64,000 nucleotides of DNA, from the NCBI GenBank assembly GCA_903882745.1, contig CAIRYG010000011.1, positions 62,001 to 126,000 of the forward strand, written 5' to 3'. The position numbers were made by a program, and so were the translations under genes. The notes under the pieces were generated by a model. That model saw only the letters and a list, made by a program, of their open reading frames with translations, did no database searches and was not told the origin of the DNA. Positions 1 to 64,000 of the stretch are shown one piece after another. Positions within the stretch are counted from its first letter, which is position 1. Each line of letters begins with the position of its first letter. Source of the DNA: an uncultured Gemmatimonadota bacterium (GTDB taxonomy: Bacteria > Gemmatimonadota > Gemmatimonadetes > Gemmatimonadales > Gemmatimonadaceae).

Positions 1-188
1 TCGAACTCAACGTGATGCACCAGGTGCTGAACCTGGCGCGTACGCCAGTCATTCAGATGGCGTGGCGTCAGGGCCGCCGTCCGATGATCCACGGCGCGGT
101 GTTTGGCGTGCGCGATGGCTTGCTCCGCACGCTCGTGACTGAGGTGTGCACGAACGCCCAGGCCGACGAACTGATTCCGCTGGTGTAG
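1..188 (+). CDS. can: Beta-carbonic anhydrase, C-terminal fragment (5' end outside window)
   Basis: The frame open from base 3 to the TAG at 186-188 encodes about 61 residues. They contain ELNVMHQVLNLARTPVIQ, then a segment with IHGAVFGVRDGLLR. This pattern (NVxxQVxNL, then HGxxYGxxDGLLR) is the C-terminal helix and strand region of the beta-class carbonic anhydrases related to E. coli Can, which interconvert CO2 and bicarbonate in the cytoplasm. The zinc-binding Cys/His/Cys part would lie upstream, outside the window, so activity cannot be judged. The gene converges on groL, and its stop codon lies inside an 11-bp tandem repeat. The identification rests on family pattern memory; the reading frame is unambiguous. 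Confidence 0.85.
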   Translation, partial: ELNVMHQVLNLARTPVIQMAWRQGRRPMIHGAVFGVRDGLLRTLVTEVCTNAQADELIPLV

Positions 189-237
189 CAGCGGTGTAGC
201 AGCGGTGTAGCAGCGGTGTAGCAGCGGTGTAGCGGCG
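183..237. repeat. 11-bp tandem repeat, five units, over the carbonic anhydrase stop
   Basis: Five consecutive copies of GTGTAGCAGCG start at 183, 194, 205, 216 and 227. The first four are perfect and the last has one change (A to G). Each unit contains TAG, and because 11 is not a multiple of three, successive units place TAG in all three plus-strand frames. The first TAG is the natural stop of the carbonic anhydrase gene. Confidence 0.95.
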
Positions 238-301
238 ACCGCTGCGGCGGCGGCGATGACGGGTGATCGCCGCGGGCTTTCTGCGGAACGGTATGTGAAA
301 C

Positions 302-330
302 GGGGGGCGTGGCCAGTGGCCACGCCCCCC
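302..330. terminator. Long palindrome between convergent can and groL
   Basis: GGGGGGCGTGGCCA (302-315) is perfectly complementary to 317-330 around a single central base, so a stem of about 13 bp with a 3-base loop can form in either transcript. It sits between two convergent genes, 22 bp past the groL stop. No strong T-run follows on either side, so it is terminator-like rather than a textbook intrinsic terminator. Confidence 0.7.
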
Positions 331-352
331 GCTCCGTTGCAGCTGTTGGAGC

Positions 353-1996
<1,644 letters not shown>

Positions 1997-2017
1997 CTAT
2001 CAGTTGGAAGTGACGGT

Positions 2018-2314
2018 TCAGTTGATAACCGCGAGGATATCCGACTCGCGGAGGATCAGGACCTGCTCAGCGTCGATCGTAACTTCGGTGCCGCTGTACT
2101 TCCCGTAGAGGATCTTGTCGCCGACCTTCACTTCGAGCGGCACGCGCTTGCCGTCTTCGGTGCGGCCTGGGCCAGTGGCGACCACTTCACCCTGCTGCGG
2201 CTTTTCCTTTGCGGTGTCCGGGATGTAGAGCCCGCCACGCATCTGCTCGGTCTCCTCGAGCGGCCGCACAACCACGCGATCGGCCAACGGCGCGACCTTC
2301 GACTTTGCTGCCAT
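2018..2314 (-). CDS. groS: Co-chaperonin GroES (10 kDa)
   Basis: The 98-residue product caps the GroEL ring. The start is taken at ATG 2312-2314 ([18 protein letters not shown]), which is preceded by AAGGAGAAGCACC on the minus strand, a good Shine-Dalgarno site. The frame is open further upstream, but an extended start would read across the CIRCE element. The family core is present: [12 protein letters not shown], then the mobile loop around [20 protein letters not shown], then the [13 protein letters not shown] segment and a [13 protein letters not shown]-terminus. It is the first gene of the groES-groEL operon. Confidence 0.98.
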
Positions 2315-2381
2315 GGTGCTTCTCCTTCGCTTTGGGTTCAACATGAAACGGGATGACGTCAGGTTCACTGCGCATCCGTGC

Positions 2382-2408
2382 TTGGCACTCAACGATCGTG
2401 AGTGCTAA
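2382..2408 (-). promoter_or_regulatory. CIRCE operator (HrcA binding site)
   Basis: TTGGCACTC, 9 bases, GAGTGCTAA. This matches the CIRCE consensus (TTAGCACTC-N9-GAGTGCTAA) with one change in the left arm. It begins within a few bases of the predicted transcription start of the groES promoter, the position where HrcA repressor blocks transcription until heat shock. hrcA itself is not in the window. Confidence 0.96.
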
Positions 2409-2416
2409 CAGGATGA

Positions 2417-2445
2417 AAGCTAGGGGCAAACACTCCGCCCGTCAA
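2417..2445 (-). promoter_or_regulatory. Sigma70-type promoter of groES-groEL
   Basis: On the minus strand, TTGACG (2445-2440) is followed by a 17-base spacer and TAGCTT (2422-2417). Transcription would start near 2410, directly upstream of the CIRCE element. This geometry is standard for HrcA-regulated groE operons. Confidence 0.85.
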
Positions 2446-2569
2446 GAGTCGATAATCTGCACCGACACCATTCCAACGCTATACAAGACAACGAGTTACA
2501 GAGCCGTGACATGCGCCGATTTGGCGCCCCTGCCGCCCATACTGGCAGAGCGACCTGCCGAGTTGGCAA

Positions 2570-2599
2570 CAAAAAGGGCCGACCTGAAGCGGCCGGCCC
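2570..2599 (-). terminator. Intrinsic terminator after coaX
   Basis: On the minus strand GGGCCGGCC pairs with GGTCGGCCC across a 6-base loop (9 bp, one G-U) and is followed at once by TTTTTG. It lies 28 bp past the coaX stop and closes the long minus-strand operon. The rest of the 2446-2627 interval shows no further feature. Confidence 0.9.
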
Positions 2600-2627
2600 A
2601 GATTTGTGACCCACGCGCCTACGTGGA

Positions 2628-3419
2628 CTAGCTCTGTGCGTGGAGCCCCGGTGTCAGGAGCGCATGCGCCATCGCCAGCCCCTGCAGCGTCAGATTCGGA
2701 TCGATCACCTCAAGTTCGCTGCAGATCTCTTTGAACGACGCGGCAAGCCCGCCGGTGCCGATCACGAGCGGCACCCCTTCCCTGGGCCACGCTTTCTTGA
2801 TGCGGCGCACGAGGCCGTCAATCGCCTCGGCTGAGCCCAGCACCACGCCTGCGCGAATACACTCGTCGGTCCGCGTGCCGATGACGCCCTTGGGCGCGAC
2901 GATTTCGGTTGCGGGCAACTTGCTCGTTCGGCGAAAGAGCGACTCGGCCTGCATCTGGACGCCGGGCGCAATGACGCCGCCAAGAAACACACCGTCGGCG
3001 GTAATGCAGTCGAAGGTGGTGGCGGTACCGAGGTCAACGACGATGCAGTCGCGTTGATAGGTCCGACTCGCCGCGAGGGTGTTGATGATGCGGTCCGCGC
3101 CCACGGTGAGGGGCTCGTCCACTTGCAGCGTGATGGGAAGCTTGGAGCGGCCGTCGACGATGATCGCGGGCGCGCCGGTGAGCTTCCGACAGGCCTGCGC
3201 GAGCGGCGTCGTGACCGAGGGCACCACGGAGCCGATCGCGGCGCCGGTGACCAGCGTGCGGTCGATGCCGTCGGCCTCAAGCAGCGCCAGGAGGAGCAGG
3301 TAGACCTCATCGGGCGTGCGGGAGCCGTCGGTGGTGACGCGCCAGCGGGCGCGTACCTCGAGGCCGTCGCAGAGGCCGAAGGTGCTCTCGGAGTTGCCAA
3401 CGTCGCAGGCGAGAATCAT
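2628..3419 (-). CDS. coaX: Type III pantothenate kinase
   Basis: The 263-residue product phosphorylates pantothenate, the first step of coenzyme A synthesis. It belongs to the ASKHA-fold CoaX (Baf) family. Visible motifs are the N-terminal DVGNS phosphate loop (residues 6-10), GADR (107-110), the acidic VDLGTATTFD segment (128-137) and GGVIAPG (147-153). The start ATG overlaps the birA stop in an ATGA junction and is preceded by GAAGGAG. The birA-coaX pairing is common in bacteria, and coaX is the last gene of this operon. Confidence 0.97.
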   Translation of the reverse strand: MILACDVGNSESTFGLCDGLEVRARWRVTTDGSRTPDEVYLLLLALLEADGIDRTLVTGAAIGSVVPSVTTPLAQACRKLTGAPAIIVDGRSKLPITLQVDEPLTVGADRIINTLAASRTYQRDCIVVDLGTATTFDCITADGVFLGGVIAPGVQMQAESLFRRTSKLPATEIVAPKGVIGTRTDECIRAGVVLGSAEAIDGLVRRIKKAWPREGVPLVIGTGGLAASFKEICSELEVIDPNLTLQGLAMAHALLTPGLHAQS

Positions 3420-4165
3420 TCGGAATCTCCTTCAAAGACAAGTGAGCCGCGTCGACAGTGCACGACTCCGGTGTCGCCCTCAACGGCAAGGGCCCCATCG
3501 GCGGTAATGCCACGTACGATACCGACGGCGGGCTGCACGCAGCGGCGCCCGACGCTGAGGTCACGCGCGGCGAACTGCGCGAGCTCGTCGCTCGTAAGCG
3601 GACCGCCAACACTGACCGCGCTGCGGATTGCCGGAACGATGGCGGTGACCAAGTCGCGACGGTGCGTGGTTGGGCGGAGGCCGCCGGCATGCGGCACACC
3701 CTCGGGTGCACGAATGTTGACGCCGATGCCAATGGCGACCCACTCGATGCGTTCGTCGCGCCAGCGTGCCTCAACGAGAATCCCGCAGAGTTTGCGGGCA
3801 CCGCTGAGATAAATATCGTTCGGCCACTTCACCTGGACGGCAGACTCAGCAAACGCCTCGAGTACGGGCGCGAGGCGGATACCGAGGCGAAGCGACAGCA
3901 CGTCGAGGCCAGAGGCGCTGGCTGGACGCTCGAGAATGGTCATCCAGAGGCCGTCGCGGGCGTTGGAGACCCACTGGCGCCCCGTGCGGCCACGGCCTGC
4001 CGTCTGCTCGTCGGAGAGAATCACGGTTCCGGCGGGAGCGCCTTCCTCGGCGAGGCGATGCGCCTCGTCCATCGTGCTCTTGACTGTTGCAAAGAGCGCG
4101 ACGCGCGGGACGCCAAGCACAGCGGCCAGCGCGGGGGCGGCGTCGATCCCGGCGAAACTTGGCAT
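3416..4165 (-). CDS. birA: Biotin--[acetyl-CoA-carboxylase] ligase, no DNA-binding domain
   Basis: The 249-residue protein activates biotin to biotinyl-AMP and attaches it to the biotin carboxyl carrier protein. The start is set at ATG 4163-4165, one base after the uppP stop; the open frame extends 38 codons further but only inside uppP. Motifs: STMDEAHRLA (residues 30-39), the biotin/AMP loop GRGRTGRQW (57-65), KWPNDIYL near 108 and a KLCGILVE segment. The N-terminal helix-turn-helix of E. coli BirA is absent, so this is a monofunctional ligase that should not repress transcription. The stop overlaps the coaX start by 4 bp. Confidence 0.95.
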   Translation of the reverse strand: MPSFAGIDAAPALAAVLGVPRVALFATVKSTMDEAHRLAEEGAPAGTVILSDEQTAGRGRTGRQWVSNARDGLWMTILERPASASGLDVLSLRLGIRLAPVLEAFAESAVQVKWPNDIYLSGARKLCGILVEARWRDERIEWVAIGIGVNIRAPEGVPHAGGLRPTTHRRDLVTAIVPAIRSAVSVGGPLTSDELAQFAARDLSVGRRCVQPAVGIVRGITADGALAVEGDTGVVHCRRGSLVFEGDSE

Positions 4166-4166
4166 C

Positions 4167-4979
4167 TTAGCGGCGCGAGAAGACGAGTCCGAGCACCGCG
4201 AGCCCCAACGCGATTCGATAAATCGCGAACACCCCAAAGCCGCGCGTGCGCACGAAGCGCAGCAAGACCGAGATGGCAATGGCGCTACTGACGGCCGCCG
4301 TACCGACGCCGACCATCAGCGATGGGGTGAGGCCGGTTTCGTGGAGCGCCTTCGGCACCTTGAGGATGGCGGCGGCGGCAATGATGGGCATCGACATCAT
4401 GAAACTGAATGTCGCGGCGTTGGCGCGGTCCAGCTTGAGCGCACGACCCGCGGTGATGGTCGCACCGGAGCGCGACACACCAGGAATCAGGGCAACGGCC
4501 TGGGCACAGCCGATGATCAGGGCGTCTCGCCAGGTCATGTGGTCGAGCTGCCGGGTGCGTTCGGCGGAGCTGTCGACGACCCAAAGGATTGCGCCCATCA
4601 CCATCAAGGCGACGGCAGTCAGCGCCGGGGCGCGAAAGATGGTCTCGGCCTGTTTCTCCAGCAGGAGGCCCGCAATGCCGCCGGGGATTGTCGCAATGAT
4701 CAAAAAGACCACGCGCTGCTGCTCGGGCGTTTTGACCGCGCGCTCGGTCACAATCGAGATCGCCGCGCGAATCAACGCGATCCACTCATTGCGAAAGAAG
4801 CCGAGCAGCGCGAAGAGTGTCCCGACGTGGAGAGCGACGTCGAAGGCGAGGCCTGGCTCCTCCCATCCGAATGCCCACGGTGCGAGCGCGAGATGCGCCG
4901 AGGAACTGACGGGCAGGAACTCGGCGAGCCCCTGCAGGGCGCCGAGCACGAAGGACTGGAAGATCGAAGGTTCAGTCAC
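4167..4979 (-). CDS. uppP: Undecaprenyl-diphosphatase
   Basis: The 270-residue polytopic membrane protein dephosphorylates undecaprenyl diphosphate so the lipid carrier of peptidoglycan and O-antigen precursors can be reused. Both family motifs are visible: GALQGLAEFLPVSSSAHL near the N-terminus and PGVSRSGATI in the second half, plus several long hydrophobic helices. It starts with GTG. The family also confers some bacitracin tolerance when abundant. It lies between bshA (30 bp gap) and birA (1 bp gap) on the same strand, so co-transcription is likely. Confidence 0.97.
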   Translation of the reverse strand: MTEPSIFQSFVLGALQGLAEFLPVSSSAHLALAPWAFGWEEPGLAFDVALHVGTLFALLGFFRNEWIALIRAAISIVTERAVKTPEQQRVVFLIIATIPGGIAGLLLEKQAETIFRAPALTAVALMVMGAILWVVDSSAERTRQLDHMTWRDALIIGCAQAVALIPGVSRSGATITAGRALKLDRANAATFSFMMSMPIIAAAAILKVPKALHETGLTPSLMVGVGTAAVSSAIAISVLLRFVRTRGFGVFAIYRIALGLAVLGLVFSRR

Positions 4980-5009
4980 GGGATCGAGGCAAACGTGGAG
5001 GAGTCGGGA

Positions 5010-6140
5010 CTAGCCCCGCCCCTGGAGATACAGCTGTTCGTACTGCGCAACGACTTGATCCTTCGCAAACCGGGCGCGGGCATCGGCGGCGGCGGCTGCA
5101 CTCATCGTGTGCCAGCGCGCGTCGTCCGACAGGATCGCGACCGCTGCGGCGGCCATTCCGTCAATGTCGCCCACAGGGCACAGGGCCCCAGTGACGCCAT
5201 CCTTAATGACTTCTACAATACCGCCCACGTCATACGCGAGACTCGGCACGCCGCAGGCGAGGGCCTCGAGTGCACTCAAGCCGAACGACTCGCGATCGGT
5301 TGGGAGCAGAAAGAGATCCGCGGATGCGAGGATCGGTGCCACCGCGTCGATTTTTCCGAGAAAGTGAATCTCGTCGTGCTCAATACCGAGCGCCCGCGCC
5401 TCTTCTTCGGCTGCTTGCCGATCGGGGCCGTCGCCAACCATGACAAGCACGCTCGGGATCTCTTTGCGCACGCGGTCAAAGATCTGCACGACGTCGAGCA
5501 CGCGCTTGACCGGCCGAAAGTTGGAGATGTGCATCAAGATCTTTCGCCCGTGTCCGAGCTGTTCTCGGAGCATCGGCGGATGCGCCGATCGGTCGTAGAG
5601 GACGGGATCGACAAAGTTGCCGATGACCTCAACGCGGCCGGCCGTGCACCCAAAGGCACGCACGGTCTCGTCCTTGAGGAACGAGGAGACGGCGGTGACT
5701 TGGTCGGAGCGCTCGATCGAAAACTTGGTGATGGCGTGAAAGGAGCGATCCTGGCCGACGATCGTGATGTCGGTGCCGTGCAACGTGGTGATGACCTTGA
5801 TGTCGCGCCCTTGATCGCGGAGCATCTCCTTGGCGATCCACGCGCTGGTCGCGTGCGGAATGGCATAGTGCACGTGCAGCACGTCCAGCCCCTCGTTAAT
5901 GACGACCTCATGCATCCGCACCGCGAGGGCGAGATCATACGGGGGGTATTCAAAGAGCGGATACCGCCCCACGTCGACTTCGTGGAAGAAGACGCGCGGG
6001 AGGAACATCGGCAGCCGGAAGGGCTGCTGATAGGTGATGAAGTGCACCTCATGCCCCTTCTCGGCGAGCGCAATGCCCAGCTCTGTGGCCACCACGCCGG
6101 AGCCGCCATAGGTCGGATAGCAGGTGATACCGATCTTCAT
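5010..6140 (-). CDS. bshA: N-acetyl-alpha-D-glucosaminyl L-malate synthase (BshA-type GT4)
   Basis: The 376-residue GT4-family glycosyltransferase begins [20 protein letters not shown], the hallmark N-terminus of BshA, which joins UDP-GlcNAc and L-malate in the first step of bacillithiol synthesis. The Rossmann C-domain shows GNFVDP, a [10 protein letters not shown] segment, GDGPDR and the E-x7-E region [18 protein letters not shown]. The start is set at ATG 6138-6140, which overlaps the miaA stop (ATGA); the frame is open upstream only inside miaA. No bshB or bshC gene lies in the window, so the bacillithiol role is inferred from the family. A generic GT4 enzyme is the alternative. Confidence 0.88.
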
Positions 6141-7102
6141 GACTGCAGGCCTCCGCTCCACCATTGCTCGACGATGTCGTGGACACCGGGATCCCGCGGA
6201 TCGACGATGGTCACGTCGGAACCGGCGAGCTGATGCCGGAACCAAGTGCGCTGCCGCTTGGCGTACTGGCGCGTCTCAATAAGTATAGTCTCGCGTGCTG
6301 CGACGAGACTGCACCGTTCCTCGGCGACGTCCCGAAGGGCCCGATAGCCGCAGCCCTGCCACGCCGAGGCGTCGGCTGGAACGTGCGCCATAAGGGCCCG
6401 CACTTCGTCGAGCCATCCAGCGGCGAGCATCGCGTCGATGCGTCCGGCGATCTGGCCCGCGAGGTGCGTGCCCGGATCCACCACCAGCCAGCGCGCCCGA
6501 AAGGGCGCAGGGGGTGCAGACTCCGCGTGCCAGGCGCTCAGGGGGCGTCCGGTCAGGCGCGCCGTCTCGATGCTTCTCAACAGCTGGGTACGGCCGAGGT
6601 GCGCGCGCGGCGGGTCGAGCTCTAGGCACAGGCGGCGGAGCTCCTCGATAGAGAGGGGCTGGAGCGTGGCGTCGAGCTCGGCCCGTTTGGTCGGGTCGAG
6701 TTCCGGCGAATCATGCAACGGCGCGGTGAGCGCCTTGAGGTAGAGGCCAGTGCCCCCGACCACCAGCGCGCGATCGACGCCGCACTCGGCAATCCACCGC
6801 TCGGCATCGACAGCCCATCGGGCGGCGGACCAACGCGCGGCGGGATCCGCCACGTCGAGGCCGCGGTAGTCGATACCCACTCGCTCAGCCGGTGATGGCT
6901 TTGCTGTTCCGATATCGAAGTCGCGATAGAGCTGGCGCGAATCGGCGCTGACAATGGTCAGACCGTGTTGCCGCGCGAGGGTGTGCGCGAGGCCGGTCTT
7001 CCCTGCACCGGTCGGCCCGCAGATCACACGGAGGAGCGGTGTCGACGACTCCCCCGTGCGGGGCGAGCGTTCAGCGACGTCCGAAGCGCCGCTCGAGCTC
7101 AT
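6137..7102 (-). CDS. miaA: tRNA dimethylallyltransferase
   Basis: The 321-residue enzyme transfers a dimethylallyl group to A37 of tRNAs that read U-initial codons. Its P-loop is GPTGAGKT (residues 29-36), followed by the family segment SADSRQLYRDFDIGTAKP and later GGTGLYLKAL and RQYAKRQRTWFR. The N-terminal 25 residues are longer than usual and lie partly over the end of mutL (32 bp overlap), so a slightly later start is possible. mutL-miaA adjacency is classic (as in E. coli). Confidence 0.97.
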   Translation of the reverse strand: MSSSGASDVAERSPRTGESSTPLLRVICGPTGAGKTGLAHTLARQHGLTIVSADSRQLYRDFDIGTAKPSPAERVGIDYRGLDVADPAARWSAARWAVDAERWIAECGVDRALVVGGTGLYLKALTAPLHDSPELDPTKRAELDATLQPLSIEELRRLCLELDPPRAHLGRTQLLRSIETARLTGRPLSAWHAESAPPAPFRARWLVVDPGTHLAGQIAGRIDAMLAAGWLDEVRALMAHVPADASAWQGCGYRALRDVAEERCSLVAARETILIETRQYAKRQRTWFRHQLAGSDVTIVDPRDPGVHDIVEQWWSGGLQS

Positions 7103-8852
7103 CCCAACTCACTTGTACGATGGTGCTGCGCCCGTGCACGTCGTGCGCGGGGAGGGTGGTTCGCGAGAGCGCGATGAACAACGCCCGCATTTCCGATGGG
7201 GCGAGCAGGTCGCCAGCCTTTACCGCGGCTTTGCAGGCGACGGTCGCCGCGAGGCGTTCGTGCTTGGCGAGTCCACTCCCGAGTCGATCACCGACCAAGG
7301 AGGCGATGGTATCGCGGAGGCAGCGTTCGGCGTCGAACCGCGGATGTGGCGACGGCACGGCGGAAATCATGACGCTGTGGCCGCCGAACGCTTCTGCCTG
7401 GAACCCCAGGGAGGCGAAGAGCTCGCGATGTTCGTCAAAGGCCTCAGCCTCGATCGGCGTGAAGTGAAGGGTGAGCGGAAAGAGCAGTTGCTGCGCCGCG
7501 ACCTTCCCGTTGGCCATGCCCTGCATGAACTGCTCGTAGAGCACGCGTTCGTGCGCGGAGTGCTGGTCAATCAGCACCCACGCGTCGTCTCGCTCGAAGC
7601 CGATCCACGTCCGGCGAAGTTGCATGAGTGGCGGGACGATGACGTCGGGCGCTGATGGCGCTCCTTCAGCGGCCGTTTGGGCATTGTCGGATCCGGCGGA
7701 TCCGGCGGAGTCGTCGCTCGCGTGGGGTGCTGGGTTCGCGAAGAGCGGTGCCTGCGGGGCGGGCGCGGAGTGCAACGCTTCGACGCTCATGGTCGCGCCG
7801 CTCTCGGGAACGAAGGTCCAGGTGGTACGCGGCGCGACACCAAAGGGGGCCGCGCTGTCGCCCGTGCCGAGCGCACGACGCACCGCACGTTCGACCGCCC
7901 GTTCGGTGACCCAACGATCGCGGAACCGTACCTCGGCTTTCGCTGGGTGCACATTCACATCGACATCGCCGGCCGGTACTTCGACATCGAGGACGAGCGA
8001 TGGACGCACGCCGGCTGGGATGGTGGATCGATACGCAGCCTCGGCGGCGCGCACGAGTCCTGGATCACGGATCGCGCGTCCGTTCACCGTGAGGAAGACA
8101 CGACGACTCGTCACCCCAACGTCGGCAGGGCGCTGCACGAGACCGCTCACGCGAATCGGCCCAGAGACATCGTCAACGTCGACGAGCGCTTCGGCGGCGG
8201 CAGCGCCCCACAGTGCGGCGACGCGCTCGCGCAGTGATGTCGCGGGCGGAAGCGTGAGCACCTCTTTGTCGTCGTGCGTGACGGTGAGTCGCACATCGCG
8301 CCGGCTGAGGGCCATGACGCCGAGGATGTCGGAGATTGCGCGCCATTCACTGCGAGCGCCGCGCAGAAATTTCTGTCGCGCCGGCGTGTTGTAGAAGAGC
8401 GACTCGACAGTGACGGTGGTTCCGCGCCGTCGGGCGGCGTCGCCGACTTCGAGGAGTGCGCCACCGGCGGCCAGCACGCGGGTCCCGCTGCCGTCGGCCG
8501 TGGCGGTTTCAATGGTGAGGCGTGACACCGAGCCGATCGCGGGCAGCGCTTCGCCGCGGAAGCCAAAACTCAGCACGCCCACCAGATCCGCCGAGGTTTT
8601 GATCTTGGAGGTGGCGTGCCGTTCGATGGAGATGGCGGCGTCATCGCGCGACATACCCGACCCATCGTCGCTCACGCGGATCATGGCGCGTCCGCCTTCG
8701 GTGATGGCGACGTTTACGGTTGAGGCGCCCGCGTCGAGCGCGTTCTCCACGAGTTCTTTGACGACCGACGCCGGGCGCTCCACCACTTCGCCGGCAGCGA
8801 TTTGGTCGGCAACGGCTGAGGGGAGGATGGAGATGATTCGCGAGGAAGTCAC
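7071..8852 (-). CDS. mutL: DNA mismatch repair protein MutL
   Basis: The 593-residue GHKL ATPase couples mismatch recognition to strand removal. The N-terminal ATPase motifs are textbook: QIAAGEVVERPASVVKELVENA, DDGSGM, ATSKI and FGFRGEAL. The C-terminal dimerization/endonuclease domain has DQHSAHERVLYE, close to the DQHAxxERxxYE metal motif, and ACKAAVK. The terminal CPHGRP motif of endonucleolytic MutLs is replaced by HDVHGRS. The start is GTG 8850-8852 with GGGAGA upstream. It follows batD by 37 bp and overlaps miaA. A linker of about 90 residues separates the two domains. Confidence 0.97.
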   Translation of the reverse strand: MTSSRIISILPSAVADQIAAGEVVERPASVVKELVENALDAGASTVNVAITEGGRAMIRVSDDGSGMSRDDAAISIERHATSKIKTSADLVGVLSFGFRGEALPAIGSVSRLTIETATADGSGTRVLAAGGALLEVGDAARRRGTTVTVESLFYNTPARQKFLRGARSEWRAISDILGVMALSRRDVRLTVTHDDKEVLTLPPATSLRERVAALWGAAAAEALVDVDDVSGPIRVSGLVQRPADVGVTSRRVFLTVNGRAIRDPGLVRAAEAAYRSTIPAGVRPSLVLDVEVPAGDVDVNVHPAKAEVRFRDRWVTERAVERAVRRALGTGDSAAPFGVAPRTTWTFVPESGATMSVEALHSAPAPQAPLFANPAPHASDDSAGSAGSDNAQTAAEGAPSAPDVIVPPLMQLRRTWIGFERDDAWVLIDQHSAHERVLYEQFMQGMANGKVAAQQLLFPLTLHFTPIEAEAFDEHRELFASLGFQAEAFGGHSVMISAVPSPHPRFDAERCLRDTIASLVGDRLGSGLAKHERLAATVACKAAVKAGDLLAPSEMRALFIALSRTTLPAHDVHGRSTIVQVSWDELERRFGRR

Positions 8853-8889
8853 AAGCGAAATCTCCCGGCGGTGCGGCTGTTGGTCAACG

Positions 8890-11058
8890 TCAGGGCGTGC
8901 TCAGCGAGGCGAGATTCTGGGTGGGAATCCAGCCGGACCGCGACTCGTCCATGATGACATGCGACCAAACACCGGCTCGCGCGTCAATCCGCGCGGTCTC
9001 TCCTGCCAAGGGAACCGGTCCGACTTCGGCGCCCAGCGCCGGGAGGGTGCGGAGCGCTACGGGATCGATCACGACAGCGAGATCGCGCCCCATCAGCGCA
9101 CGTTCGACGCGAGTGGTGGCGGTCATGAGTGCGGCGCCAAGCAGCAGGGTGAGCCCAACGAGGAGCCCGGCGGGCCGCCCCAACGATCGGCGGCGCGCGA
9201 CGAGTGCCCAGCCAGCGAGCCACACCAGCAGAGTGGCGATTGCAGGCAGGTTCGCGGGGACAGTTGGAACTCGGGCGGGGCCGACATCTTGAGGGGCGCG
9301 CGTGGCGGCTAGCCTGGCCCGCACGTCGACGTCGGTTGGTGCAAGACGGAGCGCGCGCTGCCAACCGACAACTGCGTTAGCGGAGTCGGCGGCGGCCCAC
9401 GCGGCCGTGCCAAAGTTTGCCCACGCCTCGACGGAACGGGGGGCCTCGTGCGCGGCGTCGGCGAACTGCTGAGCGGCGAGCCGGAAGTCACCAGCATCGT
9501 ACGCTGTGACGCCCTTGGCAAAGGCCTCACGCGCCAGATTGATGCTGCCCGCGAGCAGTGGCAGGGCAACGGTGAGGCACGCCACGAGCAGCACGAGGCG
9601 CTGGGCGCGCGCCACGCGGAAGCGTTGAACGGCTGGCAGCACACCGGCCACGCGTCGTCCCGCGCGTCGGCCTCTGGACTCGGCATCGATGGCGGCAAAG
9701 AGTGCGCCGATCCGCTCGCCCATCGCCGCGGGTGCCTCGGGCCGCACATGGAAGGCGGCCGCATCGAGTTCGCGCAGCGCCTCCGCGGTGCGGCGCGCGG
9801 TCTCGGCGGTGACCCCTTCCAAACACAGGGCACGCTCCCAGGCGCCGTCGGCGGTGAGCCGTGACTCTTGGAGCCCGGTGCGTTCCCGAAGTGCGTCGAG
9901 GAACGCGCGACGGAGAGCCGCGGCCCGCGCCGCCCCATCGCGAATCGCCGGCTCGTGCAGCGTCAGCTGCACCAGTCGTTCGTACGCAGAGAGCGGGCGC
10001 TTGGGTTTGCGTGGGCGTGTCCGCCAGAAGGCGATCAGCGCGGGGAACGGCGCGAGGAGCAGCAACAGTTTGAACCACCAGCTCTGTCCGAACGGAAGCG
10101 AACGTTCGCCAACAAAGGTGCGGACGATGGCGAGCCGCGCCTGTAGTGACGGCGCGTCCGCGACTGAGACCACGGGCGTTTGGGGTGCCACCAGGTCTCC
10201 AGCCTCAACCTGCTTGAGAATTGGGACACTCTCCGCGATCTCGTATCGTCGAGTCAGTGGATTGAAATAGGGAAAGCGCACGGCCGGGATGTACTGCACA
10301 CCAGCGACCCGAGGCGTCACAATCCAGTCGAACTCTTTGGCGCCGCGGAGTGCGGCCGGCTCAGAGTCCACGCTCACACGCTCGCCGGCAGGAATAACCG
10401 TTCCCCAACTGAGCGCCACGGCTGGACGCGGGAGCAAGGTGATATTCCCCTGCCCTTCTACACGCAGCGTGAGGACGAGTGGATCACCGGCCTTGGTTTG
10501 TGCGCTCCCGATCTTTGAACTCACGCGGTACGCGCCAACGGCGCCGCGCCATTCGGGCGGTCGACCCGCCGTGGGCGGATCAATCACGGTCAAACGGACG
10601 GACTCGGATCGTAAAGCGAACGACTCTTCGCGACTGAAGTAGCTCCCGCCCTGCGGGAGCGAATAGGTCAATCGAGCGGCAGGGATCTCCACCGTTCCGG
10701 GTGCGAGCGCGAAGATGGCACGGCGGAACACGTGCACCTCATACGGACGATTCCCCACCTCGCGGACGAAACCACGAGGTTTGTCGCGCAGATCATACGC
10801 GAGCAAGTCGCGGACCTCAGGCGCGGCGTACTCCGGATTCCTGCGCATGCGCTGGCGCGTGACCGATTCCATGAAGACGCCGATCTGGTATGTGGACTGT
10901 TGTCCCACGTAAACCGTATCGGGAAAGAGCATCGCATGCACGTCGACGACTTTCGCGGCGTCGACGCGTGCGCGATTCACAATCTCCGGAATCACAATCG
11001 GTTGCGTAGCCGAGGCCTGCGCGACCTGGAGCGCGAGAAGGAGCGACGTGAACATCAC
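8890..11058 (-). CDS. batD: BatD-like protein fused to TPR and SH3-like (BatE-type) region
   Basis: The 722-residue membrane protein starts with a signal-like hydrophobic segment. About 300 residues of BatD-type beta domains follow (for example the stretch around LRVEGQGNITLLPRP), then a membrane helix near 330 (WWFKLLLLLAPFPALIAFW) and a cytoplasmic helical region. After another membrane segment comes a TPR block (AYDAGDFRLAAQQFADAA, then SVEAWANFGTAAW), two more hydrophobic segments, and a C-terminal SH3-like domain ending in WIPTQNLASL. In other genomes the TPR/SH3 part is a separate BatE protein, so this is a BatD-BatE fusion. GTG 11056-11058 (or ATG 11053-11055) overlaps the batB stop. 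Confidence 0.88.
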   Translation of the reverse strand: MMFTSLLLALQVAQASATQPIVIPEIVNRARVDAAKVVDVHAMLFPDTVYVGQQSTYQIGVFMESVTRQRMRRNPEYAAPEVRDLLAYDLRDKPRGFVREVGNRPYEVHVFRRAIFALAPGTVEIPAARLTYSLPQGGSYFSREESFALRSESVRLTVIDPPTAGRPPEWRGAVGAYRVSSKIGSAQTKAGDPLVLTLRVEGQGNITLLPRPAVALSWGTVIPAGERVSVDSEPAALRGAKEFDWIVTPRVAGVQYIPAVRFPYFNPLTRRYEIAESVPILKQVEAGDLVAPQTPVVSVADAPSLQARLAIVRTFVGERSLPFGQSWWFKLLLLLAPFPALIAFWRTRPRKPKRPLSAYERLVQLTLHEPAIRDGAARAAALRRAFLDALRERTGLQESRLTADGAWERALCLEGVTAETARRTAEALRELDAAAFHVRPEAPAAMGERIGALFAAIDAESRGRRAGRRVAGVLPAVQRFRVARAQRLVLLVACLTVALPLLAGSINLAREAFAKGVTAYDAGDFRLAAQQFADAAHEAPRSVEAWANFGTAAWAAADSANAVVGWQRALRLAPTDVDVRARLAATRAPQDVGPARVPTVPANLPAIATLLVWLAGWALVARRRSLGRPAGLLVGLTLLLGAALMTATTRVERALMGRDLAVVIDPVALRTLPALGAEVGPVPLAGETARIDARAGVWSHVIMDESRSGWIPTQNLASLSTP

Positions 11059-12713
11059 CAGTCTTTGCTCCCTGGCGCACGTTCCTGACGCATCCCCTTC
11101 TGTCGCCTCGCCTGCGACTCCTTTTCATCACGGGACGCAGCGGAGAGCAACTGCTCTGCCTGCTGCGACGACATCCCCTTTCGCGGCTCCTGTGGGGCGC
11201 GCGGAGACTGCTGCGGATTCTGCTGTGGGTCGTTTCTGCTTCCGCCCCCGCCCTGTCGCTTCTTTTGGAGCGCGAGCTCGTAGTTGAAGGCGGCGTCGGC
11301 GTCGTTCCCCTTTTGGAGCAACACGGCGCGATACGCCGAAATCGCCGCGTCGAGTTCACGCATGTCGGGCGCATCGGGGCGCGAACCTCGGCGTAGATGG
11401 GCCAGGCCGATGTTGAAGAGTGCCTTCTGTCGAATCTCGGCATCCCCAGCGAGGGTGGCTCGCTCGAGCATCTCAATCGCCGGCACGAGCGAATCAGCGG
11501 CGAGCAGCGCAGTGCCGAGATTATACAGCGTGACCGGTCGGCGATCGCCCTCGGCCATGATCTGCCGCCATCGGCCAGCCGCCTGCTGGAACTTCCCCGC
11601 CTTAAACAGCAACACAGGATCGCGTTCTTGGGCGCTTACCTCACGCGGGACCCCGAGCACCGCGATCATAATGGCGGACAGGTGCAACAGACGCCGGAGT
11701 CGTGTGGCGGTGCCGCCATCGCTGCGCCAGGCGTCGACCAGGAGCAGGAGAATCGCTGGGAGCAGCACCCAGGTCAGGCGCAGCGGGCGGGAGAGCCCCT
11801 CCTGCACGCTGCGCTGCTGCGAGTCGAGTCGACTCAACGCGGCCTGAATGCGGGAGGCCTTATCACTCACGTTCGCCGCGATGAACTCCCCACGTCCAGC
11901 CTTCGCGACGTCGCCCAAAAACTTGGGATCGTACTTCGTGATGACCACCGCGCCGGCGTCATCACGCTTTTCAATAATCTCCGAGCCGTCGATGATGGGA
12001 ATCGAGGATCCCCCTTCAGTACCGAAGCCAACCGTCACGATCCCGATGTCGGCGTCTGCCGCGGCTTTCGCTGCCGCGAGACTCTCCGCGTGATCGTCGA
12101 ACGCTTCGCCATCGCTCAGGACCACGAGCCCTCGGCCGCCCGCCCCTTTTGCGGCAACGAGGAGATCAGTCCCTTGGCGAATCGTCGCGGCCATAGCGGA
12201 GCCCGGCTGTCCGACGACCGTGGGGTCGAGATTATCGAGGAACAGTTCGATCGCACCGTCGTCCGCCGTGAGCGGTGACAGGATGTAGCTGCGCCCAGCA
12301 AAGGCCAAAAGGGCCACGCGATTTCCGGGTGCGAGGGCGCGGAAACGGCGCACCTCCTGCTTCATGCGTTCGAGTCGTGAGGGGCGCTCGTCGGTGGCTT
12401 GCATGGACAGCGACGCGTCGAGGGCCAGCACGACGTCGATGCCATCGGTATGCACGACATTCGTGCCGTTGCCCCATCGTGGCCCAGCGAAGGCGAGTCC
12501 GGCGAGACCAATCGCGATGGACACGCGCAGCGCGCGTGCACGCGGAGCTTTGCGGGCATCATCTGTCGCGAGGCGTACGATTGCGGCGTCGGTACCGAGC
12601 GCCCGCAGCCGCACCAACCGTCGCCGATGCCACCACCAAAAGGATGCGCCACCGCCGAGGGCGAGCATCAGCGCGCCGAGGACCATCCAGGGATAGTCGA
12701 AGTTGGGCATCAT
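11055..12713 (-). CDS. batB: BatB-like VWA protein fused to BatC-like TPR tail
   Basis: The 552-residue protein has two N-terminal membrane helices, then a von Willebrand A domain with MIDAS motif DASLS (D99, S101, S103) and LLAFAGRSYILSPLT. Two more membrane helices follow, then a TPR-containing region (LYNLGTALLAADSLVPAIEMLE) and a Gln/Pro/Arg-rich tail (KRQGGGGSRNDPQQNPQQS). The tail matches BatC, normally a separate gene. The start is set at ATG 12711-12713, overlapping the batA stop as ATGA; the open frame continues upstream only inside batA. Bat proteins are implicated in aerotolerance and envelope stress with MoxR ATPases; the biochemical role is not settled. Confidence 0.9.
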   Translation of the reverse strand: MMPNFDYPWMVLGALMLALGGGASFWWWHRRRLVRLRALGTDAAIVRLATDDARKAPRARALRVSIAIGLAGLAFAGPRWGNGTNVVHTDGIDVVLALDASLSMQATDERPSRLERMKQEVRRFRALAPGNRVALLAFAGRSYILSPLTADDGAIELFLDNLDPTVVGQPGSAMAATIRQGTDLLVAAKGAGGRGLVVLSDGEAFDDHAESLAAAKAAADADIGIVTVGFGTEGGSSIPIIDGSEIIEKRDDAGAVVITKYDPKFLGDVAKAGRGEFIAANVSDKASRIQAALSRLDSQQRSVQEGLSRPLRLTWVLLPAILLLLVDAWRSDGGTATRLRRLLHLSAIMIAVLGVPREVSAQERDPVLLFKAGKFQQAAGRWRQIMAEGDRRPVTLYNLGTALLAADSLVPAIEMLERATLAGDAEIRQKALFNIGLAHLRRGSRPDAPDMRELDAAISAYRAVLLQKGNDADAAFNYELALQKKRQGGGGSRNDPQQNPQQSPRAPQEPRKGMSSQQAEQLLSAASRDEKESQARRQKGMRQERAPGSKDW

Positions 12714-13699
12714 GGAAGCGGCCCTCGCCAGGCGAGTAGCAGCAACTCCCCGACGACCGCAAAGATCGCGAGTCCCAGAGGCCACCGAAACAATTCGCGA
12801 TAGCGGACGAAGCGTTGCGCGCGGATTGGGGACCGTTCGAGGCGATCGATCTGCTCGTAGATGCGCTGCAAGGAGAGCCCGTCGCGGGCGCGGAAATATC
12901 GTCCACCGCTCACCTGCGCGATGTACTCGAGCAACGGCTCGTCGAGTTCCACGGGACGCATTTCATAGCGCAACCCAAAGGCACCGCGCCCCACCGGAAC
13001 CGGCGCCATCCCTTCGCTCCCGACTCCGATCGTGTAGACGCGAATGCCGAGTGCCGCCGCGGCCTGTGCGGCCGTGCGGGGATCGATGGTCCCGCGATTG
13101 TTCACACCATCAGTGAGCAGGATGAGCACTTTCGAACGTCCGGGCGCTCTGACCAACCGATTCGCCGAGGTCGCGATGGCCGTGCCGATGGCGGTGCCGT
13201 CTTCGAGCTGACCAGGCTGCAGGTTGTCGACGGCAGCGAGCACCACGGGATAATCGATCGTGAGCGGAACTTGGGTGAGGGCCTCACCTGAGAAGGCGAC
13301 GAGCCCCACCTGATCGACCGTGCGGCCGGCGACGAACTGCTTGACCTTATCCTTGGCGACTTCGAGGCGGTTCTGCGGCTGAAAATCCTCGGCCAGCATT
13401 GAGCTCGAGAGGTCAATGGCGAGGATAATGCTGATACCATCGCCGCTCACTTGCTCGACTCGGGCACCGGCGCGCGGGCGCGCCAGCGCAACGGTCGCGG
13501 CGACGAGCGCGAGAACGCGCGCACTAATGAGCGCACGAGCTGCCCAGCGTCCTCGCGCAGGTCCTCGGGCGAGCAGGTCGGCCCGTGAGAACAGAATCGC
13601 GGTCGGCCGGCGCCCTCTGCGCCACCAGAGCCAGGCGACGATCGGCACGAGCAGGAGAAGCCACCACGGCTCACCAAAGTCGACCCCGCGCCAGTTCAT
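12710..13699 (-). CDS. batA: BatA-like VWA membrane protein
   Basis: The 329-residue protein has two hydrophobic N-terminal helices (WWLLLLVPIVAWLWW and LISARVLALVAATVALA). A VWA domain with perfect MIDAS motif DLSSS (D96, S98, S100) follows, with LVAFSGEALTQVPLT and ILLTDGVNN. A C-terminal helix (WPLGLAIFAVVGELLLLAW) anchors the end. The VWA domain faces the periplasm in models of this family and binds partners through a divalent metal. It overlaps the upstream BatX-like gene as TGATG and batB as ATGA, so the four Bat proteins should be made in fixed ratios. Confidence 0.93.
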   Translation of the reverse strand: MNWRGVDFGEPWWLLLLVPIVAWLWWRRGRRPTAILFSRADLLARGPARGRWAARALISARVLALVAATVALARPRAGARVEQVSGDGISIILAIDLSSSMLAEDFQPQNRLEVAKDKVKQFVAGRTVDQVGLVAFSGEALTQVPLTIDYPVVLAAVDNLQPGQLEDGTAIGTAIATSANRLVRAPGRSKVLILLTDGVNNRGTIDPRTAAQAAAALGIRVYTIGVGSEGMAPVPVGRGAFGLRYEMRPVELDEPLLEYIAQVSGGRYFRARDGLSLQRIYEQIDRLERSPIRAQRFVRYRELFRWPLGLAIFAVVGELLLLAWRGPLP

Positions 13700-14685
13700 C
13701 AGCGACGCCTCGGACGCTGGGGGCCGACATCTGCAGCGCGCAGCCGCGCCTCGTGTGCATCCTGCACGTCTCGCACAATCCGACGGGCCTCGGCGGCAAG
13801 GGCGGCGGAGGCATCGGCATCAAGCGCGGTCGCAGCAAAGCGGAGATCCGCATCGCGTGCAAGAAGCGCTGCGAGTTTGTCCTGTTGTGACGGGAACTGT
13901 TCCTTGGCAAGCCGCGTGACGAACTCCGACGGCGTGAGTCCGTGATGCGCTGCGGGGAAACGCCGTTGGAGATACTCTCGCATCACGTCGACATGCGCGA
14001 TGACATGCCGCGCGGGTTCGCCGGCTTCGTGTAACGCGAGCCGCTGGAGGGCTTCAAACGCCGTCGCGGCCACAAGGTACGCCTCGCGCTCCGGCGTTGT
14101 GGGCACATGCACCGACCGCCGATGCCACCACCAGCCCACGAGCACCGCGGCGAGGGTGCCCAACAGCACCCACAACTTCCAGAGCGCGCTCGGCGTGGCC
14201 AATGGGTCGCGCGGCGGCTTCGCCATGCGGTCCGCGGTATCGGAGGGGAGCAACGATCGCACATGCACCGACGGAATCGCGAGCTCGACTCGCTCCTCGC
14301 TGCCGCCTACGGCGACAACAACCGCGCCGAGTGCCGGGTGACGATCCCCGAGGTCCCACGCCGCAAGTCGATAGCTCGCCGTGCGATCGAGCATCGGACC
14401 GGGTGCGTCCGCCACGACCCGGGGATCAATCGCTTCGATCGCGTCGCCGCTATCTGGAACGGCAGGAAAACGGACAATGGCCGCGAGTGGCGCTTGGACG
14501 CGCACATTGACCACAAATGGCTGGCCAACCGACACGGTCTCGGGGCGAATGCTCACGGTGACGCGCGCATTCCGTGCCCCCTGCGCAACGAGCGCATTGG
14601 GCGCCAAGGTGCCAACCCCCGCGATGCTGGCCACGACCAGCAGCGCGATGCGCACGGCGAACCGAGGGTCGTCGCGCCGACTCAC
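13699..14685 (-). CDS. Membrane-anchored BatX-like (DUF4381-type) protein
   Basis: The 328-residue protein has an N-terminal signal-like segment (IALLVVASIAGVGTLAPNALVAQ), a beta-rich extracytoplasmic domain of about 150 residues resembling the BatD repeat, one membrane helix (LWKLWVLLGTLAAVLVGWWW) and a cytoplasmic helical tail. It occupies the slot between a DUF58 gene and batA where many bacteria carry a DUF4381 protein with the same topology. Family assignment is from position and topology rather than a sharp motif. It overlaps both neighbours by a few bases. Confidence 0.65.
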   Translation of the reverse strand: MSRRDDPRFAVRIALLVVASIAGVGTLAPNALVAQGARNARVTVSIRPETVSVGQPFVVNVRVQAPLAAIVRFPAVPDSGDAIEAIDPRVVADAPGPMLDRTASYRLAAWDLGDRHPALGAVVVAVGGSEERVELAIPSVHVRSLLPSDTADRMAKPPRDPLATPSALWKLWVLLGTLAAVLVGWWWHRRSVHVPTTPEREAYLVAATAFEALQRLALHEAGEPARHVIAHVDVMREYLQRRFPAAHHGLTPSEFVTRLAKEQFPSQQDKLAALLARDADLRFAATALDADASAALAAEARRIVRDVQDAHEARLRAADVGPQRPRRR

Positions 14686-15581
14686 CGGCGCCTTGCCTTG
14701 CGGCCGCGTGTCTCGCGCACGTTGAAAAAGCGGAGCAACGGCTCGGCGAATCCGCGGTCTGTGTCGACCGACACCTCGTCGATGGCGAGACGTCGGAGCA
14801 TCTGCTGCCTCCCCAACCGTTCCCCCGCAATCGCCATGGCGTAGGCATCACGCACCCCGGCGGCACTCGAGTCCACCTCAACGAGCTTGCCGGTCTCAGG
14901 ATCGACCACACGAATCACGCCCAGGTTTGGCAGCGTGCGTTCGGCGGGATCATCCATAACGACGGCCACCACGTCGTGGCGCTGCGCCACCGCCCGCAGC
15001 GCGCGATCCACCGGCGCCGTGACAAAGTCGGAGATCACGAACACCAGCGCGCGATGATGGAGCACGCGCGCCGAGTATTCGAGCGCTTGTGAGAGATCGG
15101 TGCCACGGTTGGTGGTTGGCCATGCGAGGACATCGCGCACCAGTCGCAGCGCGTGCCGACGCCCTTTGCGCGGCGGCACCACATGCTCCACGCGGTCAGA
15201 GCAGAGGATCAGGCCGACGCGATCATTGTTGCGCGTCGCCGAGAGGGCGAGCACGGCGGCGAGCTCAGCGGCAAGGCTTTGCTTGTCTCGTTCGCCCGTG
15301 CCGAACCGACTCGAGCCCGAGCAGTCAACGATCAGCAGCACCGTGAGCTCACGCTCCTCGACGTAGCGCTTCACGAACAAGCGACGCATCCGCGCACTCA
15401 CATTCCAGTCGATGGTGCGCACTTCGTCGCCGGGCTGGTATTCCCGAACTTCCGAGAACTCCATGCCCTGCCCCTTGAAGACCGAGTGATACTCTCCGGT
15501 GAAGCGCGAGTTCACGAGCCCGCGTGTGCGGAGCTCAATGCGTTTCACTTGCCGGAGGATCTCGGGGCTGATGCCGCTCAC
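14682..15581 (-). CDS. DUF58 domain protein of the MoxR/Bat operon
   Basis: The 299-residue soluble protein carries the DUF58 signature REYQPGDEVRTIDWNVSARM and then a VWA-like segment LLIVDCSGSSRFG with a degenerate MIDAS. Proteins of this family are almost always encoded next to MoxR AAA+ ATPases and Bat proteins and are thought to be MoxR partners or substrates. It lies 30 bp after moxR and overlaps the BatX-like gene by 4 bp. Function beyond this association is unknown. Confidence 0.92.
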   Translation of the reverse strand: MSGISPEILRQVKRIELRTRGLVNSRFTGEYHSVFKGQGMEFSEVREYQPGDEVRTIDWNVSARMRRLFVKRYVEERELTVLLIVDCSGSSRFGTGERDKQSLAAELAAVLALSATRNNDRVGLILCSDRVEHVVPPRKGRRHALRLVRDVLAWPTTNRGTDLSQALEYSARVLHHRALVFVISDFVTAPVDRALRAVAQRHDVVAVVMDDPAERTLPNLGVIRVVDPETGKLVEVDSSAAGVRDAYAMAIAGERLGRQQMLRRLAIDEVSVDTDRGFAEPLLRFFNVRETRGRKARRR

Positions 15582-15611
15582 GCGCGCCCTCGCCTCACGC
15601 GCCGTAACGGA

Positions 15612-16592
<981 letters not shown>

Positions 16593-16657
16593 GGTTCCCA
16601 GAGAAAAGGACTACAGGCCCGCGCGCAACGCAGCGACGGAACGCGGGTCGGGAGCGG

Positions 16658-17386
16658 TCAGTCTCCCGTACGGGCCATTGCTTCGATGAGTTTCCGCTCC
16701 TTGGCGCTGAGCTGGCGTACTTCGCCGGGCACTAAGTTGCCGAGTTCGACCGGCCCAAAGCTCGTGCGAACGAGACGCAGCACTTCGAGTCCGAGCGCCT
16801 CGCACATACGACGCACCTCACGATTTCGCCCTTCGGTGAGCGTAATCGAGAAGGCCCACGTCCGGTCACCGAGCGGGCTGGCCTCGACATAATCCGGACG
16901 TACGAGCCCGTCCTCGAGTTCTACCCCACGCTTGGCCTGAACGACGGCCGCCGGTGCATTGCCGCTGACGGTCGCCACATAGGTGCGCTGCACCCCCGTG
17001 CTCGGATGCGTGAGCGCGTGGGCGGCGTCGCCGTCGGTGGTGAGGAGGAGCACCCCCTCGGTCATGTAGTCGAGCCGACCGACGTACGTGAGCCCTGGAG
17101 CCGCCGGGACGAGATCAAACACGGTCTTGCGCCCTTCGGGATCACGTGCCGTCGTCAACACGCCAGGCGGCTTGTTGAGCACGAGCCAGCGGGGGGCGAC
17201 GGGAGCGGGGATCGCTTGGCCGTCCACCGTGATGCGGTCCTTCCCCCACTGCACGCTCTGTCCGGTCTGCGCCACAGCTCCGTTCACCTGCACACGGCCA
17301 GCTGCGACAAGTTCCTCCGCCTTACGGCGCGACGCGATGCCCGCACGCGCCAGAGCGCGCTGGATTCGCATCGGTTCGCCGCTCAC
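16658..17386 (-). CDS. rluB: 23S rRNA pseudouridine synthase (RluB/RsuA family)
   Basis: The 242-residue protein has an N-terminal S4 RNA-binding domain (MRIQRALARAGIASRRKAEE) and the RsuA-type catalytic core with GRLDYMTEGVLLLTTDGD, whose Asp is the catalytic residue. A later signature is EGRNREVRRMCEALG. The GTG start overlaps the scpB stop. The scpA-scpB-rluB order is a widespread conserved cluster and favours RluB (23S U2605) over RsuA or RluE; the exact target is not provable from sequence alone. Confidence 0.92.
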   Translation of the reverse strand: MSGEPMRIQRALARAGIASRRKAEELVAAGRVQVNGAVAQTGQSVQWGKDRITVDGQAIPAPVAPRWLVLNKPPGVLTTARDPEGRKTVFDLVPAAPGLTYVGRLDYMTEGVLLLTTDGDAAHALTHPSTGVQRTYVATVSGNAPAAVVQAKRGVELEDGLVRPDYVEASPLGDRTWAFSITLTEGRNREVRRMCEALGLEVLRLVRTSFGPVELGNLVPGEVRQLSAKERKLIEAMARTGD

Positions 17387-17925
17387 AGTGCGGCCGGCTC
17401 GCGGCGGAGTGCAATGGCAAGCTCGTCCACGCGGGGGAGCTCCTCAAGGTGACGCAGCGCAAACTGCTCGAGAAAGAGCGGCGTGGTGCCGTAGAGCAGC
17501 GGACGTCCCAGCCCTTCACCCCGGGCCACGACCTCCACCAGTCCACGTTCCACGAGCGACTTCAGAATGGCACCCACGTCTACGCCGCGAATCTCGGCGA
17601 TCTCGGCGCGACCGATCGGCTGCCGGTACGCAATGATGGCGAGCGATTCGAGCGCCGCGGCACTCAGCCGCTGCGGACGGACCGCCATCTGCGCCCGTTC
17701 AATGGCCTCGGTGTATTCCGGGCGCGTGAGGATCAACCACCCCCCGCCCTGTTCAACGAGCTCCACCCCGTGACCATCCACGTCGTAGTGCTCACGCAAG
17801 GATTCCAGCGCGGCCTGGAGGGCCGCTGGAGATGATTCAGGATCGAGCGCGGCGAGTTCCGTGGCCGGGATCGGCCGGGGACTCGCGAACAGCGCGGCTT
17901 CAAGCAGCTTCGCCAGCGGATTCAC
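17383..17925 (-). CDS. scpB: Segregation and condensation protein B
   Basis: The 180-residue winged-helix protein is the kite subunit of the SMC-ScpAB condensin complex. The start is set at GTG 17923-17925 (V/MNPLAKLLEAALFASPRP), preceded by GGAG seven bases upstream. The longer open frame would run through scpA. Recognisable segments are ESLAIIAYRQPIGRAEIAEI and RGVDVGAILKSLVERGL. It overlaps the 3' end of scpA by 26 bp and rluB by 4 bp. Confidence 0.95.
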   Translation of the reverse strand: MNPLAKLLEAALFASPRPIPATELAALDPESSPAALQAALESLREHYDVDGHGVELVEQGGGWLILTRPEYTEAIERAQMAVRPQRLSAAALESLAIIAYRQPIGRAEIAEIRGVDVGAILKSLVERGLVEVVARGEGLGRPLLYGTTPLFLEQFALRHLEELPRVDELAIALRREPAAL

Positions 17926-18649
17926 GGCGGATCTCCACGTCAGCAAATGGTCGGAGTTGAGCAATCTTGACTTCACTGCGCTTGGCCAACTCGAGCAAGG
18001 CCAAGAGACAGGACAGCACTTCCCACGGTTCAGCACCCACACGGATGACATCACGCCACCGCGCCCGCTCGCGCAACGCGAGCACATCGCGCACGGTGGT
18101 GATCGCGCCGTCCACGTCGAGCGCACGCGGAATCACCTCATGCAACGTCGGCTTGCGCGCGGCGCGGAGCACGCGATCCACCGCTACGAGTAACTCCACG
18201 AGCGACAGCGCGAGCGGCGCCTGCGGTGGCGGCCCAAGATCGGGCACGTAGCTTCGCGCAAAGCGATTGCGGCGGTCTTCACCCATCCGCTCGAGGACAT
18301 CGACCACCTCGCGCATCTGTTGATACTCGAGCAGTCGACGGACGAGCTCCGCGCGCGGATCTTCCCACGCCTCGTCGCCTTCGCGGCGCGGGAGCAACAA
18401 CTGCGCCTTGATGCGCAACAGACGTGCCGCCATCTCGAGATACTCGGCGGCGTCGTTGATGGCCAGGTCGCGCATCTTGGCAAGGAACTGCTCGCAGATG
18501 TGCGCGATCGGAATATCGTAGATGTCGATTTTGTCGTCGCGAATCAGCGACAACAAGAGATCGAGCGGCCCATTGAAATGGGCCAACTCAACGACGAACC
18601 CGGCAGGCGGGCTCTCGACGATGGCGGAGGCGGGGGTCAGGTCGTCCAC
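17900..18649 (-). CDS. scpA: Segregation and condensation protein A
   Basis: The product is the kleisin subunit bridging SMC heads in chromosome segregation. It has the family N-terminal motif FNGPLDLLLSLIRDDKIDIYDIPI, YLEMAARLLRIKAQLLLPR, and a C-terminal winged helix. The start is uncertain: GTG 18647-18649 (249 residues) lies just inside the end of the upstream protease gene and is preferred here, but an ATG at 18719-18721 would add 24 residues overlapping that gene. Neither has a strong Shine-Dalgarno sequence. Confidence 0.92.
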   Translation of the reverse strand: MDDLTPASAIVESPPAGFVVELAHFNGPLDLLLSLIRDDKIDIYDIPIAHICEQFLAKMRDLAINDAAEYLEMAARLLRIKAQLLLPRREGDEAWEDPRAELVRRLLEYQQMREVVDVLERMGEDRRNRFARSYVPDLGPPPQAPLALSLVELLVAVDRVLRAARKPTLHEVIPRALDVDGAITTVRDVLALRERARWRDVIRVGAEPWEVLSCLLALLELAKRSEVKIAQLRPFADVEIRRESAGEAA

Positions 18650-19401
18650 GGGCTTGGAAGGATATACGGCTTGAGCACGCCCACAACCACCCCCGAGAAC
18701 GCCCAGACCGGCTGCATCCACAGATTCAGCAGTGGTCGGCCGAGGGTCACGAGTGCCAGGAGCATGATGAAACCAAAGGGCGCGGCACGCTGAAAGCGGA
18801 GCGACCAGACCCCAGGAAGAAGGTGCTTGATCACGTGTGAACCGTCGAGCGGCGGAATCGGAATCAGATTGAAGGCCGCCAAGACGAGATTGATATTGAT
18901 GCCGTACGTAAACATCACCTGCAGGATTGCCGCGGAGTCCCCAAGCACCGGCACAATCCGCCCCACGAGCCCCAGCCCGATAATCAACGGAATCATGATG
19001 ATCGCCAGGCTGAGATTGGCGACAATGCCGGCCATGGATACGATAATGTCGCCGCGCCGGTAGTTCGTGTACTTACTCGGGTTCACGGGGACGGGCTTCG
19101 CGCCGCCGAAGGCGACGTGGTAGGTCATCAGCGTGAGCGCAGGGATCAGGACGGTAAAGATGGGATCGATGTGCTTGACCGGGTTCCAGGTCAGGCGGCC
19201 GAGCATGAAGGCGGTGTCGTCGCCCTGTTTCAGGGCGGCGTAGCCGTGCGCGAACTCATGGGCGACCATGGAGAACAGCAGGACCGGCGCGACGAGGAGA
19301 AGAAGCTCGATGTCCAAGGGGCTTGTAGCGCTCGTCGGCGGAAGTGAGGCCCTCGCGGGCAGTCTCCAACTAACATAACCGATGGGTGCCAACGCCGCCA
19401 A
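18637..19401 (-). CDS. Site-2-protease-family (M50) membrane metalloprotease
   Basis: This polytopic membrane protease of up to 254 residues has zinc motif HEFAH in the first membrane region and the second motif NLIPIPPLDGSH, whose Asp completes zinc binding. It belongs to the small FpvI/YwhC-like M50B group without a PDZ domain; substrates are unknown. The frame opens with TTG at 19399-19401. A second TTG at 19315-19317 (product starting MDIELLLLVAP) is equally plausible, and neither has a good ribosome site. The gene is divergent from rpsT and precedes scpA, a common arrangement. Confidence 0.9.
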   Translation of the reverse strand: MAALAPIGYVSWRLPARASLPPTSATSPLDIELLLLVAPVLLFSMVAHEFAHGYAALKQGDDTAFMLGRLTWNPVKHIDPIFTVLIPALTLMTYHVAFGGAKPVPVNPSKYTNYRRGDIIVSMAGIVANLSLAIIMIPLIIGLGLVGRIVPVLGDSAAILQVMFTYGININLVLAAFNLIPIPPLDGSHVIKHLLPGVWSLRFQRAAPFGFIMLLALVTLGRPLLNLWMQPVWAFSGVVVGVLKPYILPSPWTT

Positions 19402-19459
19402 AGCGTGGAGGCCCTGTGGTCGGGCTGAGGGGACTGGCCTGCCGAGGTCCTTGTGCCGC

Positions 19460-19488
19460 TTGACTTTCGGTGCCGAACTGCCTACCCT
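19460..19488 (+). promoter_or_regulatory. Sigma70-type promoter of rpsT
   Basis: TTGACT (19460-19465), a 17-base spacer and TACCCT (19483-19488) lie about 90 bp upstream of the rpsT start, giving a leader of roughly 85 nt. This is the only strong promoter seen in the divergent region between rpsT and the M50 protease. Confidence 0.75.
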
Positions 19489-19579
19489 TCACGGCTCTGC
19501 CATAAGCAGATAAACGGGTGCTCGGCATGCGTGTCGAAATCCGTCGGAATGCCTTCACCTCAAGTCCAGAGATCGTTTC

Positions 19580-19825
19580 GTGCCGAGAATTGCGTCCGCC
19601 AAAAAGAACATGCGGAAGTCGCGCGCCGCTGCGGTGCGCAATCGCGCGCAGCGCTCCGCCCTGCGGACCGCTCTGAAGACCGCCAAGTCCGCCGAGGCGA
19701 CCCCCGCGCAGAAGACCGCCGCGACCAGCCTGCTTGACCGTTCGGCCCGTAAGGGGCTGATCCACAAGAACAACGCGGCCCGCCAGAAGTCCCGGCTGGC
19801 CAAGGCGAAGGCAGCCGCGAAGTAA
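19580..19825 (+). CDS. rpsT: 30S ribosomal protein S20
   Basis: The 81-residue, Lys/Arg/Ala-rich protein (MPRIASAKKNMRKSRAAAVR at the start) binds 16S rRNA early in 30S assembly. The motif LIHKNNAARQKSRLAK near the C-terminus is the S20 signature. It starts with GTG and has only a weak Shine-Dalgarno site. In E. coli rpsT also uses a non-AUG start, which is tied to S20 autoregulation; similar control is possible here. It is monocistronic, with its own promoter and a strong terminator. Confidence 0.97.
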   Translation: MPRIASAKKNMRKSRAAAVRNRAQRSALRTALKTAKSAEATPAQKTAATSLLDRSARKGLIHKNNAARQKSRLAKAKAAAK

Positions 19826-19864
19826 GGCTGCGTCACCCGTAGTATCGGCGTCGGGTTCCGACGC

Positions 19865-19905
19865 AAAAAGGGCCCGCTGACTTCACGTCGGCGGGCCCTT
19901 TGCCT
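19865..19905. terminator. Bidirectional intrinsic terminator, rpsT and zinc-ribbon gene
   Basis: GGGCCCGCTGAC (19870-19881) pairs with GTCGGCGGGCCC (19887-19898) across a 5-base loop. It is flanked by AAAAA on the left and TTTGCCTTT on the right, so it can terminate both the plus-strand rpsT transcript and the convergent minus-strand transcript. Confidence 0.93.
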
Positions 19906-19927
19906 TTGAGCGGCGTTCGGCGCTGCC

Positions 19928-20833
19928 TCAGTAGGCGGCCAGCTCGCCCCCGCACTTCTCGCAGTACCACTCGGTCGGGAAGTTCATGGCTTTGCACTCT
20001 TGGCAGACCAGGGTCCGAGCGGCCTGCGCGGTGTTCGGCGTCGGGGCGCTCAGTGGCTGCTTATTGGGCACAGGCGCAGGCTGCGGCGCGGGCGCGGGCG
20101 CGGGAGCCGGAGCCGCTGGGGTCGACCGTCCGAGCACCGAGCGGAGAAAGGCGATTTTCTCCTGCTCTTCGGTGAGGTGCGCCTTCGCCGGCTCCGCAGA
20201 TACGGTTGGTTCGGCGACTGGAGTGAACAAGCCGAGGGGTGGCTCGTCGGGTACCGAAGGCTCGACCAGCGGCTCAGCGACTGGCTCAACCACACGCTCG
20301 ACCACTGGCTCGACCACTGGCTCGACACGAGCCTCGGACGGCGCTGGCACGACCTCAGGGGGCGCCTCAACGACCGGCAACGTGGCCGCGACAAAGCCCG
20401 GCTGCGCCTGCGTCAGTAGGCCGAACATCTTGTCGAGCTCGCGGGAGACCTCGGCGCGTGCGTGCTGCATGGAGCGCAGTTCGTCGTCGAGCAGCGCGCG
20501 GCGGCGATTCCACTCATCCTCGGTGTACTCGCCCACCAGCGCGCGCAACTCAACCTCCGCACGCTCGTCTTGCCGATGGGCGATGGCCTCGTCTTGGCCG
20601 GCGAGCGTGAGCTCGAGGCTGTGCGCGACAGATCGCACGGCATCCATCTTGTCCTGCAACGCCGACTGTGCGGCTTCGCACTTGGCGGTGTAATCCGCAT
20701 GGACGCGCGCGTACACGTGCGCAGGCGTCGCCTCGCGCCGCGATTCGAGCGTCGTGATCCACTGCTCGATCTTGCGGCGTTCCTCGAGAAGTACCTCGAT
20801 CTCTGCGAGTTGAGCCGTGTCTGCTGCGTCCAT
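19928..20833 (-). CDS. Coiled-coil protein with Val-Glu-Pro repeats and C-terminal zinc ribbon
   Basis: The 301-residue protein starts at ATG 20831-20833 (MDAADTAQLAEIEVLLEE), with GGAG nine bases upstream. Residues 1 to about 140 look like a long coiled coil. A low-complexity linker follows with VEPVVEPVVERVVEPVAEP repeats and an Ala-Pro run. The C-terminus has CQECKAMNFPTEWYCEKCGG, a CxxC...CxxC zinc ribbon. I do not recognise a characterised family. The layout suggests an adaptor that dimerises through the coil and binds a partner or nucleic acid through the ribbon. It sits 50 bp downstream of pyrC and may be read through from the pyr operon. Confidence 0.8.
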   Translation of the reverse strand: MDAADTAQLAEIEVLLEERRKIEQWITTLESRREATPAHVYARVHADYTAKCEAAQSALQDKMDAVRSVAHSLELTLAGQDEAIAHRQDERAEVELRALVGEYTEDEWNRRRALLDDELRSMQHARAEVSRELDKMFGLLTQAQPGFVAATLPVVEAPPEVVPAPSEARVEPVVEPVVERVVEPVAEPLVEPSVPDEPPLGLFTPVAEPTVSAEPAKAHLTEEQEKIAFLRSVLGRSTPAAPAPAPAPAPQPAPVPNKQPLSAPTPNTAQAARTLVCQECKAMNFPTEWYCEKCGGELAAY

Positions 20834-20883
20834 GATCCGCGTCTCCGTAACGTGCCGTACCGCGTGGTGATGCCTACGATGTG

Positions 20884-22176
20884 CTAGCGCTGAAAAACGA
20901 CGCGCCCGTCTACAACCGTGCATTTCACGAGCCCGGTCAGGGTGCGTCCCTGGTACGGGGTATTGCGTCCCTTCGTCAGGAAGTTCGCGGCGTCGACCTT
21001 CCAGGTCGCCGTCGGGTCGAACACCGTCACATCGCCGAGCGCGCCCTTTCGGAACGTGCCGCCGTCGAGGTGAAAGAGCTTCGCCGGCGCGCAGGCCATC
21101 TTGTCGATCAGCGTTTCGAGCGAAATCACCCCCGCCGCCACCAGCCAGGTGATGTTCACGGCGAGCGCGGTCTCGAGGCCGATAATGCCATTCGGCGCGA
21201 GCGAGAACTCCCGTTCCTTTTCGTCGTTGTGGTGCGGCGCATGGTCGGTGGCAATCACGTCGATTGTGCCGTCCTTGACCGCTTCGCGGAGCGCTTCGAC
21301 ATCGTCGAGGGTGCGCAGCGGCGGATTCATCTTGGCATTCGTATCGTAGCCGAGCACTTCATCTTCCGTGAGGGAGATGTGGTGCGGGCAGACTTCGGCG
21401 GTCACATTGATTCCGCGATCCTTGCCCCATCGGATCAGCTCCACCGACCCGCGGGTGCTCATGTGGCACAGGTGCACATGGCCACCGGTGCGGCGCGCGA
21501 GGAGGATATCACGAATCGCCATGATCTCCTCAGCCTCGCTCGGAATCCCCTTGAGGCCGAGTCGTGCGGAGACGAGCCCTTCGTTCATGTCGCCGCCAGC
21601 GGCGAGCGTGGGCTCTTCGCAGTGGTCCGCGACCGGAATCCCGAAGGCGCGCGCGTACTCGAGCGCGGTGCGCATCAACTGCGCGCTGACCACCGGCTTT
21701 CCGTCGTCGCTCACGGCGACGGCCCCTGCCCCGACCATCTCACCAAACTCGGCGAGCTGCTCGCCCTTTTCGCCGATGGAGATGGCGCCAATGGGATACA
21801 CGCGGGCCGCACCAGCGGCGCGCCCTTGCTTGAGCACGAAACCGATGGCCGCCTGATTGTCGGTGACCGGATCGGTGTTCGGCATGGCGCAGACAGCGGT
21901 GAAGCCGCCGGCCGCCGCGGCGCGCGCGCCGGTCGCGATGGTCTCGACATCTTCGCGGCCTGGCTCACGCAGATGGCAATGCACGTCGATGAATCCCGGC
22001 GATACGACTTTGCCGGTGCAGTCGACGACGGTCGCGCCCTCGGGCGCGCTCAGGTTGCCGCCGACGCTCTCGATCTTCCCGTCGCGCAGGAGGATGTCTC
22101 CGATCGCGTCGGTGCGGGTCGAGGGATCAAGGAGGCGTCCCCCTTTCAGGAGTACATCACGACGGTCGGCGCTCAT
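20884..22176 (-). CDS. pyrC: Dihydroorotase
   Basis: The 430-residue cyclic amidohydrolase closes carbamoyl aspartate to dihydroorotate in pyrimidine synthesis. Class I features include the metal motif VHCHLREPG (H66, H68), the [11 protein letters not shown] segment, [22 protein letters not shown] and a downstream TDHAPHH catalytic region. Length and motifs are complete. The ATG overlaps the pyrB stop by 4 bp, so it is the third gene of pyrR-pyrB-pyrC. Confidence 0.97.
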
Positions 22177-23141
22177 GCATCCCCCCGAGCAGCGGTGGCA
22201 AGTGTCGGCTTATTGCCGGCGAGTAGGTAGAGCACGGCCATACGCACGGCGACGCCGTTGGTGACCTGGTCGAGGATGACGCTGTGGGGGCCGTCAGCCA
22301 CGTCGGAGTCGATCTCGACGCCGCGATTCATGGGACCGGGGTGGAGGATGAGAATATCGCGAGGGGCTCGATCGAGCCGCTCGCTGGTGACACCGAAGAC
22401 ACGATTGTACTCGCGCAACGACGGGATGTACCCCGCCTGCATGCGCTCGAGCTGGAGTCGGAGCACGTTGAGCGCATCGGCCCACTCGATCGCTTGTTCG
22501 ATCCGATCAAAGACCTGCACGCCCATCTCACCGATCGCGTTTGGCAGGAGCGAGCGGGGACCGCACACCGCGACCTCCGCACCGAGCTTGGTGAGGCCCC
22601 AGATATTGGAGCGCGCCACGCGCGAGTGCAGCACATCGCCGCAGATACAAATGCGTTTGCCGCGCAGATCGCCCAGTTTGTCGCGCAAGGTCAGCAGGTC
22701 GAGCAGTCCCTGCGTGGGATGCTCGTGCGTGCCATCACCGGCGTTGATCACATTGGACTCGATGCGCTCGGCGAGGAACTTGGCAGCACCCGACGCATGG
22801 TGGCGGATCACGACCATGTCGATACGCATCGCTTCGAGATTGCGCGCGGTATCGACCAGCGTTTCGCCCTTCGAGATGCTCGACCCGCTCGACGCGACAT
22901 TGACCGTGTCGGCGCTCAACCGCTTTTCGGCGAACTCGAATGAGATGCGCGTGCGCGTGGAGGCCTCGAAGAAGAGATTGACCACCGTGGCCCCGCGAAG
23001 TGTCGGGACCTTCTTGATGGCGCGTTCGGAAATCTCTTTGAGCGGCCCGGCGGTATCGAGAATGACGTTGATCTGTTCGGCCGAGAGGTGCTCGAGGCCG
23101 AGCAGGTCCTTGCCGAGCACGCTGGAGGCGGTGGGGGTCAC
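22173..23141 (-). CDS. pyrB: Aspartate carbamoyltransferase catalytic subunit
   Basis: The 322-residue enzyme condenses aspartate with carbamoyl phosphate. Motifs: carbamoyl-phosphate loop FFEASTRTR (57-65), [12 protein letters not shown], the [17 protein letters not shown] region, and [11 protein letters not shown] at the C-terminal domain. No pyrI regulatory chain is nearby, consistent with the class that pairs pyrB with pyrR and pyrC. The GTG start overlaps the pyrR stop (GTGA). Confidence 0.97.
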
Positions 23142-23686
23142 GTGCGCTCCATCACATTGAGGACGACTTCGTCGCGCCCGTCGAGTTCACTGATGAACAC
23201 GTCGACGCGGCCACCGAGCGGGACTTCCACGTGCTTACCGACGACGTCCGGCTGGATGGGGAGCTCGCGGCCACCGCGGTCAATGAGCACGGCGAGCCCA
23301 ACGCGCGCTGGTCGGCCGAAATCGGCGAGTTCATCGAGCGCGGCGCGGATGGTGCGCCCGGTGAAGAGCACGTCATCGACGATGACCACGCGTTTCCCTT
23401 CGAGATCGCCTGGGAGGTCGGTCCTGCCCACGACGGGGCGTGGCCCCACGGTCTGCAGATCGTCGCGGTAGAGCGTGATGTCGAGGGCTCCGAGCGGTAC
23501 CGTTGCCCCGTCGCGGTCCTTGATCAACTGGGCAATGCGAGCGGCAATCTGGACGCCGCGGCGCTGGATTCCGACAAGAATGAGCCCCTCGGCGCCGTCG
23601 TTCCGCTCGAGAATTTCATCGGCCATACGCGAGACAGTTCGCTCAAGCGATTTGGCACTGAGGACGATCGACGAGGTCGGTGGCAT
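23138..23686 (-). CDS. pyrR: Bifunctional pyr operon regulator / uracil phosphoribosyltransferase PyrR
   Basis: The 182-residue phosphoribosyltransferase-fold protein has the PRPP loop [18 protein letters not shown] (residues 100-117) and the PyrR region LVGIQRRGV. It starts at ATG 23684-23686. PyrR binds pyr mRNA and attenuates the operon in response to UMP. I looked for the ARUCCAGAGAGGYU binding loop and a terminator in the 134-bp leader and found neither, so control may be translational or indirect. The frame stays open 50 codons upstream with a KPEV repeat (see repeat entry), so an N-terminal extension cannot be excluded. Confidence 0.95.
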
Positions 23687-23737
23687 CTCAGGGATGAAAT
23701 ATGCCTGACGACGCACCGGAAATGAAGCGTCGGGCAC

Positions 23738-23776
23738 CACCTCGGGCTTCACGCCGGCCTTCACCTCGGGCTTCAC
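23738..23776. repeat. 15-bp direct repeat in the pyrR upstream region
   Basis: CACCTCGGGCTTCAC occurs at 23738-23752 and 23762-23776, a 24-bp period. It sits between divergent pyrR and the GT2 gene. Read on the minus strand in the pyrR frame it encodes VKPEV twice. Confidence 0.9.
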
Positions 23777-23820
23777 GTCGCGGGTTGCGGCGAGGGGGAG
23801 CGACAGGCGACAATTCCCCC

Positions 23821-24579
23821 ATGCTCGGCACCACATCCCTTCCGCACCTCTCCGTGGTCGTCCCCTGTTACAACGGGGCCGACCGACTTCCGGCCGCCTT
23901 GGCCCAGCTATCGAGCTGGCTCGAGGCCCAGCCGTACGACGCGGAACTGATTCTGGTGGACGACTGCAGTGGGCCCGACGCGGCGGAGGTCCTGCGAGCG
24001 TTCGCCAGCGGACGCCCAGGGGTCACCCTGCTGCGCAACGACCCCAACGGGGGGAAAGGCGTGTCCGTTGGGCGCGGGCTTCGCGCGGCCCGAGCGCCGT
24101 ACCGTGTGTTCACGGACGCCGATCTCGCGTATCCGCCGTCGGAGATCAACCGGATTCTGCGCGATCTTGAGGCTGGGAACGGCGTCGCGATCGCCTGCCG
24201 CGTGCTCCCCGAGTCGCGATACGAGATGAGTCCGAGCTTTTTTCACTACCTGTACACGCGCCACATCATGAGCCGCGTCTTCAACGCGCTGGTGCGATTC
24301 GTATTGCTGCGCGACGTGCTTGACACCCAAGCCGGACTCAAGGGATTCACCGCAGCGGCGGTTGAACAGGTCTTCCCGCTCGTGACGATTCCGCGCTTTG
24401 GGTTCGACGTCGAGGCGCTGTTTATTGCGCAGAAAAAGGGGTTCACGGTCAAGCAGACGGCGGTTCACTTCCGCTATGACGAAGAACCGACGTCGGTGAG
24501 CTTCGCGCAATCGGCTTTCGTGATGGCCGGCGAAGTATTGCAGGTGCGGATCAACGACTGGCGTGGCCGCTACGACTGA
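23821..24579 (+). CDS. GT2-family glycosyltransferase (dolichyl/polyprenyl-phosphate glycosyltransferase-like)
   Basis: The 252-residue protein begins [20 protein letters not shown] and has VDDCSGPD, a [17 protein letters not shown] segment and the metal-binding TDAD. It lacks C-terminal membrane helices. The layout resembles ALG5/DPM1-type enzymes that load a sugar onto a polyprenyl phosphate; the actual donor and acceptor are unknown. The start is ATG 23821; the frame is open to 23701, but that part reads as Arg/Pro-rich noise. It is followed by the YdjC-family deacetylase with 17 bp overlap, so both probably act on the same glycan or glycolipid. Confidence 0.85.
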
Positions 24580-25426
24580 GCAGGCCGCGCGGCAGCTCGC
24601 GCCTCGCACGCGGCTGATTATCAATGCCGACGACTTCGCCTTCACCCCTGCGGTGACGGCGGGCATTCTTGAAGCGCATCACGCGGGAAGCGTCACGTCG
24701 ACCTCCATGATGGTGCATTGTCCGGGCTGGGACGACGGCGTGCGCCAGGCGAAAGCCACCCCGACGCTCGGTATCGGCCTGCACCTCAACCTGGTGGTGG
24801 GTGCGCCACTCACCACGGCGCCGTCGTTGACGGATCGACGCACGGGGCGTTTTGCCTCGCTCTCCACGTTGACTCGACGCGCGCTGACGGGTGCACTGAA
24901 CATTGACGAAGCAGAAGCCGAGTGTGTCGCGCAGTTGGAAGCGCTGGATCGGGCCGGTGTGGTGGCAACGCATATCGATTCGCATCGCCACACGCATGCG
25001 CTGCCGGTGCTCCATCGCGCCGTGGCGCGGGTCGCCGTGCGCCGTGGGCTTCCGCTCCGGCGACCCGTGGAGTCGCATCGCCGATTCCCAAATGACCTGC
25101 CATCGCAGTTGCATCGCGGGGTGATTGCCTGCTCGTGGCGCGTGACATCCGTGACCGCCGCGGTGACGCGCGCGCCGGATCACTTTATTGGGGTGTCGAT
25201 GCAAGGGAGCGAAGGGTTCAGTTCGCGACTCCTTCGCGTGCTCGATTCGCTGCCCGCCGGTAGCGTGGAGCTCATGGTGCATCCCGGACATGTGGACGAC
25301 GCGTTACTCGCGGTGGACGGCTACACGACGCCTCGCGAGGTAGAACTCACCGCGCTCCGTTCAGCGGCCGTTCGCGACCGACTCACGCGCGGCGACATCG
25401 CGCTCGTGAACTTCGGCGCGCTCTGA
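24563..25426 (+). CDS. YdjC/ChbG-HpnK family carbohydrate deacetylase
   Basis: The 287-residue protein has INADDFAFTP (D23, D24) and HIDSHRHTH, the metal-binding signature of the YdjC TIM-barrel-like deacetylases. ChbG removes acetyl groups from chito-oligosaccharides and HpnK acts in hopanoid tailoring. The start is GTG 24563, overlapping the preceding glycosyltransferase gene, which argues for a glycolipid deacetylase. The gene converges on the GT87 gene with a 10-bp gap and no visible terminator. Confidence 0.88.
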   Translation: MAATTEQAARQLAPRTRLIINADDFAFTPAVTAGILEAHHAGSVTSTSMMVHCPGWDDGVRQAKATPTLGIGLHLNLVVGAPLTTAPSLTDRRTGRFASLSTLTRRALTGALNIDEAEAECVAQLEALDRAGVVATHIDSHRHTHALPVLHRAVARVAVRRGLPLRRPVESHRRFPNDLPSQLHRGVIACSWRVTSVTAAVTRAPDHFIGVSMQGSEGFSSRLLRVLDSLPAGSVELMVHPGHVDDALLAVDGYTTPREVELTALRSAAVRDRLTRGDIALVNFGAL

Positions 25427-25436
25427 GCCGAGCGCG

Positions 25437-26672
25437 TCAGGCGCTCGCGCTGGACCCAAGGGCGGACGCTCGGCTGGGGATCACACCGAGGAGCTCAGCC
25501 TGCATGACGAGCCAGAGCGGAATCAACGGCAGGGTCTTGAGCAGATAGGGCACGTAGTAGGCCTGATACCAGCTGCGCGGCATCAGATCGGTGCTGCCGA
25601 GATTTACCACGGCAAAGGCCACAACCATGAGCGCGGTGCGCCAGGTCGTGCGCGGCGACACCGCAAACCAGAGGGCCATTCCAACCATCGAGATGACGAA
25701 CGACGGTGATTCGGCCTGATGGTTAAACAGCACACAGAAGACGAGGATCGACGCGAGGAAGAGCAACCGGAAGTGCGGTTCGTCGCGACGCTTCCACTGC
25801 ACCGCAAGCGGCAGCAGGAGGAGGAGCAGGCCAATCACCTGCGTGGGCCAATGGGGCCACTCGACGCCCCACCAGACGCGGAACTGTCCCATGAGGCCTG
25901 CGTAGAGGTCCGCGCCACCGGCGCCGTAGCGAGCGAGCGGCGCCGCGTCGCGCGTTTCGATGGCGCGCCAGGAGCGGTATTGCGACGCGAGCGAGGCTGG
26001 TGCGACCGCGATGAGTGGAAGAGCGATACCGATGACCGCCGTCGCGGCTGAGATCACGGCCATCCGGAACTTGCGCGGATGAAAGATGGCGCCGGCGAAC
26101 GCCGCCATAGGAAAGAGTTTCACAAATGTGCCAGCGGCGATTGTACTCGCCGCGCCCCACTGTTCACGCCGCTCGTAGGCACTCCAGGCGAGGAGCATGA
26201 GGCCGGCACACAGGGCGTTGCTCTGCGAGCGCTGGAGGTCGCCCACAATCGGCAGCAGGGCGATGGCAAGGGCCACGGCTGCATCGCGCGCCGGGAGGAG
26301 TCGCACGAACCCCCAAACCACCGCCCCTGCACAGACCAGCGCCCACAGCATGTAGCCTGGCGTCAGCGGGAGGAGCGCGAAGGGGGCGAAGAGAAAGGCG
26401 AACGTTGGCGAGTACTTGAAGAAATCTTCGTGCACGGCGGGCCAGGCCGCGTAGAGATCCTGACCGGCGATCAAGTGATCGAAGGCAGCACGAAAGATCA
26501 GGAAGTTGTTTTCGTGCGACAGGACCGTGCGCTGATACCCGACCACGACCGCGGAGAGCGCATAGAGTACCACCAGGACACGAAGCGCCCGTCGCGCACG
26601 TCCGCCGGCATCGTGGGACGCGGTTGCGTGCGCGGTGGGGGCGTTGTGACCGGACGTCGAGGACTCAGGCAT
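25437..26672 (-). CDS. Polytopic membrane glycosyltransferase (DUF2029 / GT87-like)
   Basis: The 411-residue protein starts at ATG 26670-26672 (MPESSTSGHNAPTAHATASH) and has about nine hydrophobic helices. An extracytoplasmic segment with NNFLIFRAAFDHLIAGQDLY and DFFKYSPTFAFLFAPFALLP is typical of DUF2029 proteins, relatives of mycobacterial mannosyltransferases that use polyprenyl-phosphate sugars. The preceding polyprenyl-phosphate-type GT2 gene could make its donor, although the two genes converge rather than share an operon. The frame is open 109 codons further upstream, but those residues are an out-of-frame shadow of the amidohydrolase gene. Confidence 0.82.
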   Translation of the reverse strand: MPESSTSGHNAPTAHATASHDAGGRARRALRVLVVLYALSAVVVGYQRTVLSHENNFLIFRAAFDHLIAGQDLYAAWPAVHEDFFKYSPTFAFLFAPFALLPLTPGYMLWALVCAGAVVWGFVRLLPARDAAVALAIALLPIVGDLQRSQSNALCAGLMLLAWSAYERREQWGAASTIAAGTFVKLFPMAAFAGAIFHPRKFRMAVISAATAVIGIALPLIAVAPASLASQYRSWRAIETRDAAPLARYGAGGADLYAGLMGQFRVWWGVEWPHWPTQVIGLLLLLLPLAVQWKRRDEPHFRLLFLASILVFCVLFNHQAESPSFVISMVGMALWFAVSPRTTWRTALMVVAFAVVNLGSTDLMPRSWYQAYYVPYLLKTLPLIPLWLVMQAELLGVIPSRASALGSSASA

Positions 26673-26729
26673 GCGCACAAGTTGATAGAGAACCTCGCGG
26701 AGCGAAAGCGGGGGGCTTTCGGAGCACTG

Positions 26730-26773
26730 CAAAAACGGGAACCGGGGTGCCGCGGAATCCGCGACACCCCGGT
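26730..26773 (-). terminator. Intrinsic terminator after the amidohydrolase operon
   Basis: ACCGGGGTG (26741-26749) pairs with CACCCCGGT (26765-26773), with an inner CGCGG/CCGCG stem. On the minus strand the hairpin is followed by TCCCGTTTTTG. It lies 19 bp past the third amidohydrolase stop. Confidence 0.92.
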
Positions 26774-26791
26774 CCGCTGCCGCACGGTTGG

Positions 26792-28135
26792 CTACGGCTT
26801 CTTGACGGCCGGTGTCGGCTTGGGACGCGCCTTGAACTCTTCGTACAGCTTGGTGTGACGGTCCACGAGCGGAATCAGTTCGCCGCGGATGAAGAGATAC
26901 TTGACGTGGCTTCGCGGATCGAGCGGATCGCCGGTCGACACGAACACGTTGGCGACCTTCCCAACCTCGATGCTCCCGTACTTGTCGCCCACGCCCCAAA
27001 TGCGCGCGGGGTTGATCGTGATGGCTTCGAGCGCTTTGTCGGCGTCGAGGCCGAAGGCCTCGGTGATGCCGACTTCGAACGGGAGATCGCGAACATTGCT
27101 CGCGCCCGTGGTCTGGAACGCAATCTGCACGCCGGCACGGGCGAGGACGCCCGGGTTGGCGTAGATCTCGTCGTAGGCGGAACTCGCCGAGGGTTCGGCA
27201 TAGGTCGGCCCAACAATCACCGGCACCTTGCGGGCGGCGAGCGTGTCGGCGAGCTGCCAGGCTTCGGCCGCACCACGAATCACAATCTTGAGTTTGAACT
27301 CATCACCGAAGGCCAGTGCACCACGAATTTGTGCGGCGGACTCGGCGTCGAAGATCACCGGCAACTCGCCACGGACAAACGGAATCATCGCTTCCATAGC
27401 CTGGTCGATCTTTTGCTTCCCTGCTCCACCGGCCGCGAGTTTTGCCTTGATGTCGGCGTACGACTTGGCGTTGGTGAAATAGTCACGGAGCTGCGTGACA
27501 CCCTGATTTACGGCATCGCCGCCGTCAGCGGCCGGACCACCGCGTCCACCGCCACCGCCGCGACGACCCCCCGCGACGCGCGGGTAGTTTACCACCAACG
27601 CCGCACGGGTCTTGATTGACATTTGGTCGCCCGTCCATCCGGTGAGATCCATGAGCGACGCCGTGCCGCTAATGAGCCCCCCTTCCGGTGCGGTGATGAC
27701 CGAGGTGATGCCATTGTAGCGGGCCACGGGGATCAACTCCGAGTGCGAGTTGACCGCGGTGAGCGCGACGTCGTGCGGGTTGAACTGGCCAATCTCGACC
27801 TTGTCCTCACCGCCGGGCACGGACTCGATCTCGGAGAGACCGAGCTTGGTGCCGGAGTCGATGAAGCCCGGATAGATGAACAGCCCGGTGCCGTCGATCA
27901 CGGTCGCGCCTGCTGGGGTAGGCGCCGAGGCACTGACCGCCGTAATCTTGCCGCCAACGATGACGACCGTCCCCTTGTCGATCCGCGGGCCCACGACGGG
28001 CACGACGGTCGCGTTGCGGATGACGTAGCTGTCCGTGAGCGGCTTGGGGGCATTCGGGGTGCTCTGCGCAACGAGCGTGGCGGGGAGCAGTGTCACCAAC
28101 GCCGTGAACATGGCGCGATTCATAGAATGTGCCAT
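26792..28135 (-). CDS. Secreted amidohydrolase-like protein without metal ligands (third of triad)
   Basis: The 447-residue protein has a signal peptide (MNRAMFTALVTLLPATLVAQ) and the amidohydrolase frame: N-terminal beta part, TIM-barrel core, and the typical end IEVGKVANVFVSTGDPL. Where active relatives have PGFIDxHxH this protein reads YPGFIDSGTKLG (residues 89-98). The later ligand positions also changed: VIFDAES for VHAHS, VIRGAAEAW for the LQH region, and FQTTGAS for the NSDS aspartate. It is therefore predicted to bind no catalytic metal. Its ATG overlaps the stop of the active paralogue (TAATG), suggesting a structural or substrate-binding subunit. A Gly/Arg-rich loop (GGRRGGGGGRGGP) interrupts the core. 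Confidence 0.88.
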   Translation of the reverse strand: MAHSMNRAMFTALVTLLPATLVAQSTPNAPKPLTDSYVIRNATVVPVVGPRIDKGTVVIVGGKITAVSASAPTPAGATVIDGTGLFIYPGFIDSGTKLGLSEIESVPGGEDKVEIGQFNPHDVALTAVNSHSELIPVARYNGITSVITAPEGGLISGTASLMDLTGWTGDQMSIKTRAALVVNYPRVAGGRRGGGGGRGGPAADGGDAVNQGVTQLRDYFTNAKSYADIKAKLAAGGAGKQKIDQAMEAMIPFVRGELPVIFDAESAAQIRGALAFGDEFKLKIVIRGAAEAWQLADTLAARKVPVIVGPTYAEPSASSAYDEIYANPGVLARAGVQIAFQTTGASNVRDLPFEVGITEAFGLDADKALEAITINPARIWGVGDKYGSIEVGKVANVFVSTGDPLDPRSHVKYLFIRGELIPLVDRHTKLYEEFKARPKPTPAVKKP

Positions 28136-29553
28136 TAGAAGTTTCCTCCGTCACCCATCGCACGCGTCTTCTTCGTGGCCTGCAACAGGGCCTCGAGCGA
28201 CGGGCTGGTCTTCCGGTCAAAGTAGACGCGCCCGTCGATCAGCGTCATATCGACGCGGGCCGCAGGCGAGAACGGATGCGCGGTGAAGATCGCGATGTCG
28301 GCGTCCTTCCCCACGTCAATCGATCCGGTGTACTTATCCACGCCGAGCTGCCAGGCCGCGTTCAGCGTGATCATCTTGAGTGCCTCCTCCTCGGAGGTGT
28401 TGCCGTAGTGCATGGCCTTCGCCGCGTCCTGATAGAGACGACGGGCGCGCTCGTCGGAGTCGGAGTTGATCGACACCTTCACCCCGCGTTCGGCCATCAA
28501 CGACGCATTGAAGGCGATCGCGTCCCACGCTTCGAGCTTGTAGGCCCACTCGTCGGCGAAGGTCGAGGCACCAGTGTTAGCGGCCGCGATCTCGTCGGCA
28601 ATCTTGTACCCCTCGAGCACGTGCTGCAGCGAGGCCACGCGGAAGCCGAAGTCTTTGGCCACCTTGAGCAGCATGAGGATCTCGTCGGAGCGATACGAGT
28701 GCGCGTGGACGAGTCGCTTGCCTTCGAGGATCTCCACCAGCGGATCCAGTTGAATGTCGCGGCGCGGCGGAATCGGCTCGGCCTGCCCCTTCTTGAGCGC
28801 GGCCTTCGCCTTGTCGTATTCCTTCCACTCAGCCTGATATTCCTGCGCGCGGGTGAAGGCATCGCGGAGCAGTTCTTCGACGCCCATACGGGTGCGCGGA
28901 TAGCGCGGCGTGCGACCCGGCTGTGCGCCGTTGGTCTGACGAACGTTTTCACCCAGCGCGAACTTGATGCCCGGGGGCGCCTTGTCGAACTTCATCGAGT
29001 CGACGGGGAGCCCGAAGCGCATCTTCACGGTGAGGTTCTGCCCGCCGATCGTGTTGGCGGAACCGTGCAGGACGTTCGCGGCGGTCACGCCGCCGGCAAG
29101 TTGGCGGTACAGCGTAAGGCCGTCTTCGCGGAAGGCGTCGCCGATGTTGACCTGCGAGGTGATCGAGCTGGAGCTCTCGTTGATGCCCTGCAGCGACGAA
29201 TGCGAGTGCGCGTCGATGATGCCCGGGGTGACGAACTTCCCCGTGGCATCAATCACCTGCGCGCCTGCCGGCGCTGCCAGCTTGGGGCCGACCTGGGCGA
29301 TCTTACCGTCGCGGATAATGATGGTGCCGTCGAGAATCGTGCCGTGTGACGCCGTAAGAATTGTGGCGTGCGTAATGGCAACGAGCTTGGCGGCCGGTGG
29401 AATCGGCATGTTCAGGGCGCCGGCTCCGCCGAATCCGTCTGTGGCGGGCGCGGCAGCGCCCTGGGCGAAGGCCGTAGATGCCGCGAGCGCACTTGCGAGC
29501 AGCATCGTGCGCGCGCCGATCATCGCGGGCGACGTGCGGGTGGTGTTCTTCAT
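28135..29553 (-). CDS. Secreted metal-dependent amidohydrolase (second, active member of triad)
   Basis: The 472-residue protein has a signal peptide (ARTMLLASALAASTAFAQG) and an imidazolonepropionase-like amidohydrolase fold. All expected metal ligands are visible: GIIDAHSHSS (H116, H118), LVHAHSYRSDEI, SLQHVLEGYK and the aspartate in INSDSDE. Substrate cannot be named; relatives include prolidase-like and cyclic-amide hydrolases. It starts at ATG 29551-29553, overlapping the first paralogue as ATGA, and its stop overlaps the third. The frame is open 45 codons upstream inside the neighbour and is not used. Confidence 0.9.
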   Translation of the reverse strand: MKNTTRTSPAMIGARTMLLASALAASTAFAQGAAAPATDGFGGAGALNMPIPPAAKLVAITHATILTASHGTILDGTIIIRDGKIAQVGPKLAAPAGAQVIDATGKFVTPGIIDAHSHSSLQGINESSSSITSQVNIGDAFREDGLTLYRQLAGGVTAANVLHGSANTIGGQNLTVKMRFGLPVDSMKFDKAPPGIKFALGENVRQTNGAQPGRTPRYPRTRMGVEELLRDAFTRAQEYQAEWKEYDKAKAALKKGQAEPIPPRRDIQLDPLVEILEGKRLVHAHSYRSDEILMLLKVAKDFGFRVASLQHVLEGYKIADEIAAANTGASTFADEWAYKLEAWDAIAFNASLMAERGVKVSINSDSDERARRLYQDAAKAMHYGNTSEEEALKMITLNAAWQLGVDKYTGSIDVGKDADIAIFTAHPFSPAARVDMTLIDGRVYFDRKTSPSLEALLQATKKTRAMGDGGNF

Positions 29554-31298
29554 GGCGCTTTCTCTCCAGTGAAGGGCGCGTTCCCCATGGGGCCGAGGGC
29601 GACGGAGCCCGTCATGCGGTTCCCGGTGATGTCGCCATTGAAATCGAGATTGAAGCTCTGCGCTCCGAAGCTGAGCGCGAGGGACCAACTGGCTTTGTTA
29701 CCGTCGACGCGCCCGTTGCTGATTTCGGCGTCGCCGGTCGGGAGCCCGGTGACTTTGCCGCTGAAGCTCGCGCCGTTTTGCGTGAAGGTGGCGGAGACCG
29801 ACTGCGCACCCTGCGGGCTGTCGATGGTCATGCGCCAGGTGCCGGCGATCTGCGCAGCGCCTGGGGCGGCTGGGGCACCGCCGGGGTTGCCGCCGCGTCC
29901 GCCGCGACCGCCAGCGGCGGGCGCTGGTGCTTGTGAGGCCACGTCGTATTTGACGCCATCCACGAACACCGCGCGAACGCGCGCGCTGTCGGAGATGATG
30001 TTGCCGTTTTCCGTGACCACGAAATTCGCGATCTTGCCGACTTCGATGCTTCCGAGCGCCTTGCCCATGCCCGCCAGTTCGGCGGCGCGAATGGTGACCG
30101 CTTGCAGCGCGACGTCAGCGGGGAGTCCGGCGGCGACTGCCTTGCGAATGTTCGTCACAAAGTCAGCCGCTCGCGAACCGCCGGAGGCGAGCGCGAACTT
30201 CACCCCCGCCTTGTGCAGCGTCGCGGCATTTCCTTCGATCGCCTTGCGCGCTTCTTTTTCGGCGGCGGCACTGTCGCCGGGGCTCTGCCGCATCGCGTTC
30301 CGATACGACCACCCGGTGACGGTGGACGGCTGCGGGAAGTTGGTGGAGACGACCACATGGTGTCCGGCGAGGGCATCGACGGCTTTGAAGCCTTCGGTCA
30401 CGCCAGTCAAGGTGAGCTTGAGGTCGAACTCCTTGGCCATCTTTACCGCGCGGCGGATGTCGTTCTCCTGCGGCGTATCGTAGAAGATCGGCATCTGGCC
30501 GCGTGCCGCGGCGACGAGCGACTCGAGTTCCGGATCGTTGGCTGGGCGGGCGATTCCGGTGGGGTCGGCCTTCCAGCGATCGACGATGAGGCCGTAGCGG
30601 CGGGCGTCGTACAGGGCCTGACGCTGATAGGCGATGACGCCCATAATCGTGCCGGGGAGCCGTTCGCCGGCAGCATTGACGCCACCGCCGCCGAACCCGC
30701 CACCGCCACCACTGAAGCCGAAGTGTTGGGCGACGTTGACTTTGACGGCGTCGAATCCGTTCGCGCTGTCGCGCATCGGCACGAGCACCGACATGCCGCG
30801 CAGCGCGCCGCGCGTGGGTGCGACCAGCGCCACGGCGACCCCGCCTTCACGGGCGGCGCGGGTATCGGCCGCGCTGATCTTTACTTCTTCGGTGACACTG
30901 CGGTTCGGATCGAAACCGTTGAACTTCTCGGCCCCTGCACTCGCGGCCGAGGGCCCTCCAGGGCCGCCACGGCCACCACCGCCGCCACCACCAGCCGGAG
31001 CGGCTGAGAGGCCGAGCGACGAGGTGAGGTCGATCAGCGCTGGGGCGATGGTGCGCTTGGCGTAGTCGATGACCCGTGCGTCGGCGGGAATCATGACGTC
31101 GGCCCCGACGGCGATAATCAGGCCGTCGCGGACGAGAATCGTCCCCTTCTCGATGACGCCCTTGGTGACCGTCTCAATGCGCGCATTGGTCAGCGCCCAG
31201 GTGCCTTGTTGGGCCCCGAGGACCGCTGGCGCCGACGCCGCGACGGCAAGACCGACCCTCAGCAGGCCGCGCCGCAGGGTCGTAGGGAGAGAATGCAT
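29550..31298 (-). CDS. Secreted amidohydrolase-like protein without metal ligands plus C-terminal beta domain (first of triad)
   Basis: The 582-residue protein starts at ATG 31296-31298, with GGAG seven bases upstream, and has a signal peptide (LLRVGLAVAASAPAVLGAQ). The amidohydrolase fold is recognisable (ALTNARIETV, IVRDG-type strands, GSIEVGKIANFVVTENGN), but the HxH position reads APALIDLTSSLGL (residues 85-97). Later ligands are also replaced (IFYDTPQ, LTLTGVTEG, ALASGGSR). The last 100 residues form an extra beta-rich domain (GTWRMTIDSPQGAQSVSATF) absent from its paralogues. Two Gly-rich loops are present. It is probably the lead subunit of a coupled three-protein unit. Confidence 0.87.
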   Translation of the reverse strand: MHSLPTTLRRGLLRVGLAVAASAPAVLGAQQGTWALTNARIETVTKGVIEKGTILVRDGLIIAVGADVMIPADARVIDYAKRTIAPALIDLTSSLGLSAAPAGGGGGGGRGGPGGPSAASAGAEKFNGFDPNRSVTEEVKISAADTRAAREGGVAVALVAPTRGALRGMSVLVPMRDSANGFDAVKVNVAQHFGFSGGGGGFGGGGVNAAGERLPGTIMGVIAYQRQALYDARRYGLIVDRWKADPTGIARPANDPELESLVAAARGQMPIFYDTPQENDIRRAVKMAKEFDLKLTLTGVTEGFKAVDALAGHHVVVSTNFPQPSTVTGWSYRNAMRQSPGDSAAAEKEARKAIEGNAATLHKAGVKFALASGGSRAADFVTNIRKAVAAGLPADVALQAVTIRAAELAGMGKALGSIEVGKIANFVVTENGNIISDSARVRAVFVDGVKYDVASQAPAPAAGGRGGRGGNPGGAPAAPGAAQIAGTWRMTIDSPQGAQSVSATFTQNGASFSGKVTGLPTGDAEISNGRVDGNKASWSLALSFGAQSFNLDFNGDITGNRMTGSVALGPMGNAPFTGEKAP

Positions 31299-31394
31299 GG
31301 AGCGACTCCGATGGAGGGGAGGACGGGGGAACGCGTGCAACATGCGTGAAATTAGCCGTGCGACAGCCAACAGGTCAAAGTAGGTGCGCCACGC

Positions 31395-32717
31395 TCACCG
31401 CACCCGCCCATACTTCCGCAGCACCGCCATCAACCGATCCGCTGGCAACGCATTCACGCGCAGGTTGTTCGCGCCCGTCATGGTGTCGGCGGCGAGCATG
31501 GCATTCAGGATCGCCTCTTCCGTGGCCTGCACTGTGGCGCTGAACAGGTTCGAGATGGCCGCGTTGCTCACCATCGTGAGGCGTGCGCTGTCGGCGGGGA
31601 CTGCGGCGCCGGGGTTTGCCGTGGAGAACGCCACGAAGATGTCGCCCGATCCATTGCCGCCGGTGCCCCCGGCGCGGCCCACGCCGAGTGCCACGCGGGT
31701 GGCGATGCGCTTGAGTTGATGCGGCAGGAGGGGCGCGTCGGTCGCGACGATAACGATGATTGAGCCCAGCTCGACCTCGGTGGTGTTGGCTCCCTTCGGT
31801 GCGGGCTGGTCGCAGCTCCGACGGCCCGGCGGTGAGCCTGCCGGTGAGCCTGCCGGGAGCGGTCCGGCGATGCATGACGCCAGGTCGCTCAGTTCCTCAC
31901 CAACCGGCACGCCGGCGACGCGCATGTCGCGCATCGATCCGAAGTTGCACTGCACGAGCACGCCCACGGTGTAGCCTCCCTGCGCGGTGGTCAGCGTTCG
32001 CGAGGCGGTGCCGATACCGCCCTTGAACCCTTCGCAGGTCATCCCTGTGCCGCCACCGACCGCCCCCTCGCGGGGCACCACGCCCCCAACTGCGCCGTTC
32101 AGTGCCGCGATCGCATGCTCCGGCTTCACATGAAAGCCGTTGATGTCGCTGAGCCCACCATCGTAGGTCTCCGCGACCACCGGCAGCCCCCACGGCTGCA
32201 GCGTGGCGCGCCCAACGCGCCATTGCAGAATGGCGTCGCGCACCACGCCCACGCTGTGCGTGTTGGTAATGCCGATCGGCCCCTCGAGAAATCCGCTCTC
32301 CTGCAGCCAGGTGGTTCCGGTCATCTCGCCGTTGCCGTTGAGCGTGAACCAGGCACCGAATACGGGATCGTTGCTCCCTTTCCCGCGGGGGTGCACTATG
32401 GTCACGCCGGTACGTACCGGTCCGACCCCCACCTTGAGTGGTCCTGGCGCGCCCTCGATGATCGTGGTGTGGCCGACTTCAACACCGCGCACATCGGTGA
32501 TGGCATCCAAGGCGCCGGGGGTTCCGCCGATCAGGGCGGAGATGCCCAGGTCGCGCGCGCGGGGGCGGGGCGCGGACTGCGCGCCGGGTTGCTGGGCGGA
32601 GGGTTGCTGCGACGATACCGTGGCGGCGAACAGAGGAGTCCAGAGGCTGAGCACAGCAACGGACAAAGCGGACCGAACGGACTGAACGAACAGAACCGAC
32701 CGGAGGACAGACGACAT
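31395..32717 (-). CDS. Secreted P1-family (S58, DmpA-like) aminopeptidase
   Basis: The 440-residue protein starts at ATG 32715-32717 with GGAG five bases upstream and a hydrophobic leader. It matches DmpA-type N-terminal-nucleophile aminopeptidases: ITDVRGVEVGHTTI, GKGSNDPVFGAWFTLNG and GVVRDAILQWRVG are present. The self-cleavage site GSIIVIVATDAPLLPHQLKR follows, in which Ser after Gly (about residue 318) becomes the nucleophile, and then SGDIFVAFSTAN. The family releases N-terminal residues, including D-amino acids, from peptides. It lies 96 bp upstream of the amidohydrolase triad on the same strand. A small PAGSPAGSP duplication is present before the cleavage site. Confidence 0.92.
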   Translation of the reverse strand: MSSVLRSVLFVQSVRSALSVAVLSLWTPLFAATVSSQQPSAQQPGAQSAPRPRARDLGISALIGGTPGALDAITDVRGVEVGHTTIIEGAPGPLKVGVGPVRTGVTIVHPRGKGSNDPVFGAWFTLNGNGEMTGTTWLQESGFLEGPIGITNTHSVGVVRDAILQWRVGRATLQPWGLPVVAETYDGGLSDINGFHVKPEHAIAALNGAVGGVVPREGAVGGGTGMTCEGFKGGIGTASRTLTTAQGGYTVGVLVQCNFGSMRDMRVAGVPVGEELSDLASCIAGPLPAGSPAGSPPGRRSCDQPAPKGANTTEVELGSIIVIVATDAPLLPHQLKRIATRVALGVGRAGGTGGNGSGDIFVAFSTANPGAAVPADSARLTMVSNAAISNLFSATVQATEEAILNAMLAADTMTGANNLRVNALPADRLMAVLRKYGRVR

Positions 32718-32797
32718 AGGGGGCTCCTGATGTACTCGATGGTGGGCACTGGTGAGACGCGATGCCCTTCCCCGAATCTCCGCTGCGACTGGGCGTG

Positions 32798-32833
32798 CCG
32801 CCAGAGGGGGCCGCCAGAGGGGGCGCCAGAGGG
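32798..32833. repeat. 13-bp direct repeats upstream of the P1 peptidase
   Basis: CCGCCAGAGGGGG occurs at 32798-32810 and 32811-32823, with a partial third copy to 32833. It lies between the P1 peptidase start and the tRNA terminator. No promoter was recognised there. Confidence 0.85.
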
Positions 32834-32847
32834 TGCCGCACGCCAAC

Positions 32848-32879
32848 GAAAAACCCCGCACGATAACTCGTTGCGGGGT
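32848..32879 (-). terminator. Intrinsic terminator after tRNA-Ser(GGA)
   Basis: On the minus strand ACCCCGCA pairs with TGCGGGGT (32872-32879 with 32853-32860) and is followed by TTTTTCG. It ends transcription 12 bp past the tRNA. Confidence 0.9.
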
Positions 32880-32891
32880 CTCTCGTTAGCA

Positions 32892-32978
32892 CGGACGGGG
32901 TGGGATTCGAACCCACGGTACGCTTTCACGTACACACACTTTCCAGGCGTGCGCCTTAAACCACTCAGCCACCCGTCC
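32892..32978 (-). tRNA. tRNA-Ser, anticodon GGA
   Basis: An 87-nt minus-strand cloverleaf. The acceptor stem GGACGGG/CCCGTCC is perfect, with a G discriminator and no encoded CCA. The anticodon loop CTGGAAA reads UCC and UCU. A long variable arm (GTGTACGTGAAAGCGTAC region) and the T-loop GGTTCGAATCC are present, as expected for class II tRNA-Ser. Confidence 0.97.
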
Positions 32979-33009
32979 TCATGCACTTTTCCAATCCCTC
33001 CAACAACTA

Positions 33010-33047
33010 CGACGCGCTGGCACGCGAATCCGCGAACCAGCGCGTCG
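33010..33047. other. 11-bp inverted repeat between the two tRNA-Ser genes
   Basis: CGACGCGCTGG (33010-33020) pairs with CCAGCGCGTCG (33037-33047) around 16 bases. It lies just downstream of tRNA-Ser(CGA) on the minus strand. No clear T-run follows, so it could be a weak terminator or a processing signal. Confidence 0.6.
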
Positions 33048-33066
33048 GGTCACGCCTCCACTGCAG

Positions 33067-33153
33067 CGGACAGGGTGAGATTCGAACTCACGATACCGTT
33101 GCCGGTACGCCGGTTTTCGAGACCGGTGCCTTCAACCACTCGGCCACCTATCC
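33067..33153 (-). tRNA. tRNA-Ser, anticodon CGA
   Basis: An 87-nt minus-strand class II tRNA. The acceptor is GGATAGG/CCTGTCC (one T-G pair) with a G discriminator. The anticodon stem is CCGGT/ACCGG and the loop CTCGAAA gives anticodon CGA (codon UCG). A long variable arm and GGTTCGA-type T-loop (GAGTTCGAATCTC) are present. CCA is not encoded. Confidence 0.97.
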
Positions 33154-33175
33154 AGGACTTTCTCCTAGCCTGAAG

Positions 33176-33204
33176 AAATTATCGGCTCGACCACCTACAG
33201 TCAA
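33176..33204 (-). promoter_or_regulatory. Sigma70-type promoter of the tRNA-Ser genes
   Basis: On the minus strand TTGACT (33204-33199), a 17-base spacer and TAATTT (33181-33176) lie 23 bp upstream of tRNA-Ser(CGA). Transcription should start near 33169. Confidence 0.85.
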
Positions 33205-33220
33205 CGCATAACCCGAGATT

Positions 33221-33688
33221 CTATCCGTCTCGGCGCTCAGCAAACCAGGCCCGGAGCAGCGCGCCGCACTCGTCGGCCATCACCCCACCGGCCACTTCGG
33301 GGTGATGATTCAGCCTCGGGTGCCGCAGCAGGTCCCCAACCGATCCCACCATTCCCGCCTTATCGTCCCACGCGCCAAACACCACCCGGTCGAGCCGTGC
33401 GAGCACAATGGCCCCCGCACACATGGCGCAGGGCTCCAACGTCACGTACAGGGTGCAGCCGCTCAGGCGTGAATCGCCGAGCACGGCCTGGGCGGCGCGA
33501 ATGGCCCGCACTTCGGCGTGCGCGGTCGCATCGCGCTGCGTGACCATCGCGTTGGCCTCAGCGGCGACCACCGCCCCGCCACGCACGACAACGGCGCCCA
33601 CGGGCACCTCCCCGCCCTCGCCGGCGGCTCGGGCCGCCGCGAGTGCATCAGACATGAACTGGAGGTCCAAGCGGAGGCGATCGGTCAT
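33221..33688 (-). CDS. tadA: tRNA-specific adenosine deaminase
   Basis: The 155-residue zinc deaminase converts A34 of tRNA-Arg(ACG) to inosine. It has HAE (residues 57-59) with the catalytic Glu and PCAMC (86-90), plus the TadA-specific stretch GAWDDKAGMVGS and the DLLRHPRLNHHPEV segment. The start is set at ATG 33686-33688; ATG 33653-33655 is an alternative, and neither has a strong ribosome site. It is a short stand-alone gene next to the tRNA-Ser cluster. Confidence 0.95.
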   Translation of the reverse strand: MTDRLRLDLQFMSDALAAARAAGEGGEVPVGAVVVRGGAVVAAEANAMVTQRDATAHAEVRAIRAAQAVLGDSRLSGCTLYVTLEPCAMCAGAIVLARLDRVVFGAWDDKAGMVGSVGDLLRHPRLNHHPEVAGGVMADECGALLRAWFAERRDG

Positions 33689-33724
33689 GGGATGGGGGGT
33701 GCGGTAGATTTGCGGTCGCGCGTC

Positions 33725-33730
33725 TATAAT
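33725..33730 (+). promoter_or_regulatory. Candidate -10 element for the lipoprotein protease gene
   Basis: A perfect TATAAT 83 bp upstream of the ATG at 33813. No good -35 lies at 16-18 bases, so this is only a candidate. The tadA-lipoprotein divergent gap also holds a short CCCCG/CGGGG hairpin. Confidence 0.3.
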
Positions 33731-33812
33731 ACCACAGGGCGATGGCACGCGCCCCGTCACGCGGGGTATAAACAGTCAGGTACCCCCGCCGCATCCCTTG
33801 AGCTCCGAATCT

Positions 33813-35801
33813 ATGCGCCGCTCGTTCCGTGCAGTTGCAGTCCTTACCGCTGTCCTGCTCTCCGCCTGCCAGCCGTCGTCGCCGAACACGGCGCCGTCAA
33901 CAACCGCGGGCGCAAGCGTCGCGCGGGTGATGGTCACGGTCCCGGCGAATTCCTTTGTCATTGGCGAGTCGATCACGTCAACCGCAACGTCCTACGACGC
34001 GACCGGCAATGTGCTCGCGAACCGCACCGTCACGTGGAGCTCGAGCGCGCCGACCATCGCCACAGTCACGTCGAGCGGCACGGTGACGGGAGTCGCTGTC
34101 GGCACGAGCACGATCTCGGCGACCGTCGATGGCGGCGTCACGGCATCGATCGCGATCACAGTGATCGCCGCGCCAGGCCCCTGCGCCACGGCGACGGCCA
34201 TCACGATGAATGTCGGTGAGATTCGCACGGTGACGGCTGCGCAACGGAACCTGCTCTGTGTTGCCGGCGGCGCCGTGGGGGCCGACTACGCGATTTCCGC
34301 AATCAATCTTGATACCGGCAGCACCACGCGCCCGATCACCATGCTCGCCGCGGGGACACAGGCCGTGGGTGTGCCGCTCGCCCCGTCGCTGTCCAATCTG
34401 CTGATGCCCACGTCCGCCGAGAACATCGCAGAGCCGGCGCGCGTCCATCTGCAGCGCCAGCGTAACATGCGCCGCGTGCTGGGCGCACGGATGTCCGAGG
34501 GTCGTGCCGTGCGAGGGTCCGGCGCGTCGAGCATCAAGGGACTCGCCTCGACGCCGACCGTTGGCACCATTGTAAGCCTCAACTCCAATGGCGACGGCGT
34601 CGGTGGGAATCCGTGCGTCGCGAACGCGTCGGATTATCATGGCGCGCGCGTGGCCGCGGTCACCAGCCGTGCGATCGTGCTCGTGGACACGACCGCACCG
34701 ACGGGAGGGCTCACCGACGCCGAGTTGCTGTCGATCAGCACGATGTTCGACACGCTCGTGTATGACGTGGATGTGAATGCCTTCGGTGCTCCCTACGACG
34801 CAGACGGAAACGGCCGCGTGGTGCTGTTCTTCACCCCAAGCGTGAATGCGCTCACCCCGGCGACCGCCGGCTACGTGATTGGCGGGTTCTTTGATTCGCG
34901 CGACCTCTACTCGTCGGCGGGCACGAACGGCTGCGCGGGAAGCAACGAAGGGGAAATGTTTTATCTGCCCGTGCTCGACCCGACCAGGAAGTACAACAGC
35001 GCGTACACCGACCGAACGGCGCTGATCAATACTGCCGTGAACACCGTGGCGCACGAGTTCCAGCACTTGATCAACTGGTCGCGCCGACTCAACGTCACCT
35101 TTGCGTCGTACGCGGAGGAGGTCTTCCTCGACGAAGGCCTGTCGCACTTCGCCGAAGAACTGCTGTACTACCGCGTCACGGGGTTCACCGCGGGGACAGA
35201 CATCAACTACGCGAAAATCTCCGCGACGGCTACCACTCAGAGCGACTTCCTGAAGTATCAGAACCAGAACATGGCGCGCCTGCTCGGATTCATGGCCAAC
35301 CCCAGCGCCAACTCGCCGTGGGCCGACAATGACAGCTTGGCGACCCGCGGTGCCACCTGGGGGCTCCTGCGGTACATGATCGACCAGTCGCCGTTGCAGT
35401 CCACGGTCTACACGCAAGCACTGGTGAACTCGAATCGTCAGGGACTCGACAACCTGAACTATGTGTTCGGCAATGTGTTCACGTCGCCGTTTCAGGCCGC
35501 GCAGTCCTTTGCGATGAGCCTGCTGACGGACGGGAGCAGTGTGCCGGTTGCCACCAGCTATGCGTTCCGCAGCTGGGACCTGCGCACGATCATGCCGCGC
35601 GAGGCCAATACGCCGACGATTTATCCGCTCAACGTCTTGTCGCTGGCGCCCAGCACGGCGCGCACCGCAACGATGGCGGCAGGCGGCATGGCCTTCGCGA
35701 GGTTCTCGGTGGGCGCGGGTGGTGCGGGCAGCATCGCGTTCAGCTCACTGACGGAAGCGCTGCACACGCCGATTATTGTGCAGCTCGTCCGCACGCGCTA
35801 A
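33813..35801 (+). CDS. Lipoprotein metalloprotease with BIG2 Ig-like domain (M30/hyicolysin-like)
   Basis: The 662-residue protein starts with a lipoprotein signal (MRRSFRAVAVLTAVLLSAC, lipid-attachment C19). Residues of about 35-115 form a bacterial Ig-like BIG2 domain with TWSSSAPTIATV and VTGVAVGTSTISATV. The second half has zinc motif HEFQHLINW (about 413-421) with a downstream glutamate in FLDEGLSHFAEEL, as in peptidase M30. The region before it (VLVDTTAPTGGLTDAELLSI, then YDVDVNAFGAPYDADGNGRV) also resembles that family. It is probably anchored in the outer membrane or facing outward. It is monocistronic and converges on clpB. Substrate is unknown. Confidence 0.85.
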   Translation: MRRSFRAVAVLTAVLLSACQPSSPNTAPSTTAGASVARVMVTVPANSFVIGESITSTATSYDATGNVLANRTVTWSSSAPTIATVTSSGTVTGVAVGTSTISATVDGGVTASIAITVIAAPGPCATATAITMNVGEIRTVTAAQRNLLCVAGGAVGADYAISAINLDTGSTTRPITMLAAGTQAVGVPLAPSLSNLLMPTSAENIAEPARVHLQRQRNMRRVLGARMSEGRAVRGSGASSIKGLASTPTVGTIVSLNSNGDGVGGNPCVANASDYHGARVAAVTSRAIVLVDTTAPTGGLTDAELLSISTMFDTLVYDVDVNAFGAPYDADGNGRVVLFFTPSVNALTPATAGYVIGGFFDSRDLYSSAGTNGCAGSNEGEMFYLPVLDPTRKYNSAYTDRTALINTAVNTVAHEFQHLINWSRRLNVTFASYAEEVFLDEGLSHFAEELLYYRVTGFTAGTDINYAKISATATTQSDFLKYQNQNMARLLGFMANPSANSPWADNDSLATRGATWGLLRYMIDQSPLQSTVYTQALVNSNRQGLDNLNYVFGNVFTSPFQAAQSFAMSLLTDGSSVPVATSYAFRSWDLRTIMPREANTPTIYPLNVLSLAPSTARTATMAAGGMAFARFSVGAGGAGSIAFSSLTEALHTPIIVQLVRTR

Positions 35802-35822
35802 CAACTTCCGGTCAGCTCGCCG

Positions 35823-38411
35823 TCAGCTCGCCTTCTTCTCGAAGGCGAGCGCATCACCGTGCACGACCGCACAAATCGTATCACCCTCGGCGAACTCTCC
35901 GCTGAGTACCGCCATCGCGAGTGGGTTCTGCAGGTGACGCTGAATCGCCCGCTTGAGCGGACGCGCACCGAATGCGGGGTCGTACCCCTCGTGCGCCAAG
36001 AATGACTTGGCCTCGTCGGTGAGTTCGAGCACCAGCTTGCGGTCAGCGAGCAGCTTGTCCAACCGATGCAACTGCAGTTCCACGATCTGCCCGATGTCTG
36101 CTTCGCTCAGCGGGTGAAAAATAATCGTGTCATCGACGCGATTCAGGAACTCCGGCTTGAAGTGCTCACGGAGCGCTTGATTCACCTGCGTTTCCACGAG
36201 TGCCCAGTCGTCGGTACCGTGCTCGAGAATCCAACTCGACCCGATGTTCGAGGTCATGATGACCACCGTGTTGCGGAAATCCACGGTGCGCCCCTGACTG
36301 TCGGTCAGGCGGCCGTCGTCGAGAATCTGCAGCAGGATATTGAATACATCGGGGTGCGCCTTCTCGATCTCGTCAAAGAGAATGACCGCATACGGGCGAC
36401 GGCGCACCGACTCGGTGAGCTGCCCCCCTTCCTCGAACCCGACATAGCCCGGAGGCGCGCCAATCAATCGCGAGACGGCGTGCTTCTCCATGTACTCGCT
36501 CATGTCGATGCGGACCATGGCGTTGTCGTCGTCAAACAAGAACCCCGCGAGCGCACGCGCCGTTTCGGTCTTCCCCACTCCTGTTGGCCCGAGGAAAATA
36601 AACGAGCCGATCGGACGATTCGGATCCTGCAACCCCGCGCGTGACCGGCGCACGGCGTCGGCCACCGCGCGCACGGCTTCGGGCTGCCCGATCACCTTCT
36701 TGGCCAGCTCTTGGTCGAGCTTGGTGAGGCGCGTCTTTTCGCTCTCCATCATGCGCGTCACGGGAATGCCAGTCCACTTGGCCACGATCTCGGCGATGTC
36801 CTCTGCGGTCACCTCTTCCTTGAGGAAGCGGCTCCCACCGGCCTGCTGCGAGGCGAGCTTGCTCTCGCGATCCTTGAGCTGGCGCTCGAGGTCGGGAACT
36901 TTGCCATACTGAATCTCTGCGGCGCGTCCGAGGTCGCCGCTTCGCGTGGCCCGTTCGGCCTCGATGCGCGCTTCCTCGATTTGCTGTTTGAGCTTGCCCA
37001 CGTCGCCGAGTGCGTTCTTTTCGGACTGCCACTGGGCTTTCATGGACGAGGCCTGCTCTTGCAGGTTGCTCAGCTGTTTCTCGAGCGCGGCCTTCCGCTC
37101 GAGCGAGGACTTGTCCTTCTCCTTGGCGAGTGCTTGCCGTTCGATTTCGAGTTGCACCACGCGACGTTCGACTTCGTCGATCTCCTGGGGCATGGAGTCG
37201 ATTTCGATGCGTAGGCGGCTCGCGGCCTCGTCGACCAGGTCAATGGCTTTGTCGGGGAGGAAGCGATCGCCGATGTAGCGATTACTGAGCGTGGCGGCCG
37301 CAACGACGGCGCTATCGGTGATGCGCACGCCGTGATGGGATTCGTACCGTTCCTTGAGTCCGCGCAAAATCGCGATCGTGTTCTCCACGGTCGGCTCACC
37401 GACGTACACCGGCTGGAAGCGGCGCTCGAGGGCCGGATCCTTCTCGATGTGCTTGCGATATTCGTCGAGCGTGGTGGCACCAACCACGCGCAGTTCCCCG
37501 CGGGCGAGCATCGGCTTGAGCATGTTGCCGGCGTCCATGGAGCCTTCGGCTTTCCCTGCACCGACGATCGTGTGCATCTCGTCGATAAACATCACGAACT
37601 TCCCTTCGGCGCTCGTGATCTCCTTGAGCACGGACTTGAGTCGCTCTTCGAATTCGCCGCGGAACTTGGCACCGGCAATGAGGGCGCCCAGGTCGAGCGA
37701 GAGGAGCGACTTGCCTTTGAGTCCCTCGGGGACGTCGCCATTCACAATGCGCTGCGCGAGCCCTTCGGCGATAGCGGTCTTACCCACACCAGGTTCGCCG
37801 ATGAGCACCGGGTTGTTTTTGGTGCGGCGCGAGAGCACTTGAATGACGCGGCGGATTTCCTCGTCGCGTCCAATCACGGGATCAAGCTTCCCCTTGCGGG
37901 CAAGGTCGGTGAGATCCCGGGTAAACTTCGCGAGCGCCTGGTACTGATTCTCCGGGTTCTGGTCGGTGACCTTATGGGCGCCGCGGACGGTCTTGAGCGC
38001 CGATGCGAGCTTCGCGGGTGTCGTCCCTGCCGTCTTGAGCAGCGCGACCGACTCGGCGCCCTTGGTACCGGCGAGCGCCACCAGGAGGTGCTCGGTGGAG
38101 ATGTACTCGTCGCCTAATGCTTTGGCCTGTTTGTCGGCTTCGTCGTAGACACCCTGGAGCTCGCGCGACCAGCTCGGGTTCGCGTCGGACTGTTTCGGGT
38201 AGCGCGCCAGTTCAGTGTCGACCGCGGCCTTGAGCGCGTCTACATCGACCCCAACCTGCTTGAGGATGGGCACCACGATGCTCTCCTCCTGGTCGAGGAG
38301 GGCGCGCAACAAATGCGAGTCGTAGACCAGCGGATTGCCGCTCTTCCGCGCGAACGCGAGGGCCTCGTTGAAGGCCTCGGTGCTGCGTTCGGTGAGCCGT
38401 TCGGGGTTCAT
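35823..38411 (-). CDS. clpB: ATP-dependent disaggregase ClpB
   Basis: The 862-residue Hsp100 protein resolubilises aggregated proteins with DnaK. It has the N-terminal Clp-N repeats, a first AAA+ domain with Walker [10 protein letters not shown] and Walker B MFIDEMH, a long coiled-coil M domain (residues about 400-530, including [18 protein letters not shown]), and a second AAA+ domain with GPTGVGKTE and [15 protein letters not shown]-terminal domain completes the full length. No CIRCE or HAIR box was found in the 200 bp upstream, and no strong Shine-Dalgarno precedes the ATG. An 11-bp GTCAGCTCGCC duplication spans its stop (35811-35832). Confidence 0.98.
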
Positions 38412-38558
38412 ATATTGGTGATCATGAGAGCGTCGCGACCGGTGCGTTGGCCGCTGTATCTGATCAGAAACTCAGCAAGACTGATACCAACCAAATTACG
38501 CCGGAATGGCACGCCGGGTGTCAGGACGATGCCTACAGGGCGTCGATTCGGCTGTGGC

Positions 38559-38611
38559 GACGGCTAAGTCGACGGCTACGGCGACCGCGACGGCGACCGC
38601 GACGGCGACCC
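38559..38611. repeat. Short tandem repeats in the clpB-selB gap
   Basis: GACGGCTA occurs twice, followed by GCGACCGCGACG at 38581-38592 and 38593-38604 and a partial third copy up to the selB stop. The whole gap 38412-38611 must hold the clpB promoter, but no convincing -35/-10 pair was found. Confidence 0.8.
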
Positions 38612-40486
38612 CTAGGGCTTGGGGGATGGCCAGCGGAAGGTGCGGTAATCGCCGTCGCGACGGCTGTAGCCGGCGCGATCACAGTATTCGAGGAACGGAA
38701 TCAGGTATTTCCGGCTAAGTCCAAGTGATTCCCTGAGTTGCGACGCCGTGAACTGCCCGCCGACGGCGGTGATTTCCGCCAGTCGACGCTCCAAAGCAGC
38801 CAACGCCACGGCCCCATAGTAGCGGTCCTGACTCACGGCGACGACGCGTTTTCCCCGTTCGAGGAGCCGCAGCAGCGCCTGCGTCCGTGGGCCGAACTTC
38901 GCCACGAGCTCGTCGACGCCCAGGGGTTCGGGCCCGCCGGCCTCCAAGAGGGCGGCGATTTCGTCCAAGCGGGCAGCGTCGCCCGCTGCGGCTGCCGGGT
39001 CGAACCCTACACGCGCCAGCACCTTCCCAGGGGGCTGCAGCACCCCCTTCGCCGCGAGCTCCGCGATGAGGCCCTCGAACAGCGCATCCGAGGTCGCCAG
39101 CGCCGCGCGCGCAGCCTCGCGGGGCATTCCAGGGTCCAACGGTTGCAGGCGGTGATGCTCCTCGACCTTGGCCTTCAAGCGGTTCCGCAGGGTCACGCGC
39201 AGCGCTTTGGCAAAGAGACGATCGCCGCTCCGCACAACATCGCGCTCCTTTTGGATCAGCGCAGACGCCTCGGTGGGCGTGACCCCGAGTTTGAGCGGCA
39301 GATCGGTCATCGCCAAACCGCGAGCGGCCGATTCATCGACGAGCCAGGCGAGCCGTTCCGACGCCTTAGCAAAGGCGTGCGGCCACGGCTTGGCACGCCG
39401 CGTGGTCCAGGGGTCAGTAATGACTCCCCCACCGATCGTCGCCAGCGGCGATGCGGATCGCAGGACGAACCGATCTCCGGCGCGCGCAAACACTGGCGCA
39501 TCGGTGGCGATCCGCACGGTCACGGTCCCTCCGGCCTCTGCCCGTCCGTGGCGCGTGATGACGCGTGCCCCCACCTCGCGTGTCCCAATGTGCAATCGCA
39601 CCTTGGTCCGGGGCCCAAGCGCGTTCGCGCCCTCGAGCAAGGCAAGATCCGCGCGCAGATGTCCCGTGTCGTGCCAGGCGGAATCGGCACTGACGAGCAC
39701 ATCGCCCCGCGAGAGCTCGTCATGATCCACGCCAGCCAGCGCCAGCGCGACCCGTGAGCCGGGCTCCGCGCGCACGACGCTGGCGCTGTGCTGCTCGACC
39801 CCGCGCACGCGGAGTGCGCGCCCGCGACCCACCGCGGAGCGTCCCCAGTCGAGGAGCACCACGGAGTCTTCGCGTGCCACCGAGCCACTCCAGAGCGTTC
39901 CGGTCACAACGGTCCCGGTGCCCTTCACCGTAAACACGCGGTCGATTGGGAGGCGCAGCAGGTCGTCAGCGTGGCGGGCTGGTACGCGGCGTGCGGCGTC
40001 GGCGAGCGCCAGACGAAGTGCGGGGAGCCCATCGCCGGTGGTCGCCGAACACCGAATGATCGGCGCGTCGGCGAGTGGCGTCCCATTTAGCAGTGCGCGG
40101 ACATCCTCCTCGACAAGATCGCTCCAGGCGCTGTCGACGAGATCGGATTTCGTGAGGGCCACGACACCGCCCACGATGCCCAGCAGCGAGAGAATCGCGA
40201 GATGCTCGCGCGTCTGCGGCATGGGACCTTCGTCCGCGGCAATCACAAGGAGCGCGATGTCGACGCCGGTGGCACCAGCGAGCATCGTCCGGACAAAAGC
40301 CTCGTGCCCTGGGACATCCACGACGCCGAGTGTGCCAATACTGTCGAGCTCGAGGGGCGCAAAGCCCAGTTCGATCGTGATGCCGCGACGCTTCTCCTCT
40401 GGCAGGCGGTCGGTGTCGACGCCGGTGAGGGCGCGCACGAGCGTCGTCTTGCCGTGATCGATGTGCCCCGCGGTTCCGAGAATCAC
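38612..40486 (-). CDS. selB: Selenocysteine-specific elongation factor SelB
   Basis: The 624-residue GTPase delivers Sec-tRNA to UGA codons marked by a SECIS hairpin. The GTP-binding motifs are GHIDHGKTTLV (residues 7-17), DVPGHEAFVRTM and TKSDLVD. Translation-factor beta domains and a long C-terminal region with winged-helix repeats (ending LSRKYLIPFLEYCDRAGY) follow. That region binds SECIS RNA and separates SelB from EF-Tu. The start is set at GTG 40484-40486, forming GTGA with the recO stop; an ATG 14 codons earlier is open. No selA, selC or selD lies in the window. Confidence 0.94.
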   Translation of the reverse strand: MILGTAGHIDHGKTTLVRALTGVDTDRLPEEKRRGITIELGFAPLELDSIGTLGVVDVPGHEAFVRTMLAGATGVDIALLVIAADEGPMPQTREHLAILSLLGIVGGVVALTKSDLVDSAWSDLVEEDVRALLNGTPLADAPIIRCSATTGDGLPALRLALADAARRVPARHADDLLRLPIDRVFTVKGTGTVVTGTLWSGSVAREDSVVLLDWGRSAVGRGRALRVRGVEQHSASVVRAEPGSRVALALAGVDHDELSRGDVLVSADSAWHDTGHLRADLALLEGANALGPRTKVRLHIGTREVGARVITRHGRAEAGGTVTVRIATDAPVFARAGDRFVLRSASPLATIGGGVITDPWTTRRAKPWPHAFAKASERLAWLVDESAARGLAMTDLPLKLGVTPTEASALIQKERDVVRSGDRLFAKALRVTLRNRLKAKVEEHHRLQPLDPGMPREAARAALATSDALFEGLIAELAAKGVLQPPGKVLARVGFDPAAAAGDAARLDEIAALLEAGGPEPLGVDELVAKFGPRTQALLRLLERGKRVVAVSQDRYYGAVALAALERRLAEITAVGGQFTASQLRESLGLSRKYLIPFLEYCDRAGYSRRDGDYRTFRWPSPKP

Positions 40487-41259
40487 CGTGGCGCCGCCTT
40501 GGCGGGGGCTGGGCGTAACTCCTCCCAACTCACAAAGGCGCGCAACGCGCGGCCGTCGCCCACATGTTCCTCAAGGAACTCACGCAGCAATCGCCGATGC
40601 GCGCGCGCACTGGCGTCATCAGCAATCGCAGCATCGCGCCCGTCGAGCCAGGTCGCGATGGTCGCGCGGGCCACCGCCGGAAGTGTGCGCCCGCCGGCCG
40701 CGCGACGCGCACAGGCCGGACAGAGCGCCCCGCCCGCTCGATGATGAAACGTCACGGGCGCCTCGGCGTCGAGCGGCGCGTGGCACGACGCACATGCATC
40801 CAAGGACGGTGCAAAACCAAGTCCGGCGACAAAATGCCAGAGCCCCGCCATCGCCGCCTCGGCGACCTGCTCCGGCGCAGCTTGGCCGATTTTATCGAGC
40901 GCACGCTCGGCGGCCTCAAAGACGCGACCCGAGTCGTCCTCTTGTCCGAAGCGCATACAGACTTCGGAGAGCGCTTCCGCAGCCCCAAATCGACCCAGCG
41001 ACGCGCCCAGCTGTGGCCGCGTTCGCGTGGTGTCGAATGCGTTCAGCGCGTGCAAGTCACCCGTCGGATGCATCGCGAGTTGCGCGACGCCACTCGTGAA
41101 CAGATCGAAAGCGCTGCCGAACTTGCTCTTGGGACGTCGCGCGCCACGCGCAATCGCGGAGACGACCCCGGCATCACGCGTCGCCAACCGCACAATGCGA
41201 GACGTCTCTCGGTAGTCAAACGCATGCAGGACGATGGCGTCGGTCGCGAGGATGCTCAC
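40483..41259 (-). CDS. recO: DNA repair protein RecO
   Basis: The 258-residue protein mediates RecA loading in the RecFOR pathway. The N-terminal OB-fold (TDAIVLHAFDYRETSRIVRL, then ARGARRPKSKFGSAFDLF) and a C-terminal zinc finger with CASC and CPAC pairs are visible. It overlaps selB by 4 bp. The 66-bp gap to btuB holds a strong hairpin. Confidence 0.95.
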   Translation of the reverse strand: MSILATDAIVLHAFDYRETSRIVRLATRDAGVVSAIARGARRPKSKFGSAFDLFTSGVAQLAMHPTGDLHALNAFDTTRTRPQLGASLGRFGAAEALSEVCMRFGQEDDSGRVFEAAERALDKIGQAAPEQVAEAAMAGLWHFVAGLGFAPSLDACASCHAPLDAEAPVTFHHRAGGALCPACARRAAGGRTLPAVARATIATWLDGRDAAIADDASARAHRRLLREFLEEHVGDGRALRAFVSWEELRPAPAKAAPR

Positions 41260-41277
41260 GACCGAAAGTTAGCGCAG

Positions 41278-41304
41278 AGCTCCCCGTGGCGGTCACGGGG
41301 AGCT
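41278..41304 (-). terminator. Hairpin after btuB
   Basis: AGCTCCCCGTG (41278-41288) pairs with CACGGGGAGCT (41294-41304), 11 perfect bp and a 5-base loop. It lies 21 bp past the btuB stop. The following minus-strand bases (CTGCGCTAACTTTC) are not a T-run, so termination strength is uncertain. Confidence 0.7.
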
Positions 41305-41325
41305 GCCGCCGCCCAACGCCCCTGC

Positions 41326-43284
41326 TTAGCGACCGATCCGGACGCCGAGGTACCAGAGCCGCCCCGGCGCCGGAAAGTGCAGCACCTCCTGGTAGGCGAC
41401 GTTGAACAGGTTCGTGGCGCTCACGACCATCTGCGGGCCACTCGCGTCGGCGCCCTTGAAGGGCAGCACCATCGACGCGTCTACTCGGGTGTACGCTGGG
41501 AGCGACACCGCGGTGCTTGGATAGGCCGCGAAATCGCGGTCGGCGCGTTCGCCGACGTGCATGGCGGTGACCTGCAAGCGTGAGCCGTCGGCCCACCGCT
41601 GTTCGGCGCTGACCGTGCTGCTCTGCGCGGGGCGACGAATCAGGCGCTCCCCCGCGACGTAGTTCGCGCCGGCGGACTTGTCGAAACCCGCCTGCGTCGT
41701 GCGCGTATCCGTCCACGATTGCGACGCGGCGACCGACGACATCGGCGTCAACTTCCACTCGGCGGACAGTTCCGCGCCATCGGCCTTTGCAGCCGCGACG
41801 TTGTAGTAGTTCGGCGCCCCCGGCTTGGGAGCGGTGCCGCTGTACTGGATGACATCGGTGAACTGCTGCGTGAAGAGGGCCCCACGCAGCGTGACGGCGC
41901 CGTCGTGCACAACACTCTCAAAGCCGACCTCACTGCTCCGTGAACGCTCCGGACGGAGCGCCGGATTTCCTGTCACGTAGCCGGTGGCGAAGTTCTCGTA
42001 AAAACTCGGCGCCTTGAAAGCATTGCCCATCGAGGCACGAATGCGCGTGGTGCTGTTCACGGTCCACGCCGCGCTGACGCGAGCGGTGCGGAAGGTCCCG
42101 AAGGAACTATTCTGATCCAAGCGGGCGCCCACACTGTAAGAGAGGCGCGACGACGCGTCCCCGAGCAGCTGCGCGTAGAGGGCGCTGTTGTTCCGCGCGG
42201 CCTCGAAGGCATCGGGCGAGTTCCCGTATTCGCTGAGCGAGAGCGACGTTGTCCGTTCGCGGTCGCGCGCGACTTCGCCACCGACTGTCAGCGTGTTGCG
42301 GTCAGCGAAACGATAATCGAGCCGTGCCTCAGCGGTGCGGCGCGTGCGCACGGACCGCGAGAAGTAGCCGTAGAAGCCGAGCGTGTCGGCAGGCGTATCG
42401 GGGCCGTCGTTGGAGCGCGGGAGATACTCGTTGGAGCCGAGCAGCAGATGGAGCAGCAGGTCCCTCGAAAGGCGATGGGCGACATCGGCCGACACGACCA
42501 GACGATGATCCACTTGCTCCGCATTTCGGTCGGCGACGGTACCGTCGTACTCGGTCGGATATTGGTAGAGCGACGACGACCACCGTGCGGAGAGCCGCGC
42601 GTCGGTCACGCCATTCGACAGGTGCGTCGCTGCGCTGAGTACGTCGGTCACGTCCTTGTTGTTGTACGGCAGGATGCCGTCGGTGGACTGGCGAGCGGCG
42701 AGCAGCGAATAACTCGCGGCTGACGTTCCGCCGTGCATACCGACGGAGCCGCGCTGCGCACCTCGTGCCCCGCGGCCAGCTTCCATCGTGTAGGCGGCAG
42801 CTCCACGCCCATCGCGGGTGATGATCTGAATGACGCCGGATACGGCGTTGGAGCCATATAGTACGCTGGCCGGACCACGCACCACTTCAATGCGATCCAC
42901 GTTATCCGTGCTCAGCGATCCGAAATCGAACGCGCCGCCGGCATCGTTCACCGCGACGCCATCGACGAGCACCGTGACGTAGTTGCTGTTCCCGCCGCGC
43001 AGGAAGAGCGACGTCACCGAGCCCTGCGGTCCGTTCTGCGCCATCTGGACGCCGGGAACAAGGCGAAGGGCGTCGCTGACTTTCGAGATCCCTTGGGCCC
43101 GCAACGCCTCGCCACTGAGCACCGTCGTGCTGGCGGTTGGAGCGTTCGTAGAGACTGGAACACGCGTTGCGGTCACGACAACCGTACCGAGCGTATCGCG
43201 TGCCCCTAGCGGGCCGCGCTGCTGGGCATGGGCGGTGCTGGCCAAAAACACCGTGAACAGAATTCTGGTGCGTACCCGTCTCAT
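41326..43284 (-). CDS. btuB: TonB-dependent outer-membrane vitamin B12 receptor
   Basis: The 652-residue protein has a signal peptide (ILFTVFLASTAHA) and a BtuB-like TonB box region (DTLGTVVVTATRVP). The plug domain (VSDALRLVPGVQMAQNGPQG, IEVVRGPASVLYGSNAVSG) and a 22-strand-type barrel with aromatic termini follow. It moves cobalamin across the outer membrane using TonB energy. It is the last gene of btuF-btuC-btuD-btuB, overlapping btuD by 4 bp, under the cobalamin riboswitch upstream; that context makes the B12 assignment firm. Confidence 0.94.
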   Translation of the reverse strand: MRRVRTRILFTVFLASTAHAQQRGPLGARDTLGTVVVTATRVPVSTNAPTASTTVLSGEALRAQGISKVSDALRLVPGVQMAQNGPQGSVTSLFLRGGNSNYVTVLVDGVAVNDAGGAFDFGSLSTDNVDRIEVVRGPASVLYGSNAVSGVIQIITRDGRGAAAYTMEAGRGARGAQRGSVGMHGGTSAASYSLLAARQSTDGILPYNNKDVTDVLSAATHLSNGVTDARLSARWSSSLYQYPTEYDGTVADRNAEQVDHRLVVSADVAHRLSRDLLLHLLLGSNEYLPRSNDGPDTPADTLGFYGYFSRSVRTRRTAEARLDYRFADRNTLTVGGEVARDRERTTSLSLSEYGNSPDAFEAARNNSALYAQLLGDASSRLSYSVGARLDQNSSFGTFRTARVSAAWTVNSTTRIRASMGNAFKAPSFYENFATGYVTGNPALRPERSRSSEVGFESVVHDGAVTLRGALFTQQFTDVIQYSGTAPKPGAPNYYNVAAAKADGAELSAEWKLTPMSSVAASQSWTDTRTTQAGFDKSAGANYVAGERLIRRPAQSSTVSAEQRWADGSRLQVTAMHVGERADRDFAAYPSTAVSLPAYTRVDASMVLPFKGADASGPQMVVSATNLFNVAYQEVLHFPAPGRLWYLGVRIGR

Positions 43285-44069
43285 CTCGGACTTCTCCCTC
43301 GGAGTGGAACCAGCATAGGTGCGCCGACCGCTGGATCACGCGACACCACGAGTGGCCACTCGTAGACGCGCTCCAGCAGATCGCCGCGCATAACATCGGA
43401 TGGTGACCCAATGGCCACCGCTTCACCTGCGTGCAACAATGCGATCCGGTCCGCAAACCGTGCGACAAGATTCAACTGATGACTGACCAACAGCACCGCG
43501 ATGCCGTCGTGCGCGAGTTCGTCGAGCAGTTCAAAGACCGACATCTCATGTGCGATATCGAGAAAGGTGGTCGGCTCATCGAGCACGATCGCGTGACCCT
43601 GCTGTGCGAGCGCCCGCGCGATCCGCACGCGCTGCCACTCGCCGCCGGAGAGCGTATCGGTCCGTCGATCAAGGAATGCCGCGACCCCAGCCCGCTCCGC
43701 CGACGATTCCGCGATGACGACGTCGCTGGCAGTCGGACCCGCCCAGAGCGAGCCGTGTGCGAACCGGCCGAGCGCAATGAAATCGCGCACGAGCATGGGG
43801 AACACCGGCTCCTCACGCTGCGTCACCACGGCCATCCGACGCGCCACGTCGCGCCGCGAGAGCTCCGCCAGCGATGCCCCGTCGATGGTAATCGTTCCCT
43901 GCTCTGGGGTCACACGTCCGAGCAGTGCACGAACTAGCGTGCTCTTGCCACTCCCATTGGGCCCGACAATCGCGGTGAGTTTCCCCGTCTCTGCTCGCAG
44001 CGAAAAGGACTGAACCGCAGGGGCGAATTGGCCAGGGTAACGCAGTCGCACGTCATCGAAGCGGATCAT
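43281..44069 (-). CDS. btuD: Cobalamin ABC transporter ATP-binding protein
   Basis: The 262-residue ATPase has Walker A GPNGSGKS (36-43), signature LSGGEWQRVRIARAL and Walker B AIVLDEPTTFLDI. It is of the FecE/BtuD type. The start is ATG 44067-44069, overlapping the btuC stop as ATGA; the open frame continues into btuC but is not used. It powers cobalamin import through BtuC. Confidence 0.95.
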   Translation of the reverse strand: MIRFDDVRLRYPGQFAPAVQSFSLRAETGKLTAIVGPNGSGKSTLVRALLGRVTPEQGTITIDGASLAELSRRDVARRMAVVTQREEPVFPMLVRDFIALGRFAHGSLWAGPTASDVVIAESSAERAGVAAFLDRRTDTLSGGEWQRVRIARALAQQGHAIVLDEPTTFLDIAHEMSVFELLDELAHDGIAVLLVSHQLNLVARFADRIALLHAGEAVAIGSPSDVMRGDLLERVYEWPLVVSRDPAVGAPMLVPLRGRSPR

Positions 44070-45040
44070 GACATTCTCCGCAAGCGCAGCAGAAAGAACG
44101 GCACGCCCACGAGTGCGGTGACCGCACCGAGCGGTAACTCCGCTGGGGCACGGGCCACGCGCGCTGCGAGATCCGCGGCAACCACAAGTGTGGCACCCGT
44201 GACGGCGGACGCGAGAATGGTTCCTCGTACGGTCCGTGCACCAAGCGACCGCGCGATTGCCGGGACGACGAGTCCTACGAATCCAACAAGCCCCGCCGCG
44301 GCAACCGTAACGGCAGCCAAGAGCGAAGAAATCAGAAAGATTCGCCGGGTTGCCGCGACCGTGTCCACACCGAGGGCGAGCGCGGGTTCGTCGCCGAGCG
44401 CGAGCAGCTCGATCTCGCGGCCGTACACCATCAGGAGCGCGCCGCCGAGCGCCACGTATCCCGCCGTCCAGCGTACGCCGGCCCACGATGCGTCCCCCAG
44501 TGAGCCCATCATCCACCAGAGGGCGCTCCGCACCGTCTGATCCGGGACATTGGACATCACGATCATGATCGCTGCATTCGCAAACGCACCAACCACCACG
44601 CCGGCCATCACGAGCACGCGTGCGTCACCCGGTCCACGTGCCGCCTGCGCCACCGCGAGCACGGCCAACACCGCGACGACCGCGCCAGCAAAGGCTGCCA
44701 GAGGAACCAGCCCAGGCGCGGTTACTGAGAGCGACGTCGCGAGCACGGCACCGACCGCCGCACCGCCGCTCACTCCAAGAAGATACGGTTCGGCGAGCGC
44801 GTTCCGCAGATTCGCCTGCAATGCGGCCCCACTCATGCCAAGGCCCGCGCCCACCGCGATGCCAAGTGCGACCCGCGGCAACCGCAGCACGCGCACAATC
44901 ATCTCTGCGTCTGCCGCACCGCGTCCCATCAGCGCGTCAACGACGGTCGAGAGCGACAAGCTCACAGAACCGAAGGCAATCGCCGCGAGCGCCGCGAGGG
45001 TAAGCGTCAGGAACAGGAGCACCCACGCGCGGGTACGCAT
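44066..45040 (-). CDS. btuC: Cobalamin ABC transporter permease (FecCD family)
   Basis: The 324-residue inner-membrane protein has about ten helices. FecCD/BtuC motifs include LRLPRVALGIAVGAGLGMSG, NALAEPYLLGVSGGAAVGAV and a GFVGLVVPAIARSLG segment near the C-terminus that contacts the ATPase. It follows btuF by 3 bp and overlaps btuD by 4 bp. Confidence 0.95.
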   Translation of the reverse strand: MRTRAWVLLFLTLTLAALAAIAFGSVSLSLSTVVDALMGRGAADAEMIVRVLRLPRVALGIAVGAGLGMSGAALQANLRNALAEPYLLGVSGGAAVGAVLATSLSVTAPGLVPLAAFAGAVVAVLAVLAVAQAARGPGDARVLVMAGVVVGAFANAAIMIVMSNVPDQTVRSALWWMMGSLGDASWAGVRWTAGYVALGGALLMVYGREIELLALGDEPALALGVDTVAATRRIFLISSLLAAVTVAAAGLVGFVGLVVPAIARSLGARTVRGTILASAVTGATLVVAADLAARVARAPAELPLGAVTALVGVPFFLLRLRRMS

Positions 45041-45043
45041 CGG

Positions 45044-45982
45044 TTAGCGCTTCACAGCGATATTGCTTCGTGGTGTTGCGGCAGTAGCCGAGTCGAGCAG
45101 TGCGCGGATCCGCCGCGCCGCCTCACCCATGCGAATTCCGGGACGCCCGACCAGCGCCGTATCAACCACGAGCACGCGCCCTTCACGAACCGCGCGCACG
45201 GCGCGCCAGGCCGGATTCACGAGCAACTTCGGTGCATTGGTGGGGCCCGACAGCACATAATCCGGATCGCGCTTCACGATCTCCTCAAGCGACACCTGGG
45301 GCGCGGACTCGGGGCGATCACCGAAGATGTTCTCGGCGCCAGCCGCTGCGACGAGTTCGTCGAGGTAGCTCGCGCTGCCGATGGTGTACACGGGCGCATC
45401 CCAGACGTGCCAGAAAATAGTGGGACGCTTGGTGCTGTGTCCGGCGGGGCGCGTCGAGTTCGTACGCACGGCACGAATCTCGCCGAGCACACTGTCGCCG
45501 AGTGCGGCTCCGCGCGCCGAGTCGCCAATGGCGAGACCAAGGACGAGCGCGGTGCGCCGGAAGTCGTCGGTTCGATCCTGATGCATTGAGATTGTTGCGA
45601 CACCCGCTTGGCGGAGTCGGCGTGCCGCCGACCGATTCGATGCGCTCGCGTAGAGCACCACCAAATCCGGGCGGGCTCCGAGCACGGCCTCGATGTTCGG
45701 TTGCATGCCGTCGCCGACATCTGGCACGGCACGTGCGGCGGCGGGATAACTGTCCCAGTGGGTCCGACCAACCACACGCCCGCCCACGCCAAGCGCGAAG
45801 AGCAGTTCCGTGGTCACTGGACTCAGCGAGACAATGCGCTGGGCGCGAAGACCGGGCGGGATCGTATCGCCGAAATCGTCGACGCGGACGACCGTCGAAT
45901 CGCCCGGACGCGCATCGCGCGCGCACGCCGTCAGCGAGACGCTGAGCTTGAAGACTGCAATGGCGCGATGCCGAAAATTCAA
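45044..45982 (-). CDS. btuF: Cobalamin-binding lipoprotein of the ABC transporter
   Basis: The 312-residue TroA-fold solute-binding protein has RIVSLSPVTTELLFALGVG, a central DLVVLYAS strand and the C-terminal lobe with FWHVWDAPVYTIG. The start is set at TTG 45980-45982, six bases after AAGGAG. That start gives a lipoprotein signal (MNFRHRAIAVFKLSVSLTAC, lipobox LTAC). The frame is open from a GTG at 46036, but that start would put extra residues before the signal and lacks a ribosome site. Its ribosome site is buried in a hairpin under the cobalamin riboswitch. Confidence 0.92.
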   Translation of the reverse strand: MNFRHRAIAVFKLSVSLTACARDARPGDSTVVRVDDFGDTIPPGLRAQRIVSLSPVTTELLFALGVGGRVVGRTHWDSYPAAARAVPDVGDGMQPNIEAVLGARPDLVVLYASASNRSAARRLRQAGVATISMHQDRTDDFRRTALVLGLAIGDSARGAALGDSVLGEIRAVRTNSTRPAGHSTKRPTIFWHVWDAPVYTIGSASYLDELVAAAGAENIFGDRPESAPQVSLEEIVKRDPDYVLSGPTNAPKLLVNPAWRAVRAVREGRVLVVDTALVGRPGIRMGEAARRIRALLDSATAATPRSNIAVKR

Positions 45983-45983
45983 A

Positions 45984-46014
45984 ACGGGCTCCTTCCGGAT
46001 GGGAAGAAACCCGT
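45984..46014 (-). promoter_or_regulatory. Hairpin sequestering the btuF Shine-Dalgarno site
   Basis: On the minus strand ACGGGTTTCTTCC (46014-46002) pairs with GGAAGGAGCCCGT (45996-45984) across the loop CATCC: 13 bp with two G-U pairs. The AAGGAG ribosome site is in the 3' strand and the TTG start follows one base later. This is the expected off-state of a translation-controlling riboswitch. A second stem, GGATGCG/CGCATCC (46057-46051 with 46031-46025), lies between it and the aptamer. Confidence 0.8.
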
Positions 46015-46097
46015 AACGCACGATGGATGCGGCCACCTACGGCCAATGAACGCATCCAGCGAACGCCACCAGTCCTCCCCCGAGGTCCTGTGATCGT

Positions 46098-46248
46098 GGC
46101 GCGAACGTGGGTCGTCTCCTGGCTCCGGGCAACCACACTCGCCTTCCCGACCGCTCGGTCAGTGGCATTGTGAGTATGGCGTGTTGCTACCCGTTACAGT
46201 GGCGGGGCCGCGTCGGCATTGCACCGACTTCCGTGTCCCGCGTTCGCC
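46098..46248 (-). ncRNA. Cobalamin riboswitch aptamer
   Basis: The minus strand shows the conserved core in order: GGAAGTCGGTGCAATGCCGA, CGCGGCCCCGCCACTGTAA, AATGCCACTGACC, GGGAAGGCGAGTG and GAGCCAGGAGACGACC. The P1 helix forms between GGCGAACG...GGG at the 5' end and CCCACGTTCGCGCC at the 3' end (46098-46107). It lies directly upstream of btuFCDB and should shut the operon when adenosylcobalamin or a related cobalamin is abundant. Confidence 0.97.
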
Positions 46249-46266
46249 TTCAGTTGTTTTGAGAAG

Positions 46267-47457
46267 CTATTGTAGACCGTCTCGGCGCGCAATAGCGACA
46301 CCAAGGCGTCCCTTCAACTGCGCGCGCGTTTGATAGTGCGCTGCCTTCTGATCGGCGGTGGGTGCTGTGAGTTCCCCGTACGCGGCATCGAGTGCCGCAA
46401 TCTGCTTGGCCAGGACATCCGGATCATCGGCGTGACGGGCATCGCGCGCGGCCGAGCCAGCGCCACGGCGGAGGAAGCCGCCGGCGAGTCCAAGCAGGAC
46501 CGCGGCCCCGATGACCGTAACGGCGAGAGCCAGGCGCACGTTGAGACTCCCGGCTCCTCCGCCGGGCACGCCAACGACCACGCGCGCGCTTGCAAGCACT
46601 TCGTCGCCAAGGAATCGTGCGAAGCTGCGCCCGCCCACTGTTGCGGCCTGCTGGGCTTTCACCCCACCTCCGGTCACGCCACCGCCCTGCCCTTCGAGGA
46701 GTACCTCAAGGACGGGGACTTTCACCGGGACGGGAAGGGTGAATTGCTTGGCTGAGGAGGGGAGCGAATAGGTGATCGAGAACTGCTTGAGCCCGGGTCC
46801 GATCGGCGCGATGACGCGAACCGCATTCCCGTCGAACGTGATGGATTCCGCAGAGATATCCCCCTGCCCGCCCCGAGGAGCCAGCGCGCCATCGGGGAGC
46901 CGCGTTTCGAATACGGCCCGTTTAGCCGGCCCCGGCACACGGGTGAGCGTGGAGTCGTTACTGAGTTCGTAGACCTCAATAATCACGCGCTCTTTTGGCG
47001 TGGTGCTGTCGGGCGCCGTCACCACCACGTGACGGCCACGCACGGTAATCGCCACCGGGCCACTCGTCGTGTCAAACACGGTGAGCGTTGCATCGTCGCC
47101 GCTCACGCGCGCGCCGCGCAGGGGCGACGTGAAATAGGCGATGCCCGAGTAGTTGGTCGACACGAAATACAGCGCGGTCGAATCCCCGTTGGGGCGATAC
47201 CGCATGGTGTACCGTCCAGCGGCGTCCGTGCGTACGGAATCGAGCGGGCCAGAACGGTCCTTGTCCACGCGATGCAGGGTGGCCCAAGCGCCGGCGAGCG
47301 GGGTTGGCGTGCGCCCCACCGTGTGCACGATGCGTCCCGACACCTCACGCGGCGCGCCCGGTCCTTCCGCAGCCGATTGGGCTCCGCGGCTCGACGCGCG
47401 GACTAGCTGTGCGGCGGCAGCCGCGACGACCACGAACCTACGGACGGAACTTTCCAA
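46267..47457 (-). CDS. Secreted/membrane protein with carboxypeptidase-regulatory-like domain
   Basis: The protein is about 396 residues if TTG 47455-47457 is the start, which gives a convincing signal (MESSVRRFVVVAAAAAQLV). GTG 47431-47433 is the alternative. An Ig-like carboxypeptidase-regulatory domain (VSGRIVHTVGRTPTPLAG, then GRYTMRYRPNGDS) comes first, and more beta-rich sequence follows. One membrane helix (LALAVTVIGAAVLLGLAGGF) and a short helical cytoplasmic tail end the protein. No function is recognised. It overlaps the DUF151 gene end and is read from the metK side. Confidence 0.7.
   Translation of the reverse strand: MESSVRRFVVVAAAAAQLVRASSRGAQSAAEGPGAPREVSGRIVHTVGRTPTPLAGAWATLHRVDKDRSGPLDSVRTDAAGRYTMRYRPNGDSTALYFVSTNYSGIAYFTSPLRGARVSGDDATLTVFDTTSGPVAITVRGRHVVVTAPDSTTPKERVIIEVYELSNDSTLTRVPGPAKRAVFETRLPDGALAPRGGQGDISAESITFDGNAVRVIAPIGPGLKQFSITYSLPSSAKQFTLPVPVKVPVLEVLLEGQGGGVTGGGVKAQQAATVGGRSFARFLGDEVLASARVVVGVPGGGAGSLNVRLALAVTVIGAAVLLGLAGGFLRRGAGSAARDARHADDPDVLAKQIAALDAAYGELTAPTADQKAAHYQTRAQLKGRLGVAIARRDGLQ
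46269..46274 (-). promoter_or_regulatory. Candidate -10 element of the btu operon
   Basis: TACAAT on the minus strand lies about 20 bases upstream of the riboswitch 5' end, overlapping the stop of the upstream gene. No good -35 is present at 16-18 bases. Confidence 0.4.
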
Positions 47458-48061
47458 AGTCCTCCGGACGCAATTGTTCGAGGTATCGCTGCAGGTCCGA
47501 TGACGCGGGCTTCCCTGTTGCCGATGGCGACTGGTAGCCCCCCTCGTCGTATTCTGGTTCATCACGGCTCGGCGGATTGTCCTGCTGCGCGCTCGTGAAA
47601 TCCGGAATCTCAGGCATCTCACGCTCATCGTCGGATGCCGCGCCATCCTCGGCGTTCTCGTCATCGCCGAGCGTTGGATAGTGCGCGAGCAGGGCGTCCG
47701 CCGCGAACATCGGCGCATCGGCGCGCAGCGCGAGCGCGATCGCGTCCGACGGTCGCGCGTCGATCAGAATATCGGTGCCGTTATGTTCGACTACGAGTTG
47801 CGCGAAAAACGTGTTTTCGCTGACATGCGTTACCGTCACGCGCTTGATCATGCCGCCTAGCGACGCCACAAGGGCGCGTGCGAGATCATGAGTCAAGGGA
47901 CGCTCGTTCGTCACGCCCTCGAGGTGACGGGCAATGGCTTCCGCCTCAGCGCGTCCAATCCAGATCGGGAGCATACGCGTGCCGTTCAGCTCTTGGAGCA
48001 CGACGAGGTTGGTGCCCGCCGTGCCATCCATGGCCAGTCGAGAGACCCGTACGGGTATCAT
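47438..48061 (-). CDS. DUF151 bifunctional nuclease family protein
   Basis: The 207-residue protein begins MIPVRVSRLAMDGTAGTNLV and has LPIWIGRAEAEAIARHLEG, followed by the RPLTHDLARALV and IDARPSDAIALALR motifs of the DUF151 (bifunctional nuclease) family. The C-terminal 70 residues are acidic and low in complexity. Plant and bacterial relatives have DNase/RNase activity in vitro; the cellular role is unclear. The ATG at 48059-48061 lies in the loop of a 13-bp inverted repeat. A TTG at 48088 directly after metK would avoid this but lacks a ribosome site. Confidence 0.88.
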   Translation of the reverse strand: MIPVRVSRLAMDGTAGTNLVVLQELNGTRMLPIWIGRAEAEAIARHLEGVTNERPLTHDLARALVASLGGMIKRVTVTHVSENTFFAQLVVEHNGTDILIDARPSDAIALALRADAPMFAADALLAHYPTLGDDENAEDGAASDDEREMPEIPDFTSAQQDNPPSRDEPEYDEGGYQSPSATGKPASSDLQRYLEQLRPEDFGKFRP

Positions 48062-48078
48062 GCGAGTCTCTCGACTGG
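48034..48078. repeat. 13-bp perfect inverted repeat enclosing the DUF151 start codon
   Basis: CCAGTCGAGAGAC (48034-48046) and GTCTCTCGACTGG (48066-48078) are exact complements separated by 19 bases. On the minus strand the loop contains the ATG of the DUF151 gene, and the GAGAG that would serve as its ribosome site is in the stem. It begins 11 bp after the metK stop. Confidence 0.92.
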
Positions 48079-48088
48079 GCGCAGACAA

Positions 48089-49264
48089 CTAGCCGCGCAC
48101 CGCCTTCTTGAGGGCGGCGACCTTGTCAGTGCGCTCCCACGTGAACGTGGTGACCTTCTTGCCCAAGCGGACCGTCTTCTCGCTCGTGCGGCCGAAGTGA
48201 CCGTACGCCGCCGTGTCGCCGTAAATCGGCTTGCGCAGATCCAGTGCTTCGATGATCCCCTTGGGGGTCAGATCAAAGACCTTGTTGACGGCCTGCATGA
48301 TCTTCGCTTCCGGCGCCGTCGCGGTGCCGAAGGTGTCGACCATCACGGACACCGGCTTGGCGACGCCGATCGCGTATGCGACCTGCACTTCGCACTTCGT
48401 AGCGAGCTTGGCCGCCACGATGTTCTTGGCTACCCAGCGGGCCGCATAGCAGGCCGAACGATCGACTTTCGAGGGATCCTTGCCGCTGAACGCGCCGCCG
48501 CCGTGACGGCCCATGCCGCCGTAGGTGTCGACGATAATCTTGCGGCCCGTGAGCCCGGCATCTCCGTGTGGGCCGCCAATCACAAAGCGCCCCGTCGGGT
48601 TGATATGCACCTTCATCGACTTGGTCTGCAACTCGGCCGGGATCACGGCGTCGATGATGTCGCGACGTACTGCCTCGCGAATCGTCTTGTTGCTCACATC
48701 GTCGCTGTGCTGGGTCGAAATGACGACCGTGTCTACCGACACCGGGCGCCCGTTCTCATAGACCACCGAAACCTGCGACTTGCCGTCTGGACGCAGCCAC
48801 TTGAGCGACTTGTCCTTGCGGCGCTCCGAGAGCGCGAAGGCGAGCTTGTGCGCGAGCAGAATCGGGAGCGGCATCAGCTCCTCGGTCTCGTCACACGCAT
48901 AGCCAAACATCATCCCCTGGTCGCCCGCGCCGCCGGTATCGACGCCCATCGCGATATGCGCCGACTGCTGGTCGATGGTCGACATGACCGCGCACGACTC
49001 GGCGTCAAAGCCCATCTGCCCGCCGACGTAGCCGATCTTACGGATCGTGTCGCGAACCAGCGTGGGGAGATGCACATACGAATGCGTCGTGATCTCGCCA
49101 AAAATGGTCGCGAGGCCCGTGGTCACCATGGTCTCGCATGCGACACGTGAGGCCGGATCCTGCGCCAACATGGCGTCAAGCACCGCGTCCGAGATCTGGT
49201 CGGCGACTTTATCCGGGTGTCCTTCGGTAACGGACTCTGAGGTAAACAGGTGGCGATGAAGCAC
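48089..49264 (-). CDS. metK: S-adenosylmethionine synthetase
   Basis: The 391-residue enzyme makes SAM from methionine and ATP. It has [20 protein letters not shown] at the N-terminus, [13 protein letters not shown], and [16 protein letters not shown], the phosphate-binding signature. It starts with GTG and lacks a strong ribosome site. The 84-bp gap upstream contains no SAM riboswitch; a TGTAAT-like -10 is present but without a good -35. Confidence 0.97.
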
Positions 49265-49348
49265 GGCGCGAGTGGTTGGGTGTGGGTAGGTCGGACAGTG
49301 CCTGAAAATTACACTACAGAATGCTATCGAGCGAGTGCCATAAGCCAG

Positions 49349-51103
49349 TTACGGGTTTTCGGACAGCTCCTGCTCGAGCGCGGCGCGCAGCACCGCCTCC
49401 GCCGCCGCCGGGGTCCCGGCATCGCAGGCCCGCGTGACCGCCTCGGCGGCAACCGAGGTGTGAATGCCGCGAATGATCTGCTTGACGGCCGGCACCGAAA
49501 GAGGGGCCACGCTGAGCGTCCGGACACCCAGCCCGATGAGTGCAAACGCCATAATCGGCTCGGACGCCATTTCGCCGCAGACGCTCACGTCGAGACCATG
49601 GTCAGCCCCAACCCGCACCGTACGGCGGATCAACCGGAGCACCGCAGGGTGCAACGGCGTGAACCGCGAGGCGAGGCTCGCGTTCCCACGGTCAACGGCC
49701 AGGGTGTACTGCACCAAATCATTGGTCCCGATGCTAAAGAACGCGACCTCCGCCGCCAGTGCGTCGGCCGTGAGCACCGCGGCCGGTGTCTCGATCATCA
49801 CGCCAAGCGGGATGTCGGCACGATGCGCGATCCCCCGAGCCGCCAGCTCACGGGCCGATTCTTCGAGCAGGAAGCGCGCCTGACGGACCTCGTCGACCGA
49901 GACCACGAGGGGCAACATGATGCGCACGTCCCCATGCACCGCGGCCCGCAACAGCGCCCGCAGCTGCGTTTTGAAGAGCTCCGGCTCGTCGAGGCACATG
50001 CGGATGGCGCGCCAGCCAAGGAATGGATTCGGCTCGTGCGGGTACCCGCCAACGGGAAGCTTATCGCCGCCCACGTCGAAGGTGCGGATGACCACGGGGC
50101 GCCCATCAAATGCGCGAATGACGTTGGAGTACGACTCGTACTGCTCGTCTTCGGTGGGCATCGAGGCTCTGCCGACCACCAAGAACTCCGTGCGCATGAG
50201 GCCGACGCCATCGGCGCCACTCGTCGCGGCGGTCCCGACTTCGTCGGGAAGATCCACATTCGCGCGCAGGGTGAGCCGGACGCCGTCGGCGGTGATAGCC
50301 TCAGCACCCGCGACCTTTGCCAACTGCGCGCGCTGCAGCGCCTCGGCGCGGGACCGCGCATCGGCCTGCGAGAGCTCGGCGGTCGTGGGACGCACCAGCA
50401 GCGTCCCCGCGGTGCCGTCGAGGATCACGCGATCGCCCGTTTCGATACGCGTCGTCGCGTCGAGCAAGCCAACGACCGCCGGCAGTCCGAGCGAGCGGGC
50501 GAGAATCGCCACGTGCGACGTGCGCGTGCCCGCATCCGTCGCAATCGCGGCAATGCATTCGCGGTCGAGCTGGAGTGTTAGGCTCGGCGTGAGATCGTGC
50601 GTAATGAGAATCGCATTGGCCCCCTTCGGCAAATCAACGGGGTCGTAGTCCGGGAGTCCCAACAGCACCGACAGCACGCGGATGTGCACGTCGGTCAGGT
50701 CGCCGACACGTTCACGCATCATGGCGTTCGCCGACCGCGCAAAGTGCTCGCGCGACTCCACCATTACCGTGTCGAACGCGCGCTCGGCGGTGAAGCCTTG
50801 TCCGATCATCAGGCGTACGCGCCCGGCCAACTCCTCGTCCTGGATGACACTGATCTGCACATCAAAGATTGCCGATTCGGCCGCGCCAGCCGTGCGCTCC
50901 GCACGCTCGCGCACGTACTGCAGGCGCTCCACGGCCTTGCGCAGCGCAGCATTCAACCGCTCGAGTTCGGCGGGAATCGCTTCGTCGGGAATGACGCGCG
51001 TCGGGACTTCCGGCACCTCCCATCGGAGGAGATGCGCGGCACCCACGACAATCCCCGGAGAGGCGGGAATGCCGTTGAGCGGCAAGCTCGCGCGCGCGCC
51101 CAT
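49349..51103 (-). CDS. ptsI: PTS enzyme I (phosphoenolpyruvate-protein phosphotransferase)
   Basis: The 584-residue enzyme takes phosphate from PEP and passes it to HPr. The phospho-His segment GTRTSHVAILARSLGLP places the active His at 197. The PEP-binding barrel has LMRTEFL and the catalytic VCGEMASEP cysteine. The start is set at ATG 51101-51103, one base after the HPr stop. The protein has standard length with no GAF domain, so it is a sugar-type EI rather than the nitrogen PTS form. Confidence 0.97.
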   Translation of the reverse strand: MGARASLPLNGIPASPGIVVGAAHLLRWEVPEVPTRVIPDEAIPAELERLNAALRKAVERLQYVRERAERTAGAAESAIFDVQISVIQDEELAGRVRLMIGQGFTAERAFDTVMVESREHFARSANAMMRERVGDLTDVHIRVLSVLLGLPDYDPVDLPKGANAILITHDLTPSLTLQLDRECIAAIATDAGTRTSHVAILARSLGLPAVVGLLDATTRIETGDRVILDGTAGTLLVRPTTAELSQADARSRAEALQRAQLAKVAGAEAITADGVRLTLRANVDLPDEVGTAATSGADGVGLMRTEFLVVGRASMPTEDEQYESYSNVIRAFDGRPVVIRTFDVGGDKLPVGGYPHEPNPFLGWRAIRMCLDEPELFKTQLRALLRAAVHGDVRIMLPLVVSVDEVRQARFLLEESARELAARGIAHRADIPLGVMIETPAAVLTADALAAEVAFFSIGTNDLVQYTLAVDRGNASLASRFTPLHPAVLRLIRRTVRVGADHGLDVSVCGEMASEPIMAFALIGLGVRTLSVAPLSVPAVKQIIRGIHTSVAAEAVTRACDAGTPAAAEAVLRAALEQELSENP

Positions 51104-51104
51104 A

Positions 51105-51371
51105 CTATTGCTCACCGAAACCCGCCGCGATGACGGCGGCGAGCGCGTCGAGCGCTTCAGTTTCGTCGACGCCGTCGGCGCGCAGCACAATCTCTGCCCC
51201 GCACTCAGCCGCCAGCATCATCACCCCCATGATGCTCTTTGCATTCACCTCGAGGTCGTCACGGGTAATCGTGATGTGCGAGGTGAACTTCGCCGTGGTC
51301 TTCACGATTTGTGCCGCGGGGCGCGCATGAATGCCGTGACTGTTTCGGACTGTAACTAAACGCTCGACCAT
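51105..51371 (-). CDS. ptsH: Phosphocarrier protein HPr
   Basis: The 88-residue protein has HGIHARPAA with the catalytic His15 and KSIMGVM with Ser46, the site for HPr kinase. Both sites are intact, matching the hprK gene in the same operon. The ATG overlaps the EIID stop (TGATG); the frame is open upstream only inside EIID. Confidence 0.97.
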   Translation of the reverse strand: MVERLVTVRNSHGIHARPAAQIVKTTAKFTSHITITRDDLEVNAKSIMGVMMLAAECGAEIVLRADGVDETEALDALAAVIAAGFGEQ

Positions 51372-52129
51372 CAGCGCACCACCGAGTAAAGAATGAGTCC
51401 TGCGAGACCCGCGATGGCGACACGCCACCCTTCCACACGCCCTTGGAGGCGCGTCACGACGAACGCACCGGCAGCAGCTGCCGCGAGCACAAACACCAGC
51501 CAGCTTCGCGCTGGTCCAACGACACCGCGAACCGCGAGCGGCCACACCACGCCAGCCGTCAGCGCTGCCACGCGTGCCACGGCGGCCGGTCCCTTCCGGA
51601 ACAGTGGGTTGCCAAGCGAGTTCGCAACCCGCAGCCCATTGCGGTATCCCGCCTCGAGTCCCCAGAGGCGCAGCCCGAGATGTCCGAGGTTATAGAGCAC
51701 GACGAACGTCAGGACCACCGTGAGCGGCGCTGCTCCAGCACTGAACACACCGAGCGCAACCAAGGAGCAGGCCGGTAACCATCCTGCCCACACCAGGCGA
51801 TCGCCGACGCTACCGAGTGGACCACAGCACGCCGTGCGAAAACGCTCGATGCGTGTGACATCCTCTCCGTCGAGCTCCGCGCGCAAAAGGGCGCCTACGG
51901 CCAACCCTGCCAGATACGGATGCGCATTGAAGTAGCTCGCATGGCGTGCCATGGCGGCGCGGAAGGGCGCACCGTCGGTACCTCCCGGCAACAGTCGCAA
52001 CCCGGGCTCCATGGCAAAGGCGATGCCATTGCCCATGAGGGTCTCATAGTTCCACGCCCCCTGCACCGCGAGTAATCGCAGGAGGGTGGCGAAACGAATG
52101 CCAAAGGGAAGCTGTCTCGGCGCGCTCAC
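51371..52129 (-). CDS. PTS mannose-family EIID component
   Basis: The 252-residue membrane protein begins at GTG 52127-52129, overlapping the EIIC stop. The EIID signature LLAVQGAWNYETLMGNGIAF, the YFNAHPYLAGLAVGALLRAE segment and CGPLGSVGDRLVWAGWLP are visible, with C-terminal helices. It is somewhat shorter than the usual length of about 280. With EIIC it forms the sugar channel. Substrate is not predictable. Confidence 0.92.
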   Translation of the reverse strand: MSAPRQLPFGIRFATLLRLLAVQGAWNYETLMGNGIAFAMEPGLRLLPGGTDGAPFRAAMARHASYFNAHPYLAGLAVGALLRAELDGEDVTRIERFRTACCGPLGSVGDRLVWAGWLPACSLVALGVFSAGAAPLTVVLTFVVLYNLGHLGLRLWGLEAGYRNGLRVANSLGNPLFRKGPAAVARVAALTAGVVWPLAVRGVVGPARSWLVFVLAAAAAGAFVVTRLQGRVEGWRVAIAGLAGLILYSVVR

Positions 52130-52803
52130 GTGATCCCCAAGAGGCTCAAGCCTAGGAGGAAGCCGCCGAGTAGGTACCAGCGTGCGCCCGCGGTGGCATG
52201 GACAATCTTCCACACGGCACCGAGCGCGGTCGCTCCTGCGAGTGCGACCACCACCGCGCGTGAGGGTGCGGGAGCAAGCGACCACACGGACAGCACCACG
52301 CGCGAGAGCGGCACAAAAAGAGCGAGCGCGCCAAAGGTCACGAGTCCGCCACGGAGCAGATCCATCGTCATGCCGCGAAGCTGCAACGTCGCCACCGCGC
52401 CCTGTTCACCCGAGGCGAGCGCATCACGCATCCCTGCCGCCCAGCGTCCAATGGCACGGCGATGTTGAATCATCGACCAGCCGCTGACGACCGCCGTCAG
52501 CAACGAGGCAAGCACGGCCACGGCGAGGGCACCGGTGGTCCCATCGGGATGCAGCGCAAATATCGCGCCCCCCACGACCCCCGCCGAGCCCCATTCGGGA
52601 TATCGACTCGCGCCGAAGGGGAGCGTCTCAAGGGCGAACAACTCAAGCACGGCCCCCGCGATCACGCCGCGTCCGGGCGCGCCCGCGAGTGCACCGGCGA
52701 GAGTCGCCGACACAATCGGACGCGAAATCATGGCCTGCGGAAAGCTCACGACATCAAGCCCCAGCAGCGCCCCGAGCATGGTGAGCGGGAACAGTTCGAT
52801 CAT
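52126..52803 (-). CDS. PTS mannose/sorbose-family EIIC component
   Basis: The 225-residue polytopic protein has GLDVVSFPQAMISRPIVSAT and GAVLELFALETLPFGASRYP, typical of the sorbose-class EIIC. It is shorter than most EIIC proteins (about 260), with a reduced C-terminal region. It overlaps EIIB by 4 bp and EIID by 4 bp. Confidence 0.92.
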   Translation of the reverse strand: MIELFPLTMLGALLGLDVVSFPQAMISRPIVSATLAGALAGAPGRGVIAGAVLELFALETLPFGASRYPEWGSAGVVGGAIFALHPDGTTGALAVAVLASLLTAVVSGWSMIQHRRAIGRWAAGMRDALASGEQGAVATLQLRGMTMDLLRGGLVTFGALALFVPLSRVVLSVWSLAPAPSRAVVVALAGATALGAVWKIVHATAGARWYLLGGFLLGLSLLGIT

Positions 52804-53288
52804 CCGTCACCCGTGGACGCCAGGAGCGTGTCGAGCGAAAGGCTCGCCGCCGACGGGACATCCTGCGCGGTCACCTCAATCCCCTTCGCGGCGAGGGCGC
52901 GCAGCGCGATCTCCTCGTCCTCGGTGAGAAAGACGTAGCGCAGCTTGGGATTCCGTCCCACGCGATGATGAATTCCGCCGACGTGCACCCGTGGAATGGG
53001 CGCCAAGTCGGCAAGGCGACGCATGGTGCCAATATCGGCCGTGAGCAGCATGCCATGATCGGGCCGCGCCTGAAACCCGGCGAGATCGGCCGCGGCCTGC
53101 TCCACCGAGCGGACATGCAACTCCATCTCCGGCGGCACGCCCATGCGGTACAACTCCTGCTCCCAGTCGCTCGCGGCAACAGCGTCGTCGACCAACACGA
53201 AAAATGCGAGATCGAGTGGCTGCCCCCATCCCACGACCACCTGGCCATGGATGAGCCGATCATCAATGCGAAAGAGATCAACCGCCAT
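52800..53288 (-). CDS. PTS mannose/sorbose-family EIIB component
   Basis: The 162-residue cytoplasmic protein begins MAVDLFRIDDRLIHGQVVVG. The conserved RIDDRLIHGQV motif carries the phosphorylated His14. It accepts phosphate from EIIA and gives it to the incoming sugar. Confidence 0.96.
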   Translation of the reverse strand: MAVDLFRIDDRLIHGQVVVGWGQPLDLAFFVLVDDAVAASDWEQELYRMGVPPEMELHVRSVEQAAADLAGFQARPDHGMLLTADIGTMRRLADLAPIPRVHVGGIHHRVGRNPKLRYVFLTEDEEIALRALAAKGIEVTAQDVPSAASLSLDTLLASTGDG

Positions 53289-53709
53289 GCGACCCGTCCT
53301 CGACTCCCGACGTTGGCTCCGCCGCGATCACCAGCACGCCGTCGCGGCCTTTTGCCGCCGACAGGGTGGCGCCCGCCGCACCAACGCGCTCCTTGAGCAC
53401 ACAATCGAGCAGCATCGGGAGATTCGCACCCGTGACCACAGTGATGCGGCCGCGCGATTTCGCCAGTCGACGTGCGGCAATCGTGCAGCTCCCCGCGGGA
53501 AGATCGGTGAAGATCACATCGGCGCGCACGCGGTCCACCGCATCGGCAAGTGCGGCGGCAATCCCGTCGGCGTCGAGCCCGTGATTGCTGATCGTCGCCA
53601 CGCGTGGCTGCGGCCCTGCCACGCACTCCACGGCGTCGCGCAATCCCGCCGCGAAACCGCCGTGCCCGGCGATCACAATCCCTGCGCTCACATTGCTGCT
53701 ACTCGTCAT
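53278..53709 (-). CDS. PTS mannose-family EIIA component
   Basis: The 143-residue protein has GIVIAGHGGFAAGL with the phosphorylated His16 and a Rossmann-like fold (VIFTDLPAGS, then TGANLPMLLDCV). The start is ATG 53707-53709, overlapping the hprK stop by 11 bp. It is a free-standing EIIA rather than an EIIAB fusion. Confidence 0.95.
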   Translation of the reverse strand: MTSSSNVSAGIVIAGHGGFAAGLRDAVECVAGPQPRVATISNHGLDADGIAAALADAVDRVRADVIFTDLPAGSCTIAARRLAKSRGRITVVTGANLPMLLDCVLKERVGAAGATLSAAKGRDGVLVIAAEPTSGVEDGSHGG

Positions 53710-54667
53710 CGTCTTGCAGATAGCGCCCCACGTCGGTGGCTTGACGCATCTTGGCCTTGAGCCGCTCATTGAACGTCTCGGCGGCATGATGCCCGCTGTA
53801 GCGCAACAAATGGTTCATCGCGATCACTTCCGCGATCACCGTAATATTCTTCCCTGGATTCAGCGGAACGGTGATCTTCGGGATTGCCACGCCGAGAATA
53901 TCGATGGTCTCGTCGTCCAGTCCCGTGCGGTCAACCTCCGCTAACGCATCCCACTTGGTGAGATTCACGACTACCTCGACGCGCTTCTGCTGTCGCACGG
54001 CGTGAATCCCGAAAATACGCGGAATCTCAATCAGCCCGACGCCACGAATTTCCATGAAGTGGCGCGACATCTCGTGGCCGCGACCAATCAACACATCCGT
54101 GCCGCGCCGCGTGACCATCACCAGGTCATCAGCGACCAGCCGGTGCCCGCGCTCCACCAGATCGAGTACGCACTCAGATTTTCCAATGCCGCTCGCACCG
54201 GTGAACAGCAGCCCGACGCCGAACACATCGGCCAGCGATCCGTGCAGATTCGCCTGCGGGGCGAACTGCAGCTCCAGAAACGGGGTAATGACGCGGTAGA
54301 ACTCGAGCGTCTTCAACTGCGAGCGCAGAATCGTGACACCGGCTTGGTGCGCCGCCTCTTCGAAGCCATGCGGCAGCGCGAGTCCCTTGGTCACCATCAC
54401 CAACGGAATCTCGAAGGCGAAATAGGCCGTCAGGTTTCGGCTGCGCTCCTCAGCAGTCAACGAGGCCAGGTACGACACCTCGGTCTCGCCGAGCACTTGA
54501 ATGCGCTGATGCACGAAACGCCCGGTGTAACCCGCGAGCACCAGCCCTGGGCCGGATGCGTCGGGCATCGTGATCATGCGCTTAAAACCCTCGGGGTTCC
54601 CGAGAATCTCGAGCTGCAGCGAATCTTTCGTGTGTTCGTAAAACTCCGCGACCGTCAGTGCGCCCAC
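53699..54667 (-). CDS. hprK: HPr kinase/phosphorylase
   Basis: The 322-residue enzyme phosphorylates and dephosphorylates HPr on Ser46. It has an N-terminal regulatory domain, conserved His142 (LHGSLADVFG), P-loop GASGIGKS (157-164), VADD (178-181) and the family signature MEIRGVGLIEIP. The start is set at GTG 54665-54667 with GGGAGG eight bases upstream. It precedes the EIIA gene and follows a GT4 gene. In Firmicutes it controls carbon catabolite repression; in other phyla its output is less clear. Confidence 0.96.
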   Translation of the reverse strand: MGALTVAEFYEHTKDSLQLEILGNPEGFKRMITMPDASGPGLVLAGYTGRFVHQRIQVLGETEVSYLASLTAEERSRNLTAYFAFEIPLVMVTKGLALPHGFEEAAHQAGVTILRSQLKTLEFYRVITPFLELQFAPQANLHGSLADVFGVGLLFTGASGIGKSECVLDLVERGHRLVADDLVMVTRRGTDVLIGRGHEMSRHFMEIRGVGLIEIPRIFGIHAVRQQKRVEVVVNLTKWDALAEVDRTGLDDETIDILGVAIPKITVPLNPGKNITVIAEVIAMNHLLRYSGHHAAETFNERLKAKMRQATDVGRYLQDDDE

Positions 54668-54671
54668 CGAG

Positions 54672-55781
54672 TCAACCTCCCTTGCGAGTCGAGGCCGCGA
54701 GATGGGCCTCTGTCTCCTGCGCGGTACGTTCCCACGTGAACGACTCCGCAAACGCACGCGCGGCCGTTCCCATCGTCTGCACGAGCTCCACCGATCCTGC
54801 TAACCGCGCGAATGCTGCCGCGAGCGCCGCCACATCGCCATGCGGTGCGAGGAAACCCGTCACCCCGTCCCGCACCGACTCACGAATCCCGGGCGAGTTC
54901 GAGGCGACCACGGGTGTGCCGCACGCGGCTGCTTCGACGTTCGTCAGTCCCCAGCCTTCCTTTGGCGATGCCAGCGCCACGGCCCACGAGCGCCGGAGCA
55001 GCGCAAGCTTCTCCTCTTCGGTCACAAAGCCAAGAAACCGCACCTGAGCGCCAAGGTCAAGCGAGGCCGCGAGACGCTCGAGTGCCGGGCGGTAATCCCC
55101 CGCTCCGGCGATTTCCAAGACCGCGGTGGGATGCTGCAATCGCGCGAAGGCCCGAATGAGCAGATCCACCCCTTTGTACTTCTTGAGACGCCCCACATAG
55201 GCGAACGACGGCTGCGGCGTCCGCAGCTCCGGCATGGGGGTGAAGTAGGAAAAATCAACGCCCGGATAGATGACCTCCACCTGAGCGCGCGACAGGCCGC
55301 GGGCCACGAGGTCGTCGGCCGTGCTCTCACTGATGGCCTGAAATGGGATCTGCCGATACACCACCGGTAACGGACGCTCCGCAAGCCAGACGGCGGTCGC
55401 CAGGGGCCACACGAGTTCCTGAAAGGCCGTGCCGCCGAACAGGTGCGGTACGCATGCCACCACAGGGTACGGCGCGCCCCACAACGGCGTGAACAGCGGG
55501 GCCTTGTTGATATCCTCGTACATGACGTCGAACGGGAGGTCGCGGAGATGCGCGCGCCAATACGCCCCCACAAGGAGCGCAAAGGTGTGGCGCGTTCCGA
55601 CGCGATGCACCTGAATACCGCCAAGCACCGCGCGCGGCGGACAGCCGGGCCACCCACCACAGAGCAACGTGATGTCGTGCCCACGCGCCGCCAATCGCTC
55701 AAAGATCTCGTGCAAATGCAGTTCCGCACCCCCGGCCTGGGGGTTCTCGCGGTCCTGCCAGTTCACGAGCAGGATCTTCAA
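54672..55781 (-). CDS. GT4-family glycosyltransferase
   Basis: The 369-residue protein begins (TTG start, overlapping the nusB stop) MKILLVNWQDRENPQAGGAE, then has the YVGRLKKYKGVDLLIRAF donor site and the EEGWGL-type segment KEGWGLTNVEAAACGTPVVA. It resembles envelope-polysaccharide GT4 enzymes. Donor and acceptor are unknown. It sits in the middle of the nusB-to-PTS run. Confidence 0.9.
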   Translation of the reverse strand: MKILLVNWQDRENPQAGGAELHLHEIFERLAARGHDITLLCGGWPGCPPRAVLGGIQVHRVGTRHTFALLVGAYWRAHLRDLPFDVMYEDINKAPLFTPLWGAPYPVVACVPHLFGGTAFQELVWPLATAVWLAERPLPVVYRQIPFQAISESTADDLVARGLSRAQVEVIYPGVDFSYFTPMPELRTPQPSFAYVGRLKKYKGVDLLIRAFARLQHPTAVLEIAGAGDYRPALERLAASLDLGAQVRFLGFVTEEEKLALLRRSWAVALASPKEGWGLTNVEAAACGTPVVASNSPGIRESVRDGVTGFLAPHGDVAALAAAFARLAGSVELVQTMGTAARAFAESFTWERTAQETEAHLAASTRKGG

Positions 55782-56197
55782 GCCAGCCGGCCCATGCGTC
55801 GAGCGAGCGCATCGAGCACGCCATTCACGAATCGGGCGCTCGTGGCACTTCCGTACCGCTCACCGAGGCGCACGCATTCCTGAATCACCACCCGTGGCGG
55901 TGTGAGCCCCTGTTCCAGCTCGGCAGCACCCAAGCGGAGCACGCACCGCTCAATCGCCCCGAGGCGTTCGATGCGCCAGTTGGTCGTGACCTCCGCCAAC
56001 TCGGCGTCGAGCGCCGGTCCGCTCGCGAGGATAATGCGCAACAAGTTTCCCGCGAACTCACGCTCATCCGGCGCGACCGCGAGGTCGTCCCAGATCAGCT
56101 GCGAGACACGGCCGAGGTCATCGTCTTTGCGCATGTCCCAGGCATAGAGCGCCTGGAGTGCGCGCGACCGTCCCTTCGATTCAACTCGCGCTGCCAT
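55778..56197 (-). CDS. nusB: Transcription antitermination factor NusB
   Basis: The 139-residue all-helical RNA-binding protein acts in rRNA antitermination. It has RSRALQALYAWDM, the WRIERLGAIERCVLRLGAAE core and VVIQECVRLGERYGSATSARF, followed by VNGVLD. It overlaps ribH by 17 bp; the ribH-nusB pair is common in bacteria. Confidence 0.96.
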   Translation of the reverse strand: MAARVESKGRSRALQALYAWDMRKDDDLGRVSQLIWDDLAVAPDEREFAGNLLRIILASGPALDAELAEVTTNWRIERLGAIERCVLRLGAAELEQGLTPPRVVIQECVRLGERYGSATSARFVNGVLDALARRMGRLA

Positions 56198-56684
56198 CGT
56201 CCTCCTCGTCTGGGCTCACGACGTCAAGACGCGCGAACAGGTCTGACATCTCGAGCGCGGCAAGCGCCGCATCCCATCCCTTGTTGCCGTGCGCACCGCC
56301 CGCACGTTCCTCGGCCTGCGCGAGCGTGTCGGTGGTGAGCAGGCCAAATCCGACCGGCACGTTGTAGTCGTGCTGCACCGCCCCGAGTCCGCGCGCGGCT
56401 TCGGTGGAGATAAAATCGAAGTGCGGCGTGTCGCCGCGCACCACTGCACCACAGGCGACGATGGCTGCGTACCGGTCGCTCGAAGCCAATCGTGCCGCCG
56501 CAGCGGGAAGCTCCCACGCACCCGGCACCCAAATCACATCGACGTCCTCGACGGCGGCTCCGTGCCGCACCAAACAGTCGAGCGCACCGTCGACCAGAGC
56601 GCGCGTCACGCTTTCGTTGAACCGGCTGCCGACGACGGCGAACCGTTTGAAGTTCCCTTCCGGAATCCCACTAAACTCAGCCAT
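56181..56684 (-). CDS. ribH: 6,7-dimethyl-8-ribityllumazine synthase
   Basis: The 167-residue enzyme makes the direct precursor of riboflavin. Motifs: VVGSRFNESVTRALVDGAL, VPGAWELP, ACGAVVRGDTPHFDF and GLLTTDTLAQAEERAGG, which holds the catalytic region. Its ATG follows the ribBA stop with no gap. Confidence 0.97.
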   Translation of the reverse strand: MAEFSGIPEGNFKRFAVVGSRFNESVTRALVDGALDCLVRHGAAVEDVDVIWVPGAWELPAAAARLASSDRYAAIVACGAVVRGDTPHFDFISTEAARGLGAVQHDYNVPVGFGLLTTDTLAQAEERAGGAHGNKGWDAALAALEMSDLFARLDVVSPDEEDDGSAS

Positions 56685-57896
56685 CTACAGTGCCCTCAGG
56701 TGACCCATCTTGGTTCGCTTGGTCTCGAGATACTCCGAGTTCTCGGCGGATTCAGGAGCCAGCAACGGCACGCGCTCCTCCACCGTGAGTCCGTATCCTT
56801 CGAGCCCAACGAGCTTTTTCGGATTGTTGGTAATGGGGCGAATCGACGTGAGCCCCAAATCGAGGAGAATCTGCGCGCCGATGCCGTAGTTCCGGAGATC
56901 GGGGGCGAAGCCCAACTTCTCGTTCGCTTCGACAGTGTCCGCCCCACGGTCCTGCAGCTCGTACGCCTTGAGCTTGTTGAGCAGGCCGATCCCGCGCCCC
57001 TCTTGATCGAGATACACGATCACGCCGCGTCCTTCCGTGGCGACCATTTGCATCGCGGTGTGCAGCTGCCATCCACAATCGCAACGCTGCGAATGGAACA
57101 CGTCGCCGGTCAGGCACTTGGAATGCATGCGAGCCAGCACGCTCGGCTGCCCCGTCACGTCACCGAAGACCAGCGCGAGATGTTCGCGCGCGTCCACATC
57201 ATTCCGATAGCCGATGACGGTGAACTCCCCGAACTCCGTCGGGAGGCGCGCTTCCGCCACACGATGCACCAACCGCTCGTGACGCAACCGGAAGGCCACG
57301 AGGTCGGCCACCGTGATGAACGTCAGGCCGTGCAACTGCGCAAAGGCATCGAGTTCCGGGCGCTTGGCGGTGGTGCCGTCGGCATTGAGAATCTCACAGA
57401 TGACGCCGGCAGGCTGCAGCCCCGCGAGTCGCATTAGGTCGACCGCCGCTTCCGTATGTCCGACACGCTGGAGCACCCCGCCCTCGCGTGCGCGAAGCGG
57501 GTGCACATGCCCCGGACGACGCAGATCGTGCGGCACGGCCTGCGGATCGGCCGCTGCGCGAATCGTCGCCGCTTGGTCGCCAGCACTAATACCCGTGGTC
57601 ACGCCAAATCGAGGCGCCGCATCAATGGTCACGGTGAAGGCCGTGCGCATGGCCTCGGTGTTCTCCGTACCCATCGGCTGCAGGTCGAGCTGATCCACTT
57701 TCGCAGGGCTCAGGGCCAAACAAATCATTCCCTTCGCGCCCATCAGAAAGTTGACCTTCTCGGCCGTGATAAACTCGGCAGCGCAGATGAGGTCGCCCTC
57801 GTTCTCGCGGTCTTCATCGTCCGCGACGACGAGGAACTTCCCCGCCCGAAGGTCTGCCAGTGCCTGCTCAATCGTTCCGAAAGCCATACGCTGCAT
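56685..57896 (-). CDS. ribBA: Bifunctional DHBP synthase / GTP cyclohydrolase II
   Basis: The 403-residue fusion makes both riboflavin building blocks. The N-terminal RibB domain has [11 protein letters not shown] and [20 protein letters not shown]. The C-terminal RibA domain has the zinc site in [20 protein letters not shown] and DQEGRGIGL. Both active sites look intact. ATG 57894-57896 or ATG 57885-57887 may be the start. Confidence 0.97.
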
Positions 57897-57923
57897 ACGG
57901 GCCTCTCGGCCCGTCCTCTGGAG

Positions 57924-58538
57924 TCAGGTTGAAGTGCCGCCCGTGGTCGCCGCATAGGGCGCTACGAGCCGCTGCACGTGCTTGGCGATCACGTCCGCCT
58001 CGAGATGCACGCGGTCACCCACCGTGAGCGCGCCCAGCGTCGTGTAACGCCAGGTGAACTCGATGAGCGACAGTTGAAGAACACGGGGAGCAGGCAAAGC
58101 GTTCACGGTGAGGCTGACGCCGTCGACAGTGATTGATCCCTGCGGGACGAGTAGCGGCTCAAGAGACGCCGGAATATCGACATCCAGGATCAACGCGTCA
58201 CCCCGACGATTCCTGGCCCGAATGGCGCCAAGATGATCGACATGTCCCTGCACGATGTGGCCACCGAGGCGATCGCCGAGCGCAAGGGCGCGTTCGAGAT
58301 TCACGCGCCGTCCCTCCTGCCAATCCGCGATGGTCGTACGGTCGAGTGTCGTCACGACGGCCGCGACGATGAACCACCCGTCCCCATGTTCGCGCACCGT
58401 CAGGCAGGCACCATTGAGCGCAATGGACTCGCCGTCGGACAGCCCTCTGTAGTCGCACTGCACACGGAACTCGCGACCGGCGTCGGTATCGCGAACGCGG
58501 TCAATCGTGCCGATGGCGGTGACGAGGCCGGTGAACAT
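57924..58538 (-). CDS. ribE: Riboflavin synthase alpha chain
   Basis: The 204-residue protein has the duplicated lumazine-binding fold: MFTGLVTAIGTI at the start, GESIALNGACLTV in the first half and GSITVDGVSLTVN in the second. It converts two lumazines to riboflavin. It lies 18 bp after ribD. No FMN riboswitch was found in or before the rib genes. Confidence 0.97.
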   Translation of the reverse strand: MFTGLVTAIGTIDRVRDTDAGREFRVQCDYRGLSDGESIALNGACLTVREHGDGWFIVAAVVTTLDRTTIADWQEGRRVNLERALALGDRLGGHIVQGHVDHLGAIRARNRRGDALILDVDIPASLEPLLVPQGSITVDGVSLTVNALPAPRVLQLSLIEFTWRYTTLGALTVGDRVHLEADVIAKHVQRLVAPYAATTGGTST

Positions 58539-58556
58539 AGTGAGAAAAAGCAGGGG

Positions 58557-59657
58557 TTACGGTTCGTGGATCGCGTACTCGGTCATCAGATCGGGACCGA
58601 GACGCTGCTGGGCGACAATCCGGGACGCCTCGTATGGGCGCTCGCCGCCAAAGGGGCGGAGGGCGTCCGAGCCGAGCCGGACCGACGCCTGAAAGATAAT
58701 CAGACGATCGACCAGATTGCCCTGCCAGAGGGCATCGGCGAGGGCAGCCCCCCCCTCGACCAGGAGGGCCCGAACCCCGTGGATTTTCCGCAGCTGCTGG
58801 AGTTGCGCCTCCAGCCCGTCGGCCACGAGGCAATCCACGCCGAGATCGGCCAGCGCCTGCCGACGGGAGCCGTCAGGGTGATTTGCAAGGACCGTAACCG
58901 GAATACCGGTTGCGCTGCGCGCTAAGGCGCTCGTTGTTGGGAGACGCGATCCGCGATCAAACACCACACGCCGTGGCAGCACCCGGGGGGCGCCGGCCTC
59001 GCGCACGGTCAGTTGGGGGTCGTCGGCCAAGACCGTGCCGATGCCAACGCCCACCGCGTCGCTTCCGGCGCGCAGTCGGTGGACCAACGCGCGGGACTCC
59101 GACCCCGTCAGCCACCGCTGGGAGCGGTCGGCCGGCGCCAGGGCCCCGTCGGCGTCGAGCGCGAGCTTGAGGGTGACCCACGGGCGCGGCGCCCCAGTCG
59201 CGGCGAACAGAAAAGGTGCGTTGAGGTCGCGGGCCGCGTGCTCGAGAATCCCAAACTCGACGGTGATACCGGCAGCGCGTAGCCGTTCCGCACCGCCAGC
59301 CGCGACGGGGTTCGGATCTGCGGTGGCCACCACGACCCGCACCAGGCCGGCCGCAATCAGCGCATCGACGCACGGCGGCGTCTTGCCGTGGTGATTGCAC
59401 GGCTCGAGTGTCACGTACACCGTGGCGCCGCGCGCGCGCGCGCCAGCCATCGCGAGTGCCGCTGGCTCGGCGTGCGGCGCACCCCACCGTAGGTGGGCTC
59501 CCTCTCCAACGATTACGCCATCATGAACGACGACGGCGCCGACCATAGGGTTCGGCGCCGTCTGTCCCCAGCCCTCGCGGGCGAGGCGCAGGGCTCGGCG
59601 CATCCACGCTCGCTCTTGCGAAGCGAACGTGTCGGCCGTTCCCTCGGTGCTACTCAC
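58557..59657 (-). CDS. ribD: Bifunctional riboflavin deaminase/reductase RibD
   Basis: The 366-residue protein has an N-terminal zinc deaminase domain with HAEP and PCNHHGKTPPC, and a C-terminal reductase domain (VTLKLALDADGALAPADRSQ, then VGIGTVLADDPQLTVR). It carries out two consecutive steps of riboflavin synthesis. It starts with GTG 59655-59657, three bases after the preceding gene. Confidence 0.97.
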   Translation of the reverse strand: MSSTEGTADTFASQERAWMRRALRLAREGWGQTAPNPMVGAVVVHDGVIVGEGAHLRWGAPHAEPAALAMAGARARGATVYVTLEPCNHHGKTPPCVDALIAAGLVRVVVATADPNPVAAGGAERLRAAGITVEFGILEHAARDLNAPFLFAATGAPRPWVTLKLALDADGALAPADRSQRWLTGSESRALVHRLRAGSDAVGVGIGTVLADDPQLTVREAGAPRVLPRRVVFDRGSRLPTTSALARSATGIPVTVLANHPDGSRRQALADLGVDCLVADGLEAQLQQLRKIHGVRALLVEGGAALADALWQGNLVDRLIIFQASVRLGSDALRPFGGERPYEASRIVAQQRLGPDLMTEYAIHEP

Positions 59658-59660
59658 GCG

Positions 59661-60650
59661 TCAGAGTGCGAAGCGGAGGCCGACCGACGCATAGTTGCGC
59701 GCCTTATCGGCCGCGGCGCCGAAGTTGTTCTTGAGCGTCGGGGTGGTGCCACCAGTGACCTGCCCGACTTCACCCACCACCTTGAACAGGATAAAGCTCA
59801 GATGCGCGCCAACAAACATGTTGGTGCGGGTCATCGACATGTCGGTGGAGCCATTGCCATTGAACGTACCGCCGCCCGTCGGCGACACCGCCACATGCAC
59901 GTTGGACGACCCCTTGTACGTATCCTGCCCGATCCCGGCATTGAGCCCGAAGAAGAGGAAACTCTTCGAGGCCGTCAGGCGAATCGCGGACGTCTTGAGC
60001 GTGTAGTCCTTGAGCTCAAAGGTGCCTGGAGCGTTGGCGCCAGACGCGGCAACCGTGCTCGACCCCGACAAGCTGAAGATCGGCAAGTCTCGCTGAATGA
60101 ACGATACCGACAGTCCCGGCGCGACCAACGACTCTTCCAGCAGGCCAACGCGTACGCCGTAGCCGAACTTCAGATTGCTGCCCGACACCGCCATCTTGAG
60201 ATCACCACCGCTGACGTTCGGCAGGTAGGTCGCGCTCACGAGCGCATCAACGCCGCCCACGTGCGTCACTCCGAGCGAAAACCCGCGATACAGACCGATG
60301 GCGGCATCCGCGCTCACCATCGGCACTGGCGTGCTGGAACTGCCGAGCGTCGACGCAACCGCACCGGCGGTATTGAACGCCGTGCCGTTGAATTTCGGCA
60401 TCGCTCCGAACACCGCGGTTCCGCGAACGGTGAAGGCCACATGCCCAACTCCGGCGAGTGTCCCGCCCTGTCCCATGGTCGCGCTGCCGCCCGCAAGCGC
60501 GGTCGCGAACTGCGGCGTGGCGTAGTTCAGCAGATCGACCACCTTGGAGCACGCATCGGCAACCGCGAGCACTCCGGTGCACTGCGCATCGGCGGTACGA
60601 ACAGCGGCGGCAAGCATCAAAGCCGTAGCAACAACACGAATCGTGCGCAT
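59661..60650 (-). CDS. Putative outer-membrane beta-barrel protein of unknown function
   Basis: The 329-residue protein starts at ATG 60648-60650, coupled to the purM stop (TAATG). The signal peptide is MRTIRVVATALMLAAAVRTADA. The mature part alternates hydrophobic and polar residues in many strands and ends in the aromatic C-terminal pattern ARNYASVGLRFAL, typical of barrels. No family is recognised. Its position between purM and ribD in a housekeeping run is odd. Confidence 0.75.
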   Translation of the reverse strand: MRTIRVVATALMLAAAVRTADAQCTGVLAVADACSKVVDLLNYATPQFATALAGGSATMGQGGTLAGVGHVAFTVRGTAVFGAMPKFNGTAFNTAGAVASTLGSSSTPVPMVSADAAIGLYRGFSLGVTHVGGVDALVSATYLPNVSGGDLKMAVSGSNLKFGYGVRVGLLEESLVAPGLSVSFIQRDLPIFSLSGSSTVAASGANAPGTFELKDYTLKTSAIRLTASKSFLFFGLNAGIGQDTYKGSSNVHVAVSPTGGGTFNGNGSTDMSMTRTNMFVGAHLSFILFKVVGEVGQVTGGTTPTLKNNFGAAADKARNYASVGLRFAL

Positions 60651-61687
60651 TATTTTCCCCCGTTGAGTTTCACAATGCCGGACCCCGGCACCACACGTCC
60701 CATCTCCCACGCGGCCACACCCTGCTCGGCCGCACTCCGACACACCGCGGCCGCACCCTCGGCATCAGCGATCACCACCATTCCGACGCCCATGTTGAAG
60801 GCGCGGAACATCTCTGCGCGAGCCACTTCTCCCGCGTCCTCGAGCACCGCGAAGGTATTCGGGATGGTCCATGTGCCGGTATCGACCGCAGCATCCATGG
60901 TGGCCGGTAGCACACGGTCCAGATTCCCAGGCAATCCACCGCCGGTGATATGCGCCATGGCGTGGACGTGATCCAGCACCGGCTTCATCACGTTCAGATA
61001 CGAGCGATGTACGCGGAGCAAGACATCGGCAACGCTTCCGGTTTCGCCGGGGAACGGATCGTGCACCCCGAGCTTCAGGCGCTCACTCACAATCCGCCGC
61101 GCGAGCGAATAGCCGTTGGTGTGCAATCCGGAACTCGCGAGCCCCACCAACACATCGCCCGCCTGCACGCGCGACGCGCCGAGCACCCGCGACTCCTCCA
61201 CCGAACCGACAATGAACCCTGCCAAGTCGTAATCGGGAGGCGTGTACAACCCCGGCATCTCCGCCGTCTCACCCCCCATCAGCGCCGCGCCATTCTCGCG
61301 GCAACCCGCAGCGACTCCAGCAACAATCGCCTCAACCGTCGCGGGAACCAATGCACCGAACGCGACGTAATCGAGGAAGAAGAGCGGCAACGCGCCCTGC
61401 ACCAGAATGTCATTGGTGCAGTGATTCACGAGGCAGTGTCCAACGGTGTCGTGACGATCCGCCTCGATCGCCACTTTGATCTTGGTTCCAACGCCATCGG
61501 CGCTCGACACGAGCAACTGCCCGGTGCCCGACGCCGCGGTCGGCATACGGAACATGCCGCCAAAGCCCCCGAAGGCCCCCGTAGCACCGGCGGTGTACGT
61601 GGACTCGACGTGGCGGCGGATCCGATGCTTTGAATCCTCCGCGGCGTCGATGTCCACGCCCGCACTGCGATAGTCGAGCGACGCCAT
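60650..61687 (-). CDS. purM: Phosphoribosylformylglycinamidine cyclo-ligase
   Basis: The 345-residue enzyme forms aminoimidazole ribotide in purine synthesis. It has SSADGVGTKIKVAIEADRHD, GHCLVNHCTNDILVQGA, the MGGETAEMPGLY region and HITGGGLPGNLDRVLP. The ATG overlaps the PfkB gene stop (TAATG). Confidence 0.97.
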   Translation of the reverse strand: MASLDYRSAGVDIDAAEDSKHRIRRHVESTYTAGATGAFGGFGGMFRMPTAASGTGQLLVSSADGVGTKIKVAIEADRHDTVGHCLVNHCTNDILVQGALPLFFLDYVAFGALVPATVEAIVAGVAAGCRENGAALMGGETAEMPGLYTPPDYDLAGFIVGSVEESRVLGASRVQAGDVLVGLASSGLHTNGYSLARRIVSERLKLGVHDPFPGETGSVADVLLRVHRSYLNVMKPVLDHVHAMAHITGGGLPGNLDRVLPATMDAAVDTGTWTIPNTFAVLEDAGEVARAEMFRAFNMGVGMVVIADAEGAAAVCRSAAEQGVAAWEMGRVVPGSGIVKLNGGK

Positions 61688-62604
61688 TAGACCGGCAACT
61701 TCGCGTCGAAGCTGACGAGCTTATGGAAATCGGCAACGCGCGCGTCGATGTCGGCACGCGTGACCTCCATCAAGCGGGTGATCGAGAATCCTTCGACCAC
61801 AAACGACCCCATCGCGGATCCGTGAATCACGGCGCGACGCAGGCTCGCCTCGCTCAGGTCATCCGTGCGCGCGAGATACCCCATGAAGCCGCCAGCAAAC
61901 GAATCGCCCGCCCCCGTGGGATCGAACACCGACTCCAGCGGATACGCCGGCGCAAAGAAGACCGACGTCCGCGTGAACATAAATGCGCCGTGCTCGCCCT
62001 TTTTGATGACCACCGTGTGGGGACCGCGGTCGAGAATCCAGCGCGCAGCCTGCACGAGGTTCGACTGCTCGGTGAGCTGGCGGGCCTCGCCGTCGTTGAG
62101 CGTGATCAGATCCACATGCTTCAGGAGCGTCAGCAAGTCCTCGCGGCGGCTCTCAATCCAGAAGTTCATCGTGTCGCAGGCAACAAGCTTGGGCTTCTCG
62201 ACCTGCTTGAGAACCTCCAGCTGCAACCGCGGATCGATGTTACCTAAGAAGACATACTTGGCCGAACGGAACTGTGTCGGAATCTTCGGACGGAAATGCG
62301 AGAACACGCCGAGGCGCGTCTCGAGCGTCTCCGCCGAGTTCAGGTCATGCCGATAGCGTCCGCGCCACCGGAACGATTCACCATCCGCGTGCTCGAGCCC
62401 CGCCAGATCCACCCCACGATCGGCGAGCGGCTGCAGCTTCTCCGTCGGATAATCCGCGCCGACAATCCCGACGAGCTGCACCGGGGTCTGATGGCTCGCG
62501 CTGGCCGAGAAGTAGGTGGCAGAACCACCGATGACGTCATCCGCCTTACCGAACGGAGTCTCCACTGAGTCGAGGGCAACACTGCCCACTACGAGAACGC
62601 TCAT
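61687..62604 (-). CDS. PfkB-family carbohydrate/nucleoside kinase
   Basis: The 305-residue ribokinase-fold kinase begins MSVLVVGSVALDSVETPFG and has GGSATYFSASAS and the catalytic DPTGAGDSFAGGF. Substrate is not determined; adenosine-kinase-like proteins of this shape exist, and the purM neighbour makes a nucleoside substrate plausible. The start is ATG 62602-62604; the ribosome site is weak. Confidence 0.9.
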   Translation of the reverse strand: MSVLVVGSVALDSVETPFGKADDVIGGSATYFSASASHQTPVQLVGIVGADYPTEKLQPLADRGVDLAGLEHADGESFRWRGRYRHDLNSAETLETRLGVFSHFRPKIPTQFRSAKYVFLGNIDPRLQLEVLKQVEKPKLVACDTMNFWIESRREDLLTLLKHVDLITLNDGEARQLTEQSNLVQAARWILDRGPHTVVIKKGEHGAFMFTRTSVFFAPAYPLESVFDPTGAGDSFAGGFMGYLARTDDLSEASLRRAVIHGSAMGSFVVEGFSITRLMEVTRADIDARVADFHKLVSFDAKLPV

Positions 62605-62666
62605 AAAATCGGAACCGTGTCCACGCGGGAGGTGACGGGGCGTTGGCGCATGCCCCAAAAGTGCAG

Positions 62667-64000
62667 CTACATGCGGTCAGGCGCTGTGATGCCGAGCACA
62701 GCCAACCCGTTCTTCAACACCTGACGCGCGGCCTTGCCCAGCGCGAGTCGCGCCTGCATGACCGGCTCGGGCTCGCCGAGTACGTGATGCTTGTGATACC
62801 AGGTATGGACGAGGCGAGCGGTCTCGAGCAGATAGTTCGCCACACGATGCGGCTCGGTCGATTCCGCCGCGCCCGCCAGGAGGCGTGGCCAGTCGAGCAG
62901 CGTCTTCACCAACTCGCGCTCTTCCAGACTGTCGAGCACGTCCCAGTGCACGCCTGCGCCAGTGACGGACTCTAGCGCGATCTCGCCCACGCGGAAAATT
63001 CCCGAAACGCGCGCGTGCGCCATCTGGATGTAATAGACGGGGTTGTCCTCGGACTGCGACCGCGCGAGATCCACATCGAACACGAGCTGTGAGTCACCCT
63101 TCCGCATCAGCAGGAAGTAGCGCACCGCATCGCGGCCCACTTCGTCAATCAGATCGCGAACGGTGACATAGCTCCCGGCGCGCTTGGAGATCTTCATCTC
63201 CTCGCCCCCCTTCATGACCGTCACCATCTGGTGCAGCACGTATTCCGGATACCCCTGCGGGATCCCGACGCCCAACGCCTGCAGCCCGGCGCGCACGCGC
63301 GTCACGGTGCTGTGGTGGTCCGCCCCCTGCACATTGATGGCGCGCGTGAAGCCGCGCCCCCACTTGTTCACATGATAGGCGACATCGGGCACAAAGTACG
63401 TGTAGGTCCCGTCGCGCTTGCGCATGACGCGATCTTTGTCGTCGCCATAGTCGGTCGTGCGCAGCCAGAGCGCATCCCCTTCCTCAAAAGTGGCACCGGC
63501 CTTCTGCAGTGCACCGACCGTGCGCTCCACCTGACCGTCGCTGTAGAGCGACGACTCCAGGAAGTACACGTCGAACTGCACCCCGAACGCCTTGAGGTCG
63601 AGATCCTGCTCCTGGCGTAGCGCCTTCACCGCGTGAACGCGCACCGCTTCCAAGTCGTCGCCACGCCTGTCGTGCGGATGTTCGGCCGCGTACTGCTGCG
63701 CGATATCCACGATATAGGCGCCGTGGTATCCGCCCTCAGGAATCTCGAGCGCATCACCCGCGAGTTCGCGCAACCGCGCCTGCGTCGAGAGCGCGAGATT
63801 CGCGATCTGTACGCCGGCGTCGTTGTAGTAGAACTCGCGCGACACATTCCAGCCCGTGCGCGACAACATCGTCGAGATGGCGTCACCCAGCGCAGCCTGA
63901 CGGCCATGGCCCACATGCAACGGACCGGTCGGATTCGCACTCACGAACTCCACGACGACGGGCTTGCCGGCCCCACCGTCTGTCTCGCCATAGGCGTCGC
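62667..64000 (-). CDS. argS: Arginyl-tRNA synthetase, C-terminal part (5' end outside window)
   Basis: The frame is open to the window edge. From upstream inward it reads ...[20 protein letters not shown], which contains the class I HIGH motif as HVGH. The catalytic domain follows ([35 protein letters not shown]), then the KMSKS-equivalent KISKRAG and the anticodon-binding helical domain ending [10 protein letters not shown]. The N-terminal Add1 domain is cut off. It lies 62 bp upstream of the PfkB gene. Confidence 0.97.

Follow-up and report, generated by a model that had tools for sequence, protein, structure and literature searches.

The kissing loop is known to be required in corrinoid riboswitches (PMC10653944). 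The relay logic proposed below was shown experimentally for the corrinoid riboswitch of Priestia megaterium metE (PMC10653944) and for Mycobacterium tuberculosis metE, in which the anti-anti-TIR is blocked by the kissing loop (PMC11260477). In the case of Gemmatimonadota, no report on cobalamin riboswitch mechanisms was found in the literature covered, which was without most subscription journals. We investigated one leader in a 64,000-nt stretch of DNA from a Gemmatimonadota bacterium (the window). All coordinates of its elements count from the first letter of the window, and the elements lie on the minus strand. A preliminary description had proposed a cobalamin riboswitch, to be checked by a covariance search. 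This search matched RF00174 at 46257-46092 (-) with 83.6 bits (E 4e-19; gathering threshold 31.5), covering model positions 1-189 with the conserved core present. It was the sole cobalamin aptamer in the window and in the assembly in the Rfam scan. P1 was formed by GCGAACG (5' strand, 46247-46241 (-)) and CGTTCGC (3' strand, 46107-46101 (-)), and the L5 loop read GGCCCCG (46203-46209 (-)), in which CCCCG would be the kissing strand. The range first given, 45984-46248, covered the element but included neither promoter nor start codon. A -35-like TTGCGC (46287-46292 (-)) was located 17 nt upstream of a -10-like TAGCTT (46264-46269 (-)), which overlapped the upstream gene's stop codon. The two motifs recurred in relatives, and TTGC, 17 nt and TAGCTT(C) were found at the same place, just before the aptamer, in most of the 21 relatives listed. 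We infer only that TTGCGC-17 nt-TAGCTT is promoter-like; the transcript would then begin at about 46257, the 5' end of the aptamer. The upstream gene (46267-47475 (-); ORF 47718-46267) gave no Pfam or NCBIfam family match.

The aptamer preceded a BtuF-BtuC-BtuD-BtuB operon of B12 uptake genes, the last of which was BtuB-like by profile. The periplasmic B12-binding protein BtuF (45044-45982 (-), from TTG 45982; PF01497) carried the signal LNFRHRAIAVFKLSVSLTAC and matched solved B12-binding proteins with E down to 3e-20. Its nearest named records were Gemmatimonadetes metagenome assemblies, the closest with 88% identity. It was followed by the permease btuC (44066-45040 (-); PF01032, FecCD-type; best NCBIfam match BtuC, below cut-off), the ATPase btuD (43281-44072 (-); PF00005, ABC ATPase) and the TonB-dependent receptor btuB (41326-43284 (-); PF00593 and PF07715; best NCBIfam match TIGR01779 TonB-B12, below the curated cut-off). 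Near the operon, a SelB-like elongation factor (38612-40528 (-)) scored above the NCBIfam cut-off, which suggests selenocysteine use. Two tRNA-Ser genes (GGA and CGA) lay close together at 32892-33153 (-) and were the only tRNAs in the window.

The start of btuF was preceded by a 13-bp hairpin with the loop CAUCC (46014-45984 (-)). Its 5' arm, ACGGGUUUCUUCC, was an anti-Shine-Dalgarno (anti-SD) sequence, and its 3' arm, GGAAGGAGCCCGU, contained the Shine-Dalgarno (SD) sequence AAGGAG (45994-45989 (-)), six bases before TTG 45982-45980. A single base separated the hairpin from this TTG. The predicted stability was −20.7 kcal/mol (z −4.9), and none of 200 shuffled sequences folded as well. The hairpin, AAGGAG and TTG were thus exactly as first claimed. 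In the case of the "perfect" lipoprotein signal claimed for the TTG start, the lipobox was good (LTAC, with Cys as residue 20), but the word was too strong because a lysine breaks the hydrophobic stretch.

For a comparison covering about 200 relatives, approximately 240 loci were retrieved, and the first set consisted of 119 oriented leaders preceding BtuF. RF00174 gave matches in 55 of 61 relatives, in 132 of 148 family members and in 71 of 81 sister-family members. A separate, much higher-scoring group of cobalamin aptamers (L031-L045; 108-125 bits) came from further genera within the family; the aptamer motif used for orienting was missing from most of them, and the oriented ones did not precede BtuF. 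At another locus (L151; G025:C491:11146-11638), two divergent cobalamin riboswitches stood back to back, approximately 95 bases apart. Loss of the hairpin complementarity in homologous leaders had been set beforehand as one of two refuting observations. In 106 of the 119 BtuF leaders, the end of a hairpin of 22-42 nt adjoined an in-frame start, with 0-4 nt between them in most cases, where the start was picked with the hairpin in view. These hairpins had a median of 12 bp and −20.6 kcal/mol, and in 96 of the 106 the SD duplex was at least as stable as −5 kcal/mol. When the window structure was imposed on a structure-free alignment, 90.6% of the cells were paired; slid controls reached 48-58%, and no shuffle exceeded 79.3%. 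All 13 hairpin pairs showed compensatory, double-sided changes among the relatives, in counts uncorrected for relatedness. This covariation and the SD at the start place the hairpin among translational, SD-sequestering platforms, and by comparison its role in hiding the SD was well supported.

The start codons adjoining the hairpin were TTG in 56 leaders, GTG in 46 and ATG in 4, so that TTG or GTG accounted for 102 of 106. When the start was chosen independently, by signal peptide and lipobox, the hairpin-adjacent start was obtained in many leaders, including that of the window. The spacing from P13, the hairpin after P1, to the start was spread across all three frames in the relatives. This meant that no upstream reading frame was kept, which counts against translation from GTG 46036. 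An in-frame stop between P13 and the start was found in just 30 of 106 leaders, and stops alone do not fix the start site. The TTG start proposed for btuF was strongly supported by the hairpin-start junction conserved in more than 100 relatives. In the relative L014, the btuF start after the hairpin read CTG, with no ATG, GTG or TTG there; this btuF possibly begins at CUG.

P13 occupied 46101-46064 (-) and paired CGCCAC with GTGGCG, CAG with CTG, and CCTC with GAGG around a GGGG loop (46081-46078). It sat right after P1 in these leaders, in the form GCCAC...CCTC-GGGG-GAGG...GTGGC. Its outer stem varied in a compensated manner, for example to CCCGC/GCGGG or CGACA/TGTCG, and in 70% of distinct leaders its own strands matched over at least 5 pairs, versus 50% for permuted strands. 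The CGGGG of L13 was complementary to the CCCCG of L5. Among leaders with GGCCCC in L5, at least 4 contiguous L5:L13 pairs were possible in 87%. L5 was GGCCCCG, identically, in 144 leaders. GGUCCCG was present in about 8-10 leaders, and there L13 also differed (for example CGGAG, CGGAA or CGGGA); these came from few genera, and some of the pairs were imperfect. Judged by sequence only, this complementarity and its joint change in relatives correspond to an L5-L13 kissing loop. The P13/L13 kissing hairpin, which the preliminary description had not seen, most likely carries the coupling between the aptamer and the hairpin at the start.

The GGGGAGG at 46080-46074 (-), which consists of a portion of L13 together with the P13 3' strand, is an SD mimic that could hold the hairpin 5' arm as an anti-sequestor. 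In the predicted fold of a window transcript ending before the 3' arm, GGGGAGG paired with the 5' arm (P 0.99), and the fold trajectory also placed it there. Among truncated folds of 97 leaders, 74 had the P13 3' strand paired with the 5' arm (P > 0.5), with a mean of 0.66 versus 0.19 for shuffled arms; 23 leaders did not favour the anti-sequestor. Since the strands are SD-like or anti-SD-like, this pairing is partly implied and is not independent covariation. In the full-length leader, the closed hairpin was always preferred, with AAGGAG paired at more than 0.99, and opening the SD arm raised the energy from −63.4 to −51.1 kcal/mol. This meant that the open state would have to be kinetic, reached during transcription. 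A stem-loop, GGATGCG...CGCATCC (46057-46051/46031-46025 (-)), formed a variable structural spacer inside the anti-sequestor helix.

The comparison of leaders showed the aptamer, the kissing complementarity, the conserved hairpin at the start, the U-tract described below and the strand complementarity; we infer the ligand identity, the direction of regulation, the folding order and termination. The leader is quite probably a cobalamin riboswitch that represses the B12 uptake genes through a relay-type platform, in which closing of the hairpin probably terminates some transcripts too. With B12 bound, the L5 CCCCG would kiss the L13 CGGGG and keep P13 closed. The GGGGAGG of the 3' strand would then be occupied, and the hairpin 5' arm UUUCUUCC would be free to pair with the 3' arm, burying AAGGAG beside the TTG start. 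Without B12, P13 would open during transcription, and GGGGAGG would capture the 5' arm before the 3' arm was made, leaving the ribosome site open. In the presence of ligand, L5, L13 and GGAAGGAG would be protected.

Different routes from the aptamer to the start were also considered. The preliminary description had proposed that a second CGTTCGC competes for the P1 5' strand, displacing the P1 3' strand, and that the intermediate GGATGCG/CGCATCC stem relays the signal. The second CGTTCGC existed, at 46065-46059 (-) rather than 46062-46068, and the 7-base identity was shared by the window and its nearest relative. Its conservation was at chance: P1-strand copies of at least 7 bases occurred in 7.5% of leaders versus 4.7% of shuffled ones. 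It overlapped the conserved GTGGCG, and the copy would be at most an accident of that motif. The intermediate stem was present, but its stability was ordinary for its composition (z −1.1). Some structure was common in the leaders (mean z −1.3), but its sequence differed between genera, and it was rejected as a switching strand. This path was therefore judged very improbable. A kiss between the ATTGGCC loop of this stem and the P4 loop was also tried, and was dropped once the L5 GGCCCC and L13 GGGG had been located. In another route, opening of P13 would make GGGGAGG available as ribosome site to a short upstream frame beginning at GTG 46069, whose translation would hold the hairpin open. Such an SD-start arrangement was present in 130 of 142 relay leaders, and M. 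tuberculosis ppe2 needs translation of a uORF for its expression (PMC11260477). However, stops were no rarer than in other frames, the frame was not kept, and no coding signal was observed. The GTG was explained by P13 pairing and was lost where the pair had become CCCGC/GCGGG. We regard this route as improbable, if somewhat less so than the CGTTCGC path.

A further choice concerned what the closed hairpin does. The U-rich tract UUUUGAAUUUU (45974-45984 (-)) followed the hairpin and ran through the start codon, with interruptions in the window. In 106 leaders, the 8 bases after the hairpin contained a mean of 4.9 U versus 1.35 expected, with at least 5 U of 8 in 69 of them. The mean was 4.5 U in the sister-family set, where a few of the hairpin calls were doubtful. 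The conserved tract suggests that the hairpin may end transcription besides blocking translation. If regulation were purely translational, the hairpin would just hide the ribosome site and start, and the U-tract would be an open, unstructured start region. This would agree with the SD in the 3' arm in most leaders, close to the start, and the window overall showed no excess of terminator-like sites. It is a possible reading, which we hold to be clearly the less probable, because the tract was specific to these leaders: the 6 bases after the start codon contained 3.2 U, compared to 1.1 in 21 other window genes, and the other window genes with a ribosome site had no such tract. In addition, hairpins with a weak SD retained the U-tract in 7 of 7 cases, and the tract was present before genes for other proteins too. 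Conversely, the hairpin could be purely an intrinsic terminator, with the SD in its 3' arm by chance of the adjacent start codon. Its anatomy was that of a terminator, a GC-rich stem (12 bp) followed directly by a U-tract, and among the 14 terminator-like sites of its 20-kb region the window hairpin ranked highest. This is unlikely, since SD complementarity was strongly kept in the arm and was always occluded once the stem formed, and hairpin-less relatives sequester the SD directly. The relay reading with both functions was retained: the hairpin hides the ribosome site and, with the U-tract behind it, probably also ends some transcripts when it closes.

Several relatives without the hairpin (L017, L154, L180, L200, L208, L214, L215, L218 and L223) had a start within about 10 nt of P13 and a good lipoprotein signal. 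L013, L064 and L071, which were also in the automatic hairpin-less list, resemble relay leaders that the filter had failed to catch. With the start so near, the GGGAGG of P13 itself would be the ribosome site. Direct leaders co-occurred with relay leaders in different genera, a distribution suggesting that the two platforms interconvert. We tentatively propose, with slightly less than even confidence, an order-wide arrangement in which one hairpin has the ribosome site as its 3' arm and a U-tract through a non-AUG start, B12 stops translation and transcription in the same fold, and there is interconversion between the relay platform and a direct one using the P13 SD mimic as ribosome site.

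The locus is a well-formed cobalamin riboswitch and a known kind of switch. The new details would be the U-tract through the start codon and the hairpin-less relatives using the P13 strand as ribosome site. The locus provides a concrete, testable B12 switch for a phylum in which few regulatory RNAs have been studied, and the comparison fixes btuF starts, which gene callers may put in the wrong place. Direct and relay leaders side by side in related genera form a natural series for platform conversion, which also bears on whether one hairpin shares termination and translation control. As in M. tuberculosis metE, masking of the anti-anti-TIR would free an anti-TIR to occlude the start, with approximately 60 nt between them there and a similar distance here (PMC11260477). 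That system concerns a different gene and has an extra uORF in its aptamer; Rho-dependent termination or decay is suspected there in place of a U-tract hairpin (PMC11260477). In the case of P. megaterium metE, the last hairpin was described as a terminator only and not as a ribosome-site hairpin at the start codon (PMC10653944). In E. coli btuB and env8HyCbl, P13 is stabilised by the kissing loop, which favours formation of the ribosome-site hairpin, as proposed here (PMC10653944). In contrast to these, a second, separate hairpin with an SD-mimic relay is present in the window leader, and direct use of P13 for the ribosome-site hairpin was seen only in the hairpin-less relatives.
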